DNA of 64,000 nt from the NCBI RefSeq assembly GCF_000010725.1, contig NC_013854.1:2199001-2263000 (forward strand), given 5' to 3'. This document shows, one piece after another, positions 1 through 64,000 of the stretch. The translations under genes were made by a program, and so were the position numbers. Under the pieces are notes generated by a model, which was not told where the DNA came from, made no database searches, and saw nothing but the letters and a program-made list of their open reading frames with translations. The DNA is from Azospirillum sp. B510 (GTDB taxonomy: Bacteria > Pseudomonadota > Alphaproteobacteria > Azospirillales > Azospirillaceae). The stretch's first letter is position 1, and each line of letters begins with the position of its first letter.

Positions 1-1298
1 CACCCGAAGGTCGGGGCGCCACGCGCGATCATCGGCAGCGGCGCCACCGCCGGGGCATCGGCCGGCGGCACCCAGGGCACATAGGCGTCGGGCATGCGGA
101 CGATGCCCTCGATGGCCCAGCCGTCGGCCCCCTCCGGGCTCTGCCTGGGGTCGGAAATCAGATAGTCCATCGCCGGCAGGCCGGTGGTGCCGACATAGCC
201 GGCCCAGGTCACCTGCACCGGGGCCGCCCGCCGGGCGAAGACGCCCAGCCGGTTGCCCAACGTGTGACCGGCGAGATCGACCAGGATATGGATGCCGTCG
301 GCGCGGATGCGCTCCAGCAGCGCGGCGTCGTCCAGGCCGGCGCAATCGACCCAGCCGTCGGCAAGCCCGCGCAGCCGCGCCGTCACCGCATCCGGGTTGG
401 CGGTGTTGGAATAGCAGATCGCCTCGATGCCGCCGCGATCATGGGCGGCCAGCACCGGCTCCAGGAAATACCCCACCGGATGGGCGCGGAAATCGGCGGA
501 GACATAGCCGACGCGCAGCCGGGGCGACGGCGCCGCGACGGGAGCGGCCGGACGATCGGGATAGCGGGCGCCCCAATCGGCATGCGCCTGGGCGATCCGC
601 GGCATGGCCGGCGCCGGATCATACTGCATCAGGAAAAGCCGGGCGCTGTGCAGCGAATCGGCGCCGGGCGACAGCCGCAGGGCGCGATCGAGCGCCGCGA
701 GCGCCTCGCCGATGCGCGCCTGGGGGGCGAGCGACAGGCCGGCGCGGTTGGCCCACAGCTCCACCCGCGACGGCTCCAGGCACAGGCCGGCGCGAAAGGC
801 GCGGTCGGCCTCGTCCGGCCGGTTCATTTCGGCCAGGGCGTTGCCGGTGTTGTAGAACGGAATCCAGCTGTCCGGCTGAAGGATCGCGGCGCGGCGATTG
901 AGCCCGATGGAGTCGGCGCGGCGGGCCTGGGCCCGCAGCAGATTGCCGGCATTCACCAGCGCGGCCAGCGTGGCGGGGGCGAGCGCCAGGGCGCGGCGGT
1001 AACAGCCCTCCGCCAGATCGGCGCGGCCGCCCTTGGCCAGCGTCTCCGCCATCACCAGCAGCCCGTCCATCGCCATGGCAAGCCCGCCGTCGAGGTTAAG
1101 CGCCCCGGCATAGGCCTGCGCCGCCCCCAGCGGGTCGCCCCGGCTTTCCAGCACCAGCCCGTAATTGGCCCACCAGACGGCCACGCCGGGCCGGGCGGTG
1201 ATGGCTCGGGCGAGAAGGTCCCCCGCCTCGGCCCAGCGGCCGGCCTGCGCGGCGATCAGGCCCTGGCGATAGGTGCTTTCGGCCTGATCCGGCGTCAT
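1..1298 (-). CDS. TPR / SPINDLY-type O-GlcNAc transferase-like protein (3' truncated by window edge)
   Basis: Reads leftward off the edge, so only the N-terminal ~430 residues are present. The first ~230 residues are tandem tetratricopeptide repeats (for example AEGCYRRALALAPATLAALV and ADRAFRAGLCLEPSR). They are followed by the start of a SPINDLY/OGT-type catalytic region: RLRVGYVSADFRAHPVGYFL, ILVDLAGHTLGNRLGVFARR, PVQVTWAGYVGTTGLPAMDY. By family this is a UDP-sugar-dependent protein O-glycosyltransferase; in alphaproteobacteria such proteins often act in flagellin or surface-polymer glycosylation, but the substrate cannot be read here. The ATG at 1298 is preferred because AGGA lies 9 nt upstream; the ATG at 1307 abuts that same AGGA. 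It lies 46 nt downstream of thyX on the same strand and may be co-transcribed. Confidence 0.85.
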   Translation of the reverse strand, partial: MTPDQAESTYRQGLIAAQAGRWAEAGDLLARAITARPGVAVWWANYGLVLESRGDPLGAAQAYAGALNLDGGLAMAMDGLLVMAETLAKGGRADLAEGCYRRALALAPATLAALVNAGNLLRAQARRADSIGLNRRAAILQPDSWIPFYNTGNALAEMNRPDEADRAFRAGLCLEPSRVELWANRAGLSLAPQARIGEALAALDRALRLSPGADSLHSARLFLMQYDPAPAMPRIAQAHADWGARYPDRPAAPVAAPSPRLRVGYVSADFRAHPVGYFLEPVLAAHDRGGIEAICYSNTANPDAVTARLRGLADGWVDCAGLDDAALLERIRADGIHILVDLAGHTLGNRLGVFARRAAPVQVTWAGYVGTTGLPAMDYLISDPRQSPEGADGWAIEGIVRMPDAYVPWVPPADAPAVAPLPMIARGAPTFG

Positions 1299-1344
1299 CG
1301 GCGTCATTCCTGCTTGTTGGGGGCCGCCTTAATTCGGACCCGCC

Positions 1345-2283
1345 TTATTCGGGGCGGCCGAGCTGGTCCATCAGTTCGCGCCATTCGCGCTTGGACAGGC
1401 CGCTGGCCTCCTGGGTCACCGGCTCGCCGGCCAGCAGGCGCTTCACCACGTCCAGCCCGGTGCGCGACAGATGGGCGCCGCCCATGCGGTATTCGCTGAA
1501 GGACTCGTAGACCGCCGGAACCCAGCGCTTCACCACGTCCAGCATCGCCTCGGCATAGACGCGGATCTCATACTGGGCATGGCTGTCGGCGCGCAGCGAC
1601 AGGAAATGGAGAAGGTTGTGGAGATCGACCTTCCAGTACCACTGCGTGTAGTAGTTCAGCGACAGGTTCATCCGCGCCAGTTCACGCGCCAGACCCTGGC
1701 GGGACGGGTCGATGACCGTGCCGTCCTCGCGCTGGTTCAGCATCTCCTCGTAATGGCCGTAGGCGCGTTCGGAATCCTCGCGCAGCAGCCGCATGACGCT
1801 GGCGGCCTCCTCGCCCTCCAGCACGTCGCCGCGGCCCTGGCGGTTGACCACGGCCTGGGCGCCAAGCTGCTCCGGCGCCGGCACGTAGAACTCGCGGTCG
1901 AGGATGGAGTAGCGCGCCGAATATTCGTTCACGTTCGCGGTGCGGTGGCGGATCCACTGGCGGGCGACGAAGATCGGCAGCTTCACATGGAACTTGATCT
2001 CGCACATCTCGAACGGGGTCGAGTGGCGGTGGCGCATCAGATACTTGATGAGGCCGGAATCCTCGCTGACCTTCTTGGTGCCCTTGCCATAGGACACGCG
2101 CGCCGCCTGCACGACCGCCGCATCGTCGCCCATATAGTCGATGACGCGGACGAAGCCGTGGTCCAGCACCTCCAGCGGCTGATAGAGGATATCCTCCAGG
2201 GCCGGGACGGTGGCGCGGCGGGTGGTGGCGGTGACGGCGCGCAGGCGATCGATTTCGTCGCGCTGCTCGGGCGTGATCGGCAT
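1345..2283 (-). CDS. thyX: FAD-dependent thymidylate synthase ThyX
   Basis: 312 aa. Flavin-dependent thymidylate synthase, which methylates dUMP to dTMP with methylene-tetrahydrofolate as carbon donor and FADH2/NADPH as reductant. The ThyX signature RHR-X7-S is present as [11 protein letters not shown] at residues 112-122. A second conserved segment, [10 protein letters not shown], lies at 83-92, and RQWIRHR fits the FAD/dUMP site. It is longer than minimal bacterial ThyX (about 220-250 aa), as is usual for alphaproteobacterial forms with N- and C-terminal extensions. It is divergent from ssrA and upstream of the TPR glycosyltransferase gene. No thyA is visible in the window. Confidence 0.97.
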
Positions 2284-2426
2284 GGTGACTCCGGGGTTAC
2301 GATGCCGGCTGTCTTATCAGACCGCGCGCGGATCGGGAACGATGAACGCACGGCGTCGCCCGCGTCACCGCAACGCATTCGGGCGATCGCCTCACGCTCC
2401 CCCTTCCCTTGCCGGGCGGGAGTGCC

Positions 2427-2432
2427 TATATT
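2427..2432 (+). promoter_or_regulatory. Candidate -10 element of ssrA
   Basis: TATATT sits 7 nt before the first hairpin of the tmRNA acceptor piece. A weak TTCCCT at 2404-2409 lies 17 nt upstream and could be the -35. It is assigned by position relative to the RNA; no transcript start was measured. Confidence 0.45.
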
Positions 2433-2438
2433 CGCCAC

Positions 2439-2766
2439 GTCGGTTCGCCGACTATGGCGATAAACGCCTTGTGGAATAAGCGTTGTGGACCCGGGGGCGG
2501 TACCCGGCGCCTCCACCAACCAAACACCGGACTCGTTGACCGGGGTCGTTGGGGGCGAAACAGGATCGACACGCGTGGTAAAGGCATGGTTTTCGCTCGG
2601 CATGGTTCCGCCGTTATCGGGCCGTTGCAATAGTTGCCAACGACAACGTTGCTCAGGCTCGCCTCGCTGCCTAACGGCGGCTGGTAGCCTAAACCTAATC
2701 CCCGCGGGTTAGCGCCCAAGGGTGGGGCCGTGGGCCGCCTAGCAACAGAAGGCCCACACCTCTTTT
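2439..2766 (+). ncRNA. ssrA: Permuted two-piece tmRNA (ssrA), tag ANDNVAQARLAA
   Basis: Transfer-messenger RNA in the circularly permuted alphaproteobacterial arrangement. The acceptor piece comes first: a UUCG-capped hairpin (GTCGG-TTCG-CCGAC, 2439-2452), a second stem (AACGC/GCGTT, about 2463-2485), a T-arm-like CCGGG/CCCGG stem, and the 3' acceptor strand CGCCTCCACCA ending at 2518. After a ~32-nt spacer, presumably processed out, the coding piece begins with GGGGGCGAAACAGGATCGAC at 2551, which pairs with the acceptor strand. The resume codon GCC is at 2636 and the tag ORF 2636-2674 encodes ANDNVAQARLAA followed by TAA. The RNA ends with a GTGGGCC/GGCCCAC hairpin (2730-2757) followed by TCTTTT, probably the terminator. 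Exact mature ends are inferred. Confidence 0.93.
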
Positions 2767-2836
2767 CCCAGCGATCCCCCCGGCCCGCCCGGAGACAGGA
2801 CGCTGGCCGACGTGTAATCCAGGGACCCGTCCAAGC

Positions 2837-3334
2837 ATGCCCAAAGAGCAGCTCCGCTATGACCGCATGGTCGAGACCGCGTTGCGCGGCGTTGTCCGCG
2901 ACGCGCTGACCGAGGTTGCCGAGCGCGGCTTGCCGGGCAATCACCATTTCTACCTGACCTTCCGCACCGGCTACCCTGGTGTCGATATCCCGGACTATCT
3001 GGCGGGCCAGTATCCGAACGAGATGACCATCGTCCTCCAGTTCCAGTATTACGGCCTGGACGTGACGGACGATCATTTCGAGGTGACGCTGAGCTTCAAC
3101 AACGTGCATGAGCGTCTGGTGATCCCGTTCGGCGCCATCACCACCTTCGCCGACCCGTCGGTGAATTTCGCCCTGCAATTCCAGCCGCTGGCCGCCACCG
3201 AGTCGGCGGAGGTCGCGACCATGCCGCCCCGTGCCGCCGCCGAGCGCGTCGAGGAAAAGGTGGAGGAAGCCGCGCCGGCCGAGGAGCCGAAGCGCGGCGA
3301 GGTCGTGGCGCTGGACGCCTTCCGCAAGAAATAA
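2837..3334 (+). CDS. sspB: ClpXP adaptor SspB (alphaproteobacterial type)
   Basis: 165 aa. Adaptor that tethers ssrA-tagged proteins to the ClpXP protease. Residues ~1-120 form the SspB fold, seen as LPGNHHFYLTF, YPNEMTIVLQFQYYGLDV and NVHERLVIPFGAITTFADPS, typical of the divergent alphaproteobacterial subfamily. A charged, flexible linker (~130-155) leads to the C-terminal basic segment VVALDAFRKK, which matches the ClpX-binding tail of SspB proteins. The gene starts 70 nt after the tmRNA it serves and lies on the same strand, so tag production and tag recognition are encoded side by side. The stop codon is embedded in a 16-bp tandem repeat described separately. Confidence 0.93.
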   Translation: MPKEQLRYDRMVETALRGVVRDALTEVAERGLPGNHHFYLTFRTGYPGVDIPDYLAGQYPNEMTIVLQFQYYGLDVTDDHFEVTLSFNNVHERLVIPFGAITTFADPSVNFALQFQPLAATESAEVATMPPRAAAERVEEKVEEAAPAEEPKRGEVVALDAFRKK

Positions 3335-3372
3335 CCGTCCCAAGAAATAACCGTCCCAAGAAATAACCGTCC
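3325..3372 (+). repeat. Three perfect 16-bp tandem copies across the sspB stop codon
   Basis: The unit CAAGAAATAACCGTCC occurs at 3325-3340, 3341-3356 and 3357-3372 without mismatch. The first copy contains the sspB stop TAA (3332-3334). Because 16 is not a multiple of three, the three TAA triplets fall in three different reading frames. Confidence 0.97.
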
Positions 3373-3381
3373 AAGGACCGG

Positions 3382-3750
3382 ATGCCGGCCAAGCCGCCCA
3401 GCGAGTATGTCGCCAGCCTCTGCGAGATGCTGGCGCCGCTGGGCGATATCCGCGTGCGCCGCATGTTCGGCGGCTACGGCCTGTCAATCGATGGCTCGAC
3501 CTTCGCGCTGATCGCCGACGAGATTTTGTATATCAAGGCGGACGATGTGAACCGCGCCGCCTTCACGGAGCTGGGCCTGGAGCCCTTCCGGCCGATGCCC
3601 GACAAGCCGACCACCCTGTCCTACTATCCGCCCCCCGACCAGGCGCTCGACGACGGCGGAGAGCTGTTGCCCTGGGCGCGGTCCGGATTCGAGGCGGCGC
3701 TGCGGGCGGCGGCCAAGAAGGCGAAGAAGGCGGGGCGGAAGAAAACGTAA
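3382..3750 (+). CDS. TfoX N-terminal domain protein
   Basis: 122 aa. A stand-alone TfoX-N domain: RVRRMFGGYGLSIDGSTFAL, LYIKADDVNRAAF and PTTLSYYPPPDQALDD, followed by a basic alanine/lysine-rich tail (AAKKAKKAGRKKT). The domain was named from the competence regulator TfoX/Sxy, but solitary short members are widespread in alphaproteobacteria and have no assigned biochemical role. The ATG at 3382 has AAGGA 5 nt upstream. It begins 10 nt after the sspB-terminal repeat and is probably read with sspB. The function is not known; a competence role should not be assumed from the domain name. Confidence 0.85.
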   Translation: MPAKPPSEYVASLCEMLAPLGDIRVRRMFGGYGLSIDGSTFALIADEILYIKADDVNRAAFTELGLEPFRPMPDKPTTLSYYPPPDQALDDGGELLPWARSGFEAALRAAAKKAKKAGRKKT

Positions 3751-3776
3751 AGCGCCGTCTCCCGCCCACACGCCCC

Positions 3777-4472
3777 TCAGATATTGTCCGCCATGTGGAC
3801 GGTCGCGTTGCTGGCCTGGGCGCTGGTGGTGCGCTGGCGGATCTGGCGGGCGAAGCGCAGCGGGTTGGGAAGGATGTTCAGCATCGACCCCAGCTTGCCG
3901 ACCGACGAGGTCGCCTTGCCCACCGCCATCACATCGGCCAGACGCCGGTCGATGAAGGCGCGAGTCTCGACATGGTCGTCCGACTTGTCATCCAGCCAAT
4001 AGAAGGTGGAGGAGCTGACCACCGCGGCCAGCAGCGCCCGCTTGGTGTAGTGGTTGTAGTCGGTCGAGCTGTCGCCCGCGGCGAACCACATCGCATCCAC
4101 CGTGCGGTAGAGCAGCCGCAGGCCGAGCGCCACATTCTGCGGCATCGCCAGATAGGAGAGCTGCCGGCGCTTGGCCTCGCGATAGGGCTCCAGCACGTCG
4201 AAATAGGTGCGGACGGCGAGCGAGACGCGCTCGCGCACCTTCATCTCGGCCAGCGGCTGGGCCTCCAGCCGGTCGAGCGTCTGGCGGTCGGCCCAGTCGG
4301 CGAAATGCTCCACCGCGTCGGTGACGCCGCCGGGAAAGGCGCGCAGCAACGCCGACGGCTGGTGCCCCGCCATCTCGGCGCCGTCGCGCAGGGCCTGTAG
4401 GCTCCAACCGTCGAAGACGACGTTGGGCAGGCTCGCCACCAGGATCTCGTCGCGAAGCGTGTCGATGCTCAT
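3777..4472 (-). CDS. COQ9-family ubiquinone biosynthesis protein
   Basis: 231 aa from the ATG at 4472; AGGGAGAG ends 7 nt upstream, so this is preferred over a TTG two codons earlier. COQ9 proteins bind isoprenoid lipid and assist hydroxylation steps in ubiquinone synthesis, working with COQ7-type hydroxylases. Recognisable segments are [55 protein letters not shown] and [20 protein letters not shown], which make up the helical COQ9 C-terminal domain. It lies 24 nt downstream of def on the same strand. The C-terminus carries a hydrophilic tail after the conserved domain (about residue 190 on). Confidence 0.9.
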
Positions 4473-4496
4473 AGCCAACTCTCCCTGCGCCCGCTC

Positions 4497-5069
4497 TCAG
4501 ATCCGGGCCGGCGCGTCGGTGACATGGTCGGTGACATGGGTCGCCGCGGCCAGCGCGGCGTTGATGTGATGCATCTCCTCGGTGCAGACCAGGAGACGCA
4601 GATCGTCCATGCGATCAAGATAGAGCACGCCGTCGAGGTGGTCGACCTCGTGCTGGACCACGCGGGCGTGGAATCCCGACGCCTCCCGCTCGATGCGGGC
4701 GCCATCCAGGCCGTGGCCGCGGTAGCGGATGCGCGTGTGGCGCGGCACCAGACCGCGCAGGCCGGGAATCGACAGGCAGCCTTCCCAGCCCAGCGCCATG
4801 TCGTCGGTCAGCGGCTCGATCACCGGATTGACCAGCACGGTGTTCGCCACCTCCTCCCCCTCGCCACGGTCGGCGGGAACGCGGAAGACGATGATCCGGC
4901 ACGACTCCGACACCTGGGGTGCCGCCAGACCGACTCCGGGAGCATCCAGCATGGTGGCGATCATGTCGGCCGCCAGCCGGGCGATGGCCGGATCGGTCGG
5001 GTCGGCGATCGGCTGCGCGATCTGGCGGAGTATGGGATTGCCCATCCGGGCGATTGGAAGCACTGGCAT
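4497..5069 (-). CDS. def: Peptide deformylase
   Basis: 190 aa from the ATG at 5069. Removes the formyl group from N-terminal formyl-methionine of nascent proteins. All three metal-site motifs are present: GVGLAAPQ (45-52), EGCLS (96-100, Cys98 metal ligand) and QHEVDH (139-144, His140 and His144 ligands with Glu141 catalytic). An in-frame ATG 12 codons upstream exists, but the conserved start [15 protein letters not shown] fixes the N-terminus. After the metal site it continues for ~46 residues, within the normal PDF range. The gene is divergent from rpsU and followed by the COQ9 gene. Confidence 0.96.
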
Positions 5070-5146
5070 GACGCTATATCTGGAGTGTGGAGGCCGCCGG
5101 GGCAACCGATTCCTGCGCCGCTGCCGCTTGACGGCGAAGACTCCCC

Positions 5147-5175
5147 TTCACAAAGCCGATCGAGCGTGCTACACA
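5147..5175 (+). promoter_or_regulatory. Candidate promoter of rpsU
   Basis: TTCACA and TACACA separated by 17 bp lie ~90 nt upstream of the rpsU start. This is a fair match to a housekeeping promoter, assigned by sequence only. Confidence 0.35.
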
Positions 5176-5261
5176 CTGCGCCCACACAAGGGGTGCGCCG
5201 TCGCGCATGCCTATTTGTTGCCTTCGCGCAACATGCTTCACTTGGAAGGGTGACGGTTAAC

Positions 5262-5465
5262 GTGCAAGTTCTGGTCCGAGATAACAACGTCGATCAGGCC
5301 CTCCGCGCGCTCAAGAAGAAGATGCAGCGCGAGGGCATTTTCCGTGAAATGAAGCTGCGTCGCAACTACGAGAAGCCCTCGGAGAAGCGCGCGCGTGAGA
5401 AGGCTGAAGCGGTGCGTCGCACCCGCAAGCTGCTCCGCAAGCGGATGGAACGCGAGGGCTACTAA
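5262..5465 (+). CDS. rpsU: 30S ribosomal protein S21 (bS21)
   Basis: 67 aa, starting with GTG at 5262 (mature start [20 protein letters not shown]). bS21 sits at the platform of the small subunit near the anti-Shine-Dalgarno region and helps initiation. The sequence is strongly basic, ending [12 protein letters not shown], and has the full length expected for alphaproteobacterial S21. GGAAGGG lies 11 nt upstream of the GTG. The gene is monocistronic, divergent from def, and followed by two inverted repeats and a terminator. Confidence 0.96.
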
Positions 5466-5492
5466 TCGTCTGTCGCGCTCAGCGACCGCGAT

Positions 5493-5513
5493 GGGCGCGT
5501 ATGATGCGCGCCC
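5493..5513 (+). repeat. Inverted repeat downstream of rpsU
   Basis: GGGCGCG and CGCGCCC form a perfect 7-bp stem with a 7-nt loop, starting 27 nt after the rpsU stop. No T-run follows directly. A further 6-bp inverted repeat, CAAGAC/GTCTTG, spans 5513-5531. Confidence 0.6.
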
Positions 5514-5537
5514 AAGACCCCTTGTGTCTTGCACCCG

Positions 5538-5568
5538 ACCGTCCCGCGAACCTCGCGTGGGCGGTTTT
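5538..5568 (+). terminator. Rho-independent terminator after rpsU
   Basis: A GC-rich imperfect stem (ACCG-t-CCC-GCG against CGC-gt-GGG-CGGT) is followed by TTTT at 5565-5568. The position fits termination of rpsU. Confidence 0.6.
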
Positions 5569-5708
5569 GGTGTATCGGCATCCTGTCATTTTGGCGGAAT
5601 TGTGCGTCGGTCAAGCGTATTGAATGGCCAGCCAACCGCCGGCACGCCAACCGGCCGCAAGCCCCAATTGGCCACCCCACTTGGCCGCCCCTCTGGAAAG
5701 GCCCGATC

Positions 5709-6539
5709 ATGAGCGCCTCCAACCTCACCGCCCGCCAATCGGTCCCGGCGCTGCGCGCCCGCAAGGGCGGCGAGCCCATCGTCTGCCTGACCGCCTATAC
5801 CGCCCCGGTGGCCCGGCTGCTCGATCCGCATGTCGATGTCCTGCTGGTCGGCGATTCGCTGGGCATGGTGGTCTATGGGCTGGACAGCACGCTGCCTGTG
5901 ACGCTCGACATGATGATCGCCCATGGCGCCGCCGTGGTCCGCGCGTCGGAACGGGCCTGCGTCGTCGTCGACCTGCCCTTCGGCAGCTATCAGGAGAGCA
6001 GGGAGGCCGCCTTCCGCGCCTCGGCCCGGGTGATGGCGGAGACCGGCGCCCAGGCGGTCAAGCTGGAGGGCGGGCTCGAGATGGCGGAGACGGTGGCCTT
6101 CCTGACCGCCCGCGGCATCCCGGTGATGGGCCATGTCGGGCTGACGCCGCAATCGGTGAACACGCTCGGCGGCTACAAGGCGGTCGGCCGCGACGCCGAG
6201 GCGGCGGAACGGATCGCCGCCGACGCCCGCGCCATCGCCGAGGCCGGCGCCTTCACCCTGGTGATCGAGGGCACGATGGAGCCGCTTGCCCGCCGCATCA
6301 CCGAAGAGGTGGCGATTCCCACCATCGGCATCGGCGGTTCGCCGGCCTGCGACGGACAGGTTCTGGTCACCGATGACATGCTGGGCCTGTTCGGCGCCTT
6401 CCAGCCGAAATTCGTCAAGCGCTACGCCAACCTGGGCGAGACGGTGAGCGAAGCGGCGGCAGCCTACGCCGCCGAGGTGCGGACCCGCGCCTTCCCGGGG
6501 CCGGAGCACTGCTTCGGGGTGAGGAAGGCGGCGGTTTGA
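5709..6539 (+). CDS. panB: 3-methyl-2-oxobutanoate hydroxymethyltransferase
   Basis: 276 aa. First committed enzyme of pantothenate synthesis; it transfers a hydroxymethyl group from methylene-tetrahydrofolate to ketoisovalerate to give ketopantoate. The PanB pattern is clear: [40 protein letters not shown] (Mg-binding Asp), [38 protein letters not shown] and [15 protein letters not shown]. The start ATG at 5709 has GGAAAGG 7-8 nt upstream; open sequence further upstream is not PanB-like. It stands alone here without panC. Confidence 0.97.
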
Positions 6540-6601
6540 CGCCTTCCCCGCTCCACTTCGTTCTTCCTCCGTTCTGGGCGATCCGCTAAAGTCCGTCCGC
6601 A

Positions 6602-9088
6602 ATGGATGCGCCCTCCCCCGCCCTGATTCCCCCCAACGTCGCCGCATGGTTCCGGTCGCGCGGCTGGGCGCCGCACCCGCATCAGGTCGCGATGGTCGAG
6701 GCGGCGGACCGGGGGGAGAGCGCGCTGCTGATCGCGCCGACCGGCGGCGGCAAGACGCTGGCCGGCTTCCTGCCCTCGCTGATCGAGCTGGCCGAACGGC
6801 CGCGCGACGGGCTGCACACCCTTTACATCTCGCCGCTGAAGGCGCTGGCGGTCGATATCCAGCGCAATCTGGAACAGCCGATCGCCGAGATGCGGCTGCC
6901 GATCCGGGCGGAAACCCGCACCGGCGACACGCCGGAGGCCAAGCGCAAGCGCCAGCGCAGCCACCCGCCGCACATGCTGATGACGACGCCGGAAAGCCTG
7001 GCGCTGTTGCTGTCCTACACCGACGCCGACCGGCTGTTCCGCGCCCTGCGCTGCGTCATCATCGACGAGCTGCATGCGCTGGCGGGATCCAAGCGCGGCG
7101 ATCTGCTGGCGCTCGGGCTGGCCCGGCTGTCGCGGCTGGCCCCCGCCGCCCGGCGGGTCGGGCTGTCGGCCACGGTGGCGGAGCCGGAACGGCTGCTGGC
7201 CTGGCTGTCGCGCCGCGGCCGCCATGACGGAACCGGGACCGATGATGTCCGCCTCGTGCTGGGCCGCTCCGGCGCCCAGGCGGAGGTCGAGATCCTGACC
7301 TCGCGGGAGCGTGTTCCCTGGGCCGGTCACATGGCGATGCACGCCATGAAGGAGGTCTATGAGCGCGTCCGCCGCCAGCGCACCACCCTGCTGTTCGTCA
7401 ACACCCGCGCCCAGGCCGAGCTGGTGTTCCAGGCGCTGTGGCGGGTCAATGACGACAATTTGCCGATCGCGCTCCACCACGGCTCGCTGGCGGTGGAGCA
7501 GCGCCGCAAGGTCGAGGCCGCGATGGCGCGCGGCGAATTGCGGGCGGTGGTCGCCACCTCCTCGCTCGATCTCGGCATCGACTGGGCGGCGGTCGATCTG
7601 GTGGTGCAGATCGGCGCGCCCAAGGGGTCGAGCCGGCTGGTCCAGCGCATCGGCCGCGCCAACCACCGGCTCGACGAGCCGAGCCGCGCCCTGCTGGTCC
7701 CCGCCAACCGCTTCGAGGTGCTGGAATGCCGCGCCGCGCTGGAGGCCGTCCACGACCACACGCTGGACGGCGAGGCGCCACGGCCGGGCGGGCTCGACGT
7801 GCTGGCCCAGCATCTGCTCGGCATGGCCTGCGCCGCCCCCATCCTGGCCGACGATCTCTATGAGGAGGTGGTCTCCGCCGCCCCCTATGCCTCGATGACG
7901 CGCGACGAGTTCGACGATGTGCTCGATTTCGTCGCCACCGGCGGCTACGCGCTCGGCGCCTATGAACGGTTCCGGCGCCTGAAGCCGCGCGAGGATGGGC
8001 GGATCGTGGTGGCCGGACCGGCGGTGGCGCGGCAATACCGCATGAATGTCGGCACCATCACCCAGGAGGCGCTGCTGCGCGTCCGGCTGAACCGCGGCCC
8101 GGTGCTGGGCGAGGTCGAGGAATATTTCATCCAGGGGCTGACCCCCGGCGACACCTTCCTGTTCGCCGGCCAGTTGCTGAAATTCCTCGGTGTGCGCGAG
8201 ATGGAGGCCCAGGTCGCCAAGGGCGGCACCGGCGACCCGAAGGTTCCGGCCTATGCCGGCGGGCGGCTGCCGCTGACCACCCATCTGGCCGAGCGCGTGC
8301 GCGCCATGCTGGCCGATCCGCGCCGGTGGGACGGGCTGCCGGAGGATGTGCGGGAATGGCTGCGCTTGCAGCGCCACCGCTCGGTCCTGCCCGACCGCGA
8401 CGGGCTGCTGGTGGAGACCTTCCCCAAGGCCGGCAAGCGCTTCCTCGTCGCCTACGCCTTCGAGGGACGGAACGCGCACCAGACCCTGGGCATGCTGCTG
8501 ACCCGGCGGATGGAGCGCTTCGGGCTGGGGCCGCTGGGCTTCGTCGCCACCGACTATGTGCTGGCGGTGTGGTCGCTGCGATCGCCTGGAGATATGGACG
8601 CGCTGTTCGACCAGGACATGCTGGGCGACGACCTGGAGGCCTGGATGGATGAGTCGTCGATGCTGCGGCGGACCTTCCGCAATGTGGCGCTGATCGCCGG
8701 GGTCATCGACCGCCGCCATCCGGGACAGGAGAAGACCGGACGGCAGGTCACCTTCTCCTCCGACCTGATCTATGACGTGCTGCGCAGGCATGATCCCGGC
8801 CATGTGCTGCTGCGGGCGACGCGGGCCGACGCGGCGGGCGGGCTGACCGACATCCGCCGCCTCTCCGATTTCCTGGCGCGGGTGCGCGGGCGCATCACCC
8901 ACAAGGATCTCGACCGCATCTCCCCGCTGGCGGTGCCGGTGATCCTGGAGATCGGGCGCGAGCGGGTGGAGGGCAGCGCCACCGACGAGCTGCTCGCCGC
9001 CGCCGAGGCCGAGCTCCTGGCGGAGGCGATGCCCGAACTGGCCTCTCCCGAACCTGCCGAGCCGCGACAGGGCCGATTGATCCTGTGA
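6602..9088 (+). CDS. Ligase-associated DEXH-box DNA helicase (Lhr-like)
   Basis: 828 aa. Superfamily 2 helicase of the Lhr-like, ligase-associated group. The Walker A segment APTGGGKT ends at residue 52, the DEXH box is DELH at 155-158, motif III is SAT, and motifs V-VI lie in VVATSSLDLGIDWAAVDLV and QRIGRANHR. A long Lhr-type C-terminal region follows. The family occurs in a four-gene set with an ATP-dependent DNA ligase, a ligase-associated exonuclease and the phosphoesterase PdeM. Here only the helicase and PdeM are adjacent, with TGATG overlap, so any ligase and exonuclease must be elsewhere or absent. Its role is inferred as DNA damage repair. Confidence 0.92.
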   Translation: MDAPSPALIPPNVAAWFRSRGWAPHPHQVAMVEAADRGESALLIAPTGGGKTLAGFLPSLIELAERPRDGLHTLYISPLKALAVDIQRNLEQPIAEMRLPIRAETRTGDTPEAKRKRQRSHPPHMLMTTPESLALLLSYTDADRLFRALRCVIIDELHALAGSKRGDLLALGLARLSRLAPAARRVGLSATVAEPERLLAWLSRRGRHDGTGTDDVRLVLGRSGAQAEVEILTSRERVPWAGHMAMHAMKEVYERVRRQRTTLLFVNTRAQAELVFQALWRVNDDNLPIALHHGSLAVEQRRKVEAAMARGELRAVVATSSLDLGIDWAAVDLVVQIGAPKGSSRLVQRIGRANHRLDEPSRALLVPANRFEVLECRAALEAVHDHTLDGEAPRPGGLDVLAQHLLGMACAAPILADDLYEEVVSAAPYASMTRDEFDDVLDFVATGGYALGAYERFRRLKPREDGRIVVAGPAVARQYRMNVGTITQEALLRVRLNRGPVLGEVEEYFIQGLTPGDTFLFAGQLLKFLGVREMEAQVAKGGTGDPKVPAYAGGRLPLTTHLAERVRAMLADPRRWDGLPEDVREWLRLQRHRSVLPDRDGLLVETFPKAGKRFLVAYAFEGRNAHQTLGMLLTRRMERFGLGPLGFVATDYVLAVWSLRSPGDMDALFDQDMLGDDLEAWMDESSMLRRTFRNVALIAGVIDRRHPGQEKTGRQVTFSSDLIYDVLRRHDPGHVLLRATRADAAGGLTDIRRLSDFLARVRGRITHKDLDRISPLAVPVILEIGRERVEGSATDELLAAAEAELLAEAMPELASPEPAEPRQGRLIL

Positions 9089-9795
9089 TGAACCGCATCG
9101 AGACCATAGGCCGCGCGGCGCTGACCCTGTGCGGCGCCGAGCTGCTGGCCGATCCGTCGGGCGCGCTGCTGTGGCCGGCGGCGGGCGTCCTCGCCGTCGC
9201 CGACCTGCATCTGGAGAAGGGCTCCGCCTTCGCCGCGCGCGGCCGGATGCTGCCGCCCTATGACACGCGGGCGACGCTGGACCGGCTGGCGGCGCTGGTC
9301 GCGATGGCGCGCCCGGCGCGGGTGCTGTGCCTGGGCGACAGCTTCCACGACCGCCGCGCCGCCGAACGGATGGACCCGGCCGATGCGGAGCGGCTGCGCG
9401 CCCTGACCGCCGCCGTCACCGACTGGGTGTGGATCACCGGCAACCACGATCCCGACCCGCCGCGGGGCCTCGGTGGCCGGGCGGTGGCGGAGCTGTCCGT
9501 CGGCCCGCTGACCTTCCGGCACGAGGCCCGGCCGGGAGCGGTGGGCGAGCTGTCGGGGCACCTGCATCCCGCCGCCGCGGTGGCGCTGGCCGGGCGGCGG
9601 GTGCGCGAGCGCTGCTTCGCCCATGACGGCGCCAAGCTGATCCTGCCGTCCTTCGGCAGCTTCACCGGCGGGCTGAATGTGCTGGATCCCGCCTTCGACG
9701 GGCTGCTGGCGCCGGAGTTCGAAGTGCTGATGACGGCGCGCGGCCGGGTCTACCGCTTCCCCTGCGCCCGTTTGTCGCCGGACCGGGCGCGCTGA
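9088..9795 (+). CDS. pdeM: Ligase-associated metallophosphoesterase PdeM
   Basis: 235 aa. Calcineurin-like phosphoesterase of the ligase-associated PdeM group, a DNA/phosphodiester hydrolase linked to the helicase. Metal-site blocks are in order: ADLHLEKG, LGDSFHD, ITGNHDPDPP and GHLHPAAAV. The helicase TGA and this ATG overlap (TGATG at 9086-9090), which points to translational coupling. A GTG one codon earlier is possible but less likely. PANTHER-like assignment was not possible without a search, but the motif order plus the neighbour make the call firm. Confidence 0.9.
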   Translation: MNRIETIGRAALTLCGAELLADPSGALLWPAAGVLAVADLHLEKGSAFAARGRMLPPYDTRATLDRLAALVAMARPARVLCLGDSFHDRRAAERMDPADAERLRALTAAVTDWVWITGNHDPDPPRGLGGRAVAELSVGPLTFRHEARPGAVGELSGHLHPAAAVALAGRRVRERCFAHDGAKLILPSFGSFTGGLNVLDPAFDGLLAPEFEVLMTARGRVYRFPCARLSPDRAR

Positions 9796-9863
9796 GCCGC
9801 TGGCGGAAGCGGGAGCACGGCCTATATCCGGTGGGTCCGGAGACGACCGATAGAGCGCAGCGT

Positions 9864-11345
9864 ATGTCCACCGCCATCGCCCCCCCTATTATCGTCTGGT
9901 TCCGCAACGACCTGCGTCTGGCCGACAACCCGGCGCTGACCGCCGCCGCGCAGATGGCCGGCGAGCGCGGCGGCGCCGTCATCCCGCTCTATATCCTGGA
10001 GGAGGAGACCGGCGATCCCTGGACGCTGGGCGGGGCGCAGCGCTGGTGGCTGCATGGCAGCCTGGAACGGCTCGCCACCTGCTGCGCCCGCCACGGCTCG
10101 CCGCTGGTGCTGCGCCGGGGCGAGCCTGCCGCCGTGCTCGATGCGCTGATCGCCGAGACCGGGGCGGGCTGCGTTCTGTGGAACCGCCGCTACGCCCCCG
10201 CCCAGACCGCCCGCGACGCGGCGATCAAGCAGGGGCTGAAGGCGCGCGGCATCGATGCCCGCAGCTTCAATGCCGGCCTGCTGGCCGAACCCTGGACCGT
10301 CCGCAACAAGAGCGGCGGCTCCTTCAAGGTCTTCACCCCCTTCTGGCGCCACCTGTCGGCGACGCTGACCCCGCCGCCGCCGACCCGCGCCCCCGCCGCC
10401 CTGAAAGCGCCGGCGACCGCCCCGGCCGGCGACGCGCTCGAAGGCTGGGGCCTGCCGCCGACCGCCCCCGACTGGGCCGCCGGCCTGCGCAAGCGCTGGG
10501 TTCCGGGCGAGACGGCGGCGCTCTCCCACCTCGCCGACTTCCTCGACGGGCCGGTCGGGGTCTATGCGACGGAGCGCGACCGGCCGGATCGCCATGGCAC
10601 CTCCACCCTCTCCCCCCATCTGGCCTTCGGCGAGATCGGGCCGCGTCAAGTCTGGCACGCCGCCCGCCACGCCGCCGAGGCCCGGCCCGAACTCGCCGCC
10701 GGCATCGACTTCTTCCTGCGCGAGGTCGGCTGGCGCGAGTTCCAATATCACCTGCTGCACCACGCGCCGGAGTTGCCCGAACGGCCGCTCGATCCCCGCT
10801 TCGCCGATTTCCCCTGGCGCGAGGATGCCGCCGGCTTGCAGGCGTGGCGGCGCGGACGCACCGGCTATCCCATCGTCGATGCCGGCATGCGCCAGCTGTG
10901 GGAGACCGGCTGGATGCACAACCGGGTGCGGATGATCGTCGCCTCCTTCCTGGTCAAGGATCTGCTGTTGCCGTGGCAGGAGGGGGAACGCTGGTTCTGG
11001 GACACGCTGGTCGATGCCGATCTGGCCCAGAATGCCGGCAACTGGCAGTGGGTGGCCGGCTGCGGCGCCGATGCCGCCCCCTTCTTCCGCGTGTTCAATC
11101 CCGTCCTGCAAGGCGAGAAGTTCGACCCCGACGGCGATTACGTCCGCCGATACGTGCCCGAACTGGACCGGCTGCCGCCGCGCTGGATTCATCAGCCCTG
11201 GACCGCCCCGACCGAAATCCTGCGCCAAGCCGGCATCCGGCTCGGCGCCGACTACCCGCGGCCGATCCTCGACCATGGCGCCGCACGCGACCGCGCGCTC
11301 GCCCTCTACAACGAGCGCAAGGCAAAGGCCGGGGCTGCGCCGTGA
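9864..11345 (+). CDS. phrB: Deoxyribodipyrimidine photolyase (class I CPD type)
   Basis: 493 aa. Blue-light flavoenzyme that splits cyclobutane pyrimidine dimers. The N-terminal photolyase domain begins IIVWFRNDLRLADNPAL. The FAD-binding half shows GEIGPRQVW, FLREVGWREFQYHLLHH, GYPIVDAGMRQLWETGWMHN and GNWQWVAGCGADAAPFFRVF, the last carrying the conserved tryptophans of the electron-transfer chain. The ATG at 9864 places the conserved strand 9 residues from the N-terminus; upstream in-frame codons are not photolyase-like. It is 68 nt downstream of pdeM, so three repair genes run in series, although photolyase may have its own promoter. Confidence 0.95.
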   Translation: MSTAIAPPIIVWFRNDLRLADNPALTAAAQMAGERGGAVIPLYILEEETGDPWTLGGAQRWWLHGSLERLATCCARHGSPLVLRRGEPAAVLDALIAETGAGCVLWNRRYAPAQTARDAAIKQGLKARGIDARSFNAGLLAEPWTVRNKSGGSFKVFTPFWRHLSATLTPPPPTRAPAALKAPATAPAGDALEGWGLPPTAPDWAAGLRKRWVPGETAALSHLADFLDGPVGVYATERDRPDRHGTSTLSPHLAFGEIGPRQVWHAARHAAEARPELAAGIDFFLREVGWREFQYHLLHHAPELPERPLDPRFADFPWREDAAGLQAWRRGRTGYPIVDAGMRQLWETGWMHNRVRMIVASFLVKDLLLPWQEGERWFWDTLVDADLAQNAGNWQWVAGCGADAAPFFRVFNPVLQGEKFDPDGDYVRRYVPELDRLPPRWIHQPWTAPTEILRQAGIRLGADYPRPILDHGAARDRALALYNERKAKAGAAP

Positions 11346-11679
11346 CCGAGGATGTCCACCAACGCCGTCCGCCGGCGCCGTCCGCCGACGCTCTTCATCG
11401 AACAGTCACCGCCACGCCCGCAAACGGTCACGCCGGCTTGTTATTCTGCCCTTGGCGGCCCGGTGCGGCCGCCCTCCTGCCTCGTCCAGCCTCTCGGGTC
11501 AGTACGGCAAGGACACCGACCGCTCCCCCGCCGTCGGCACATGTCCAGGTTTGGAAAAGCCCGACCCCAAGAAGAACAATCGCCACTTGGCAAGGCGGCT
11601 CCGGTCCATCCGGGGCCGCCCTTTCCATGTTCCGGCGTCGCGTCGCATCGGCATCGCGGCACGGTTGCACCGGGCAACC
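11346..11679. other. Intergenic region between photolyase and zur
   Basis: 334 nt with no convincing gene. Open frames crossing it have no recognisable protein pattern. It holds a hairpin at 11594-11620 (separate entry) and TTGCAC at 11665-11670, a possible -35 for zur. Confidence 0.7.
11594..11625 (+). terminator. Possible terminator hairpin after photolyase
   Basis: GGCGGC-t-CCGG / CCGG-g-GCCGCC with a TCCAT loop, followed by only a short pyrimidine run (CTTTCC). The stem is strong and the U-tract weak. Confidence 0.4.
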
Positions 11680-11700
11680 GGATGTTATAAAGTAACATCC
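11680..11700 (+). promoter_or_regulatory. Zur operator overlapping the zur start
   Basis: A perfect palindrome of 8-bp arms around a 5-bp centre (GGATGTTA-N5-TAACATCC). It matches the ATGTTATAaCAT-like consensus of Zur boxes and ends immediately before the zur ATG. It contains TATAAA (11686-11691), so a bound repressor would cover the promoter of a nearly leaderless transcript. Confidence 0.8.
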
Positions 11701-12167
11701 ATGTCCGCGCTTCACGACCATACCCACTGCATCGCCGATGCCCTGACCCGTGCCGACGCGCTGTGCGCCGAGCGCGGCGCCCGGCTGACCGCGCTGCGCC
11801 GCCGCGTGCTGGAGCTGGTGTGGTCCAGCCACCGCCCGCGCGGCGCCTACGCGATCCTGGAGGATCTGAGCCAGCGGGACGGTAAGGCGGCGGCGCCGCT
11901 GACCGTCTACCGCGCGCTGGAATTCCTGGTCGAACAGGGGCTGGTCCACCGCATCGAATCGCTGAACGCCTATGTCGGCTGCGCCGCTCCCGGGGATGTC
12001 CATTCCGGACAGTTCCTGGTGTGCGAGGCTTGCGGCGACGCCGCCGAGATCGACGATCCCGGCGTCGGCGCCGCCATCGCCACGGCGGCGGCCGGACGCG
12101 GCTTCCGTGTCCAGCGCCCCACCGTCGAGGTGCGCGGCCTGTGCAAATCCTGTCAGGAGAAACCCCG

Positions 12168-12171
<4 letters not shown>
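11701..12171 (+). CDS. zur: Fur-family zinc uptake regulator Zur
   Basis: 156 aa. Zinc-sensing repressor of the Fur family. The DNA-binding half carries LTALRRRVLELVWSSHRPRG and PLTVYRALEFLVEQGLVHRI; the metal-binding half carries CEACGD and LCKSCQ, two CxxC pairs forming the structural zinc site, and HDHTHC at the N-terminus. These residues and the neighbouring zinc GTPase favour Zur over Fur or PerR. The operator palindrome abuts the ATG, implying autoregulation and little or no 5' leader. The stop overlaps the next gene's TTG start. Confidence 0.92.
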
Positions 12172-13331
<1,160 letters not shown>

Positions 13332-13339
13332 CCGGCTGG

Positions 13340-13376
13340 GGTGGGGAGCGTCCATGATCGCCGGATGCTCCCCACT
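13340..13376. terminator. Bidirectional hairpin between convergent genes
   Basis: TGGGGAGC (13342-13349) pairs with GCTCCCCA (13367-13374), with further G/C pairs outside. It lies between the zinc GTPase stop and the convergent peptidase stop. There is no clear T-run, so the terminator assignment rests on position. Confidence 0.45.
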
Positions 13377-13380
13377 CCCC

Positions 13381-15405
<2,025 letters not shown>

Positions 15406-15438
15406 GCGCCCCCGATTGGGCGCCGGGCCGGGCGGTCC

Positions 15439-16044
15439 TCAGCCCGGATGGCCGCGCACCCGCTCATAGAGCTTCGACAGTCGGGCATCGTGAATCCCCA
15501 GATCCTCCAGATGGCGGACCGTGTTGGCGAGATATTCGATATTCGGGCCGCGCTGACCGCGACAACCGGCGATGCGGCAGACGACCGCCGACTCGTCCAG
15601 GCCGGGGCAATATTGCGGGTGGTCACGGTCGACGATGAAACAGCAGGCGCGCACATTGTCCAATCCACCCTCGGACCGGCCGTCGCGCAGCCGGACGCGC
15701 AGCATCCTCGGCCGATAGACCCGGTTGACCATCTCCCGGTCCCACAGATAGTCGAGCGCCGACGGCACGTCCGCCGCGGCGACCCGGAAGACCAGCCCCC
15801 GGCAGGCCCCGCCCCGGTCGAGCCCCAGCACCAGCCCCGGCCGCTCCGGCGTCCCCCGGTAGCGGTGCGAGGCGACGCAGAAGCTGCGGTGGTATCCCGG
15901 CAGGGTCGCCCCAAGGCGCTCCACATAGGGGAAACCGGGATCCCACATCAGCGAGCCATAGCCGAAGACCCAGAGATCGGCACCGGGTTCGATGGCGATG
16001 TCGTCGATCCAGGCGGCGGGCGGAAGCGGTGAGTCGGGGGCCAT
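15439..16044 (-). CDS. ChaC-like gamma-glutamylcyclotransferase
   Basis: 201 aa. ChaC/GCG family enzymes cleave glutathione or gamma-glutamyl peptides to 5-oxoproline. The substrate-loop signature VFGYGSLMWDPGFPY is at the N-terminus, HRSFCVASHRYRGTPERPG follows, and the probable catalytic glutamate lies in YLWDREMVNRVYRP. The C-terminal NIEYLANTVRHLEDLGIHD matches the family. It starts 120 nt from the divergent DUF2125 gene and its stop is 33 nt upstream of the peptidase start on the same strand. Full length for the bacterial group. Confidence 0.9.
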   Translation of the reverse strand: MAPDSPLPPAAWIDDIAIEPGADLWVFGYGSLMWDPGFPYVERLGATLPGYHRSFCVASHRYRGTPERPGLVLGLDRGGACRGLVFRVAAADVPSALDYLWDREMVNRVYRPRMLRVRLRDGRSEGGLDNVRACCFIVDRDHPQYCPGLDESAVVCRIAGCRGQRGPNIEYLANTVRHLEDLGIHDARLSKLYERVRGHPG

Positions 16045-16164
16045 TTGGGTCGCGGAAGGGGGCGCTGGAAGGAAATGTCGGGAAACAGCGGAACCGAATC
16101 GATGAAGCCGAAACCTAGCATGCGGGGTCCGGGGCCGCTATAAGGGGACGGAGATGGAACGGAC

Positions 16165-17229
16165 ATGCCACCGATGCACCCCACCCCGACAGCCTCCGCA
16201 CCGCGCCGCCTGCTGACCGGGCGCCGGATCGCCAGCATCCTGGTGCTGATGGTCCTGCTGCTGCCGGCCATCGCCTATTCGCTATGGTGGTGGCAGGCCG
16301 CCCGCACCGTGCGGCAGGGGGTGGAAGGCTGGGTCGCCGACCAGCGCGCCAACGGCGCCGTGGTGGAGCATGGCGGACTGACGGTCGGCGGCTTCCCCTT
16401 CACCTTGCGGGCCGAGATGGCGGCGCCCCATCTGGCGACGCGCGGCGCCGAATGGCGGGGCGCGCGTCTGGTGGCGGAGGCGGCTCCCTGGACCCCCGGC
16501 CACATCCTGCTGTCCCTGCCGGGCGAACAGCGCCTGTCGGTGGCGCAGCCGGGCCAGCCGCCGATCGACATCCTGGCGCCGCAGGGCGGCGGCGGCGACG
16601 TCACCATGCGGATGTCGGGCACGCTGGAACGGCTCGCCCTGCGCTTCACCGGCCTGACCGCGCAGGTCGCCGGGCAGACGATGCCGGTCGCGGCACTGGA
16701 TGTCGGCGCCGCCCAGCCGGACCAGCCGCCGGCCGAACGCGGCGCCGCCGGACTGACCCTGACCCTGACCGCCGACGGGCTGACCCTGCCCGACGGCATG
16801 CCGCCCTCCCTGGGGCGCGAGGTCAAGCGGACCGAACTGACCCTGCGCGTCATGGGAAACCCGCCCCGGCCGGAGCCGGCCAGCCTGTCGGCCTGGAGCC
16901 GCAACGGCGGCACGGTGAAGGTCGACCGGCTGGCGCTCGACTGGGGACCGCTGGGGGCGGTGATGTCGGGCACGCTGGCGCTGGACGCCCAATTGCAGCC
17001 GCAGGCGGCGCTGACCGCCGAGATCCGCGGCGCCCCCGCCGTTCTCGACGCGATGAAGCCGATGATGCGGCCGAACGAAGCCGCCATCGCCAAGACCGTC
17101 CTGACCATGCTGGCCCGTCCGACCGGCCCCAACGGCGAACCGGTGGTCACCGCTCCGGTGACGGTGCAGGACCGCTCCCTGTTCGTCGGCCCGCTGCGTG
17201 TCGCCGCCCTGCCCAAGCTCGTCTGGTGA
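16165..17229 (+). CDS. DUF2125 membrane-anchored protein
   Basis: 354 aa. One N-terminal transmembrane segment (ILVLMVLLLPAIAYSLWWW, ~25-43) followed by a large periplasmic domain with VRQGVEGWVADQRANGAVVE and GGFPFTLRAEM near its start. This is the DUF2125 pattern, common in alphaproteobacteria and related in layout to AsmA/YdgA-like periplasmic proteins. No enzymatic residues are evident. Two other in-frame codons near the start are possible (ATG 16165 or 16174). Divergent from the ChaC-like gene. Function unknown. Confidence 0.85.
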   Translation: MPPMHPTPTASAPRRLLTGRRIASILVLMVLLLPAIAYSLWWWQAARTVRQGVEGWVADQRANGAVVEHGGLTVGGFPFTLRAEMAAPHLATRGAEWRGARLVAEAAPWTPGHILLSLPGEQRLSVAQPGQPPIDILAPQGGGGDVTMRMSGTLERLALRFTGLTAQVAGQTMPVAALDVGAAQPDQPPAERGAAGLTLTLTADGLTLPDGMPPSLGREVKRTELTLRVMGNPPRPEPASLSAWSRNGGTVKVDRLALDWGPLGAVMSGTLALDAQLQPQAALTAEIRGAPAVLDAMKPMMRPNEAAIAKTVLTMLARPTGPNGEPVVTAPVTVQDRSLFVGPLRVAALPKLVW

Positions 17230-17366
17230 CGAAAAGGGCAAGGCCGGCGGAAATGCAACACTCGACCGGCCGCATGACTGTTCTGTGACCGCGACCTCTT
17301 GTTTCACACGGGGCATAGGGTCAAATTGACGCAGTCCCTGTCGCGGCTGCCATGGTGCGTCGGTCG

Positions 17367-18134
17367 ATGTGTCGGTTTCTTGCCTATTGCGGCGAGCCTG
17401 TGTTCCTGGAAACGCTGGTCTGTACGCCTTGCCATTCCCTGATCGAACAGTCGATGCACGCCGAAGAGGCGAAGACGGAAACCAACGGTGACGGTTTCGG
17501 CGTCGGCTGGTACAGCGAGCGGACCGAACCCGGCCGCTATTGCGAGATCCGCCCGGCCTGGTCGGACGAGAACCTGCAATCGATTTGCAGCCATGTCCGC
17601 TCCCGCCTGTTCTTCGCCCATGTGCGGGCGGCCACCGGCACGGCGGTGAGCCGGGCCAACTGCCATCCGTTCAAGGCCGGCCGCTTCCTGTTCATGCACA
17701 ACGGGCAGGTCGGCGACTGGCCGCGCCTGCGCCGCCCTGTCGAGGCGATGATCCCGGACGACCTCTACAGCACCCGCACCGGAACCACCGACAGCGAGGC
17801 GATCTTCCTCGCGGCGCTGGGCCAGGGGCTGGAGCGTGACTCGGTCGGCGCCTTCCGGCGCGTGCTGCATGCCATCCGCGACGAGATGCGGGCGCTGGAC
17901 ATCACGGCACCGCTGCGCTTCACCGCCACCTGGACCGACGGTGACCGGGTGTGGGCGGTGCGCTGGGCGTCGGACGACAGGCCGCCGAGCCTCTACTGGC
18001 GCCTTGGCGACAACGGCCTGACGGTGGTGTCGGAACCGGTGGACGCCCAGCGCGACCAGTGGCGCCCGGTGCCGCCGAGCGGCGGGCTGGTGGCGCGCGT
18101 TGGCGCCGCGCCGGAGATGTTCACCTTCCACTGA
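17367..18134 (+). CDS. Class II glutamine amidotransferase (YafJ-like)
   Basis: 255 aa. N-terminal nucleophile hydrolase: the start must be the ATG at 17367 because it exposes Cys2 (MCRFLAYCG) as the catalytic nucleophile; an earlier in-frame ATG would bury it. Other glutaminase motifs are NGDGFGVGWY, FAHVRAATG, NCHPFKAGRFLFMHNGQVGD and GTTDSEAIFLAALGQ. YafJ/DUG3-like members are stand-alone glutaminase-fold proteins that may act on glutathione-type peptides. The nearby ChaC-like gene makes a glutathione-turnover role plausible, but that is inference. Confidence 0.9.
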   Translation: MCRFLAYCGEPVFLETLVCTPCHSLIEQSMHAEEAKTETNGDGFGVGWYSERTEPGRYCEIRPAWSDENLQSICSHVRSRLFFAHVRAATGTAVSRANCHPFKAGRFLFMHNGQVGDWPRLRRPVEAMIPDDLYSTRTGTTDSEAIFLAALGQGLERDSVGAFRRVLHAIRDEMRALDITAPLRFTATWTDGDRVWAVRWASDDRPPSLYWRLGDNGLTVVSEPVDAQRDQWRPVPPSGGLVARVGAAPEMFTFH

Positions 18135-18162
18135 GGGAGAATCGCGGCGATCGCCGCGCCCC

Positions 18163-19389
18163 TCACACCTCCAGCAACCGCTCCTTCGGCAGCAGGATCG
18201 TCACCATCGTTCCGCGCCCCGGCGCGCTGTCCAGCTCCACCCCGCCGCCATGCAGTTCGGCGAAACGGCGGACGATGGGCAGCCCGAGCCCGACCCCCTC
18301 ATGCCGGCGGACCAGCGAATGTTCGGCCTGGGTGAAGGGGTTGAAGATGCGCCCCATCAGGTCGCCGGGAATGCCGGGGCCGTCGTCGCGCACGGTCAGG
18401 CCGACGAAGGCGCCGCGATCCTCCACCGCCACCGTGACGGTGCCGCCGGGCTGGGTGAATTTGACCGCGTTGTCCAGCAGGTTCAGCACCATCTCGCGCA
18501 GGCGGCGGCGATCGACGCGCATCCGGAAGGCCGGACAGGGACGGACGGCCAGCGCCAGCCCTTTCCCCGCCGCCTTCGGCGCCAGCATGTCGGCGCAGCC
18601 GGTCAGCAGCTGGGGGATGTTGACGTCGCTGTCCTGGATCTCGATCGAGCCGGTGGATCCCCGCGTATAGTCCAGGATGTTGTTGACCATGGTCAGCAGC
18701 GAGCGGCCGCTTTCCTCGATCAGCTTCACATATTCCAGGTAATCGGGGTGGCCCAGCTTGCCCATCCCCTCGCCCGCCAGCACGTCGGCGAAGCCGATGA
18801 TGGAGTTCAGCGGCGTGCGCAGCTCGTGGCTCATCACCGCCAGGAAATCCAGCTTGGCGCGGTCGGCCTTGCGCGCCGCCTCCAGCGCGTCCGACAGTTC
18901 GGCGGTGCGCGCCGACACCCGGCATTCAAGCTCCCGGTTCTGTTCGGCGGCGCGGCGGTAGAGCTTGCGGATCTCCACCATGTTGCGGACGCGATGCAGC
19001 AGTTCCCAGGCGATGAACGGCTTGGTCAGGAAGTCGTTGGCGCCCAGCTCCAGCGATTTGCGCCGGGTCTCCTGGTCGGTCTGGGCGGTCAGCACCAGGA
19101 CCGGCACGTAATCGTCGCCGAGAACCGGCTTCAGCCGCTCCATCAGGTCGAAGCCGCTCATGTGCGGCATGCGGATGTCGATCAGCAGCAGGTCGAACGG
19201 TTCCGCCGCGCAGAGGTCCGGCACCTTGCGCGGGTCGGTCTCGCCGCGCACCCGGCTGTAGCCGTCATGGCTCAGGATTTCCCGCAGCAGTTCGACGTTG
19301 GACGGGTTGTCGTCCACGATCAGGATGCTGGCGTCCTTCACCTGCTGGGCGAGCACCGGGTCGATCTGGCTCCTGTTCATCGGGACCAT
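18163..19389 (-). CDS. Receiver-histidine kinase (soluble hybrid, REC first)
   Basis: 408 aa from the ATG at 19389 (a second ATG at 19380 is equally possible). Residues ~20-135 are a receiver: acidic pair Asp26-27, phospho-acceptor Asp71 in LLLIDIRMPHMSG, Thr100 and Lys122. A coiled coil (~140-175) leads to a HisKA domain with His187 in MSHELRTPLN and a HATPase with NLLDNAVKF, DDGPGIP and EGVGLGLPI. No transmembrane segment, so it is cytoplasmic and may be switched by another kinase phosphorylating its receiver. No cognate regulator is adjacent. All catalytic residues look intact. Confidence 0.92.
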   Translation of the reverse strand: MVPMNRSQIDPVLAQQVKDASILIVDDNPSNVELLREILSHDGYSRVRGETDPRKVPDLCAAEPFDLLLIDIRMPHMSGFDLMERLKPVLGDDYVPVLVLTAQTDQETRRKSLELGANDFLTKPFIAWELLHRVRNMVEIRKLYRRAAEQNRELECRVSARTAELSDALEAARKADRAKLDFLAVMSHELRTPLNSIIGFADVLAGEGMGKLGHPDYLEYVKLIEESGRSLLTMVNNILDYTRGSTGSIEIQDSDVNIPQLLTGCADMLAPKAAGKGLALAVRPCPAFRMRVDRRRLREMVLNLLDNAVKFTQPGGTVTVAVEDRGAFVGLTVRDDGPGIPGDLMGRIFNPFTQAEHSLVRRHEGVGLGLPIVRRFAELHGGGVELDSAPGRGTMVTILLPKERLLEV

Positions 19390-19516
19390 GCACCTTCGGA
19401 CCATCCGCGCGGACGAATAGATTCAGCCCCGAATGGATAGAATGCAATGGAAATGAACAGGGAACTGATCGGACCGATAAATCGTGACACGGCAAGGGCT
19501 TGGGATGCGCCGCCGG

Positions 19517-19966
19517 TCAGGCCCGCTTTTCCCAGCCGCCGCGGTCGGTCTGCTGCCAATAGGTCAGGCTGTGCCCGGCCGCCTTGCACGCCTTCCAGCG
19601 CTGGCGGGCGGCCAGCACCGCCTCGTCGTCGTTGCCGTCGAACAGGTCGCAGACCAGCGCGTACCCGTCCATCCGGTCGCTGACGCAACCGTCCACCGTG
19701 ACCAGCACGGTGGCGCCGTTGGGGTTCTCGTCGGCATCGGTCAGCCACACCGGCTGGCGCTCGGCGAAGCCGTCGCGCGCCGCCCCGTGCGGCAGGAAGG
19801 AGCCGGGATCGTAGGTCCACAGATGCTGGTTCAGCATGTCCACCCGCTCCGGCGAGCCGGCCAGCACGACGGCGCGCCAGTTCCGCTCAAGAACCTTCTC
19901 CAGGATCTTGGGCAGCGCCTGCTCCATCGTGCGCCGTTGCAGGTGGTAGAAGCGGACTTCGGTCAT
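19517..19966 (-). CDS. holC: DNA polymerase III subunit chi
   Basis: 149 aa. The chi subunit links the clamp loader to single-strand-binding protein. Conserved segments are MTEVRFYHLQ, ALPKILEKVLERNWRAVVLA, LWTYDPGSFLPHG, QPVWLTD and a C-terminal YWQQTDRGGWEKRA. It follows pepA by 22 nt on the same strand, a pairing also seen in other proteobacteria (pepA-holC). Full length. Confidence 0.93.
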   Translation of the reverse strand: MTEVRFYHLQRRTMEQALPKILEKVLERNWRAVVLAGSPERVDMLNQHLWTYDPGSFLPHGAARDGFAERQPVWLTDADENPNGATVLVTVDGCVSDRMDGYALVCDLFDGNDDEAVLAARQRWKACKAAGHSLTYWQQTDRGGWEKRA

Positions 19967-19988
19967 GGCTCCTTCACGCCCCGAACCA

Positions 19989-21497
19989 TCAAGCCTCGTG
20001 GTGTTCGGCCACGAAGCGGTCGAGCAGGCGCACGCCGAAGGCCGACGCCCCCTTCGGAACCGTGGCGCCGTCCTTCTTGGCCCAGGCGACGCCGGCGATA
20101 TCGATGTGCGCCCACGGCACGTCGTTGACGAAGCGCTTCAGGAACTGCGCGCCGACGATGCTGCCGGCGCCGCCGCCCGACCCGGTGTTCTTCATGTCGG
20201 CGGCCGGCGATTCGATCTCCTTGTCATAGGCGTCGCCCAGCGGCAGGCGCCACAGCGGCTGGCCGACCTTCAGGCCGGCGGCCGTCAGGTTCATGGCGAG
20301 GTCGTCGTCATTGGCGAACAGGCCGGCATGCTCATGGCCGAGCGCCACGATGATGGCGCCGGTCAGGGTGGCGAGGTCGATCATCAGCTTGGGCTTGTAG
20401 GCGTCCTGCGCGTACCACAGGCAATCGGCCAGCACCAGACGGCCCTCGGCGTCGGTGTTGATGACCTCGATGGTCTGGCCCGAGGCGGAGGTGACGATGT
20501 CACCCGGACGCTGCGCCGTGCCGGACGGCATGTTCTCCACCAGACCGACGATGCCGACGGCGTTCACCTTGGCCTTGCGGGCGGCGAGCGCGTACAGGGT
20601 GCCGATCACGGTGGCGGAGCCGCCCATGTCCCACTTCATGTCCTCCATGCCGGCCGCACCCTTGATCGAGATGCCGCCGCTGTCGAAGGTCACGCCCTTG
20701 CCGATGAAGGCGACCGGGCGCTTGTCCTCGGCCTCGGGATTGCCGTTCCAGCGCATGACGACGACGCGCGGCTCGTTGGCGCTGCCCTGGGCGACGCCCA
20801 GCAGGGCGCCCATGCCGAGCTTTCTCAGCTTCTTCTGGTCGAGGATCTCGACCTCGACGCCGAACTGCTCCAGCTCCCTGGTCTTCTCGGCCAGGCTTTC
20901 CGGATAGATGACGTTGGCCGGCTCCGACACCAGATCGCGGGTGAAGCGGATGGCGTCGGCCAGCGTGTCCAGCTTCTTGAAGGCCGACTTGGCGGCGCCG
21001 TCCTCCTCGACCAGCAGCGTCAGCTTGCGCAGGCTGGGCTTCGGCTCCTTCTTGTCGGCCTTCCTGTCGTTGGTGCGGTACTTGTCGAACTTGTAGCCAC
21101 GCAACTGCGCGCCGAAGGCGATCTCGGCGGCGGCGGCGGCCGGCGACAGGCTGGCACCCTCGGGCAGCTCGACCAGCAGCGCCGCCTCGTCGGCGGCCTT
21201 GTCGAGCGCCACGGCGATGGCGCCGCCGGCGCCCTGGAGGACCAGATCGGTCAGGTCGGCGGCCTTGCCGATGCCGACCAGCAGGAGACGGTCAAGCTCG
21301 GTCCCGGCCGGGGCGAGCAGCGTCAGCGTCTCGTCCTTCTTGCCGTTGAAGCGGGCGGCGGCCATGGCGCGGGCCAGCGCGCCGCCGGTCTTCTGGTCCA
21401 GCTCCTGACCGATCGGGCCGAGGCTGCGGTCGGCGGCGACGGTCACGGCGAGCACGCCGGAGGACGGCAGGGACGGCTTGGCGAAGGAGAACTTCAT
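19989..21497 (-). CDS. pepA: Leucyl aminopeptidase (M17)
   Basis: 502 aa. Cytosolic di-metal aminopeptidase that removes N-terminal residues; in some bacteria PepA also binds DNA. The catalytic domain carries the signature NTDAEGRLVLAD, the metal-binding lysine region FIGKGVTFDSGGISIKG and the MKWDMGGSATV block. The N-terminal macro-like domain is intact. Its start ATG (21497) is preceded by AAGAGGA. It is the first gene of a pepA-holC unit, with the RsmB-like gene upstream on the same strand beyond a 156-nt gap that contains a perfect hairpin. Confidence 0.96.
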   Translation of the reverse strand: MKFSFAKPSLPSSGVLAVTVAADRSLGPIGQELDQKTGGALARAMAAARFNGKKDETLTLLAPAGTELDRLLLVGIGKAADLTDLVLQGAGGAIAVALDKAADEAALLVELPEGASLSPAAAAAEIAFGAQLRGYKFDKYRTNDRKADKKEPKPSLRKLTLLVEEDGAAKSAFKKLDTLADAIRFTRDLVSEPANVIYPESLAEKTRELEQFGVEVEILDQKKLRKLGMGALLGVAQGSANEPRVVVMRWNGNPEAEDKRPVAFIGKGVTFDSGGISIKGAAGMEDMKWDMGGSATVIGTLYALAARKAKVNAVGIVGLVENMPSGTAQRPGDIVTSASGQTIEVINTDAEGRLVLADCLWYAQDAYKPKLMIDLATLTGAIIVALGHEHAGLFANDDDLAMNLTAAGLKVGQPLWRLPLGDAYDKEIESPAADMKNTGSGGGAGSIVGAQFLKRFVNDVPWAHIDIAGVAWAKKDGATVPKGASAFGVRLLDRFVAEHHEA

Positions 21498-21617
21498 CTG
21501 GTCCTCTTGAGGGATTGGGCGGATGTGCCCGGATGAGATCGGAGGCGGAAAGCCTACCCCACCGATAAGGAGCGCGCCACCCCGGCTGTCAAGGGTGGGG
21601 AAGGTTGGCGATCATCG

Positions 21618-21640
21618 CCCTCTCCCGGCGCGGGAGAGGG
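21618..21640. repeat. CCCTCTCCC-type perfect hairpin
   Basis: A 10-bp perfect inverted repeat (CCCTCTCCCG / CGGGAGAGGG) with a GCG loop, between pepA and the RsmB-like gene. A close relative occurs at 33129-33156, so this is a dispersed intergenic palindrome family in this genome. Confidence 0.85.
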
Positions 21641-21653
21641 ACCTGACCTCAAC

Positions 21654-23051
21654 TCACGCATCGATCGCCTTGCCCAGCTCGACCGGATCGACCTCGCCCT
21701 GCTCCAGCGCGACATCGGGCACGGTCTCTTCAGCCACCGTCTCCTCGCCGCGGCGCTCCAGCACGGCGGCGAAGAAGCCGTCGGTGTCGTGGCGGGCGGG
21801 GGTCAGGCGCAGATACGGGCCTTCGACCGGCGGCGGACCGGCCTCCTCCTCCGCCCACACCTCGGCGATGGGCTTGACGATGAAGTCATGGTGGGTTTGC
21901 AGGAAGGCCTCGACCTGCGCCTCGTTCTCGTCATGCAGCAGGGAGCAGGTGGCGTAGATCAGCCGCCCGCCCGGCTTCACCAGACGCGCGGCACTGTCCA
22001 GGATATTGGCCTGAAGCGGCAGCAGCTGCTCCAGACCCGGCCCGAGCTGGCGCCAGCGGGCATCCGGGTTGCGGCGCCAGGTACCGGTGCCGGAACAGGG
22101 GGCGTCGACCAGAACGCGGTCGAACTTGCGCTTGTGGCGCTTCACCCAGGGGTCGCGCTCGCTGGTCAGCGGGTGGGCCTCGATGTTGTGCAGGCCGGCG
22201 CGGCGGAAGCGCTCGGCGGCGCGCTTCAGCCGCTTGTCCAGCACGTCGCAGGCGACGACGCGGCCCTTGTTCTTCATCAGGGCGGCGACCGCCAGCGTCT
22301 TGCCGCCGGCGCCGGCGCAGAAATCGACCACCTGATGGCCGGGCTTCGGCGCGACGGCCAGCGCCACCATCTGCGAGCCCTCATCCTGGATCTCGACCAG
22401 ACCGTCCTTGAAGGCATCGACGCTGCCCAGCGGCGGGCGGCCCTTCACCCGCAGACCCAGCGGCGACCAGCGCGTCACCTCCGCCGTGATCTGCGCCTTG
22501 GCCAGCGCCTTGATCGCGCTCTGCTGGTTGGCCTTCAGCGGGTTGATGCGCAGGTCGAGCGGCGCCGCCTCCAGCAGCTTCTCCATCTCCACCCCGAAAC
22601 GGTCGCCGAGCGAGGCGCGCATCGGCGCCTCGGCCCAGTCCGGGCATTCCACCCGCACCGTCTCCGGCATCTCGGGATGGTCCATGGTGTGGCTTTCCAG
22701 CGCGCGGACCAGCGCCAGCTCGTCGTCGGTCAGGCGGGCCGGGGCGAACTTGCCGCCGCTGAACATCTCCAGCACCACGCCGGCGTTGCGGTTCTCCTCC
22801 AGCAGCAGATAGGCCAGGACGCGGGCGCGCGGGGTGGCACGCTCGTAGCCGCCGCGCTCGATCCACCAGCCGAGCCGGGCATGGCGGCGCAGGATCGCAT
22901 AGGCCATCTGGGCGATGGCGGTGCGGTCCTTCGAGCCGATGTAGCGGCGGTTGCGGAAATAGGCGCTCATCACCGCGTCGGCGGGGCGAGGGGTCTCGTC
23001 GATCTCGGTCAGCAGATCGATGACCGCCTGGAGGCGGGCGGCGGGTGTCAT
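21654..23051 (-). CDS. RsmB/NOP-family RNA (cytosine-5-) methyltransferase
   Basis: 465 aa from the ATG at 23051, which has AAGGGA ~9 nt upstream. The N-terminal NusB-like region has MAYAILRRHARLGWWIERGG and YLLLEENRN. The Rossmann methyltransferase half has VVDFCAGAGGKTLAVAALMK, the catalytic-cysteine motif DAPCSGTGTWRRNPD, and the second conserved cysteine in YATCSLLHDENE. It methylates cytosine-5 in rRNA or tRNA; RsmB (16S C967) is the nearest named example but the site is not certain. The C-terminus carries a glutamate-rich extension after the core (last ~35 residues). Confidence 0.9.
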   Translation of the reverse strand: MTPAARLQAVIDLLTEIDETPRPADAVMSAYFRNRRYIGSKDRTAIAQMAYAILRRHARLGWWIERGGYERATPRARVLAYLLLEENRNAGVVLEMFSGGKFAPARLTDDELALVRALESHTMDHPEMPETVRVECPDWAEAPMRASLGDRFGVEMEKLLEAAPLDLRINPLKANQQSAIKALAKAQITAEVTRWSPLGLRVKGRPPLGSVDAFKDGLVEIQDEGSQMVALAVAPKPGHQVVDFCAGAGGKTLAVAALMKNKGRVVACDVLDKRLKRAAERFRRAGLHNIEAHPLTSERDPWVKRHKRKFDRVLVDAPCSGTGTWRRNPDARWRQLGPGLEQLLPLQANILDSAARLVKPGGRLIYATCSLLHDENEAQVEAFLQTHHDFIVKPIAEVWAEEEAGPPPVEGPYLRLTPARHDTDGFFAAVLERRGEETVAEETVPDVALEQGEVDPVELGKAIDA

Positions 23052-23388
23052 GGCGTCTGGTCCCTTGGGGTGTCTCATGGCGGCGAACGGGACCGGACGC
23101 CCGCCGGTTCCACGGGGCGGGATGCGGGCTTTCGGCGGTCCTTCGCGTATCGGCTGTCGATACAGCGTTTGCCGCCCGCTGTCACGCCTTGCCGCCGCGC
23201 GGCTGCCGCGCTCGCGGCCGAGCCATGCCGCGTCCGCCGTGACAAGCGGCCGCGACCCGGTCGAAAGTGCAGGTTGGGGATTGACGACTCGAGGTAACCA
23301 CCGGCACAAACGATGGGGTGTTGTGACCTTATCGTGACCGGACCGCCAGCGCGGCCGGACGACCTGTGGGTCTTAGACGGACATTCGA
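23052..23388. other. Divergent intergenic region (RsmB-like / mltA)
   Basis: 337 nt between divergent genes, expected to hold both promoters. I see no gene, RNA or strong palindrome. Confidence 0.6.
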
Positions 23389-24582
23389 ATGCTGGTGGCG
23401 GAGTGCGCGATGGCGGCTGCGGCGGGGAAGACGTGTGCGCGTGACGGGGCCTGGGTCAAGGGCCTGCGGCTTTCGATGATGGGCGGCCTGCTGGCGACGC
23501 TTGCGGCCTGCGCCGGCACCGCGCCGACGGTGGACGGGCAACGCCGGACCGCCCAGCGCCCGACCTGGGATCAGGTGGCGCCCGATTTCCGCCGGCTCGC
23601 CGGCTGGATCGACGACGATCATGCCCAGGCGGTCCCGGCGGTGCAGCGCACCTGCGGCTGGGTGGGCAACCAGCCGCCGGGCAAGCCGCTGGGGCCGCTG
23701 CGCACCGCCGGCACCACCGACGACTGGCGCGCCATCTGCGCCGCCGCCCGCGACCTGCCCCCCGGCGACAGCGAGGCGGCCCGCCGCTTCTTCGAGACCT
23801 TCTTCACCCCGCGCGACGTCGGCAACGGCGAGACCGGCCTGTTCACCGGCTATTACGAGATCGAGCTGCATGGCAGCTGGACGCCGAGCGCGCGCTACAC
23901 CGTCCCGCTCTATCGCATGCCGCAGCGCGGCAAGAACGGCCTGCCCAGCCGCGCCCGGATCGAAGCCGGCGCGCTGAAGGGCAAGGGGCTGGAACTGATG
24001 TGGGTCGATGACCCGATCGACGCCTTCTTCCTGGAGATCCAGGGTTCCGGCCGGGCGATCATGGCCGACGGATCGGTCGTCGGCATCCATTATTCCGGCC
24101 AGAACGGTCACAGCTATTACCCGATCGGCCGCCATATCATCGACATCGGCGACGCCACGCCGGAACAGATGTCCTTGCAGACGATCCGGCGCTGGCTGAA
24201 GGACCATCCGGCCGAGGCCCAGCGGGTGATGAACCTCAACCCCTCCTACGTCTTCTTCAAGGTCAAGCCCGAGGTCGGCGCGCGCGGCGCCCGCAACATG
24301 GAGCTGACGCCCGGCCGCAGCCTAGCGGTCGATGCCGAGCATATCCCGCTGGGTGTGCCGCTGTGGCTGGAGGTGCGCGACGCCCCGGTTCCCGGCGGCG
24401 CCATCAACCGGCTGGTGGTGGCGCAGGACACCGGCGGCGCCATCAAGGGGCCGGTACGCGGCGACCTGTTCTGGGGCCATGGCCCGCAGGCGGAGGAAGG
24501 GGCCGGCGTGATGAAGGCGCGCGGCCATTACACCATGCTGGCGCCCCGCACCCTGTCGGTCGAGACCGCGCAACGGAAATGA
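23389..24582 (+). CDS. mltA: Membrane-bound lytic murein transglycosylase A
   Basis: 397 aa. Lipoprotein that cleaves peptidoglycan glycan strands to 1,6-anhydro products. The lipobox LLATLAAC puts the lipidated cysteine at residue 41 if translation starts at 23389; a shorter start is possible. The MltA domain shows GLFTGYYEIELHGSW, YTVPLYRMP, ELMWVDDPIDAFFLEIQGSG and HYSGQNGHSYYPIGR. The C-terminal 3D barrel, with its aspartates, shows HIPLGVPLWLEV, VAQDTGGAIKGPVRGDLFWG and MKARGHYTMLAP. Its TGA overlaps the ATG of the GNAT gene. Confidence 0.95.
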   Translation: MLVAECAMAAAAGKTCARDGAWVKGLRLSMMGGLLATLAACAGTAPTVDGQRRTAQRPTWDQVAPDFRRLAGWIDDDHAQAVPAVQRTCGWVGNQPPGKPLGPLRTAGTTDDWRAICAAARDLPPGDSEAARRFFETFFTPRDVGNGETGLFTGYYEIELHGSWTPSARYTVPLYRMPQRGKNGLPSRARIEAGALKGKGLELMWVDDPIDAFFLEIQGSGRAIMADGSVVGIHYSGQNGHSYYPIGRHIIDIGDATPEQMSLQTIRRWLKDHPAEAQRVMNLNPSYVFFKVKPEVGARGARNMELTPGRSLAVDAEHIPLGVPLWLEVRDAPVPGGAINRLVVAQDTGGAIKGPVRGDLFWGHGPQAEEGAGVMKARGHYTMLAPRTLSVETAQRK

Positions 24583-25181
24583 CGGCGGACGGCTTACGGC
24601 TGGAACGGCTGACCGCGCTGCCGGACCATGGGGCGGCCGATGCCGCCCTGCCCAATAATAACCGGGCGGCCGATGCCGCCCTGCCCGGCCGCGCGGCGGC
24701 GCTGGCGGCGCTGGCGGAGATCTTCTTCGCCTCCACCACCCGGACGGAGTTCGCGTCGGCAGCCGACCGCGCCGGCTTCCTCGCCACCTGGACCGGCTGG
24801 TTCGTGGCGGAGGCGCCGCGGGACATCTGGCTGGCGCTGGCGGCGGACGGGCAGGTCATCGGCTATCTCACCGGCTGCAAGGACAGTGCCGGATCGGTGG
24901 AACTGGCGCGGCGCATCCCGAAATACGAGGTCTTCGCCGATCATTTCGCCGCCTATCCCGCCCATTTCCATGTGAATGTCCGGCCGGGCTGGCGGGAGCA
25001 TAGGGTGGGGCGGCGGCTGGTCGAGCGCTTCGCCGGGGATTGCCGGGCCGACGGCCTGCCCGGCGTCCATCTGGTGACCGCCGTCTTCGCCCGCAATGTC
25101 GCGTTCTACCAGCGCGCCGGCTTCACCGACGCTTGCCAGCGCGGACCGCTGCTGTTCCTCGGCCGGCGCCTGAACACCTGA
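24579..25181 (+). CDS. GNAT-family acetyltransferase
   Basis: 200 aa, overlapping the mltA stop (ATGA). The GNAT core is visible as IWLALAADGQVIGYLTGCKD (strand 4), AHFHVNVRPGWREHRVGRRL (acetyl-CoA-binding region with the R/GxxGxG/A-like loop) and VAFYQRAGFTDACQ. The substrate is unknown. The N-terminus contains an in-frame duplication: GAADAALP and AADAALPG repeat with an 11-codon period. The duplicated DNA is itself a palindrome (see repeat entry). This N-terminal insert is absent from a typical GNAT domain and probably loops out. Confidence 0.85.
   Translation: MTADGLRLERLTALPDHGAADAALPNNNRAADAALPGRAAALAALAEIFFASTTRTEFASAADRAGFLATWTGWFVAEAPRDIWLALAADGQVIGYLTGCKDSAGSVELARRIPKYEVFADHFAAYPAHFHVNVRPGWREHRVGRRLVERFAGDCRADGLPGVHLVTAVFARNVAFYQRAGFTDACQRGPLLFLGRRLNT
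24631..24686 (+). repeat. Direct repeat of a 23-bp palindromic unit inside the GNAT gene
   Basis: Two identical 23-bp copies, 24631-24653 and 24664-24686, period 33 bp. Each begins with the palindrome GGGCGGC-CGAT-GCCGCCC. The period keeps the reading frame. Confidence 0.95.
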
Positions 25182-25238
25182 CTTTCGGGATGCCGCTGTG
25201 CTAGGCAGGGTCATCCCCTTGCCGGAAAGCCCGCCGCC

Positions 25239-26003
25239 ATGACCCGCCCGCCCCTGCTGATCGAAAGCCCGCAGAACCCGCAGTTCAAGCTGTGGGAATC
25301 GGCGCTGGAAAGCCGGGGGCTGAAAAAGAACGGCAAGTTCCTGCTGGCCGGGCTGAAGACGGTGCCGGAGGCCCTGCGCCATCATCCCGAGCGGTTCGAG
25401 CGTATCCTGTTCGCCGACCCGGCCCAGGTCGCGGGCTGGCGCCTGCCACCGGGGGTCGAGCCGGTCCAACTCGCCCCCGCCCTGTTCCGCGCGCTCGACC
25501 TGTCGGGCACCGGCTTTCCGTTGCTGGTCGGCGCGGTGCCGAAGATGCCGGCCATCGACCTCTCGCGGCCGCCCCAGGGGCTGGAACTGCTCTGCGCGCT
25601 GGGCGATCCCAGCAACCTCGGCGCCCTGCTGCGCAGCGCCGCCAGCTTCGGCGTGTCGCGCATCGTGCTGCTGGAGGGGGCGGCGCATCCCTTCCACCCC
25701 AAATGCCTGCGGGCGGCGTCGAACGCCCAGTTCGCGCTGACCCTGCTGCGCGGGCCGCGCTGGGCGGCGGTGAATGACGCGGCGGGACCGCTCTATGCGC
25801 TGGACGGCGGCGGCGCGGATCTGACGCGCTTCGACTGGCCGGCGGACATGCGGCTGATCCTGGGCGAGGAGGGCCAGGGCGTGCCGGCGGACTGCCCGGC
25901 GGCGCGGCTGTCGGTGCCGACCACCGGTGCCGTGGAGTCGCTCAACGCCACGGTGGCGGTCAGCGTGGCGCTGTTCGCGCGCTATGCGGCCGCGCGACGG
26001 TAG
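25239..26003 (+). CDS. TrmH/SpoU-family RNA 2'-O-methyltransferase
   Basis: 254 aa. SPOUT-class methyltransferase using a trefoil knot to bind SAM. SpoU motifs: 1, ALGDPSNLGALLRSAASFGV; 2, MRLILGEEGQGVPADCPAARL; 3, VPTTGAVESLNATVAVSVAL. The N-terminal substrate-binding region is present (LKKNGKFLLAGLKTVPEALRH). RNA target (rRNA or tRNA) is not decided by these motifs. 57 nt after the GNAT gene on the same strand. Confidence 0.92.
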   Translation: MTRPPLLIESPQNPQFKLWESALESRGLKKNGKFLLAGLKTVPEALRHHPERFERILFADPAQVAGWRLPPGVEPVQLAPALFRALDLSGTGFPLLVGAVPKMPAIDLSRPPQGLELLCALGDPSNLGALLRSAASFGVSRIVLLEGAAHPFHPKCLRAASNAQFALTLLRGPRWAAVNDAAGPLYALDGGGADLTRFDWPADMRLILGEEGQGVPADCPAARLSVPTTGAVESLNATVAVSVALFARYAAARR

Positions 26004-26013
26004 AGCCGCCCCC

Positions 26014-28577
26014 CTACCCCATCACCGACGCCAGCACCCGCGCCACCTGATCCGACCCGTAGGGCTTCCTCAGCACCGGCACGTCGGCGAACCGCTCCGG
26101 CATCGCGGCGGATTCGTCATAGCCGGTGGCGAACACGAAGGGGATCCCCAGCTCGCGCAGCCGCTCGGCCACCGGGGCCGAGGTTTCGCTGCCGAGATTG
26201 ACTCCAGCACACCGACGACCGGCGGATCCTCGTCGATCAGGCGCAGGGCCTGGCGGACGCCGGCGGCGGTGTTGACCCGGCTGGCGTCGAGGCTCAGCAG
26301 CACATCCTCAGTCGCCATGGCGATGATCATGTTGTCCTCCAGCAACAGCACCGGGCCGCCGATGGAGAAGTCGGTCACGGACGGCGATGCGCCACGCCGG
26401 CCGCCGTCCGGCAGGCTGGCGGCGGCGGTGACGTAGCGGGCCGGGATCATGAAGCGCGCCCGCAGACCCGACGGCGCATAGCTCACCTCCGCCTCGCCCT
26501 GAAGATCATGGGGGAGCGAACGCTCGATCACCGTGGTGCCGAACCCGATGCGCGACGGCGCCTGGACCGGCGGGCCGCCATTCTCCCGCCAGTCGATCAC
26601 CAGCCGCCCGTCCCCGTCGATCGACCAGCCGGCCTCGACCCAGCCGCCGCCGTCGCTGAGCGCGCCATATTTGGCCGAGTTGGTGGTCAGCTCATGCACC
26701 ACCAGCGCGAAGACGGAAAAGGCCTGGGGCGCCAGCAGCACCTCCGGCCCGGACAGCCGTACCCGCTCACCGCCGGCGGACACGCCGCCGGCCGACAGAT
26801 AGGCGCCGGTCTCCGCCGCGATCAGGGTGCGCAGCGACGCCGGCCCCCAGTTGTCGGCGGTGATCTGGTCATGGGCGCGGGCCAGCGCCTCGATGCGGCC
26901 GGCGACGATGGCGGCGAACTGCTGCAACGTCTCCGCCCCGCTCTCGCTCTGCCGCACCAGGGCGCGGACGAGGCCAAGGATGTTGCGGACGCGGTGGTTC
27001 AGTTCGGCGATCAGCAGCTCCTGCCGCTCGGTCGCCTCCCGGCGGGTGCGGCCGGCGACGTCGGCCAGCCGAAGCACCACCTCCAGCAGGGTCACCCGCA
27101 GGGATTCGGCGTTGCGCTCGTCCAGGTCGGTCCAGGGCTTGGACCGGCCGCGCACCGTCTCCTTCCAGGCCTCGAAGCTCTTGCGCGGAGCCAGGCGCGC
27201 GCCGTTGGGACCGGGCCGCGCCGGCTTGGTCGGATCGCCGCCCCAGGTGACGGTGCGGACCAGCTCCTTGCGGAAGAAGACCAGATAATCGCGCGGCGTG
27301 CGCGACACCGGAATCGCCAGCAGGCCGCAGGCCCGGTCGGCGAAGGCGCGGGCCGGCGGATGGACGGCCCCCAGCTCGTCGGTCAGATAGACCGTGCTGG
27401 GCGGCGTCCGTTGCAGGAAACGCATGATGCCGCGCGTCTCCTCCTCCGTCGGGGTCTCGCCCTCCAGATGCAGCTCGTCGTCGATGCGGCAGGCGAAACC
27501 GTCGCAACCGATCAGCGTCCGCAGCTCGGTCGCGACGGTGACCAGGCTGTCCAGCGGAGAATCACTGTCGGCCAGCATCGACATGATGCGGACATGGGTG
27601 CGGCGGGCTTGGGCCTCCTGCCGGCTTTCCTGCTCGCGCTCGCGTCCTTCCAGCATCAGGGAGACCATCTGGGCGAACAGCTCGGCGGTGGTCCGCCGCT
27701 CGAAGGACAGCGAGCGCGCCTGACGGTGGTGGCAGGCGAACAGGCCCCACAGCTTGCCGTGGCGCAGGATCGACACCGACAGCGAGGCGCCGACCCCCAT
27801 GTTGCGCAGATATTCGACATGGATCGGCGACACGCTGCGCAGCAGGCTGAGCGACAGGTCCAGCGGCTGCCCGAGGGGATCCAGCGCCGGAATCACCGGA
27901 ACCGGCGGCGCGTCCACATCGGCGATGCAGCGCAGCCAGTTGCGCTCATACAGGCGCCGGGCCTGCTGCGGAATGTCCGACGCCGGATAGCGCTGGCCGA
28001 GAAAGCTGCCGATGCCATGGACCGCCGATTCCGCGATCACCTCCCCCGCCCCGTCGGCGGCGAAGCGGTAGACCATCACCCGGTCGAACCCGGTCAGCAC
28101 CCGCATCTGGCGCGCCGCCTCGCGGCAGAAGGCGTCGAAGCCGGACGCGCTCTGAACCCGGGCAATCATCGAGCGCAGCAGCGCCCCCGAATCCGCCGAT
28201 CCCTGGTCCTCGCAGGGCTCCGCCTCGATCACGATGCTCGAACCGGACAGATACACCGCCACATCGCAGACAGGCGCGGCATCGGACAGCCGCAGGCCGA
28301 AGGCGCGCTCGACGCCGCCATTGATGTGGGCGACTTGCAGACGGCCCCGGATCAGGTGCAACGCCTCGTCGCGGAACAGGCGGGACAGCGGATGGCCGAG
28401 CAGCCCGTCCGGTTCCTGTCCCAGCCAGCCGCCGCTGTTGGCGGAGACATGGACGATGATCCAATCGGCCGTCACGGCGATCAGGAAACCGGTCGGCTGG
28501 ATATGACCCAGCTGGTGAAGGGGCTCACGGTCGCAATCGGTGAGGTCGACTGACCCCGAAGGAACCGGACCCGTCAT
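26014..28577 (-). CDS. Bacteriophytochrome HWE histidine kinase with frameshifted C-terminal receiver
   Basis: Photosensory PAS-GAF-PHY protein fused to an HWE-type kinase and a receiver. Cys15 (LTDCDREP) is the expected biliverdin attachment site; the GAF domain has PASDIPQQARRLYE (DIP 201-203) and the PHY tongue has PRKSFEAW (464-). His528 in ELNHRVRNILGLV and HELTTNSAKYGAL are the HWE kinase signatures. The usual IQPHG is IQPTG here. The receiver begins at GGPVLLLEDN (~741), but one base is missing at 26202-26203, turning GAC-GTC into GAG-TC exactly where the phospho-acceptor Asp should be. The read frame then ends at 26070; restoring one base recovers ELGIPFVFATGYDE, VLRKPYGSDQVARVL and a stop at 26014. 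Sequencing error or real mutation cannot be separated here. Confidence 0.9.
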
Positions 28578-28972
28578 CGGGTGAAGACTTCGGACAAACG
28601 CGACCTCAAGCGCAAGCTGAACCGGCGGCGTTTTCCACGCTCTGCCAATGAATTTCGACAGAAATTTAGTGAGAGGATCCGATCATCGCAACGCTCCAAA
28701 ATGGCTATTACTATACTCTTATTAAGGCAGGTTAACTTAACTTAGGATAAGATCGCACCATTTTTGCACATGTTTTGAACATCCAGCCTGTGATTCCACG
28801 AAAAATTCTGTGTTTTCCCATCAATCTCCCACAATCCGAAATAAGCGGCTGGACACGGGAATGGCGGCGGTCCTCCAAATCCGCAAGGCGCCCTTTCAAT
28901 TCCGATGGGCTGCCCCGGACGACGCGATGACGGAGGATGCCGGCCGTTCCATCCACACAAGCGGGTTCCGCC
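28578..28972. other. AT-richer divergent intergenic region (phytochrome kinase / nudK)
   Basis: 395 nt, clearly richer in A/T than its surroundings. It contains an AATTTC/GAAATT inverted repeat with a 4-nt spacer (about 28663-28680), tandem TTAACTTAACTTA near 28732-28744 and several T-runs. It is expected to hold promoters in both directions; no gene is visible. Confidence 0.6.
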
Positions 28973-29587
28973 ATGACGCCCCCCTCCACCGCCGCCGTCG
29001 CCAGCGCTGACGACGCCCCCATCCGCATCCGCGAGGTCACGCTGCTGTCCGACGACTGGTATGTACTGAAGAAGACCGTCTTCGATTATCGCCGCCGCGA
29101 CGGCAGCTGGCAGACCTTGAGCCGGGAGACCTATGACCGCGGCAATGGCGCCGCCCTGCTGCTGTATGATCCGACCCGCAACACCGTGCTGCTGACCCGG
29201 CAGTTCCGGTTTCCCGCCTATGTCAACGGCCATGCCGAACCGCTGCTGGAGGTGTGCGCCGGCCTGCTCGACGACCGCAGCCCGGAGGAGGCGATCCGGG
29301 CCGAGGCGGCCGAGGAACTGGGCGTGACCGTGGAGGCGCCGCGCCGGGTGTTCGACGCCTTCATGAGCCCCGGTTCGGTGACGGAGCGGCTGGCCTTCTT
29401 CGTCGCCGAATACCGCGCCGCCGACCGCAAGGAGGGTGGCGGCGTCGCCGAGGAGGGCGAGGATATCGAGGTGGTCGAGTTGACCTTCGCCGATGCCCTT
29501 GCCATGGTCGCCAGCGGGGCGATCCTGGACGGCAAGACCATCATGCTGTTGCAGCATGCCGCTCTCCACGGGTTGCTGGAGCGGTGA
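28973..29587 (+). CDS. nudK: NudK-type GDP-mannose pyrophosphatase (Nudix)
   Basis: 204 aa from the ATG at 28973. Nudix hydrolase of the NudK/ADP-ribose pyrophosphatase group. The Nudix box is GLLDDRSPEEAIRAEAAEEL, preceded by FRFPAYVNGHAEPLLEVCAG. The sequence AGLLDD-SPEEAIRAEAAEE fits NudK (GDP-mannose to GMP and mannose-1-phosphate). The SPGSVTERLAFFVAEY segment also fits this group. Start is uncertain because no good Shine-Dalgarno precedes it; an upstream ATG at 28937 lies in the same frame. The stop overlaps a GTG that could start the next gene. Confidence 0.85.
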   Translation: MTPPSTAAVASADDAPIRIREVTLLSDDWYVLKKTVFDYRRRDGSWQTLSRETYDRGNGAALLLYDPTRNTVLLTRQFRFPAYVNGHAEPLLEVCAGLLDDRSPEEAIRAEAAEELGVTVEAPRRVFDAFMSPGSVTERLAFFVAEYRAADRKEGGGVAEEGEDIEVVELTFADALAMVASGAILDGKTIMLLQHAALHGLLER

Positions 29588-29634
29588 CGGCGGCCGCCCG
29601 CCCCGCCGCAACGGAGCTGTCGGACGGGGCCTGG

Positions 29635-30528
29635 ATGATCGATGACGGGGATCTGGACTGGGAGGACATCCGCGCCTTCCTGGCCACGGCGCGGAGCGGT
29701 AGCCTGACCGCCGCCGCCCAGCGCCTGCGGCTGAGCCCGGCCACCCTGGGCCGCCGGCTGAAACGGCTGGAGGATGCGCTGGGCGGCCCGCTGTTCGACA
29801 GGCTGCCCAACCGGCTGGAACCGACGGCGCTGGGCCGCGCCGTCCTGGACAACGCCGCCGCCATGGGCGACGCCGCCGCCGCCTTCGCCCGTTGCGCCGA
29901 CCGGCTGGCCGCCACGGCGCAGCCGGTGCGGGTGACGGCGACAACCTCCGTCTCCGCCTTCCTCACCCTGCATCTGTCCGATCTGCTGGCGGAGACGGGG
30001 GCCGACCTGACCATTCTCAGCACCCGCAGCGCCCTGAACCTCGCCCAACGGGAGGCCGACATCGCCCTGCGGATGGACCGGGTGCCGGACGAGGGCGATC
30101 TGGTCACCCGCCGTCTCGGGCGATTCGGCTTCACCCTCTATGCGGCACGGGGGATGGGCGGCGACTGGTCGGGCCGCTGGAACGGCGCCCCCGTGGTCGG
30201 GCTGCCCGAGACCAGGCGGCGGCCATCGCAATCGGGATGGGTGGACGACACGGCAAGGGAGCGCGGCGCCCGGATCGTCGCCCGTCTCAGCGAATTGCCG
30301 ATGCGGCTTGACGCCGTCCGCCGCGGCATCGGGCTGACCCTGCTGCCCTGCGTGCTCGGCGATGCCGACCCGGCCCTGGTCCGCGTCATCGATCCGCCGG
30401 CCGCCCTATGTGAGGATGTCCATCTGCTGGTCCACCGCGACCGGCGCGATGCGCCGGCCGTGGCCGCGGTGGTCGATGCCCTGGTGCGGTTGTTCCGCCG
30501 CCATGCCGAGGCGCTGGCGGGGGAGTGA
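29635..30528 (+). CDS. LysR-family transcriptional regulator
   Basis: 297 aa from the ATG at 29635; a GTG at 29584 overlapping the nudK stop is an alternative. The N-terminal winged helix is clear: DLDWEDIRAFLATARSGSLT, AAAQRLRLSPATLGRRLKRL, EDALGGPLFDRLPNRLEPT. A LysR substrate-binding domain follows but with a degenerate ending. The target operon is unknown. Its location immediately after nudK suggests co-transcription rather than a typical divergent target gene. Confidence 0.9.
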   Translation: MIDDGDLDWEDIRAFLATARSGSLTAAAQRLRLSPATLGRRLKRLEDALGGPLFDRLPNRLEPTALGRAVLDNAAAMGDAAAAFARCADRLAATAQPVRVTATTSVSAFLTLHLSDLLAETGADLTILSTRSALNLAQREADIALRMDRVPDEGDLVTRRLGRFGFTLYAARGMGGDWSGRWNGAPVVGLPETRRRPSQSGWVDDTARERGARIVARLSELPMRLDAVRRGIGLTLLPCVLGDADPALVRVIDPPAALCEDVHLLVHRDRRDAPAVAAVVDALVRLFRRHAEALAGE

Positions 30529-30531
30529 CCC

Positions 30532-32208
30532 TCAGCCCCGGCCGGCGATCAGGCTGTCGGCGGCGGCGCGGGCCTCGGCGGTGACGGTGGCGCCGGAGAG
30601 CATGCGGGCGATCTCCTCGCGCCGCTCATCGCCGTCCAGTTCGGCGACGCCGGTGGTGACCTGCTCGCCCGTCTGGGATTTCTGCACCTTCAGATGGACG
30701 GCGCCGCGCGCCGCCACCTGCGGGCTGTGGGTGACGACCAGCACCTGCAAGCCGTGCCCGAGCGTCTCCAGCCGCTCGCCCACCGCCGCGGCGACGGCGC
30801 CGCCGATGCCGGTGTCCACCTCGTCGAACACCAGCGTGCCGACTGTGGAGGTCTGGGCCAGCACCACCTTCAACGCCAGCATGAAGCGCGCCAACTCGCC
30901 GCCGGACGCGATCTTGTTCAGGGCGCCGGGCGGGGAGCCGGGGTTGGTCGCCACCTGGAAGGCGACGCGGTCGATGCCGGACGCGGTCCAGCCCGTCTCG
31001 TCGAGCGGTTCGACCAGCGTGCGGAACTTCGCCTTTTCCATCTTCAACGGCGCCAGTTCGGCGGCGACCGCCACGTCCAGCCGGCCGGCGGCCTCGCGGC
31101 GGGCGGCGCCCAGCGCCTCGGCGGCCTTGTGGAAGGCGGCGCGGGCCTGGTCGGCCTCCTTCGCCAGCTTGGCCAGCAGATCGCCCTGATCCTCGATCAA
31201 CAGCAGGCGCCCGGCCATCTCCTCGCGCAGACCGGCCAGCGCATCGACGGCGACACCATGCTTGCGGGCTGCGGCGCGGAGCGCGAACAGCCGCTCCTCC
31301 AGCTTCTCCAGCGCGCGGGGATCCATGTCGACGCCGCTGGAGGCGGCCTGAAGGGCGGCGATCGCTTCCCCCGCCTCGGTCGCGGCACGGTCGAGGGCGG
31401 CGATCACCGGATCCAGCGTGCCGCCGGCCCGGTCGGCGATGCGGCTCAGCGTGCGGATGGCCGACGACAGGGCGCGCTCGACGCCGCGGTCGCCCGACAG
31501 TTCGGCATAGGCGGCGTTCATGCCGTCGACCAGCTTCTCCCGGTGCATCAGCACCGCGCGGGTCTCCGACAGTTCCTCCTCCTCGCCGGGCTTGGGGGCG
31601 AGCGCGTCCAGCTCGGCCACGGCGTGACGGAGATATTCCTCTTCGGAGCGGGCGCGGGCGATGTCGGCGGCGGCGGAATGGCGCGCATCCTCGACCTGCC
31701 TCCAGGCGCGATGGGCGGCGGCGACCTGCGCCGCCTGCGCCGCAAGCCCGGCATAGGCGTCGAGCACGCCGCGATGGGTCTGCGGGTTCAGCAGGCCATG
31801 GGTGTCGAACTGGCCATGCACCTCGACCAGTTCGGCGCCCAGACTCTTCAGCAGGCCGACGCCGACCGGTTGGTCGTTCACCCAGGCGCGGCTGCGTCCG
31901 TCGGTGTTGACGGTGCGGCGGATGACCAGGGCGCCGTCGCCGGAATCGGCGTCGAGCCCCTGCTCCTTGAGGATGGCGAAGGCCGGATGGTCGCCCGACA
32001 GCTCGAATTCCGCAGTGACGGCGGCCTGATCGGCACCATGGCGCACCAGACCGGACTCGGCGCGCGCGCCAAGGGCGAGACCGAGCGCGTCGAGCAGGAT
32101 CGACTTGCCGGCGCCGGTCTCGCCGGTCAGGGCGCACAGGCCCTTGCGGAAGGACAGGCTCAGCCGCTCGATCAGGACGACGTCCCGGATCGTCAGCGAC
32201 ACGAGCAT
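30532..32208 (-). CDS. recN: DNA repair protein RecN
   Basis: 558 aa from the ATG at 32208. SMC-like ATPase acting in double-strand-break repair. Walker A is GETGAGKSILLDAL, the ABC signature is NKIASGGELARFMLALK, and Walker B is TLVFDEVDTGIGGAVAAAVG, followed by VLVVTHSPQVAARG. Long coiled coils occupy the middle (~160-370). The sequence MLVSLTIRDVVLIERLSLSF fixes the start; upstream in-frame sequence belongs to other context. It lies 8 nt downstream of bamD, the common alphaproteobacterial order. Confidence 0.96.
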   Translation of the reverse strand: MLVSLTIRDVVLIERLSLSFRKGLCALTGETGAGKSILLDALGLALGARAESGLVRHGADQAAVTAEFELSGDHPAFAILKEQGLDADSGDGALVIRRTVNTDGRSRAWVNDQPVGVGLLKSLGAELVEVHGQFDTHGLLNPQTHRGVLDAYAGLAAQAAQVAAAHRAWRQVEDARHSAAADIARARSEEEYLRHAVAELDALAPKPGEEEELSETRAVLMHREKLVDGMNAAYAELSGDRGVERALSSAIRTLSRIADRAGGTLDPVIAALDRAATEAGEAIAALQAASSGVDMDPRALEKLEERLFALRAAARKHGVAVDALAGLREEMAGRLLLIEDQGDLLAKLAKEADQARAAFHKAAEALGAARREAAGRLDVAVAAELAPLKMEKAKFRTLVEPLDETGWTASGIDRVAFQVATNPGSPPGALNKIASGGELARFMLALKVVLAQTSTVGTLVFDEVDTGIGGAVAAAVGERLETLGHGLQVLVVTHSPQVAARGAVHLKVQKSQTGEQVTTGVAELDGDERREEIARMLSGATVTAEARAAADSLIAGRG

Positions 32209-32216
32209 GGAGCGTC

Positions 32217-33032
32217 CTAGAACAGGGAGTTCCAGGCTCGGTTGAGCCACGACTTCTCGTTTCGCTCGGGACGCAGATTGGCGTCCACCAGCAGGGCGTA
32301 GCTGTCCGTGTACCATTCGCTGCCGGGGAAGTTGTGGCCGAGCACAGCCGCGGCGGCCTTCGCCTCGTCGGTCACGCCCAGCGCCAGATAGCACTCCACC
32401 AGCCGGTGCAGCGCCTCAGGCACATGGGACGTGGTCTGGTAATTTTCAACGACGACGCGGAAGCGGTTGATCGCGGCGGTATACTGACGCTGACGCAGGT
32501 AGAAGCGCCCGACCTCCATCTCCTTGCCGGCGAGATGGTCGTTGGTCAGGTCGATCTTCAGCTTGGCGTCGCGGGCGTATTTGCTGTCGGGGAAGCGGCG
32601 GACCACCTCCTGCAGGGCGTCGAGCGCCTGACGCGTCATCTTCTGATCGCGGCGCACGTCGGTGATCTGCTCATAATAGCTCAGCGCCCGCATATAGTAG
32701 GCGTAGTCGACATCCGGGCTGCCCGGATGAAGCTGGATGAAACGGTCGAGCGCCAGGATGGCGTCGTCGTATTTCAGATCCTGGTAATGGGCATAGGCGG
32801 CGAGAAGCTGCGCCTTGCTGGCCGAATCCGAATAGGGATGCTGGCGCTCCACCTCGTCGTAGAGCTTGGCGGCCTTCTTGAAAGCCTCATCCCGCATCGC
32901 CGCATCGGCTTCCGACAGGAGTTGGTCGGCCGGTCGTTCGACATACGCATCCTCCTTGGTGGAGGAGCAGGCGGACAGGGCGGCGGACAGGAGGATGGCC
33001 GTCAGCGGCAGGCGGTACGGGCGAGGAAGCAT
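32217..33032 (-). CDS. bamD: Outer-membrane assembly lipoprotein BamD
   Basis: 271 aa. Essential component of the BAM complex that folds beta-barrel proteins. The lipobox ends LLSAALSAC (Cys22). Tetratricopeptide-like repeats follow: ADAAMRDEAFKKAAKLYDEV, YAHYQDLKYDDAILALDRFI, MTRQALDALQEVVRRFPDSK and EVGRFYLRQRQYTAAINRF. The start ATG at 33032 gives a normal signal peptide. The gene is first of the bamD-recN pair. Usual upstream partner lpxC is not here. Confidence 0.95.
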   Translation of the reverse strand: MLPRPYRLPLTAILLSAALSACSSTKEDAYVERPADQLLSEADAAMRDEAFKKAAKLYDEVERQHPYSDSASKAQLLAAYAHYQDLKYDDAILALDRFIQLHPGSPDVDYAYYMRALSYYEQITDVRRDQKMTRQALDALQEVVRRFPDSKYARDAKLKIDLTNDHLAGKEMEVGRFYLRQRQYTAAINRFRVVVENYQTTSHVPEALHRLVECYLALGVTDEAKAAAAVLGHNFPGSEWYTDSYALLVDANLRPERNEKSWLNRAWNSLF

Positions 33033-33128
33033 CGTCGTCTTGGGCGCTTTCGAAGTTGCCCCTGTATAGCACGCCGGGGTAAGGGCGCCGCAAGCGGTAA
33101 CGCGGGGGTGGGCATGGTGATCGGCCAA

Positions 33129-33156
33129 GCCCCCTCCCCGGAGCGGGAGAGGGGGC
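33129..33156. repeat. CCCTCTCCC-type hairpin, second copy
   Basis: Arms GCCCCCTCCCCG and CGGGAGAGGGGGC around GAG, with one mismatch or bulge. Same family as 21618-21640. Lies just downstream of the cheZ stop and upstream of bamD, and could also act as a terminator. Confidence 0.65.
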
Positions 33157-33173
33157 CGACGGCGGAGGCACCC

Positions 33174-33908
33174 TTACCCGAACAGCGCGTCGATGTCGGC
33201 CTGGCTGATGTTGCCGCTCTCGGGGGTGGCTTCGGCCGGACCATGCAGGTCGAGGTTCTCGTCCTTCTTGGTGACGGACGGCGGCAGCGGCATCGCCTCG
33301 AACTCGCGCTTGTTCCACAGGCCCATCATCGCGTCGACGCGCTCCTCGATGAAGGACATGGCACGGACGACCTTGGTGATGCGCTGTCCGGTCAGATCCT
33401 GGAAGTTGCAGGCCTCGTAGATGCGGACGATGACGTCGACCATGTCGTTGACGCGGTCGTTGTGATAGCCCTCGGGCAGCGAGGACTTCAGCTCCGACAC
33501 CACCTCTTCCAGTTCCTCGGCGCAGGCCATGATGGTGTTGGTGGCCGCCTCCGTCGCGGCGACGACGGCGCTCAGCTCCTGGCTGGCCTGTTCGAACTTG
33601 TCGTCGCCGGCCAGCGGGTGGCGGATGGCCGCCATCTCCACCTTGGTCGCCTTGATGCGACCGGAGATGTCGGCGATCTCCACCTGGATCTGGTCGATCT
33701 GCGCCGCGTCCATGGCCAGGAAACGGTCCAGCTTGGAACCGAGTTCGCTGACCGCCCGCAGCACCTCGGTATTGTCGGCCTGGACCACCTGGGTCGGCAC
33801 CGGAAGGACGGCGGCGGCGGCGGCGGCGGCCCCGTCCTCGATCAGGGATTGAAACGGGTGCCCGGACTTACGGGCCTTCTGAAGCTCGGCCATGAAGGGC
33901 TTGGTCAT
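33174..33908 (-). CDS. cheZ: CheZ-family phosphatase, single docking motif
   Basis: 244 aa from the ATG at 33908, chosen because GAGG lies 9 nt upstream; the ATG at 33917 is an alternative. The long four-helix region ends with the CheZ catalytic segment NFQDLTGQRITKVV, with Asp171 and Gln175 corresponding to the residues that dephosphorylate CheY-P in E. coli CheZ. After a short charged linker the protein ends in ISQADIDALFG (residues 234-244), which resembles the CheY-binding peptides of FliM (SQAEIDALL) and of the CheZ C-terminus. It is the last gene of cheY - cheZ - cheZ, all on the minus strand. Confidence 0.85.
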   Translation of the reverse strand: MTKPFMAELQKARKSGHPFQSLIEDGAAAAAAAVLPVPTQVVQADNTEVLRAVSELGSKLDRFLAMDAAQIDQIQVEIADISGRIKATKVEMAAIRHPLAGDDKFEQASQELSAVVAATEAATNTIMACAEELEEVVSELKSSLPEGYHNDRVNDMVDVIVRIYEACNFQDLTGQRITKVVRAMSFIEERVDAMMGLWNKREFEAMPLPPSVTKKDENLDLHGPAEATPESGNISQADIDALFG

Positions 33909-34151
33909 CTGCTTCATCCTCGGTCCCGCCTCTCGGAAACGGCCGGCTCTGGCCTTGTGGTGGTGAGTGTCTGGTCTTGCGCGTGGTCTGTGGCGTCTGA
34001 TGTGCTGTTGGACCGGCTGACCGCGCCCCATCCCGCCATCGGCGGGCAGGGCGGGTCAATCCGGGGAAACCGTAGCCCTGATCCCTTGGCGCCCCCAATC
34101 CTCGGGCGTCCCCGATCCCTGAGCGGTTCGGGCACGGCCGCGGACGGCCGC

Positions 34152-35252
34152 CTAGCCGAACAGGGCGTCGATGGCGGCCTGATCCAGCGGTGTCGGGGGC
34201 TCGGCCGCCGCGGGCGGCGGCGGGGGCGGTGCGGCAGGCTTGGCGGCGGCCTTGGCCTTGGGTGCGGCACCCGGCGGTTTCGGCACCGGCTTTTTGGCCG
34301 GCGGCGGCGCGGGCGCGGGGGCATCGAACATGCTGTCGATGTCGGACTGGCTGGCCTGAACCGGCGCGGCCGCCGGTGCCGGACTATCGAACATGCTGTC
34401 GATATCCGACTGGCTGGCCGTGACGGGCGCCGCGGGCGCGGGGGCATCGAACATGCTGTCGATGTCGGACTGGCTGGCCTGGACAGGCGCGGCCGGTGGG
34501 GGCGGGGGCGGCGGAGGAGGAGCGACCGGAGCCGGGGCCGGGCTGCTGAACATGCTGTCGACATCGGCCTGGCTGACACCGAGACCGTCCAGCTGCGGAC
34601 CGTTCAGGAGATGGGCGTCGGGACGCTTGTCCGTCTGCTCCTCCTTCACGACGATGCCGGACAGCCCGTCCTCGCCCCAGATGCTGATCATCGCCATCAC
34701 GCGCTGCTCGATGTAGCGGAGCGCGTTGACCACCTTGCTGGTGCGCTGGCCGGTCAGATCCTGGAAGGAGCAGGCGGTGAAGATGTCGTTCACCTGATTG
34801 TCGATGTCGCCGCAGATCGACGGATCGGCACCGCCGGCCCGCAGCTTGCCCGACAGCTCCATCAGCCGCTCGGCGGCGTTCAGGATCTCGAAGGACGCGC
34901 GCTCGGTCGAGATGACGATGGCGTCCAGCTCGTTGGTGGCGGACAGGATCTTGTCCCCGCCGCCATCGGGTGGCCGCAACGCCGCCACCTCCCGCCTCGC
35001 CTGTTCGATCGAGGCGGCCATCTCCATCAGCTCGCGGCGCAGGACGCCGACATGCTTGCCGGCCTCCACCGCCTCGTTCTGCCGGCTCCAGGAGTCGCGG
35101 AACTCCTGGAGCATGGCGCGCACCTCTTCCGTCGCGGCCCCGAGGGACCGCCGGTGTAGCCGCCGCAGGAACGCCCTGCCCTTCGCCGATCGGGCGATGG
35201 CGTCCTCGATCTGCTCGAATTCCTCATCGGACAGCTGCGGAAGCTGCTCCAA
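34152..35252 (-). CDS. cheZ: CheZ-family phosphatase with five tandem CheY-docking-like motifs
   Basis: 366 aa. Residues 1-200 form a CheZ helical domain with catalytic segment SFQDLTGQRTSKVV (Asp165, Gln169). The ~165-residue tail is proline/alanine-rich and contains SQADVDSMF (227-235), SQSDIDSMF at 260-268, 280-288 and 301-309, and DQAAIDALF (357-365). Each copy resembles the FliM N-terminal and CheZ C-terminal peptides that bind CheY. The number of copies is unusual for CheZ, which normally has one. The neighbouring cheY is the presumed partner. The DNA of the three identical peptides is nearly identical, indicating recent unit duplication. Dephosphorylating activity is inferred, not shown. 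Confidence 0.85.
   Translation of the reverse strand: MEQLPQLSDEEFEQIEDAIARSAKGRAFLRRLHRRSLGAATEEVRAMLQEFRDSWSRQNEAVEAGKHVGVLRRELMEMAASIEQARREVAALRPPDGGGDKILSATNELDAIVISTERASFEILNAAERLMELSGKLRAGGADPSICGDIDNQVNDIFTACSFQDLTGQRTSKVVNALRYIEQRVMAMISIWGEDGLSGIVVKEEQTDKRPDAHLLNGPQLDGLGVSQADVDSMFSSPAPAPVAPPPPPPPPPAAPVQASQSDIDSMFDAPAPAAPVTASQSDIDSMFDSPAPAAAPVQASQSDIDSMFDAPAPAPPPAKKPVPKPPGAAPKAKAAAKPAAPPPPPPAAAEPPTPLDQAAIDALFG
34322..34480 (-). repeat. Three coding repeats of the SQSDIDSMF segment
   Basis: Nearly identical DNA units encode SQSDIDSMFD at 34326-34352, 34389-34415 and 34449-34475, at 63- and 60-bp spacing, flanked by Ala/Pro codons. They lie inside the second cheZ gene. Confidence 0.9.
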
Positions 35253-35424
35253 ACCGGTCCACTCCCCAAACTGGATTCGCCAGCCGGCCCCAGAATCCGA
35301 ACGATTTATCCGAACGCCCTATCCGAACGCCGGGCGGCCACCGCCGCCCTGCCGCCCGGTCCGGTCACCCGGACCCGATCGCCTGGACCGGATCAGCCGC
35401 CCCCACCATCAGCCATCCGGAAGA

Positions 35425-35790
35425 TCAGCCGCCGATGACGGCCTGGATCTTCTGCTTCAGCGTGTCGGCGTTGAAGGGCTTGACGATGTAGTTGTTAACG
35501 CCGGCCTGCTTGGCGGCGATGACGTTCTCGGTCTTGCTCTCGGCGGTGACCATGATGAAGGGGGTCGCCGCCAGCTTCGCGTCGGCGCGGATTTCCTTCA
35601 GGAGCTGCAAGCCGGTCATCGGCTCCATGTTCCAGTCGGAGATGATGAGGCCGAACTTGCTCTCACGCAGCTTCGCCAGCGCCGAAACGCCGTCACCGGC
35701 CTCGTCGATGTCGGTGTAGCCGATCTGGGTCAACAGGTTCCGCACGATGCGCCGCATGGTGGCGTAATCATCGACGACGAGGATCTTCAT
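35425..35790 (-). CDS. cheY: Chemotaxis response regulator CheY
   Basis: 121 aa. Stand-alone receiver with no output domain. Acidic residues Asp7-8, phospho-acceptor Asp52 (IISDWNMEPMTG), Thr82 and Lys104 are all in place, and the MKILVVDDYATMRRIVRNLL start is CheY-typical. Phosphorylated CheY would bind the flagellar switch and be reset by CheZ. It is the first gene of a cheY-cheZ-cheZ set, 172 nt ahead of the five-motif cheZ. No cheA, cheW, cheR or cheB is present in the window. Confidence 0.93.
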   Translation of the reverse strand: MKILVVDDYATMRRIVRNLLTQIGYTDIDEAGDGVSALAKLRESKFGLIISDWNMEPMTGLQLLKEIRADAKLAATPFIMVTAESKTENVIAAKQAGVNNYIVKPFNADTLKQKIQAVIGG

Positions 35791-36031
35791 CTAGACGTCT
35801 CCGCAATAATCCGTTGCCGGTGTCTGTCCGGCCGTTACGCCCACCCGGCGCGGGGGCTGCGCCGTAATCCGGGAAGTGATGTCGACTGTAGTGCCCTAAC
35901 TGCCGCCAAAAGTCATCCCCTTGGGTCACATTGCGGCAGCCTGGTAAAGAACGTGTTACTACAATGGCAACATCTTATGAAATCAGGGGCGCTCCCCACC
36001 TCCGCCCCCGATCTGATGCGGGCGCCCCCGA

Positions 36032-38083
36032 TCACAGGGAGGCCGTCGCCTTTTCCAGCCAGCGGCGGGCCGGCTCGTCAAGCAGCGGCGCCAGCGACTC
36101 GCGTACCCGCGCATGATAGGCGTCGACCCAGGCGGCCTCCGCCTCGCTCAGCAGCGCCCGCTCGATCAGGGAGCGGTCGATCGGAACCAGGGTCAGCGGC
36201 TCGAATTCCAGCATCGGGCGTTCGGCGCCGGCCAGTTCGCCCTCCGGCTCCACCGGCTGGACGACGACCAGATTCTCGATGCGGATGCCGTAGGCGCCGG
36301 TCTTGTAATAGCCGGGCTCGTTGGACAGGATCATGCCCGGTTGCAGGGCGACGGTGTTGCCGACCTTGGACACCCGCTGCGGCCCCTCATGCACCGACAG
36401 GAAGCTGCCGACGCCGTGGCCGGTGCCATGGTCATAGTCCAGCCCCGCCCGCCACAGCGGCAGCCGCGCCAGCGCGTCCAGCTGCGAGCCCGTCGTGCCG
36501 CGCGGAAAGCGGACGGTGGACAGCGCGATGTGGCCCTTCAGGACGCGGGTGAAGCGGTCGCGCCTCTCCGCCGCCGTCGCCGGGTCGAGCTCGCCGACCG
36601 CCAGCGTGCGGGTGACGTCGGTGGTGCCGTCCAGATACTGGGCGCCGCTGTCGAGCAGGAACAGGCTGCCCGGCTCCAGCCGGCGGTCGGTCTCCGGCGT
36701 GACCCGGTAATGGACGATGGCGCCGTTCGGCCCCGCCCCGGCGATGGTGTCGAAGCTGACGCCACGGAACCGCTCATTCTCCCGCCGGAAGGCCAGCAGC
36801 CGTTCCACCACCGCCAGCTCGGTCAGGGCGCCCGTCGGCGCCTCCCGCGAGAACCAGTGGAGGAAGCGGACCAGGGCCGCCCCGTCGCGGACATGGGCGG
36901 CGCGGGTGCCGGCCAGCTCCGCCGGGTTCTTGCAGGCCTTCGGCAAGGCGCAGGGGTCGCCGTCGCGCTCCACCCGGGCCCCGGCCAGATGCAGCCGGTC
37001 GGCGATCCAGGCCGAGGTGCAGGACGGATCGATGAGCACGCGGGCGGAGCCGCGGGCGACGGCGTCCAGCGCCGGGCCGAACTCGGCCACCGGCCGCACC
37101 CGCACCCGATCGCCGAGATGGGCGCGGGTCGGCGGCGCCAGCTTGCGCGGGTCGAGGAACAGCTCGACCGAGGCGTCGGCGGACAGGATGGCGAAGGACA
37201 GCGGCAGCGGCGTGCAGGGAACGTCGGCGCCACGGATGTTCAGCAGCCAGGCTATGCTGTCGGGCTGGGTCAGCACGGCGGCGGCGATGCCCTTCCTCCC
37301 CAGCTCGCCGGCCAGACGGGCCCGCTTGTCGGCGGAGCTTTCGCCGGCGAAGGCCTCGTCCTGCGGCAGCACCGGGGTGAGCGGAGCCGGCGGCTGGCCC
37401 CGCCACACCGAATCGAGCGGGTTGTCCTCGCAGGGCACCAGCAGGATGCCGGCGCGTTCCAGCGTGGCGCGGGTCTTCTCCACCCAGCCGATGGTGTGCA
37501 GCCAGGGATCGAAGCCGAAGCGCCCGCCTTCGGGCAGCGCCGCGACGATCCAGTCGGTCAGGGGATCCTCGACCAGATGCTTGTAGTCATAGAGGTCGGC
37601 CGGCACCTCGGCCCGCACCTGGAGGGTGTAGCGGCCGTCGACGAAGATCACGGCGCGGTCGGATGTCACCACCGCATTGCCGGCGGAGCCGGTGAAACCG
37701 GTCAGCCAGCCCAGCCGCTGCGCCCGCGGCGGCACATATTCGCCCTGATGCTCGTCGCCGCGCGGCACGATGAAGCCGTCGAGGTCGCGGCGCTTCAGGG
37801 CGGCGCGCAGATCGGCCAGCCGCTGCGCCGGGCCGGGCCGGGCCGGCGGCGCCTCGGCGGCCAGCAGCGCCTTCAGCGCCTGGAGCTGTTCGACAAGGGC
37901 GGACGGCAGCGCCTCCCCCACCAGCTCCGTCCAGGCCGCCGGCTCCTCCCCCTCGGGCGCGGCCAGCACGCCGGCCAGCAGGGCACGCACATCGGCGGGG
38001 GAGCGGCCGGTTCCGGCCTCGCTCAGCAGGGTCGCAAGGGCATCGTCGCCGCGATAGGCGGCGGTTGGAATCGCGCTGGGCAC
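36032..38083 (-). CDS. Aminopeptidase P-family (M24B) Xaa-Pro peptidase
   Basis: 683 aa if started at the GTG at 38083 (AGG ~8 nt upstream); an ATG at 38149 in the same frame gives an N-terminus unlike the family. Three-domain layout: two creatinase-N domains (residues ~70-380) and an M24 catalytic domain. Metal ligands and family motifs are LLDSGAQYLDGTTDVTRT, DYDHGTGHGVGSFLSVHE, GMILSNEPGYYKTGAYGIRI and ENLVVVQ. It is larger than E. coli PepP and resembles the longer, two-creatinase-domain type. Confidence 0.93.
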   Translation of the reverse strand: MPSAIPTAAYRGDDALATLLSEAGTGRSPADVRALLAGVLAAPEGEEPAAWTELVGEALPSALVEQLQALKALLAAEAPPARPGPAQRLADLRAALKRRDLDGFIVPRGDEHQGEYVPPRAQRLGWLTGFTGSAGNAVVTSDRAVIFVDGRYTLQVRAEVPADLYDYKHLVEDPLTDWIVAALPEGGRFGFDPWLHTIGWVEKTRATLERAGILLVPCEDNPLDSVWRGQPPAPLTPVLPQDEAFAGESSADKRARLAGELGRKGIAAAVLTQPDSIAWLLNIRGADVPCTPLPLSFAILSADASVELFLDPRKLAPPTRAHLGDRVRVRPVAEFGPALDAVARGSARVLIDPSCTSAWIADRLHLAGARVERDGDPCALPKACKNPAELAGTRAAHVRDGAALVRFLHWFSREAPTGALTELAVVERLLAFRRENERFRGVSFDTIAGAGPNGAIVHYRVTPETDRRLEPGSLFLLDSGAQYLDGTTDVTRTLAVGELDPATAAERRDRFTRVLKGHIALSTVRFPRGTTGSQLDALARLPLWRAGLDYDHGTGHGVGSFLSVHEGPQRVSKVGNTVALQPGMILSNEPGYYKTGAYGIRIENLVVVQPVEPEGELAGAERPMLEFEPLTLVPIDRSLIERALLSEAEAAWVDAYHARVRESLAPLLDEPARRWLEKATASL

Positions 38084-38193
38084 GGAGCCTGATCCTCGGA
38101 AGAGTAGAGCCTGTGGCCCCAGGCTAGGCACCCCGCCGGCTCCGCGCAAGCGGCACGGCGGCGGTTATGCCGGTTGGGGTGGGAGGAGCTTCC

Positions 38194-38667
38194 TCAAACC
38201 GGCAATCCCGCGTCATCCGGCAGCCCGAGCCGGGCCAAAACCCGCTTGCGGGCGGCGCCGCGATCGACATCGGAGATGTGCAGCAAACCGCCGATCCGCC
38301 GCAGCAGGCTGGCCTCCAGGTCGTTCAGCACGCCGTCGGCGTAGGCGACCTCCCACAGCATCTCGATGATCCAGAGGCGCTGGCCGGGCGGGCAGCGTTC
38401 CAGAATGACGCTGACATAGCGGTGATAGGGCGAGACGTCCTCGGTATCGAAGACGGCGGCGGACAGCAGGTCCTGCGCCTCCTCCTCGCTGAGGCCGAAA
38501 TGGCGGCGGGCGACGGCCAGGATGCGGTCGCGCTCCGCCTCGGAAATGCTGTCGTCGGTGCGGGCGGCCTCGACCATCAGCGCGGCGGCGGCGGCTTGCA
38601 GGGCGTCCTCGCCCGGCTCGGCATCATCGTCGCCAGCCGTGAACAAGGACCGGATGCGGTTCAGCAT
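38194..38667 (-). CDS. TerB-family protein
   Basis: 157 aa from the ATG at 38667, with GGGGAG 6-7 nt upstream. All-helical TerB-like domain with acidic motif residues: AALMVEAARTDDSISEAERD, HFGLSEEEAQDLL, MLWEVAYADGVLNDLEASLL and RIGGLLHIS. In the family these glutamate/aspartate clusters may bind metal. The name comes from tellurite-resistance proteins, but isolated TerB genes are widely distributed and have no clear tellurite role. No other ter genes are nearby. Confidence 0.88.
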   Translation of the reverse strand: MLNRIRSLFTAGDDDAEPGEDALQAAAAALMVEAARTDDSISEAERDRILAVARRHFGLSEEEAQDLLSAAVFDTEDVSPYHRYVSVILERCPPGQRLWIIEMLWEVAYADGVLNDLEASLLRRIGGLLHISDVDRGAARKRVLARLGLPDDAGLPV

Positions 38668-38732
38668 GGTTGCTCCCCAGGACCGTGTCGGGACATCGTC
38701 CCCAGGGGAAGTCGCGATCCGATCCTCCGGTT

Positions 38733-39623
38733 TCAACGCTTCACCACGAGAGTGGTCCATTCGCCGACCGGAATGCGCGCCACCAGACGCAGGCCCTGGT
38801 TGCGGTGGGCCTGGATGACATGGCGCTCCTGGCGGTTCAGCAGCCCGGCCAGCACGGCATAGCCGCCCTTCTTCAGATGGCGGCGCAACTGCGGCGCCAT
38901 GCGCGACAGCGGACGGGCCAGGATGTTGGCGGTGATCAGGGTGTAGGGCTTGTGCCGGCCGACGATGCGGGTGTGATAGCCGTCGCCGCCCTGGGCGCGG
39001 ATCATGCCCTTCTGGCCGTTCAGCGCCGCGTTGATGCGGGTGACGCGCACCGCCTCCGGGTCGATGTCGACGGCGGTCACCGGCACGCGCCAGCGCTTGG
39101 CCATCGCCAGCGCCAGGATGCCCGAGCCGCAGCCCATGTCGAGCGCGCCGCGCCGGCCGCCGCGCGGCAGCTTCAGATGGCGCGACAACCGGTCGAGCGC
39201 CTGGAGGCAGCCGTTGGTCGAGCCATGCTCCCCCGTGCCGAAGGCGGTGGCGGCGTCCACCAGCAGCGGAATGCTGCCGGCCGGCACGATGCCCTCATGG
39301 TGGGAGCCATGGACGAAGAAGCGCCCGGCGCGGATCGGCGGAAAGCCCTGATAGCTGTGCGACACCCAATCGATCGGCGGCAGATTCTCGATCGCCAGCC
39401 TCGGCTCCTCGATGCCCAGCGCCTTGGCCAGCACGGCGACGCGGGATTGCAGCCGCGCCTCGTCCGGGGCGCCATAAAGGGTCGCCTCCACCAGCCAGTT
39501 GCCGCCTTCCTCCAGTTCGAAGGTCGACACCGCATCGGCATGGTCGCCGACCGCCTCGGCGAAGGCCGGCGCGTGGGCTTCGGGAACGACAAGCGCGATG
39601 CGCCAGAGCGGGGTTTGCGACAT
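38733..39623 (-). CDS. prmA: Ribosomal protein L11 methyltransferase
   Basis: 296 aa from the ATG at 39623, with GGAAAG ~9 nt upstream. PrmA trimethylates ribosomal protein L11. The N-terminal substrate domain is followed by a class I SAM fold: LVDAATAFGTGEHGSTNGCL, ALDMGCGSGILALAMAKR, VTAVDIDPEAVRVTRINAAL and LITANILARPLSRMAPQL, which are strong PrmA matches. Upstream in-frame sequence is arginine-rich and not PrmA-like. Common alphaproteobacterial neighbourhood (aminopeptidase P-prmA). Confidence 0.95.
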   Translation of the reverse strand: MSQTPLWRIALVVPEAHAPAFAEAVGDHADAVSTFELEEGGNWLVEATLYGAPDEARLQSRVAVLAKALGIEEPRLAIENLPPIDWVSHSYQGFPPIRAGRFFVHGSHHEGIVPAGSIPLLVDAATAFGTGEHGSTNGCLQALDRLSRHLKLPRGGRRGALDMGCGSGILALAMAKRWRVPVTAVDIDPEAVRVTRINAALNGQKGMIRAQGGDGYHTRIVGRHKPYTLITANILARPLSRMAPQLRRHLKKGGYAVLAGLLNRQERHVIQAHRNQGLRLVARIPVGEWTTLVVKR

Positions 39624-39743
39624 GACAGGGGCTTTCCGACGACGACGCGAGAACAGAAGCCGCGTTTCTAGCATCAAGCCGGAGAGAGACCAAGAGGTCC
39701 GGAGAGCGCGAAAACCCCTATCCGCCATCCCCCCGCGTCCGGT

Positions 39744-40985
39744 CTATCGCCCCGACAGCCGGTCGGCGATGTCGTACATGCCCTGGGCGCGCAGCACCGA
39801 CTGGCGGTGGCGCAGCAGACGGCGCTCCAGCGCCTTGCCCATCGCCGCCCCGCCGAGAACCGCACCGTCCGCCGCCGTCAGCCGGTCGGCGAGATCGCGG
39901 GTCAGCACCGCTTCCGCCTTCACGTCGCGGCGGTCGAGCGGCTGTTCCCCGGCGATGCTCTGGCGCAGCCGCTCCAAGAGGACGGCGCGGCTCTGCGGCG
40001 CGCGGCCCTGGCGGGCGAGGCGGCAGACCTGTCGCAGCGACCCGGCCATCGGCGCGTGCAGCGGGTCGGGGTCGCGGTCGAACAGGTGATCGATCAGCAC
40101 GCAAAGGCCGGCATGCAGGCTGGGCTGCGCGCCCAGCAGCTCCTTCACCGTGTCGGCCGACCCCATGATGTCGGCGACCACCCCGTCCAGCAGGGCCAGA
40201 TGCCGCGGCTCGGCATCTTCGTGCATCATCTCCAGCAGAAGATCCAGCTTGCCGGCCAGCGGTCCACCCACCTCCAGATGCTGGCACAGCAGGGTCAGGA
40301 ACAGCGCGTCATGACCGCCCGGCCCGACCGCCTCCCCGACCGCCCCGTCGATGGCGCGACTGGTGCCGGGCAGGTCGGCGGCGTCGAATCGCGGCAGGCG
40401 CCGGCGCTCGGCCAGCGCGTCGCGGGCGGCCCCGGTGACCGCCTCGACCAGTTGGCGCAGTTCACGGGCGCGGGCGGAGTGGGACACGCCATGGATATCG
40501 GCATGGTGGCGCGCGGCGGCATGGATGGCCGCCCCCAGCAGCCCGCCCTGTTCCTCGAACCGGCGGAACAGCGGCCAGGAATGCAGCAGTTCGGTCGGGG
40601 TGATGCGCTGGGCGTCGAGATAGGGCCGCAGCAGCCGGCCGATCACCACCCGGCTTTCGAAGCCGCGCAGGTCGTCGGGCGTGTGGCAGAGCGGCGCCCC
40701 CTCGGCCGAGCCGCCCAGGGTCAGGCCCTTGCGCGGGGTCTGGGGAGCGGTCTTGTGCAGGATCACCGTTTCCAGCGACAGGCCGGCGACGGTGCGGAAC
40801 CTCATCACCTTCGCCTCCTCCACGCCGGAGGCGGCCAGTTGCGAGCGGGCGGCCGACAGGGCCGCCTCCTGGTCGGTGTAGGCCCCCTCGATGCGCCAGC
40901 GGCCATCGCGGCGGCTCTGCACCTCGTAACTGACGTTGCCCGTTCCGAACACGGCGGATGGCCCCCGGCTCCATTGCGCTGCCAC
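39744..40985 (-). CDS. Conserved-looking hypothetical protein, 413 aa
   Basis: 413 aa, not recognised. The N-terminal ~65 residues look like a small alpha/beta module (VSYEVQSRRDGRWRIEGAYT, EAALSAARSQLAASGVEEAK, VMRFRTVAGL). The rest (~105-410) is predicted mainly helical and rich in Leu/Ala/Arg. No signal peptide or transmembrane segment is visible, and I see no catalytic signature. Base composition matches the neighbours, so recent transfer is not indicated. It is the last gene before a gap to uvrD. Confidence 0.6.
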   Translation of the reverse strand: MAAQWSRGPSAVFGTGNVSYEVQSRRDGRWRIEGAYTDQEAALSAARSQLAASGVEEAKVMRFRTVAGLSLETVILHKTAPQTPRKGLTLGGSAEGAPLCHTPDDLRGFESRVVIGRLLRPYLDAQRITPTELLHSWPLFRRFEEQGGLLGAAIHAAARHHADIHGVSHSARARELRQLVEAVTGAARDALAERRRLPRFDAADLPGTSRAIDGAVGEAVGPGGHDALFLTLLCQHLEVGGPLAGKLDLLLEMMHEDAEPRHLALLDGVVADIMGSADTVKELLGAQPSLHAGLCVLIDHLFDRDPDPLHAPMAGSLRQVCRLARQGRAPQSRAVLLERLRQSIAGEQPLDRRDVKAEAVLTRDLADRLTAADGAVLGGAAMGKALERRLLRHRQSVLRAQGMYDIADRLSGR

Positions 40986-41084
40986 AACAATGGACCGCCG
41001 CCGCCACCGGGGCTGTGACGGCCATCACAGTGCGGCAACCCGTCCGGTTCCGCCCGTCACCCCAGCCCGCCGCGTCGGCGGCCC

Positions 41085-41147
41085 CCCTGCTTCAGCCGGC
41101 CTTGTCGGCGGGCACCCCCTGTTTCAGCCCGCCTTGTCGGCGGGCAC
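41085..41147 (-). repeat. Tandem 32-bp duplication over the uvrD stop region
   Basis: Units 41085-41115 and 41117-41147, 32-bp period, two mismatches in 31. The proximal unit encodes the final VPADKAG and the stop (41124-41126); the distal unit repeats it outside the gene. Each unit contains a hairpin (GCCCGCC-TTGTC-GGCGGGC; one mismatch in the distal copy). Confidence 0.9.
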
Positions 41148-43445
41148 GACGAAGCTGTCCATCACCTTCTTGCTGCCGGAATGGTCGAACTCGATCTCCA
41201 GCTTGTCCTCGGCCACGGCGACGACGGTGCCATAGCCGAACTTCTGGTGGAAGACGCGCGCGCCCTTGGCGAAGGGCGCGTCGGGCCGGGGCCGCGGCGC
41301 CACCGCGTAGGCGCCCTGGTCGAGCGTGATGGTCTTGGGCGCAGGCGCCTGCCGGGTGGAGCCGCGGAACTGGAAGCCGCCGGCCCCGCCCGCGCCGTAG
41401 GCCCCGAAGCCGCCGCCAAACCCGCCGGCGCGCCCGCCGCTGCCGGCGAACAGCCCGTTGGCGGCCTCCGCCTCGACATTGGCCTGGGGGATCTCCTCGA
41501 CGAAGCGCGACGGCACGGCGCTGACCCAGTTGCCGTAGAGCCGGCGGTTGGCGGCATGGCTGACATAGGCGCGGCGGCGCGCCCGGGTCAGCCCGACATA
41601 GGCCAGCCGCCGCTCCTCCTCCAGCCCGGCGATGCCGGTCTCGTCCAGCGCGCGCTGGTTGGGGAACACGCCCTCCTCCCAGCCCGGCAGGAAGACATGG
41701 TCGAACTCCAGCCCCTTGGCGCCATGCAGGGTCATGACCGTCACCTGCTCGATCCCGGCGGCCTCGGCATTCTCCATCACCAGCGCGACATGCTCCAGGA
41801 AGCCCGGCAGATTCTCGAACTCCGCCATGGCGGTGATCAGTTCCTTCAGGTTCTCCAGCCGGCCGGGGGCCTCGGGCGTCTTGTCCTCCTGCCACATGCG
41901 GGTGTAGCCGGATTCGTCGAGGATGCTGCGGGCGAGCTCGGTGTGCGGCACCGTCGCCATCAGCGTGCGCCAGCGGAAGAAATCCTGCAACAGCCCGCGC
42001 AGGGTGGAGCGCAGCTTCGGCTTCAGCTCGTCCGTCTCGGTCAGCGCCCAACCGGCCTCGGTCAGCGATATGCCGCGGGCGCGGGCGGCGGTGTAGAGGG
42101 TCTGCATGGCCGCCGGGCCGACGCCGCGCTTGGGCAGATTGACGATGCGCTCGAAGGCGAGGTCATCGTCGCCGGAATTGACCACGCGGAAATAGGCCAG
42201 CGCGTCGCGGATTTCCTGCCGCTCGTAGAAGCGCGGACCGCCCAGCACCTTGTAAGGCAGGCCGAGCGTGATGAAGCGCTCCTCGAACTCGCGGGTCTGG
42301 AAGCCGGCGCGGACCAGGACGGCGATCTGCGACAAGGGCGTGCCCTTGCGCTGAAGCCCCTCGATCTCCTCGCCGACCCAGCGCGCCTCCTCCTCGCCGT
42401 CCCACACCGCCTTGACCTTGACCGGCTCCCCGCCGTCGGCCTCGGTCCACAGCGTCTTGCCGAGCCGGCCCTGGTTGTTGGCGATCAGCCCGGAGGCCGC
42501 CGCCAGGATATGGCCGGTGGAGCGATAGTTCTGCTCCAGCTTGATGATGGTGGCGCCGGGAAAATCGGTCTCGAAGCGCAGGATGTTGCCGATCTCGGCG
42601 CCACGCCAAGCATAGATCGACTGGTCCTCATCGCCGACACAACAGATATTCTTGTGTGCTTGAGACAATATTCTAAGCCACAAATATTGTGCGACGTTCG
42701 TGTCCTGATACTCGTCCACCAGAATATATTTGAACTTCCGGTGATAGTCCGCCAGCACGTCCGGATTGTTCTGAAGGATGGTCAGGTTGTGCAGCAGAAG
42801 GTCGCCGAAATCGCAGGCGTTCAGGCTGCGCAGGCGTTCCTGATAGGCGCGGTAGATCGCCACCACCCGGCCGCCGGCCACATCGCCGCCATCGGCGTCG
42901 GCAAGGCGGTCGGGCGTCAGGCCGCGATCCTTCCAGCGTTCGATGGCGCCCAGAATCTGACGGGCCGGCCATTTCTTGGAATCGATGTTCTCGGCTTCCA
43001 GAAGCTGCTTGATCAGGCGGACCTGATCATCGGTGTCGAGGATGGTGAAGTTCGACTTCAGCCCGACCAGTTCGGCATGGCGGCGCAGGATGCGGGCGGC
43101 CAGCGCGTGGAAGGTGCCGAGCCACCAGCCCTCCGGCTCGATCCCCACCAGATGGGCGACCCGCTCGCGCATCTCGCGGGCCGCCTTGTTGGTGAAGGTC
43201 ACCGCCAGGATCTGGAAGGCGGCGGCCCGGCGGGTCATCAGCAGATGGGCCAGCCGGGTGGTCAGCACCCGCGTCTTGCCGGTGCCGGCGCCGGCCAGCA
43301 CCAGGACCGGTCCGTCCAAAGCCTCCACCGCCGCCCGCTGGGTCGGGTTCAGCCCGTCCAGATAGGCGAAGCGTTGCGCCGCGGCGGGAACGCCCGCGGC
43401 GGGAGCGGCATGGCTCAACGGATCATCATCGTAAGCGTCTGACAT
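41124..43445 (-). CDS. uvrD: UvrD/PcrA-type ATP-dependent DNA helicase
   Basis: 773 aa. Superfamily 1A 3'-5' helicase for nucleotide-excision and mismatch repair. Motif Q/I: LNPTQRAAV and AGAGTGKT (51-58). Motif II: VDEYQDTN. Other motifs: GDEDQSIYAWRGAE, MTLHGAKGLEFDHVFLPGWE and VGLTRARRRAYVSHA. The C-terminal ~90 residues include a glycine-rich linker (AGGFGGGFGAYGAGGAGGF) before the small RNAP-binding-type end KGARVFHQKFGYGTVVAVAE. The gene ends inside a tandem 32-bp repeat. Confidence 0.95.
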   Translation of the reverse strand: MSDAYDDDPLSHAAPAAGVPAAAQRFAYLDGLNPTQRAAVEALDGPVLVLAGAGTGKTRVLTTRLAHLLMTRRAAAFQILAVTFTNKAAREMRERVAHLVGIEPEGWWLGTFHALAARILRRHAELVGLKSNFTILDTDDQVRLIKQLLEAENIDSKKWPARQILGAIERWKDRGLTPDRLADADGGDVAGGRVVAIYRAYQERLRSLNACDFGDLLLHNLTILQNNPDVLADYHRKFKYILVDEYQDTNVAQYLWLRILSQAHKNICCVGDEDQSIYAWRGAEIGNILRFETDFPGATIIKLEQNYRSTGHILAAASGLIANNQGRLGKTLWTEADGGEPVKVKAVWDGEEEARWVGEEIEGLQRKGTPLSQIAVLVRAGFQTREFEERFITLGLPYKVLGGPRFYERQEIRDALAYFRVVNSGDDDLAFERIVNLPKRGVGPAAMQTLYTAARARGISLTEAGWALTETDELKPKLRSTLRGLLQDFFRWRTLMATVPHTELARSILDESGYTRMWQEDKTPEAPGRLENLKELITAMAEFENLPGFLEHVALVMENAEAAGIEQVTVMTLHGAKGLEFDHVFLPGWEEGVFPNQRALDETGIAGLEEERRLAYVGLTRARRRAYVSHAANRRLYGNWVSAVPSRFVEEIPQANVEAEAANGLFAGSGGRAGGFGGGFGAYGAGGAGGFQFRGSTRQAPAPKTITLDQGAYAVAPRPRPDAPFAKGARVFHQKFGYGTVVAVAEDKLEIEFDHSGSKKVMDSFVVPADKAG

Positions 43446-44041
43446 GGGGCCCGGCCTGGGATGGACGAAAGATCGGATGGACGGAAGATCGGCTCAAGCA
43501 TGCGGATGCTGTCTTGCGGTCGGAACATATACAGCACAGGGCGCGCCGGCACGACCCCCCGTGATTGACGCGCCAGCCCGCCGGAAACCGCATCCCGAAA
43601 CGGCCGTGCTTATGCCGAAGGGTGGAACGGCACGGCATAGGCCCTCGCCCGACGGGCGGTAATATAGTTCTGCCAGGCCATAACCGGAAACATGGGAAGT
43701 CTCTCCGAACTTCATCCCCGCCCATCGGCGGCATCACAGGCCATCGGTTAACGCTTTCCCCTTTTCTGTCACAGACAGTTACTCCGACCGACCAATGCAA
43801 GCCTCATTATGTCCGCATCTTGTCTTATGCGGTCTTACGGCATATGCCCATCGCTCGACACGAAATTTACCTAAGCGAAATTTTGCGCGGCGCAAATCGG
43901 GGGTATCTATGGGTCACAACGAGGCACCCCCGAGCCCCGAGGGGGGAGCGGACCGGACGCGGCAGCGGATGGTCGGGGATGCCTCCGAAGCGCCATCCGG
44001 CGCCCCATCGATCGGAACGGAACAAAGGGCGGGCTGAGACC
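43446..44041. other. Long divergent intergenic region before the NarL regulator
   Basis: 596 nt between uvrD and the divergent NarL-type regulator. No convincing gene. The half next to the regulator is AT-richer (43740-43900) and contains a direct repeat of CGAAATTT (43861 and ~43876), a 15-bp palindrome (separate entry) and a possible -10 TATCTA at 43904-43909. Confidence 0.6.
43882..43896 (+). promoter_or_regulatory. Palindrome upstream of the NarL regulator
   Basis: TTTGCGC-G-GCGCAAA, perfect 7-bp arms around one base, just upstream of a possible -10 (TATCTA, 43904-43909). It overlaps a TTGCGC that could be the -35 at a short 15-bp spacing. A candidate regulator-binding site. Confidence 0.5.
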
Positions 44042-44722
44042 ATGGATGCCATCAACGTTTTCCTCATCGACGCCAACAAGCTTTTCCGCGAGGGCATGAA
44101 GCGCCTGTTCGAAGGCACATCCTTCTCCGTCATCGGCGAAGCCGGCAGCCTGCGCGAGGGCCTGTCGACGCTTGGTGCCGGCACGACCCCGGACCTGATC
44201 CTGATCGACCTGCCGAGCGGCGCCGATGAAGAGGTCGAGGCGATGCGCAGGCTGCGCGAGGATCATCCGGCGATCCGCGTCGTCATCCTGACCAACGACC
44301 TGGAAACCCGCCGCCTGTCGGCCGCTCTCGGCGCCGGGGCCGGCGGCTACCTGCTGAAGGACATCGCCTGCGAGGCGCTGATGCAGTCGCTGAAGCTGGT
44401 GATGATGGGCGAGAAGGTGTTCCCGACCCATCTCGCCGAACTGCTGGTCAGCGGCCGGACCGAGGATGTCAGCGCCGAGCTGCCGACCCGCCGCAAGGGT
44501 CTGTCCCAGCGCGAGGTGCAGATCCTACGCTGCCTGCTGAGCGGCAACAGCAACAAGATGATCGCCAACCATCTGAACATCACGGAAGCCACCGTGAAGG
44601 TTCATCTGAAGAGCCTGCTGCGCAAGATCAACGCCTCCAACCGCACCCAGGCCGCCATCTGGGCGCTCAACAACGGCATCGGCGACCAGGCTGCCGAAAC
44701 CGGCGTCGCCGCCACCGTCTGA
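44042..44722 (+). CDS. NarL/LuxR-family response regulator (FlcA-like)
   Basis: 226 aa. Receiver (~5-120) plus LuxR HTH (~155-215: LSQREVQILRCLLSGNSNKM, IANHLNITEATVKVHLKSLL). The receiver has Asp10, phospho-acceptor Asp56 in DLILIDLPSG, Thr84 and Lys106, but its first acidic pair is reduced to IDAN with one Asp. Start MDAINVFLIDANKLFREGMK. The sequence resembles FlcA, the Azospirillum flocculation and cyst-transition regulator, but that naming is from memory of the family and needs a search. The intergenic leader of 596 nt suggests elaborate control. Confidence 0.8.
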   Translation: MDAINVFLIDANKLFREGMKRLFEGTSFSVIGEAGSLREGLSTLGAGTTPDLILIDLPSGADEEVEAMRRLREDHPAIRVVILTNDLETRRLSAALGAGAGGYLLKDIACEALMQSLKLVMMGEKVFPTHLAELLVSGRTEDVSAELPTRRKGLSQREVQILRCLLSGNSNKMIANHLNITEATVKVHLKSLLRKINASNRTQAAIWALNNGIGDQAAETGVAATV

Positions 44723-44980
44723 CCCCATCCGTCCCGCCCGTCCGCCCTTCCCCCAGCCCGTTCCGGACCGCCCGTCCCCGCCATCCGGGACCGGCGGCCG
44801 GCGGGGGGCAGGTGGAACGTCGGCAAACCGGATGGGCGCATGAAGACCGGCGGGCATAGAGGAAGCGGTCTAAGACCAAAAGCCCACTACAGCGACGGAA
44901 CCGGCGTTCCCATGTGAACTCGCGGCCCGATGACGCCATCCTGGCGTGGGTTCGCCGCAACCTTCTGGAAACGCCCCGCG

Positions 44981-45652
44981 ATGAACGTGCTGATCGCCGA
45001 CGATCACCTGCTGTTCCGAGACGGTCTGCGCCGCCTGCTGGCGCAATTCGACGCCGACATGACGTTCTTCGAGGCCAGCACCTATGACGAGGTGCGGGCG
45101 CTCTGCGATGGCACCAGACCCTTCGACCTGATCCTGCTCGATTTGGGAATGCCGGGCTGGTCCGGCTTCTCGGCGCTCGGCGACATCCACGCCAGCCTGC
45201 CGAAGGCGTTGCTGGTGGTGGTGTCGGGGTCTGAGAAGCGGTCCGACCTGCTGGCGGCACTCGAGAATGGCGCCGCCGGCTATATCCCGAAATCGTCGAG
45301 CGCCAAGGTGCTGCTGGGCGCCCTGCAACTGGTGCTTGCCGGCGGCATCTATCTCCCGGAACAGGCGATCCGCGGCGGCGACCGTCTTGAACAGACGCAC
45401 GGCGGCTACGGCTCCAGCGGCTCCGGCGATGCGATGGAGGACTCCGCCGCGTCGGGAGGCGGCAACGGCGACCAGTTGACCCCCCGCCAGCGCGATGTGC
45501 TGGTCCGCCTGCGCGACGGCAAATCCAACAAGCAGATCGCCCATGAGCTGGGGCTGACGGAAGGCACCGTGAAGGTCCACGTCACCGCCATCCTGCGCCA
45601 TCTGGGCGTGCGCAACCGCACCCAGGCCGCCTTGACCGCGCAAAGCCTGTGA
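44981..45652 (+). CDS. NarL/LuxR-family response regulator
   Basis: 223 aa from the ATG at 44981. Receiver with acidic pair Asp7-8, phospho-acceptor Asp53 (LILLDLGMPGWSG), Ser in place of Thr (VVVSGSEK) and Lys in GYIPKSS. A linker rich in Gly/Ser (HGGYGSSGSGDAMEDSAAS, ~145-165) precedes the LuxR HTH (LTPRQRDVLVRLRDGKSNKQ, IAHELGLTEGTVKVHVTAIL). It is the second NarL regulator in a row, 258 nt after the FlcA-like gene, but the two are only distantly alike. No cognate kinase is adjacent. Confidence 0.9.
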   Translation: MNVLIADDHLLFRDGLRRLLAQFDADMTFFEASTYDEVRALCDGTRPFDLILLDLGMPGWSGFSALGDIHASLPKALLVVVSGSEKRSDLLAALENGAAGYIPKSSSAKVLLGALQLVLAGGIYLPEQAIRGGDRLEQTHGGYGSSGSGDAMEDSAASGGGNGDQLTPRQRDVLVRLRDGKSNKQIAHELGLTEGTVKVHVTAILRHLGVRNRTQAALTAQSL

Positions 45653-45678
45653 GCCGTTAGCCAAGCGCCCTTTCCCCC

Positions 45679-46449
45679 TTACCGTTGCGCCCGCTCCACG
45701 GCGGAGATCAGTGCCAGGAGCGCGCCGCGCAATTCCGCCGCATGGGTGCGCGGACGGATGGCGGCGGCGTCGGGAACCGCGACGACGGTCAGGGTACGGC
45801 AGCCGGTCAGGCCGCTTTCAAGCCGTGCGAACATGCCCGCCGGATCGCTGCCCTGCATCAGGGTCACCGGCAGTCGCACCGCCGGCAGGTCGAAGGCGAG
45901 ACGTCCGAGATCACCGGACAGCATCGCGGGCAGCCGCCAGCCGAAACGGATGGCCAGCGCGTTCCAGTGCCGCCGCAGGGTTGATTCGGCGCCGACGTCA
46001 TCGATGATCATCACGCCGCCGACCCGCTCCGGAAAATCCAGCACCGTGGCGATGGCGAGCGGCGCGCCGACCGCCCCCGCCACCAGAACCGGCCGGCGCC
46101 CGCCACGCTCCACCAGAAGCGGCGAAAGGGCAGCCGCCCCTTCGGCCGCCGGGACGGTCAACCATTCCTGGCCCGCCGGCACATGGTTCAGAAGACGCCA
46201 CCACGCCCCCTTGCCGGGATGGAGAAAGATCACCCGCCGGCCCGATGGATCGCCGGCCCGGTCGCCGGCCCGATCGGAGACCCGGCCACCCGTCCGCTCT
46301 CCGGCCCAGCCTCCCAACCCGTCCGTGGCGACGCCGATGACCGGAAAGCCGGCGGTATCTGCCCGCCCGGCACGGACGGTCGAAGGCTGGGAGTGGAAGA
46401 ACACGGTCGAAAGCCCCCGGTCTGGCGATCCGCGATGGGACCGTCCCAT
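45679..46449 (-). CDS. Alpha/beta-hydrolase-like protein, nucleophile not evident
   Basis: 256 aa if started at the ATG at 46449; an in-frame upstream extension exists but is arginine-rich and less likely. The pattern RRVIFLHPGKGAWWRLLNHV, RPVLVAGAVGAPLAIATVLD, FPERVGGVMIIDDVGAEST and RLPVTLMQGSDPAGM follows an alpha/beta-hydrolase fold, with strand-helix-strand and a late Asp/His region (VAVPDAAAIRPRTH). Where a nucleophile elbow (GxSxG) is expected the sequence reads GAVGA, without Ser, Asp or Cys. It may be a degenerate or non-catalytic member. Recognition is tentative. Confidence 0.55.
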   Translation of the reverse strand: MGRSHRGSPDRGLSTVFFHSQPSTVRAGRADTAGFPVIGVATDGLGGWAGERTGGRVSDRAGDRAGDPSGRRVIFLHPGKGAWWRLLNHVPAGQEWLTVPAAEGAAALSPLLVERGGRRPVLVAGAVGAPLAIATVLDFPERVGGVMIIDDVGAESTLRRHWNALAIRFGWRLPAMLSGDLGRLAFDLPAVRLPVTLMQGSDPAGMFARLESGLTGCRTLTVVAVPDAAAIRPRTHAAELRGALLALISAVERAQR

Positions 46450-46666
46450 CGCCGATGCCAACCCTAACGAAGCAGGGACGGCATCGTCCCGTTCGATAAA
46501 TCGGGCAGAGCCCACAAAACGATCCGAAAGGCGGCCCCGTCCGCAAAAGGTTTCAGACCCCGTCGAAACACGACAAAAGCAAAGAAAATTCCGCGACTTG
46601 CCAGGCAGGCGAAGCGAAGGGCCGCGCGCCACCGCCGGGCCAGGCCGCTTGGTCAGGGCGTCCCGA

Positions 46667-47209
46667 TCAATGCAGCGTCACCTCCAAGCCCTCGCCATCC
46701 GGCGCCACCGCCAGCGGGCGCCGCAGTTCGCCGGACAGGCTGCGCCACTCGGGCGCTCCACCCAACTGTTGCAGCAACTGCGCGGTGAAGGCGAAGACGG
46801 CGCTTTCCAGCGGCCCGTTGTCCTCGGCATGGGCGTTGACGGTCAGGCAGGATTCCGCGGCGCTCTCGAAAATGGCGGCGGCGGCGCTGGCGCCCGGTCC
46901 GGGATCCGGCAGCGGCACGGCCGACGGCGTCTCGCCGCTCACCCGCAGGCGGGACAGGTTGTCGGCCAGCAGACGGGTGCGGATGGCATTGTCGACCGCG
47001 GCGGCCATGCTATAGCCGGCCTCCTCCTCGACGGTGGCGCGCAGGATGCGCAGGCCGGCGATCAGGCCGCGCACCACGTCGCCGCTGCCGCCCCGCTTGG
47101 CCGCCGCCGCGACGGCGGTACCGAGGATGGCGGCGACCACCGGGGACAGCGATTCGCCCCCGCCCGGCCCGTTCGGCGCGTCGGCGCCGGTGTTCAAAGC
47201 CTCGTTCAT
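46667..47209 (-). CDS. Hypothetical protein, 180 aa
   Basis: 180 aa, not recognised. Alanine-rich and mainly helical (SPVVAAILGTAVAAAAKRGG, LIAGLRILRATVEEEAGYSM, AAAVDNAIRTRLLADNLSRL) with a Pro/Gly-rich break (~115-135) and a C-terminal GELRRPLAVAPDGEGLEVTL. No signal peptide or membrane segment is obvious. ATG at 47209 is divergent from yccF. Coding is supported by length and consistent composition, not homology. Confidence 0.5.
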   Translation of the reverse strand: MNEALNTGADAPNGPGGGESLSPVVAAILGTAVAAAAKRGGSGDVVRGLIAGLRILRATVEEEAGYSMAAAVDNAIRTRLLADNLSRLRVSGETPSAVPLPDPGPGASAAAAIFESAAESCLTVNAHAEDNGPLESAVFAFTAQLLQQLGGAPEWRSLSGELRRPLAVAPDGEGLEVTLH

Positions 47210-47554
47210 GCCGCCTCCGATCCGTGTGATCCGGAAACGGGCGGCCTGCCGGCGATGCTGCCGGCGACGGGCCCGTCCGGAGTCGTCGTCATGATGCCTG
47301 TCCCGGATTTGTGACTCGGGCGGATCCGGTTCAAGCCGTGGATGGGCATGACCTCCTTCTCTTTCGCACCCCTCTTTCGCGCCCCTCTCTCTCGACGCCG
47401 GACGGGGTGCTCCGGATGCCGTCGCCGGCGCTTCGAGCGCCCGATCCGCGCTGGCCGATCGGTAATGGCCAATCGGCCATCATCGGTCCGGCCGACCTCT
47501 AGCCAGGCGGCGCGGGCATCCCCACATCTGCGTCGAAAGGGAGGGTTCCGCGTC
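47210..47554. other. Divergent intergenic region (hypothetical / yccF)
   Basis: 345 nt between divergent starts. In-frame open stretches exist but show no family pattern. GGGAGGG just before the yccF ATG is its ribosome-binding site. Nothing else recognised. Confidence 0.6.
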
Positions 47555-47992
47555 ATGCCTCTGCTCAGTCTTCTCCTCAATGTGTTGTGGCTGTTCACCG
47601 GCGGCATCTGGATGGCGCTCGGCTGGCTGCTGGCGGCGGTCCTGATGGCCTTGTCCATCATCGGCCTGCCCTGGGCCCGCTCCGCCCTGACCATCGCCCG
47701 CTACACCCTGCTGCCCTTTGGACAAACCGCCGTGCGCCGGGATGAGTTCCGCGGACGTGAGGACATGGGCACCGGCTTCCTGGGCTTCATCGGCAATATC
47801 ATATGGTTCGTGCTGGCCGGCTGGTGGCTGGCGCTCGGCCATCTGCTCTCGGCGGTGGGTCTGGCCGTCACCATCATCGGCCTGCCCTTCGCCTGGGCGC
47901 ATCTGAAGCTCGCCCTGCTGGCGCTCTGGCCGGTCGGGACCGAGATCGTCTCATCGGACGATTTCGACCGGCGCATGGTCCGCCGCTACTGA
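47555..47992 (+). CDS. YccF-domain inner-membrane protein
   Basis: 145 aa from the ATG at 47555, preceded by AAAGGGAGGG. Two YccF repeats: LLNVLWLFTGGIWMALGWLL / LSIIGLPWARSALTIARYTL and FIGNIIWFVLAGWWLALGHL / AVTIIGLPFAWAHLKLALLA. Each is two hydrophobic segments followed by the IIGLPW/F motif. Function unknown in all members; it is an inner-membrane protein by prediction. The last 42 nt overlap the 3' end of the convergent DUF3095 gene. Confidence 0.88.
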   Translation: MPLLSLLLNVLWLFTGGIWMALGWLLAAVLMALSIIGLPWARSALTIARYTLLPFGQTAVRRDEFRGREDMGTGFLGFIGNIIWFVLAGWWLALGHLLSAVGLAVTIIGLPFAWAHLKLALLALWPVGTEIVSSDDFDRRMVRRY

Positions 47993-49177
47993 TGGCTGAC
48001 CTGTCATCGGCCCGACAGCCTGGCGCGCCTTCATCGCCTTCAGCATGACCGAGGCGCGCCAGAAGCCCAGCCCGGCGCCATCGACGAAATGGACATGGCG
48101 GTCGGCGGTCACGTCGCCGACCAGACAGGTCACCGTGGTGGCGTCGGCCCGCGCCGTGCCATAGCGGATGGTGCCGGCCTCCGCCGTCCGCGCCAGCTGA
48201 GCCTCGATCGCGTCGGCCTCCTGCTCCGTCACATCCAGCACCAGCCGCGGCCCGCCGGCCGATTTGCGGAAATCGGTGCGCTCGGCCATGTGTCGGCGGT
48301 AGCGCCGCGGGTCGAAGCCGCCCAGCCGGGCGCCCAGCGTCAGCAGCAGCGCCAGCAGCCCCGATCCCGCCAGCGCCCGCCCCACCCGCCGGATGCGGGT
48401 CGGCCAGCCGGCGCCGTCCCGCCCGCCGCGCGCCTCCATCAGCAGCGAGCGCCAGGACGGCGGCCAGCGCACGTCCAGCCGGTCGCCGTCGCCCAGCGGA
48501 GCGGCGCCGGCGGTGGGGACGATGGCCTCGATGGCGCGCTGGACACGGGCCAGCTCAAGCAGCCCCGCCGCCCCCGGATCGACGGCGTCGACAATCACGC
48601 ACAGCACGGTGCCGCGGCGCGGCGGCACCGGGTTCCAGCGGCAGGACACCGACTCAAGCCCCGGCAACGGCCCCGGCAGCGGCGGCAGACGCCAGCGCGC
48701 CTCCTCCTTCACCCAGGCGTCGGCGGCCACCACGCCGGCCCCCAGGAAAAGCCCGAAGCTGTTGCCGTTGCCGACATCATGCAGGGCGGCCATCACCTCC
48801 AGCCCCTGGTCGAGCAGGGCCCGCACCGGCACCAGCCCGACGCGCAGCGGCACCTCCATCACCTCCGCCGACCAGTGGGCGAGGGCCGAGAGCGCCGCCC
48901 TCGCCCCCTCCTCCCGCCCCGGCGGCACCGCGGCGATGGCGCCGTCGCCGCCGAACTGGCAGGCCACCGGCTCCCCGCCGACCCGCAGCGCATCGGACAG
49001 CACGGCGACCACCCCGGCGGCGACGAAATTGACGTCACGGTGGCGGCCTTCCCCAGCCAGCCGCGTGCTGCCGGTCACGTCGGCCACCGCCAGCGACCAG
49101 CCGCCGTCGAGCGCCGCATAGAAGCGGGGATCGGACGCCTCCGCGGCGAAATCACGGATGATGGGCAAAAGCGCCAT
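47951..49177 (-). CDS. DUF3095 family protein
   Basis: 408 aa from the ATG at 49177, with GGAAAGG ~6 nt upstream; a TTG at 49219 is less likely. The N-terminal half looks like a nucleotide-cyclase-type fold (LAVADVTGSTRLAGEGRHRD, VACQFGGDGAIAAVPPGREE). The C-terminal part carries RRYRRHMAERTDFRKSAGGP and VTCLVGDVTADRHVHFVDGA. It matches the DUF3095 family as far as I recall. Catalytic activity on nucleotides is an inference; the metal-binding Asp of the DVTGS motif is present. Convergent with yccF, with 42-nt overlap. Confidence 0.8.
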   Translation of the reverse strand: MALLPIIRDFAAEASDPRFYAALDGGWSLAVADVTGSTRLAGEGRHRDVNFVAAGVVAVLSDALRVGGEPVACQFGGDGAIAAVPPGREEGARAALSALAHWSAEVMEVPLRVGLVPVRALLDQGLEVMAALHDVGNGNSFGLFLGAGVVAADAWVKEEARWRLPPLPGPLPGLESVSCRWNPVPPRRGTVLCVIVDAVDPGAAGLLELARVQRAIEAIVPTAGAAPLGDGDRLDVRWPPSWRSLLMEARGGRDGAGWPTRIRRVGRALAGSGLLALLLTLGARLGGFDPRRYRRHMAERTDFRKSAGGPRLVLDVTEQEADAIEAQLARTAEAGTIRYGTARADATTVTCLVGDVTADRHVHFVDGAGLGFWRASVMLKAMKARQAVGPMTGQPSVAADHAPVEIVR

Positions 49178-49395
49178 GACAAACCTTTCCCCGACGGCCA
49201 GCCGATGGGTGATGAGCAAATGCTAACATGGCAGCGACCTGGACAGATCACCATTCGGAGTCTTCCCCCGCAAGCGTGGGCATGGAAATTACTGCGCCGC
49301 AACAGAAGCTTGCGTCATTAACCATTACTAAAGGATATGCGCGGGACTATGGCGGCTCTGTTTCAGGCCTCCGTCCCGAGGAGACATCGCGTTTC

Positions 49396-49761
49396 ATGTC
49401 TTGGCTGTCGAAATTTTCCGGAGGCAACAAGGACCAGGCCGCCGCCAAGGCGGCACCGGAGGCGCGGCGGGAACGCCCGTCCACCCCGCCCAAGATCGTG
49501 ATCGACCATCACGACTATGTGCCGGAGGAGTTCGTGCTCGGCTCCTTCCGCATCCGCCCCTATGAGGGCGACCTGATCGCCAAGCAGAAATTCGATTTCC
49601 GCCTGCAATTCGACATCGGCGGCGACCCGGTGGACGTCGCCTGTCTGGGCGTGGTGGTGAAGCTGACCGAGGAGGCCGGCCTCGTCGCCCGCTACCAGCC
49701 GCCGCAGCCCTTCTACGAGCGCAAGCTGATCGACTACATGAAGGCGCTGCGCGGCCTGTAA
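49396..49761 (+). CDS. Small hypothetical protein with a possible PilZ-like beta domain
   Basis: 121 aa from the ATG at 49396, with GAGGAGA 11 nt upstream. N-terminus MSWLSKFSGGNKDQAAAKAA is a linker-like leader; then a beta-rich core, PPKIVIDHHDYVPEEFVLGS, FRIRPYEGDLIAKQKFDFRL and DIGGDPVDVACLGVVVKLTE. The pattern is reminiscent of a PilZ barrel, but the canonical RxxxR is not present, so c-di-GMP binding cannot be claimed. A longer N-terminus starting at 49228 is open. It is followed by mutL after 60 nt. Confidence 0.6.
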   Translation: MSWLSKFSGGNKDQAAAKAAPEARRERPSTPPKIVIDHHDYVPEEFVLGSFRIRPYEGDLIAKQKFDFRLQFDIGGDPVDVACLGVVVKLTEEAGLVARYQPPQPFYERKLIDYMKALRGL

Positions 49762-49821
49762 ACAGCCGAAGCGGCCCGAAGATGGTGGTGCTTGGCGCCG
49801 GCTGACACTATATCTATGGGC

Positions 49822-51753
49822 ATGCCGATCCGTCTCCTGCCCGAAACCCTGGTCAACCGCATCGCCGCCGGCGAGGTGGTCGAACGTCCCGCCGCCGCCG
49901 TGAAGGAGCTGGTGGAGAACGCCATCGACGCCGGCGCCACCCGCATCGACGTGGTGGCGCGCGACGGCGGCAAATCGCTGATCGCCGTCACCGACGACGG
50001 TTGCGGCATGACCGCCGACGAATTGGTTCTGGCGGTCGAACGCCACGCCACCTCCAAGCTGCCGGGCGACGACCTGCTCGACATCCGCTCGCTGGGATTC
50101 CGGGGGGAGGCGCTGCCCTCCATCGGCGCGGTGAGCTGCCTGACCATCACCAGCCGCGCCCGCGGCGCCGACAGCGCCTGGAGCCTGACGGTCGACGCCG
50201 GCGCCAAGGGATCGCCGCAGCCGGCGGCGCTGGCCCAGGGCACGCGGATCGAGGTGCGCGACCTGTTCGCCGCCGTGCCGGCCCGGCTGAAATTCCTGAA
50301 GGCGTCGCGCACCGAATACGACCACATCGCCGATTGCCTGGAACGGCTGGCGATGGCCCATCCCGCCGTCGCCTTCACCCTGTCCGACGGCGGGCGCGGC
50401 GGCTTGCGGCTGAGTGCCGCGCAGGGCGAGCTGCTGGACGCCCGGCTGACCCGGCTGGGCGCCCTGATGGGCCGCGATTTCCAGGAGAACGCCGTTCCGG
50501 TGACGGCGGCGCGCGAGGGGGTGACGCTGGCCGGCTGGATCGGCCTGCCGACCCTGCACCGCCCGACCGCCAAGCACCAGCATCTGTTCGTCAACGGCCG
50601 CCCGGTGCGCGACAAGCTGATGGTGGGGGCGGTGCGCGCCGCCTATGCCGATTTCCTGCCGCGCGACCGCCACCCGATGCTGGCCCTGTTCCTCGACATC
50701 GACCCGCAGGAGGTCGACGTCAACGTCCATCCGGCCAAGGCCGAGGTGCGCTTCCGCGACCAGGGTCTGGTGCGCGGCCTGATCGTCGGCTCGCTGAAAC
50801 ATGCGCTGGCCGAGGCCGGGCACCGCGCCTCCACCACCGTCGGCCTCGCCACGCTGGGCGCCCTGCGGCCCGAGCCGGGCGGCGGGAGCGTTGGCGAAAG
50901 CGGCGGCGAAAGCGGCGGCTTCACCCCGTCGCCCCTGCCCTATGGCCGGTCCGGCGGTGGATCGGGAAGCGGTTGGGGCGGGTCCTACGCGCCGGCCGCC
51001 CTGCCGCGCGGTCTGGCCGAGCGCTCCGCCGCCTTCCAGGCGCCGGCGCAGGGATTGCCGCCGTTGCAGGGCCGCCTCGGCGGCTTCGGCAACGGCTTCG
51101 CCCCGGCGGCCCGCCCGCCGGAATACCGCGCCCCCGATCCCGCCGCGCCGACGCCGGAGCCGCCGCCCGACAGCCACCCGCTGGGGGCGGCGCGGGCGCA
51201 GCTCCACACCACCTACATCGTGGCGCAGACCCGCGAGGGCATCGTCATCGTCGACCAGCACGCCGCCCATGAACGGCTGGTCTATGAGCGGATGAAGACC
51301 GCCCTGCTGGAGGGCGGGGTGAAGCGTCAGGCCCTGCTGATCCCCGAACTGATCGAGCTGGACGAGCCGTCGGCCAACCGCCTGCTGGCCCGTGGCGCCG
51401 AACTGGCCGAGCTTGGTCTGGTGATCGAGGGCTTCGGCCATGGCTGCGTCATGGTGCGCGAGGTTCCGGCCCTGCTCGGCCAATCCGACGTGAAGAACCT
51501 GATCCGCGACCTTGCCGAGGAGCTGTCCGAACTGGGCGACGCCCTGTCGCTGAAGGAGCGGCTGGAAGAGGTCTGCGCGACGATGGCCTGTCATGGCAGC
51601 GTCCGCGCCGGCCGCACATTGAGCGTGGACGAGATGAACGCCCTGCTGCGCCAGATGGAGGCGACCCCGCACAGCGGCCAATGCAACCACGGACGGCCGA
51701 CGTACGTGGAGCTGAAGCTGGCGGATATCGAGCGGTTGTTTGGGCGGAGGTAA
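49822..51753 (+). CDS. mutL: DNA mismatch repair protein MutL
   Basis: 643 aa from the ATG at 49822 (an ATG two codons upstream is equally possible). GHL ATPase N-terminus: [60 protein letters not shown] and [15 protein letters not shown] proline-rich linker (~350-460) leads to the C-terminal dimerisation/endonuclease domain, where [12 protein letters not shown] carries the DQHAX2EX4E metal motif and [11 protein letters not shown] is the second metal-site segment. So this is an endonuclease-type MutL, expected in genomes lacking MutH. No strong ribosome-binding site precedes it. Confidence 0.96.
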
Positions 51754-52068
51754 GTTGCTCCAGCAGGTGCTCGCCAAACTGGCGCCCCTGCTGTCGCTCC
51801 GCCTCTGACAGCGGCCACCGCGCGGCAGTTTTAATAAATGGCAAGCCTTGCCACCAAGCCGGGAGCGCCGTAACCTTCAACCAATCAGATTATTTTTACG
51901 CTAAACTCTGCGGGAGCGTTGAAAAAAGCCCAGCCTGGGCATTAGCGGGGCGCCGTTGACGAGCTGTTCACCATCCTCCGCACCGTCGATTGACCGGATG
52001 CCGCCGCCGTCAAGGCTCGGCTCCAATCGGCCGGCGTCGTGGGCGACCCGGTGGTCTGCCCAAACCCT
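51754..52068. other. Intergenic region between mutL and the proline-rich gene
   Basis: 315 nt of lower GC. Contains a 15-bp palindrome TGGCAAG-C-CTTGCCA (51839-51853) and a leftward terminator (separate entry). No gene recognised. It begins an accessory-looking stretch that ends with the insertion sequence. Confidence 0.6.
51921..51940 (-). terminator. Orphan leftward terminator
   Basis: Read on the minus strand: a GCCCA-ggc-TGGGC stem followed by TTTTTT (complement of the A-run at 51922-51927). Any transcript it would stop must come from the right, where no minus-strand gene exists before the IS. Confidence 0.55.
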
Positions 52069-52884
52069 ATGATGACAACGCCGCGACCGAACGAAGGAGC
52101 CCTGATCAACGACAGATCGGTGCACAGCCTGGCGCTGATTGCGTCCTTGCTGTTGCATGTGGCGTTGATCGAGCGGCTGCGCTTCGTATCCGTCGCGGAT
52201 GGTCCGGAGCCGAACTCCGCCCTGCCACCGGTGGTGGAGGTGGTATTTCCCTCCCTTCCCGACTCCATTGCCGAACCAGCCATTCCCCCCTCTCCCGCCG
52301 CTGAGCGACCATCCGAGTCCGATATGCTCCCTCGGCCTTCGCCCTCCACAGCGGCGCAAGCGGAGCCCTCGGCCACTCCCGCAACGGCGGAGCCACTGGC
52401 GGCGACCCAACCGGCTTCCGACGATGCGAGCCCGGTTCCAGCAGTGCCAGTGCCAGGAGTGAAGCCGAACCCTCCCGCACCGCCTTCGCCTTGCGTGGCG
52501 GACAGGCGCTCATCATCAGCAAGGAATGGCATGGTCGATGTACGATGCGGAACCGCGCCAGCCGCCGCCATGCCTCCGATCGATCCGCCATCCGACCCAA
52601 CGCCGCACATACAGCTGCCGGATGGCTTCAGCCTCGATTATGGCGGTCGGCGGGATCGCACAACGATGCCTCCCTCCCGCCAAGCCGCGCCCACCCCGGC
52701 CCAGGAGGCGATCAGCCGTTATGCCGAGGAGCGGGAAAGGGCCGCGAGATGGGGGCGGCCGGATCCCGGACCGCCGCCCCGCGACAGTGGCCCGATCACC
52801 GGTCAGCCGACCACCGTGGTGCCAAACGTCATTCCTGACGAGCGCCCACCGGGCATCGATGCCCTTTTCGGAGGCCGCAAATGA
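52069..52884 (+). CDS. Proline-rich single-pass membrane protein, unknown
   Basis: 271 aa, not recognised. One N-terminal hydrophobic segment (HSLALIASLLLHVALIERLR, ~16-35) followed by a ~230-residue proline/serine/alanine-rich periplasmic region. This resembles TonB- or TolA-type spanning proteins in layout, not in sequence. Two cysteines (in PSPCVADRR and VDVRCGTAP) may form a disulfide. The C-terminus ends PPGIDALFGGRK. The start is uncertain (ATG ATG at 52069, no strong ribosome-binding site). Composition differs from the neighbours, and an insertion sequence lies 39 nt downstream. Confidence 0.5.
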   Translation: MMTTPRPNEGALINDRSVHSLALIASLLLHVALIERLRFVSVADGPEPNSALPPVVEVVFPSLPDSIAEPAIPPSPAAERPSESDMLPRPSPSTAAQAEPSATPATAEPLAATQPASDDASPVPAVPVPGVKPNPPAPPSPCVADRRSSSARNGMVDVRCGTAPAAAMPPIDPPSDPTPHIQLPDGFSLDYGGRRDRTTMPPSRQAAPTPAQEAISRYAEERERAARWGRPDPGPPPRDSGPITGQPTTVVPNVIPDERPPGIDALFGGRK

Positions 52885-52923
52885 TGGCCGAACGGGTGGA
52901 AGGAACTCCGCTATCCGGTCTAG

Positions 52924-54308
52924 TACTACAGCCGGTCGCGAAAGACGGAATATGCGGCCGGGCGGCCTGTTGAGCTTGGAACCGACTGGAGGGTCCGAGC
53001 ATGACCGAGATGACGGAAGCGGCGGAATGGTCCGATGCCCTGGAAGGGCTGGTCGGCGGATTGAGGTCCTTCTACAGCGCGGCCGGTCGCCAACGGGCTC
53101 TGCGTTACGTGAGAGGTCTTTTGGCGCCGCTGGATCGCAAGAATGGCTGGCAGTTGGCCGAAGCCGCCGGGGATTGCTCGCCGGCGGCGATGCAGGATTT
53201 CCTGGCCCGGACCCGTTGGGATGCCGACGCCGTCCGCGACGACCTCCAGGCCTATGTCATCGAACGGTTGAGCGACGATGAGGCCGTGCTGGTCCTCGAT
53301 GAAACCGGCTTCGTCAAGAAGGGCACCCGCTCGGTCGGGGTGAAGCGGCAGTATTCCGGCACCGCCGGACGTATCGAAAACTGCCAGATCGGCGTCTTCC
53401 TCGGCTACGCCAGCCGACGCGGCCGGGTGCTGGTCGACCGCGCTCTCTATCTGCCCGAGGACTGGGCTGGCAACGACGAACGCCGACGGATGGCCGGCGT
53501 CCCCAACGCCGTCGGCTTCGCCACCAAGCCGAAACTGGGGCGGGCGATGCTGGAGCGCGCCGTGGCAGCCGGCCTGCCCTGCCGCTGGGTGACCGCCGAC
53601 TCCGTCTACGGCGGGGACTACGCGCTGCGGCTATGGCTGGAGCGCCAACCGCTGGGCTACGTGCTGGCGATCACCAGCAAACAGCGCGCGCCCATGGGCT
53701 TCGATACGGTCAAGGAGCGGACGACCGGCTTCACCGCCACCGACTGGCAGCGGTTGAGTGCTGGCGACGGAGCCAAGGGGCCACGCCTCTACGACTGGGC
53801 GCACAAAACCTACGCTTCCCTGCGCGAGGGCTGGTGCCGCGGTCTGCTGGTGCGCCGCTCCATCGCCGAGCCGGACAAACTCACCTACTATCTGACCTTC
53901 GCCCCGGAAGGCACGCCGGTCGCCACATTGGTCCGGGTCGCCGGGTCGCGCTGGACCATCGAGTCCTGCTTCGAGGCGGCGAAGGGCGAGGTCGGGCTCG
54001 ACCAGTACGAGGTGCGCTCGTGGACCGGCTGGCACCGCCACGTCACCTTGGCCATGCTGGCCCTGGCCTTTCTCACCGTCGTGCGCACGGCGGCCATCGG
54101 GGGGAGAGGATCAACTCGACCTGTCCGCCGATCTTCTGCCCTTGACCGTGCCCGAGATCCGCGCCCTCCTGGTCGCCTTGATCGGCCGGCCCCCCGCGCC
54201 ACCCACCGCCATTATCGATTGGTCCATCTGGCGAAGACGCCACCAACAGCGAGCACGGCGCTCCCATTGGAAACGACGCACCCAAACCGATAAGGACCGG
54301 CTGTAGTA
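52924..54308 (+). mobile_element. IS701-family insertion sequence
   Basis: 1385 bp bounded by perfect 14-bp inverted repeats, TACTACAGCCGGTC (52924-52937) and its complement GACCGGCTGTAGTA (54295-54308). The flanking 4 bp are CTAG (52920-52923) on the left and ATAG (54309-54312) on the right, close to the YTAR target duplications of this family but not identical. A single transposase gene fills the element. The transposase is frameshifted, so this copy is probably inactive. Confidence 0.88.
53001..54306 (+). pseudogene. IS701-family transposase, frameshifted
   Basis: DDE-type transposase. Catalytic blocks are VLVLDETGFVKKGTRSVGVK (first Asp), PCRWVTADSVYGGDYALRLW (second Asp) and RVAGSRWTIESCFEAAKGEV (Glu). 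In the read frame the protein stays IS701-like up to FLTVVRTAAIGG. There a run of six G (54099-54104) has one G too many. In the shifted frame the expected ending GEDQLDLSADLLPLTVPEIR and the final basic tail with stop at 54304-54306 are intact. Without a correction, the frame runs ~65 unrelated residues. A programmed +1 shift would be unusual for this single-ORF family. Confidence 0.88.
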
Positions 54309-54348
54309 ATAGCCGGCGGCGCTCTTTCCGAACGCCGCCCGCCCCGCC

Positions 54349-54960
54349 TCAGTACCCCACCGTGAAGCGCTTGCGCTCATGCGCCGGAGTCTCGATCTCG
54401 TCGACCAGCGCCACGGCGAAATCCTCGTAGCTGATCCAGCTGCGGCCATTCGCGTCCGCCAGCAGCCCATCGGCGCCCAGCCGGAAGATGCCGGTGCGCT
54501 CGCCCAGCACGAACTCGGCGGACGGCGACAGGAAGGTCCAGTTCAGCGCCGGCTCGGCCTTCAGACGGTCGAGGAACTCGGCGCCCTTGGTGGCTTCCGC
54601 CTTGTAGATCTCGGGGAATTCCGGCAGGTCGATCAGACGCACGCCCGGCGCCACCTCCAGGCTGCCGGCGCCGCCGACCACCAGATAGCGCGGCACGCCC
54701 GCCGCCTTCGCCGCACTGATCAGGCTGTCGGCGTCGCTGTCCAGGAACATCACGGCGCTGACCACCGCGTCATGACCGGCCAGCAGCGGCGCCAGCGTCT
54801 CGGCGTTGTTGGCGTCGCCGGTCTTCACCGTCAGCCCCGGAGCGGCGGCGACCTTGGCCGGGTTGCGGACGATGGCGGTGACGCTGTGGCCGCGGCGGAG
54901 CAGTTCGGCCTGGATGCGGCTGCCGGCGCGGCCGGCGGCGCCGATGATGGCGACGTTCAT
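54349..54960 (-). CDS. NAD(P)-dependent oxidoreductase of the NmrA/atypical SDR group
   Basis: 203 aa from the ATG at 54960, with GGGAGAGGA ~8 nt upstream. Rossmann fold beginning MNVAIIGAAGRAGSRIQAEL, then VRNPAKVAAAPGLTVKTGDA, LLAGHDAVVSAVMF and VPRYLVVGGAGSLEVAPG. The classical SDR catalytic YxxxK is not evident, as in YwnB/NmrA-like members that sense or bind NAD(P). It is divergent from an HxlR regulator, a common redox-stress pairing. Substrate unknown. Confidence 0.88.
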   Translation of the reverse strand: MNVAIIGAAGRAGSRIQAELLRRGHSVTAIVRNPAKVAAAPGLTVKTGDANNAETLAPLLAGHDAVVSAVMFLDSDADSLISAAKAAGVPRYLVVGGAGSLEVAPGVRLIDLPEFPEIYKAEATKGAEFLDRLKAEPALNWTFLSPSAEFVLGERTGIFRLGADGLLADANGRSWISYEDFAVALVDEIETPAHERKRFTVGY

Positions 54961-55039
54961 GGCGGGGTCCTCTCCCACTGGGTTTCCAATGGTGACTTGA
55001 TGCCTTTTTGGAAATCTGGTGTAAAGAAGGCACCTTCGC

Positions 55040-55052
55040 GTGACATGGTCAC
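55040..55052. promoter_or_regulatory. Palindrome in the oxidoreductase/hxlR divergent region
   Basis: GTGAC-ATG-GTCAC, perfect 5-bp arms around 3 bp, between the two divergent starts. It is a candidate HxlR operator; no family consensus confirms it. Confidence 0.45.
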
Positions 55053-55097
55053 CCGCGCGTAACCGCCGGGATTGATCCGACTAGAACCTGGGAGTGG

Positions 55098-55541
55098 ATG
55101 CGGATGGACAGGACCCTGCTGGGGCTGGGCGGGAAACGCCTCTCGGAGATGGAGCATCTCCCCGACGCCTATGTGTCCGCCTGCCCGACCCGTCAGGCGC
55201 TGGACCGCATCGCCGACAAATGGACGGTGCTGATCCTGGGATTGCTGGAAAGCGGGCCGATGCGCTTCAACCAGTTGCGCCGGGAGATCGAGGGCATCTC
55301 GCAGAAAATGCTGTCGCAGACCCTGAAAAGCCTGGAGCGCGACGGGCTGGTCAGCCGCAAGGTGTTCGCCACCGTGCCGGTCACCGTCGAATACGCCATC
55401 ACCCCGCTGGGCGCCACGCTGGCCGAAACGCTGGTACCGCTGCGGGTGTGGGCCGAAACCCACATCACGCGGGTTCTGGAGGCGCGGGCCGCCTATGACC
55501 GCGACGAGGCCGACGGCCCGGCCCGGCTCGACGTCGCCTGA
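55098..55541 (+). CDS. HxlR-family transcriptional regulator
   Basis: 147 aa. Winged-helix regulator; HxlR proteins often sense redox or electrophiles by a cysteine near the N-terminus, and Cys29 in YVSACPTRQALDRIADKWTV sits in the typical position. The recognition helix region is RFNQLRREIEGISQKMLSQT and the wing VSRKVFATVPVTVEYAITP. Starts at ATG 55098 (a second ATG 2 codons on, and one at 55152, are alternatives). Probably controls the divergent oxidoreductase. Confidence 0.92.
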   Translation: MRMDRTLLGLGGKRLSEMEHLPDAYVSACPTRQALDRIADKWTVLILGLLESGPMRFNQLRREIEGISQKMLSQTLKSLERDGLVSRKVFATVPVTVEYAITPLGATLAETLVPLRVWAETHITRVLEARAAYDRDEADGPARLDVA

Positions 55542-55765
55542 GCCGGGGCCCGACCGGCCGCCGCACCTGCGGCAAAGTCGCAGGTCAGGTATCGGGCATC
55601 TGGCATACGAAAATTTTTGCGGTAGCATGCCGTCCTGCTTATGTTGCGGCACAGCATGACCGACTCTTCACCGTGGGGATCCGCCGCCCACGGGAGGTGC
55701 CGTTCGCCGTCCCGCGCTGTTGATCCTGTCGAAGCCCTCCCCTCCCGATAAGGACGCCCCTTGAG

Positions 55766-55990
55766 ATGATCGAGACCCAGGCCCTTCTGTTCCTCGCCCT
55801 GACCGGCATGATCGGCCATGCCGTCTATCTGGCCAGCGGCCGCGGCGGCTTCACCGTGATCGAGCCGGAGAAGGACGAGGCGGAGGAGGAGCCGGGCATC
55901 CTGTTCTCCTCCGACCGCTTCCAGCAGGCGGCCCGGACGGACGGCACATCCAAGGGCAAGGCGAAGGACCGCCCCTTCTGGATCGAATGA
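55766..55990 (+). CDS. Small single-pass membrane protein, unknown
   Basis: 74 aa. N-terminal hydrophobic segment MIETQALLFLALTGMIGHAV (~5-25) and an acidic cytosolic or periplasmic region (EPEKDEAEEEPG), ending KGKAKDRPFWIE. Not recognised as any family. Coding is supported by a membrane segment, an AAGGA 14 nt upstream, and its isolation between hxlR and the convergent transporter. It could be a transporter-associated small protein, but that is speculation. Confidence 0.5.
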   Translation: MIETQALLFLALTGMIGHAVYLASGRGGFTVIEPEKDEAEEEPGILFSSDRFQQAARTDGTSKGKAKDRPFWIE

Positions 55991-56090
55991 CCGAAGCGGA
56001 CCGGGGCGCTTCGCGCATCCCCGGCCCGCATCCGTCAGCCGGCCTTGCGAAAGCCCCCCGGCCGAAGCTCCACACGTTACCCGTTGGCCG

Positions 56091-57446
56091 TCACCCGCTG
56101 GCGGTGCCGGCGGCGACCCCGACCGGAACGCTCCGCGCCGCCTCGCCCTGTTCGGAACGCCGCGCCAGCTCCTCGTTGCGGGCATGGTGGCGGGCCAGCA
56201 TCGGCTTCAGCACCAGGAGAGCGCAGGCGGCGGCGGTCAGGTCCATGGTGGCGGTGACATACAGCACGGTCGCCCAGGTGCCGGTGGCCTCCATCAGCAG
56301 GTTGCCCAGCGGGACCAGCAGGGCGGCGACACCCTTGGCGCAATAGAGGACGCCGTAGATCTTGCCGGCATGCTTGGTGCCGAAGGTGTCGGCCGAGGTG
56401 GCGCTGAACAGGCTGTACACTTCGCCCCAGGCCAGGAAGACCATGCCGCTGAGGATCAGGAACATCATCGGGTCGTGGCCGAACTTGCTGAGCATGATGA
56501 TACCCAGCCCTTCCAGCGTGAAGGCGACGAACATGGTCGCCTCGCGGCCGATATGGTCGGAGATGAAGCCGAACAGCGGGCGCGAGATGCCGTTCATCAC
56601 GCGGTCCAGCATCAGGGCGAAGGGCAGGGCCGCCATGGTCAGGCCGAAGACGCTGACCGGGGCCTCCTTCACGCCCAGGTCATGGGCGATGACGCCGAGC
56701 TGGGCCACCGCCATCAGGCCGCCGGTGACAGTGCCGATGAACATCGCCCACATCACCCAGAACACCGGGGTGCGGATCGCCTCGCCCAGCGTGTAGTCGC
56801 GGCGGGTCTGCGCGACCTTGGTCGAGGCCTTGACCTGCTCCTTCTGCGGCATGCGCAGGAACAGCGCGGCGCAGATGATGATGGCGCCCTGAACCAGGCC
56901 GAACCAGAAGAAGGCCGCCTGATAGCCGCTGCCATGGATCATCGCAGAGATCGGCAGGATGGTCAGGGCCGAGCCGGCGCCATAGCCGCCCGCCGTCAGG
57001 CCGACCGCCAGACCACGCTTCTCCGGGAACCATTTCAGCGCGTTGTTGACGCAGGTGGCATAGACGCAGCCGACGCCGATGCCGCCGACGGCCGAACCGA
57101 CATACAGCATGCCGAGCGAGCCGGCATAGCTGTCGATGATCCAGGACAGGCCGGTGAAGAAGCCGCCGGCGGCGACGATCACGCGGGGACCGTATTTGTC
57201 GATGAAATAACCCTCGATCGGCGTCAGCCAGGTCTGCACGACGACGAAGATGGTGAAGGCGGTCTGGATCGACGCGCGCGTCCAGCCATGGGTCGCCTGG
57301 ATTTCCGGGACGAACAGCGTCCAGGCATATTGGATGTTGGCCGCCGCCACCATGCAGACGATGCCGACGACGATCTGCGTCCAGCGGACCGCATCGGACA
57401 CCGGCGCGGCCGATTCCGCCGCCGGTTGTGAATTCATATGAGCCAT
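56091..57446 (-). CDS. OFA-family (OxlT-like) major facilitator transporter
   Basis: 451 aa from the ATG at 57446, with GGGAGG 5-6 nt upstream. Twelve hydrophobic segments of the major facilitator fold. OFA-family hallmarks include NIQYAWTLFVPEIQATHGWT, GVGCVYATCVNNALKWFPEK, RGLAVGLTAGGYGAGSALTI and RPLFGFISDHIGREATMFVA. OFA members exchange oxalate for formate or carry other monocarboxylates, so oxalate/formate is a reasonable but unproven guess here. The upstream 360 nt contain a strong operator-like inverted repeat. Confidence 0.9.
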   Translation of the reverse strand: MAHMNSQPAAESAAPVSDAVRWTQIVVGIVCMVAAANIQYAWTLFVPEIQATHGWTRASIQTAFTIFVVVQTWLTPIEGYFIDKYGPRVIVAAGGFFTGLSWIIDSYAGSLGMLYVGSAVGGIGVGCVYATCVNNALKWFPEKRGLAVGLTAGGYGAGSALTILPISAMIHGSGYQAAFFWFGLVQGAIIICAALFLRMPQKEQVKASTKVAQTRRDYTLGEAIRTPVFWVMWAMFIGTVTGGLMAVAQLGVIAHDLGVKEAPVSVFGLTMAALPFALMLDRVMNGISRPLFGFISDHIGREATMFVAFTLEGLGIIMLSKFGHDPMMFLILSGMVFLAWGEVYSLFSATSADTFGTKHAGKIYGVLYCAKGVAALLVPLGNLLMEATGTWATVLYVTATMDLTAAACALLVLKPMLARHHARNEELARRSEQGEAARSVPVGVAAGTASG

Positions 57447-57606
57447 CGTGCCTCCCGTTCTACTTGCCTGAGCCGGCGGCGCGGCCCCTCTCCCGGAAGC
57501 CGGCTCGCCAATCACGATTGCGGAATGACCCGGACGGACCGATCTTCCCGACGGTTCCTTTCCGGAACTCGGCGCGGATGCCGACAATCGCTCGGAGTTC
57601 GATTGT

Positions 57607-57653
57607 CCCGATTTTGGAATGCCAGATATGAAATCTGGTATGCCAAAATCGGG
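57607..57653. promoter_or_regulatory. Large inverted repeat with two TGGnATGCCA boxes upstream of the OFA transporter
   Basis: 21-bp arms (19 matching) around ATGAA. Inside are TGGAATGCCA (57615-57624) and TGGTATGCCA (57636-57645), 21 bp apart, i.e. two helical turns. TGGnATnCCA half-palindromes are typical of GntR/FCD regulators. It lies 160 nt before the transporter start and is a likely operator; on RNA it would also be a stable stem-loop. Confidence 0.7.
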
Positions 57654-58113
57654 GACAAAAAGACACCGACGGACGGATCGACGCCGTAGGCATACAGACA
57701 AGCCAAATAAAACTTGGCGCTTACACCATGTCCGATGACCGGTCCGTTCCGGTTCCTTCATCGGTTCACCCAAACGCTCGCGCATTCTGTAAAAAGAAGC
57801 CGTGCCGGTACCTGCACGGCCCCCTCGAACGAGGGTGTGCAGTCTTAGGAGATAGGTGGATGCCGCCGTTTCCATAGAGGAACCGCATCGGCGACACACA
57901 ATCTTTTGCTCGGATTGTTTTGGAACTCAACAATCAGTTTGGTCTTTCCGCATGATGGAAAAACACAGGCCGCGGCCTTGGAACGCAAGGGTTGCGTCCC
58001 CATCGGCCAGCGGACGGCCCCGGAAAAAAATGAAACTCGGGTGATTGAAAGGACGGACCGGCGCCCCAAGGGGGTGGGGTGGAACCGGTCTGCCACCCGG
58101 TCCGCCGATCCGG
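57654..58113. other. Intergenic region between transporter operator and rsmD
   Basis: 460 nt without a convincing gene. Contains the leftward terminator, a GATTGTT/AACAATC inverted repeat with a 9-nt loop (57913-57935), a GCCAA/TTGGC pair (~57703-57719) and a TTAGGAGATAGGTGG stretch before an ATG at 57860 that opens only a 5-codon frame. Confidence 0.6.
57790..57820 (-). terminator. Leftward intrinsic terminator
   Basis: On the minus strand: GCCGTGC-N8-GCACGGC (57799-57820) followed by TTCTTTTT. A second hairpin CCCTC/GAGGG is just upstream in transcription (57822-57835). It would stop transcripts coming from the rsmD side. Confidence 0.75.
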
Positions 58114-58674
58114 TCAGGCCGGGTGGCGGACCGTCAGGAAGGCGACGCGGGTGTCGCCATAGCGGCGCTCGTCGAGCGCCGAGACGCCATCCGGCAGGGG
58201 CAGCGGGTCGCGGTCGGCGACCTCGACCACCGCGAGCGCACCGTCGGCCAGCCAGCCGGCGCGCAGCAGACCCTCCAGCGCGCGCGGCGCCAGCCCCTGG
58301 CCATAGGGCGGGTCGAGGAAGGCCAGTTGGCAGGCACGCGGTGCCGGCGGCGGCCTGGTCGCGTCGGCGCGCAGGATCTGGGCGTTCGTCGTCTCGCGCA
58401 GCGCCTCGACATTGGCGCGCACCGCGTCCAGCGCCGGCCGCCCCATGTCGAGGAAGCCGCACCAGGATGCCCCGCGCGACAGGGCCTCCAGCCCCAGCGC
58501 GCCGGTGCCGCAAAAGGCGTCGACGACGGCAACGCCCTCGAATTCGGGCGCCCAGTCGGCATGGGCCAGGATGTTGAAGATGGCTTGCCGGGTGCGGTCG
58601 GTGGTAGGACGGGTGTCGCGCCCGTCCGGCGCCACCAGAGCGCGGCCGCGGTGCTTACCGCCGACGATCCGCAC
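58114..58674 (-). CDS. rsmD: 16S rRNA (guanine-966-N2)-methyltransferase
   Basis: 186 aa from the GTG at 58674 (VRIVGGKHRGR start). RsmD methylates G966 of 16S rRNA. Motifs: RPTTDRTRQAIFNILAH, VVDAFCGTGALGLEALSRGA (SAM), and AFLDPPYGQGLAPRALEGLL (catalytic DPPY). The start lies inside the last 20 nt of rluB, so translation is coupled. Full length; same strand and order as in other alphaproteobacteria. Confidence 0.95.
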   Translation of the reverse strand: MRIVGGKHRGRALVAPDGRDTRPTTDRTRQAIFNILAHADWAPEFEGVAVVDAFCGTGALGLEALSRGASWCGFLDMGRPALDAVRANVEALRETTNAQILRADATRPPPAPRACQLAFLDPPYGQGLAPRALEGLLRAGWLADGALAVVEVADRDPLPLPDGVSALDERRYGDTRVAFLTVRHPA

Positions 58675-59860
58675 GCGGGCGCTCCGTCCGTCCGCCGGCC
58701 CCGCCGTCCGGCTTGGAACCGGCCGGCTTGGAACCGCCCCGCGATGCCGGGCCATCGCCCTTCGGACCAGCCGGCTTGCCGGAACGGACCGGCTTGGCCG
58801 ACGCGCCGCCCAGCGTCAGGGTGGCACGGCCGGACGCCCCGCCACGCCGGGCCGGCTTGGCCTCCTCGGTACGGGCGGCCTCGGCCTCGTGCCGCTTGGT
58901 GGCGGAACGCGGCACGCGCTTCGGCCCGGCCTTCGCCTCGGCGGCCTCCGTCTTGCCGGCCGAACGGGGGCCGGTGGACGCCTTGGCCCCCGGCGCCTTC
59001 GCCGGAGCCGTCTTCACCGCCGCCTCGGCCCGCGCCTTGGCGCGCTGCTTGGTGCCGGACTCGGCCGGCTCCGCCCCTTCGGGCGTGCCGAAGAAGGGGG
59101 CGATCTGTTCGCGGACGACGCGCTTCGGCACCTCCTCGACGGCGCCCTCCTCCAGCTTGCCGAGCTGGAAGGGGCCATAGGCGACGCGGATCAACCGGTT
59201 CACCTGGAGCCCCAGCGACTCCATCACCTTGCGGATCTCGCGGTTCTTGCCTTCCTTCAGGCTGACCGTCAGCCAGGCGTTGCGGCCCTGGATGCGGTCG
59301 AGCACCGCCTCGATCGGGCCGTACTTCACGCCCTCGATGGTCGGGCCCTTCTCCAGCGCCGCCAGTTGCTTCTCGTCGACCTCGCCGAACACGCGCACGC
59401 GGTAGCGGCGGGTCCAGCCGGTGGCCGGCAGCTCCAGGAAGCGGGCCAGCTCGCCGTCATTGGTCAGCAGCAGCAACCCTTCGGTCGTCAGGTCGAGGCG
59501 GCCGATGGAGACCACGCGCGGCAGATCATCCGGCAGACGGTCGAAGACGGTCTCGCGCCCCTTCTCGTCGCGGGCGGTGGTGACCAGCCCGGACGGCTTG
59601 TGATAGCGCCACAGGCGGGCCGGCTCCGGCTCCGGAATCACCTTGCCGTCGACCTGGACGATGTCGCCGGGGCGGACCACGCAGGCGGGGCTGCCGAGCA
59701 CGCGGCTGTTGACCGCGACGCGGCCCTCGGCGATCCAGCGTTCGGCGTCGCGGCGCGAGCAGAGCCCGGCGCGCGCCAGTCGCTTGGCGATGCGTTCGCC
59801 GCCACCAGCAGCAGCGGAGGCGGCGGAATCGGATTTCTTGACGATATCGGAGCGGTCCAT
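58655..59860 (-). CDS. rluB: RluB-type pseudouridine synthase with long basic tail
   Basis: 401 aa from the ATG at 59860. S4 domain (ERIAKRLARAGLCSRRDAER, about 22-65) followed by the RsuA/RluB catalytic domain with GRLDLTTEGLLLLTNDGEL (catalytic Asp) and NREIRKVMESLGLQVNRLIR. The RluB group modifies 23S U2605 by name. From about residue 270 the protein is an Ala/Lys/Arg/Gly/Pro-rich disordered tail of ~130 residues, without recognisable domain, probably for RNA contact. Divergent from tadA; overlaps the start of rsmD by 20 nt. Confidence 0.93.
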   Translation of the reverse strand: MDRSDIVKKSDSAASAAAGGGERIAKRLARAGLCSRRDAERWIAEGRVAVNSRVLGSPACVVRPGDIVQVDGKVIPEPEPARLWRYHKPSGLVTTARDEKGRETVFDRLPDDLPRVVSIGRLDLTTEGLLLLTNDGELARFLELPATGWTRRYRVRVFGEVDEKQLAALEKGPTIEGVKYGPIEAVLDRIQGRNAWLTVSLKEGKNREIRKVMESLGLQVNRLIRVAYGPFQLGKLEEGAVEEVPKRVVREQIAPFFGTPEGAEPAESGTKQRAKARAEAAVKTAPAKAPGAKASTGPRSAGKTEAAEAKAGPKRVPRSATKRHEAEAARTEEAKPARRGGASGRATLTLGGASAKPVRSGKPAGPKGDGPASRGGSKPAGSKPDGGAGGRTERPRADRRR

Positions 59861-59977
59861 GGCCGGACCATAGGGCCTGGACGCGCCGCCCGCAACAGCA
59901 GTCCGGCGGAACGGGACCGAATCCGGCGGCGGAATTGGGTTGACGGGCCACGTCGGCGGTTGGCACCCTGCCCGGCC

Positions 59978-60430
59978 ATGCCATCCCCCCGCCCTATGGA
60001 CCTCGCCTTCGCCGCCGCCGAGGCCGCCGCGGCGCGCGGCGAGGTGCCGGTCGGCGCCGTCATCGTCGATGCGGCGACCGGCACCGTGCTCGCCAGCGCC
60101 GGCAACCGCACCGAGGAGCTGTGCGACCCCTCGGCCCATGCCGAGTTGCTGGCGATCCGCGCCGCCTGCGCGGAGCGCCGCCAGCCCCGCCTGCCCGGTT
60201 GCGACCTGTATGTGACGCTGGAACCCTGCGCGCTCTGCGCCGCCGCGATCAGCTTCGCCCGGATCCGGCGGGTCTATTACGGCGCCTATGACCCCAAGGG
60301 CGGCGCCGTTGATCACGGCCCGCGCTTCTTCACGCAGGCCACCTGCCACCATGCGCCCGAAGTCTACAGCGGCATCGGTGAAACACGCGCCAGCTTGCTG
60401 CTGCGGGACTTCTTCCGAAAGCGCCGCTGA
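59978..60430 (+). CDS. tadA: tRNA-specific adenosine deaminase
   Basis: 150 aa. Deaminates adenosine-34 of tRNA-Arg(ACG) to inosine. The zinc site is HAELLAIR (His and catalytic Glu) and PCALCAAAI (two Cys). Start MPSPRPMDLAFAAAEAAAAR; the ATG at 59996 (MDLAFAAAEAA) is an alternative. C-terminal end FFRKRR. Divergent from rluB, a common arrangement. Confidence 0.95.
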   Translation: MPSPRPMDLAFAAAEAAAARGEVPVGAVIVDAATGTVLASAGNRTEELCDPSAHAELLAIRAACAERRQPRLPGCDLYVTLEPCALCAAAISFARIRRVYYGAYDPKGGAVDHGPRFFTQATCHHAPEVYSGIGETRASLLLRDFFRKRR

Positions 60431-60664
60431 GGAAATAATAATGTGTCGTCAATTGAGCAATAATATTATCTCGATACCGGAATGAAATATCTCCGCCATC
60501 AATTTCCTGGCGAAGATCAAGCTCATCGCTCACTTCCGAGAAAATGCGTTCACGCAAGTAACCATGCGTATATCGGGTGCAACCTCATCATACCCCGTTA
60601 ATCATTTGTTTATATCAACTGATTGTATGATACGCTGACAATTGCAAGCCGTCAGGAGTTATGA
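60431..60664 (+). promoter_or_regulatory. AT-rich promoter region of the soluble chemoreceptor
   Basis: 234 nt, markedly A/T-rich compared with the genome. A possible promoter is TTGTTT-N16-TGATAC near 60606-60633, followed by AGGAG before the ATG at 60665. Assigned by sequence only. Confidence 0.4.
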
Positions 60665-62170
60665 ATGTTCTCGTTCCGCAAGCCGCAGGACAATCAGGCC
60701 GTCGAAGAGCTGGCTCTGCTGGGGCGCCATGCGGGCGTCGGGCTGTGGGATGCGATGTTCCACAACGGCGATCCGATGCATGCGCAAAGCCGTTGGCACT
60801 GGTCGCCGGAATTCCGCCGTCTGCTCGGCTTCGACCGCGACGACAAGACCGGCTTCCCGGATGTTGTGGGTTCCTGGGCCGACCGGCTGCACCCGGACGA
60901 CGCCAAGCCGACCTTCGACGCCTTCATGGCCTGCCTCAACGACCGCAGCGGCCGCACCGGCTATGACGTGAATTACCGGCTGAAGGTGAAGGATGGCGGT
61001 TACCGCTGGTTCCGCGCCATCGGCGGCGTCGCCCGCGACAACAGCGGCCTTGCCCTGCGCGCCTGCGGATCGCTGATCGACATCGATGCCGAGCGCCGGG
61101 AGTTGGAGCGCGCCAAGCTGCTCGACCGTCATGCCGGCGTCGGGTTGTGGGACGCCGTGTTCCACAACGGCGATCCGATGCATGCGCAAAGCCGCTGGCA
61201 CTGGTCGCCGGAATTCCGCCGTCTGCTCGGCTTCGACCGTGACGACAAGACCGGCTTCCCGGATGTGGTGGGCTCCTGGGCCGACCGGCTGCACCGGGAC
61301 GATGCCCAGCGCACCTTCGACGCCTTCATGGCCTGCCTGAACGACCGCAGTGGCCGCACCGGCTATGATGTCGATTACCGGCTGAAGATGAAGGACGGCG
61401 GTTACCGCTGGTTCCGCGCCATCGGCGGCGTCGCCCGCGACAATACCGGGCTGGCGATGCGCGCCTGCGGATCGCTGATCGACATCGACGGGCAGAAAGT
61501 CGCCGAACTGCGGCAGGTGGAGATGGACGGCGAGCGCCGCCGGACCGTCGTCACCCTCGCCCAGACCCTGGACAGCGAAGTCGGCACCGCCGCCGACCGC
61601 GCCACCGCCAACGCCCAGACCGTCGCCGCCGCGACGGAGGAGCTGTCGGCCTCGATCTCCGACATCAGCACCCGCGCCAACGAGGCGTCCGGCGCCTCGC
61701 TGAAGGCGTCGGAGGAGGCGAGCCGCACCAACGCCGCGGTGGAGGCCCTGGTCAGCTCGGCCGAACGCATCGGCGCCATCACCAAGCTGATCAACTCCAT
61801 CGCCAGCCAGACCAACCTGCTGGCCCTGAACGCGACCATCGAGGCCGCCCGCGCCGGCGAGGCGGGCCGCGGCTTCGCCGTGGTGGCGAACGAGGTGAAG
61901 TCGCTGGCCCAGCAGAGCGGCAGCGCCGCCGACGACATCGCGGCCCAGATCGCCTCGGTGCAGCAGGAGGCCCTGCACGCGGTCGACGCCATCCGCCGGA
62001 TCGGCGCCATCGTGACCAACGTCCAGCAGATCTCCACCACCATCGCCGCCGCAGTGTCGCAGCAGGAATCGGCGACCAAGGAGATCGCCCACAGCGTCGC
62101 CCGCGTGGTCCGTGACATCGAGATGGTGTCGCGGAACATCACGACCGCGTCGGAACGGCTGCGGGCCTGA
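60665..62170 (+). CDS. Cytoplasmic chemoreceptor with duplicated PAS domains
   Basis: 501 aa. Two PAS_3-like domains (residues 21-141 and 155-275), then a methyl-accepting signalling domain containing [16 protein letters not shown]. No transmembrane segment, so it senses a cytosolic or redox cue. The two PAS copies differ at only 8 of 121 positions (M/V, P/R, K/Q, P/R, N/D, V/M, S/T, L/M), implying very recent duplication or gene conversion. The ligand is unknown; no heme- or flavin-binding motif can be named. AGGAG precedes the start by ~7 nt. Convergent with the membrane chemoreceptor next door. Confidence 0.92.
   Translation: MFSFRKPQDNQAVEELALLGRHAGVGLWDAMFHNGDPMHAQSRWHWSPEFRRLLGFDRDDKTGFPDVVGSWADRLHPDDAKPTFDAFMACLNDRSGRTGYDVNYRLKVKDGGYRWFRAIGGVARDNSGLALRACGSLIDIDAERRELERAKLLDRHAGVGLWDAVFHNGDPMHAQSRWHWSPEFRRLLGFDRDDKTGFPDVVGSWADRLHRDDAQRTFDAFMACLNDRSGRTGYDVDYRLKMKDGGYRWFRAIGGVARDNTGLAMRACGSLIDIDGQKVAELRQVEMDGERRRTVVTLAQTLDSEVGTAADRATANAQTVAAATEELSASISDISTRANEASGASLKASEEASRTNAAVEALVSSAERIGAITKLINSIASQTNLLALNATIEAARAGEAGRGFAVVANEVKSLAQQSGSAADDIAAQIASVQQEALHAVDAIRRIGAIVTNVQQISTTIAAAVSQQESATKEIAHSVARVVRDIEMVSRNITTASERLRA
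60725..61489 (+). repeat. Tandem coding repeat, two 363-bp PAS units
   Basis: 60725-61087 and 61127-61489, 402-bp period, encoding PAS copies ~93% identical in protein and highly similar in DNA. A 39-bp linker separates them. Confidence 0.9.
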
Positions 62171-62195
62171 CGTCGCCCCTGGCGCAAACTGAAAC

Positions 62196-62223
62196 GCACG
62201 GAGACGATCCACCGTCTCCGTGC
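62196..62223. terminator. Bidirectional terminator hairpin between chemoreceptor genes
   Basis: Perfect 11-bp stem GCACGGAGACG / CGTCTCCGTGC with loop ATCCAC between the convergent stops (62170 and 62246). Only weak T-tracts flank it on either strand. Confidence 0.75.
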
Positions 62224-62245
62224 GCTCTGGATTGCGTGCGGCGTC

Positions 62246-63931
62246 TCAGGCCGCCTGGATTTTGGCGATGAAGCCTTCGATCTCCTCGCGCAGGGTCTGG
62301 GCCTGACGCGACAGCGCCTCCGACGCCCCCAGCACCTGGGTGGCGGCGGCGCCGGTCTCCGACGCCGCCCGCGTCACATGCGCCACCGAATCGCCGACCT
62401 CCTCCGTCCCCTGGACGGCCTGCTGGGCATTGCGCGAAATCTCGCCTGTCGTCGCGGTCTGTTCCTCGATGGCGGCGGCGATGATGGAGGCGCCCTCGTT
62501 GATGCTGCCGATGGTCCGGCCGATCTCGTCGATGGCGCCGACCGTTCCCTGGGTCGCCCCCTGGATGCCGGCGATCTGGCCGGCGATCTCCTCCGTCGCC
62601 TTGGCGGTCTGGTTGGCGAGAGTCTTCACCTCGCCGGCGACGACGGCGAAGCCCTTGCCGGCCTCGCCGGCACGGGCGGCCTCGATGGTGGCGTTCAAGG
62701 CCAGCAGATTGGTCTGGCTGGCGATGTCCTGGATCAGCCGGACCACGTCGCCGATCCGCCCCGCCGCTTCGGCCAGGCTGCGCACCGAAACCGTCGTGTC
62801 CTCCGCCTGCCGCGCCGCAGTCGATGCGATCCGGTTGGACGAGGCGACCTGCCGGCTGATCTCGCCGATGGAGGCCACCATCTGCTCGGTCGCGACCGCC
62901 ACCGACTGCACATTGCCCAGGGTCCGCTCGGCCGCCGACGACGAGGCCGATGCCTGGCCCCTGGTCTGCTCCGCCAGCGCCACCATGCCCTTGGCCGTGC
63001 GGCCGAACTCCGTCGACGCCCGACCGACATCGGCGAGCAGGTCCGACACGCCGCGCTTGAAATCGGCGACATGCCGCTCGATCAGCCGGCGCCGCCCCTC
63101 CCTGTGTTCCGCCTCGGCCAGCTTCTCCGCCTCCAGCCCCCGCTTGGCGATGGCGGCGTCCTTCAAGATCTGCAACGCCTGGGCCATTCGGCCGATCTCG
63201 TCGCGCCGGCCATACCCGACGATCTCGACGCCGGTGTCGTCCTTCGCCAGTCGCTGCATGGCGTCGCACAACCGCGCCATCGGCGACGAGACCCCGGTCC
63301 TCATCAGGAACAGGGCGATCGCGAAGCAGAACAGCAGCCCGGCGCCGCCGGCCACCACGCTCCACCACCAGGCCGAGGCATAGCGATCCGCCGCATGGTT
63401 GACGGCGTCCCTCATCGCCTCGTCCCCCTTGGCGATCAGCGCCCGCACCTGTTCGCGGACATCGGCATAGGCCGGCTCGAAGCGCCGGCGCATCAGGTCG
63501 GTGGAGCGCGCGTCGTCATTGGCCTTCGCCGCCTGCATGATCTCCGGCAAAACCTCGCGGATCGCCTGGAACGTCTGACGGACCCGTTGCAGCTCGGGGG
63601 CCAGCGCCGGCAGCGCCGCCTCGGTCCGCCCGACACGGTCGAGATAGTTGCGCTCCTCCTCCACGACCGCCTCGGCGATCTTGGCGATCTGCGCCGGATC
63701 ATTCTCCGTGATCGCCCGGTAGGTGACGCGGCCCAGCGCGTTGAGCGAGGAGTTGGTGCGCGACAGCCATTTCACCGCCTCCGCCTCGTGCATGACGATG
63801 CCGCGGTAATGGGTGTCCAGCCCGCCCATCGAGGTGACGGCGTTCATCGTCAACCCGACCGCCAGCAGCCCCATCAGCAACAGAACCAGCAGGACCTTCG
63901 ATGTGATGGCGAGATCGTCGAAATGCTTCAT
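62246..63931 (-). CDS. Methyl-accepting chemotaxis protein (membrane type)
   Basis: 561 aa. TM1 (~11-33), a ~150-residue periplasmic four-helix-type ligand domain, TM2 (~186-211), a HAMP-like segment ([20 protein letters not shown]), and a signalling domain with [16 protein letters not shown]. The periplasmic helices are acidic with no assigned ligand. Full length; start ATG 63931. Together with the PAS chemoreceptor it forms a convergent pair around a terminator hairpin. Neither shows an obvious CheR-docking pentapeptide at the C-terminus. Confidence 0.93.
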
Positions 63932-64000
63932 GCATGCCTCCCCAGTCGCGCCGCCGGAGCCGGCGGCCGGCGGATAGCCTGTCCCCCGAAAGCCGCTCCA

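Follow-up and report, generated by a model that had tools for sequence, protein, structure and literature searches.

CheZ-A of the soil bacterium Azospirillum sp. B510 is a CheZ-family phosphatase, an 'off switch' of chemotaxis, of 366 residues whose 197-residue, Pro/Ala-rich tail carries exactly five docking-like motifs. CheZ is usually pictured with one docking helix per chain. Judged from its sequence, CheZ-A is probably an active CheY-P phosphatase in which the tail would act as a tandem docking 'antenna' for CheY-P. The gene, cheZ-A, was assigned from PF04344 and its open reading frame, and occupies positions 34152..35252 on the minus strand of the window (the whole 64,000-nucleotide stretch of DNA that was analysed).

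Against the Pfam profile for CheZ (PF04344), CheZ-A scores 46.6 bits (cut-off 30.7), and it falls below the cut-offs of both NCBIfam CheZ equivalog models (38.6 versus 257 bits and 9.2 versus 350 bits); by profile, CheZ-A is a CheZ according to Pfam, with no orthologue-level match to the equivalog models. The start codon read from the sequence is TTG, with a ribosome-site-like GGGGAG upstream. Among PDB sequences, CheZ-A matches E. coli CheZ best (1kmi_Z, E = 7.5e-4, residues 151–236 aligned), and in this phmmer alignment FQDLTGQ and LLNGPQ of CheZ-A pair with identical strings. The catalytic FQDLTGQ spans residues 163–169 (34746..34766, minus strand); within it, D165 and Q169 pair with the E. 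coli residues D143 and Q147 and are invariant in all 27 aligned CheZ-A orthologues. CheZ of Azorhizobium caulinodans shares with CheZ-A an AxxFQ beside the DxxxQ (PMC7750401, excerpt). A 941-residue open reading frame on the plus strand overlaps cheZ-A and is most likely a mirror artefact, since the codons of the motifs show purifying selection in the minus-strand frame.

The preliminary description had placed a CheZ paralogue with its FQDLTGQ kept, together with the five motif strings, at these coordinates, and re-reading the sequence agreed on every point, with the minus strand as the coding one. The term paralogue is also apt, as the genome has four cheZ genes, with motif counts of 5, 1, 2 and 1. 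The second, cheZ-B, lies downstream of cheZ-A (33174..34031, minus strand; PF04344, 38.3 bits), its true start possibly being a later ATG (MKQMTKPF...), and a motif search found a single C-terminal docking-like motif in its product, SQADIDALFG (33180..33206, minus strand). The third (C1:217 kb; L018:8851-10119, minus strand) has two motifs, VSQDAIDALF and, at the C-terminus, ISQADIDALF, with a poly-Pro/Gly spacer between them, and has a two-motif relative in locus L206. The fourth (C1:1369 kb) has a single motif close to the C-terminus, the E. coli-like DQDEIDRLL. Upstream of cheZ-A is cheY (35425..35790, minus strand), a receiver-only response regulator identified by PF00072 and by a PDB match to E. 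coli-type CheY. Of 39 related loci, 33 have cheY directly upstream of cheZ-A and 30 have a gene resembling cheZ-B downstream; several of the others are truncated at contig ends. All 29 named Azospirillum-type loci have both genes beside cheZ-A, and their CheY is 96–100% identical to that of the window. From this gene order, the window CheY is the likely substrate of CheZ-A.

The five tail motifs were located by motif search, the first of them also by alignment with VASQDQVDDLL of 1kmi_Z. All lie on the minus strand: motif 1 is SQADVDSMF (in VSQADVDSMF; residues 227–235, 34548..34574), motifs 2, 3 and 4 each read SQSDIDSMF (residues 260–268, 34449..34475; residues 280–288, 34389..34415; residues 301–309, 34326..34352), and motif 5 is DQAAIDALF (residues 357–365, 34158..34184), which ends one residue short of the C-terminus (DQAAIDALFG). 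At the DNA level, Tandem Repeats Finder reports an array with a period of 60/63 and about three copies (34298..34495, minus strand) that spans motifs 2–4. The five copies noted in the preliminary description compare with a mean of 0.0009 loose motifs in 50,000 composition-preserving shuffles of the CheZ-A tail, and the loose regex finds 161 motifs in 37 orthologous tails together, where shuffling gives a mean of 0.015. A strict DNA pattern finds six matches in the 7.6-Mb genome, all six inside cheZ genes; reversed as a control, the pattern finds none in the same 7.6 Mb. Across the genus, the strict pattern matches in 44 of 45 genomes, with 5–8 matches each among the matches listed, where the reversed pattern has none among those listed for the same 45; in the class sample, the pattern matches in 128 of 385 genomes and the reversed pattern in 17 of 385 (the latter counted by hand). 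In these other genomes a match is a pattern match, in cheZ or elsewhere, and at least one (G008:C6) looks unrelated. The shuffles and pattern controls, together with the pN/pS ratios given below, rule out a chance or low-complexity artefact.

Motif 1 occupies the position that the only CheY-docking helix has in E. coli CheZ (SQADVDSMF on SQDQVDDLL in the phmmer alignment), and the distance from the catalytic Gln to motif 1 is 58 residues, against 54 from that Gln to the docking SQ in E. coli CheZ. The two proteins (PF04344; 1kmi) are alike in the DLTGQ region, in the LLNGPQ before the motif and in this near-equal spacing; they differ in that E. coli CheZ has one C-terminal docking motif and CheZ-A has five on its long tail. 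For E. coli CheY and FliM, the contacts are FliM Q8 with V108, D12 with K119, and I11 and L14 with I95/A99/Y106, and CheZ and FliM use one common face of CheY (PMC3774744, excerpt). Salmonella FliM reads ILSQAEIDALLN, so its contact residues Q8, I11, D12 and L14 fall on motif positions 2, 5, 6 and 8, and the corresponding Q2, I/V5, D6 and M/L8 are in register with the contact table of PMC3774744 (excerpt) in all five CheZ-A motifs. The two FliMs of the same genome carry the motif as NQDEIDSLL and SQEEIDRLL. The CheZ-A motifs thus resemble the FliM N-terminus of the Salmonella and E. coli type (SQxEIDxLL) with the four contacts kept, but FliM has one copy near the N-terminus in the FliMs read here, whereas in CheZ-A the copies are strung in tandem along the tail of a phosphatase and end in F.

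On the other side of the putative interface, the window CheY aligns without gaps with E. coli-type CheY. Equivalents of K91, Y106, V108 and K119 are kept, V replaces I95, and four positions are changed (A90 to S, K92 to T, A99 to K and K122 to A), so the docking pocket appears largely, though not wholly, conserved. The docking-type motif is not confined to CheZ: in other alphaproteobacteria it is also present in a DUF2497 protein and in the tail of a DctM transporter, so the motif alone is no proof of CheY binding. Taken together, the position-by-position match, the purifying selection on the copies and the Pro/Ala-rich tail make multivalent CheY docking the best reading of the motifs, one that is well supported at the sequence level. 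The likeness to the CheY-binding pattern of the FliM N-terminus and CheZ C-terminus, drawn in the preliminary description, is therefore upheld position by position.

Two of the proteins outside CheZ, and a third, are described here in their own right. The DUF2497 protein (L097:1069-1728, minus strand, genome G356; 72.4 bits) carries SQNDVDSLL and SQDDVDSLF; DUF2497 is PopZ-like, and the protein is a possible polar hub. A DctM-type TRAP transporter subunit (L078:4-1596, plus strand, genome G073) ends in an acidic tail whose repeats read TQDEVDQLF and TQKEIDDLF. The third, a protein of 174 residues with no Pfam match (L079:1006-1530, plus strand, genome G237), has a C-terminus of exactly LSQDDIDALF.

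Two AlphaFold2 models were made, and both are weak. The full-length model (alignment of 27 orthologues, mean pLDDT 63.9) predicts a helical CheZ core at residues 9–192 (34677..35228, minus strand), with the long helices of CheZ at residues 9–19, 23–91, 101–139, 144–162 and 171–192, and with short motif helices at motifs 1 and 5 only. In the CheZ family, two helical hairpins, one from each chain of the dimer, make up a four-helix bundle; of this fold, the model of the single CheZ-A chain predicts the long helices. With this model as query, Foldseek matched nothing in the PDB at E ≤ 0.001, and none of the 50 matches listed is CheZ. The tail-only model, built from ten five-motif orthologues and of low confidence (mean pLDDT 59.2), predicts exactly five short helices in coil, one for each motif. 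Motif 1, at the place equivalent to that of a docking helix after a flexible linker, is predicted to be helical in both models.

The number of motifs varies among orthologues. The preliminary description had suggested counting the copies across CheZ homologues and had given weight to five of them. Among the 30 Azospirillum-type orthologues (the window and 29 named loci, one of which falls among Azospirillum under the name Roseomonas), 1 has three motifs, 14 have four, 10 have five, 4 have six and 1 has seven, and across all CheZ-A relatives the count ranges from 2 to 9. This range rules out five as a fixed copy number and gives no support to five as a special one, and strains labelled A. brasilense likewise have four or five. 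Two motifs are found in four Niveispirillum-type loci and in the MAG loci L060 and L061, and nine in the MAG locus L059, where three copies read G at position 4. Elsewhere in the family, complete tails have seven (G654, G672 and G656), eight (G655) or two motifs (G652, G663, G673 and G391). We left out of the counts L057, which ends before the tail, and L069 and L070, each with one C-terminal motif on a contig-cut tail; L242 and L244 (cut by the locus end) and L176 (lacking an FQDxTGQ frame) were also dropped. A tree of the 37 CheZ-A orthologues requires 12 or more changes in exact copy number, and the switch between two and more than two motifs takes at least two changes, in one direction or the other, on a CheZ-A tree whose deep branches lack resolution.

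The first and C-terminal motifs are always present in CheZ-A orthologues, and the extra copies lie between them. Internal spellings are genus-specific (SQ[AS]DIDS[ML]F, NQDDIDAMF, SQSDIDALF and TQSDIDALF), and the linkers, which are 72% Pro plus Ala, vary in length (internal linkers, 7–20 residues). Positions S1, Q2, D4, I5, D6 and F9 are kept in all 80 internal copies of the 30 Azospirillum-type orthologues. The motif regex itself requires Q and D, hence a separate scan for decayed copies, which found no window beyond the counted motifs in Azospirillum-type tails with at least four of nine positions matching. Comparison of the copies inside each gene gives a pN/pS of 0.058 for the motif (pS 0.35), 0.17 for the six codons after it and 0.39 for the five codons before it. 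The motif copies are under purifying selection.

Beyond CheZ-A and its orthologues, a single motif is the usual form. Other alphaproteobacterial CheZs typically have a tail with one SQxDIDxLF, where CheZ-A has five motifs; among 90 alphaproteobacterial CheZ tails, a census that includes CheZs also present in loci picked by motif, 75 have one motif, 12 have two, one has four and two have none. The four-motif tail, the only one with more than two, belongs to an Azospirillum orthologue. This census leaves out G144:C31 and G079:C1, two alphaproteobacterial matches that exceed the cut-off, along with several that fall below it. In CheZs drawn from a phylum-wide and a class-wide sample, 45 of the 49 tails from other classes have one motif, four have none by regex and no tail has two or more, and the regex-negative tails show variants such as SQHDADDLL. 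Two genomes picked for many matches contain CheZs outside the family with four (L087, G402) and three (L095, G330) motifs, which are putatively separate cases of tail expansion in other alphaproteobacterial families. An arrangement unique to the species or genus is ruled out by G402 and G330 and by the rest of the family, which has it too; the multi-motif CheZ tail is a family-wide, variable trait, not a single oddity. We also observed that three CheZs of other classes (L177, L178 and L179) have C-termini of the form SQxDADDLL/SQVDADALL, with Ala replacing the Ile/Val of the motif, and that two alphaproteobacterial CheZ-like proteins (L182 and L185) have no recognisable docking motif, L182 reading FQDLTAQ in place of FQDLTGQ.

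We propose that the flexible Pro/Ala-rich tail would present several interchangeable CheY-docking helices where one is usual, each motif gripping the α4-β5-α5 face of CheY-P as do FliM and the C-terminus of E. coli CheZ. As a capture antenna, the tail would keep several CheY-P molecules at high local concentration by the two active sites of the dimer and feed them into those sites, and a loaded tail would also keep CheY-P away from FliM. What we infer for CheZ-A is that each motif binds CheY, that the enzyme is catalytic and dimeric, and that the tail works as an antenna. Gaussian-chain arithmetic with assumed parameters puts all five motifs at a local concentration of ∼0.3–1.8 mM, 4 nm from the end of the core. 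Copy number would be an adjustable setting of capture capacity, altered through tandem duplication of the motif-plus-linker unit. Two-motif orthologues persist, and many copies are thus not needed for function.

The preliminary description had seen in the five copies a multivalent CheY-P phosphatase or scaffold that could make signal termination cooperative. Multivalent docking stands as the best reading of the sequence; the step from copy number to cooperativity does not. A CheY with one docking face sees the motifs as independent sites, whose occupancy is non-cooperative (Hill coefficient of 1), so that more copies would add capacity and local concentration and not cooperativity, and we rejected multivalency alone as an argument for it. 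Cooperativity would need a second link, for example one CheY-P bridging two CheZ dimers. In the E. coli complex, CheY-P is two-sided to CheZ, with its active site meeting the bundle and its α4-β5-α5 face meeting the tail motif. It is a speculative and rather doubtful idea that CheY-P, when abundant, cross-links CheZ-A dimers (up to 2 × 5–9 motifs per dimer) into clusters that disperse as it is consumed. If true, clustering would make termination switch-like and self-limiting, with a threshold set by motif copy number, and would rescue cooperativity by a route beyond multivalency alone.

Other explanations of the tail were weighed against the antenna. It could mainly sequester CheY-P from FliM, and between polar and lateral motors, with catalysis secondary, in which case copy number would set buffer capacity and not the rate of dephosphorylation. 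The four CheZs of the genome together have nine motifs and its two FliMs one apiece, and the farthest motif lies 165 residues from the CheZ-A core, both as expected of a sink; a pure sink, however, would not need the catalytic Asp and Gln, which are invariant in 27 of 27 orthologues, and we regard both the sink and its buffering role for copy number as possible but unlikely. Neutral expansion, by slippage of GC-rich tandem DNA and with drift in copy number that has no effect beyond one or two motifs, would account for the tandem array, the two-motif orthologues and the frequent changes in copy number (at least 12 on the tree, with four or five motifs among strains labelled A. brasilense). It would also predict decay, yet six positions are kept in every internal copy (80/80), no decayed copy was found and pN/pS is 0.058, and other genera of the family have complete tails of 7, 7, 7 and 8 differently spelled motifs; we consider neutral expansion improbable.

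The remaining alternatives concern what the motifs bind. Were the spellings DVDSMF, DIDSMF and AIDALF to dock different CheYs, one CheZ could serve several pathways, and the first and last motifs do hold their own spelling while the internal copies change; use of CheY1, CheY4, CheY6 and CheY7 has been reported for A. brasilense (PMC8100600, excerpt). Any one gene has internal copies that hardly differ, which fits more of the same rather than different partners, and such an adaptor role seems to us distinctly improbable. Binding to a non-CheY partner, such as a flagellar switch protein or a hub at the cell pole, would make the tail a localisation tether; the two motifs of the DUF2497 protein from another alphaproteobacterium, and the CheA-independent arrival of Azorhizobium CheZ at the pole (PMC7750401, excerpt), would suit it. 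The conserved positions are nevertheless those that contact CheY (PMC3774744, excerpt), and motif 1 lies at the known CheY-docking place in the 1kmi_Z alignment, leaving the tether highly unlikely.

Published accounts touch on parts of this system. One C-terminal CheY-binding region is mentioned for Azorhizobium CheZ, and ChePep of epsilonproteobacteria provides a CheZ-linked accessory in another lineage, set apart from the docking tail of CheZ-A by its description as a separate CheZ-binding protein (PMC7750401, excerpt). In A. brasilense, a cheZ transcript is increased with MBOA (PMC12421955, excerpt), and the word 'CheZ' is absent from the excerpted text of PMC8100600 on the CheYs of this species. 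We found no description of a multi-motif CheZ tail in open-access full text, including excerpts of PMC2829493, PMC8429497, PMC8563088 and PMC7012829, most subscription journals lying outside this literature; within that scope, the statement in the preliminary description that no CheZ with this arrangement was known to be described holds. A search of open-access full text for the motif strings returned none, and had little power, as the FliM string SQAEIDALL likewise returned none.

Termination of the CheY-P signal sets the response speed of a swimming cell. With 2–9 docking-like helices on a core and in a neighbourhood that are largely kept, CheZ-A and its relatives form a ready-made natural valency series, which lets one ask how phosphatase rate, CheY-P buffering and motor bias depend on the number of docking sites. 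The range of copy number suggests that evolution has been tuning the strength with which the swimming signal is captured and cancelled.
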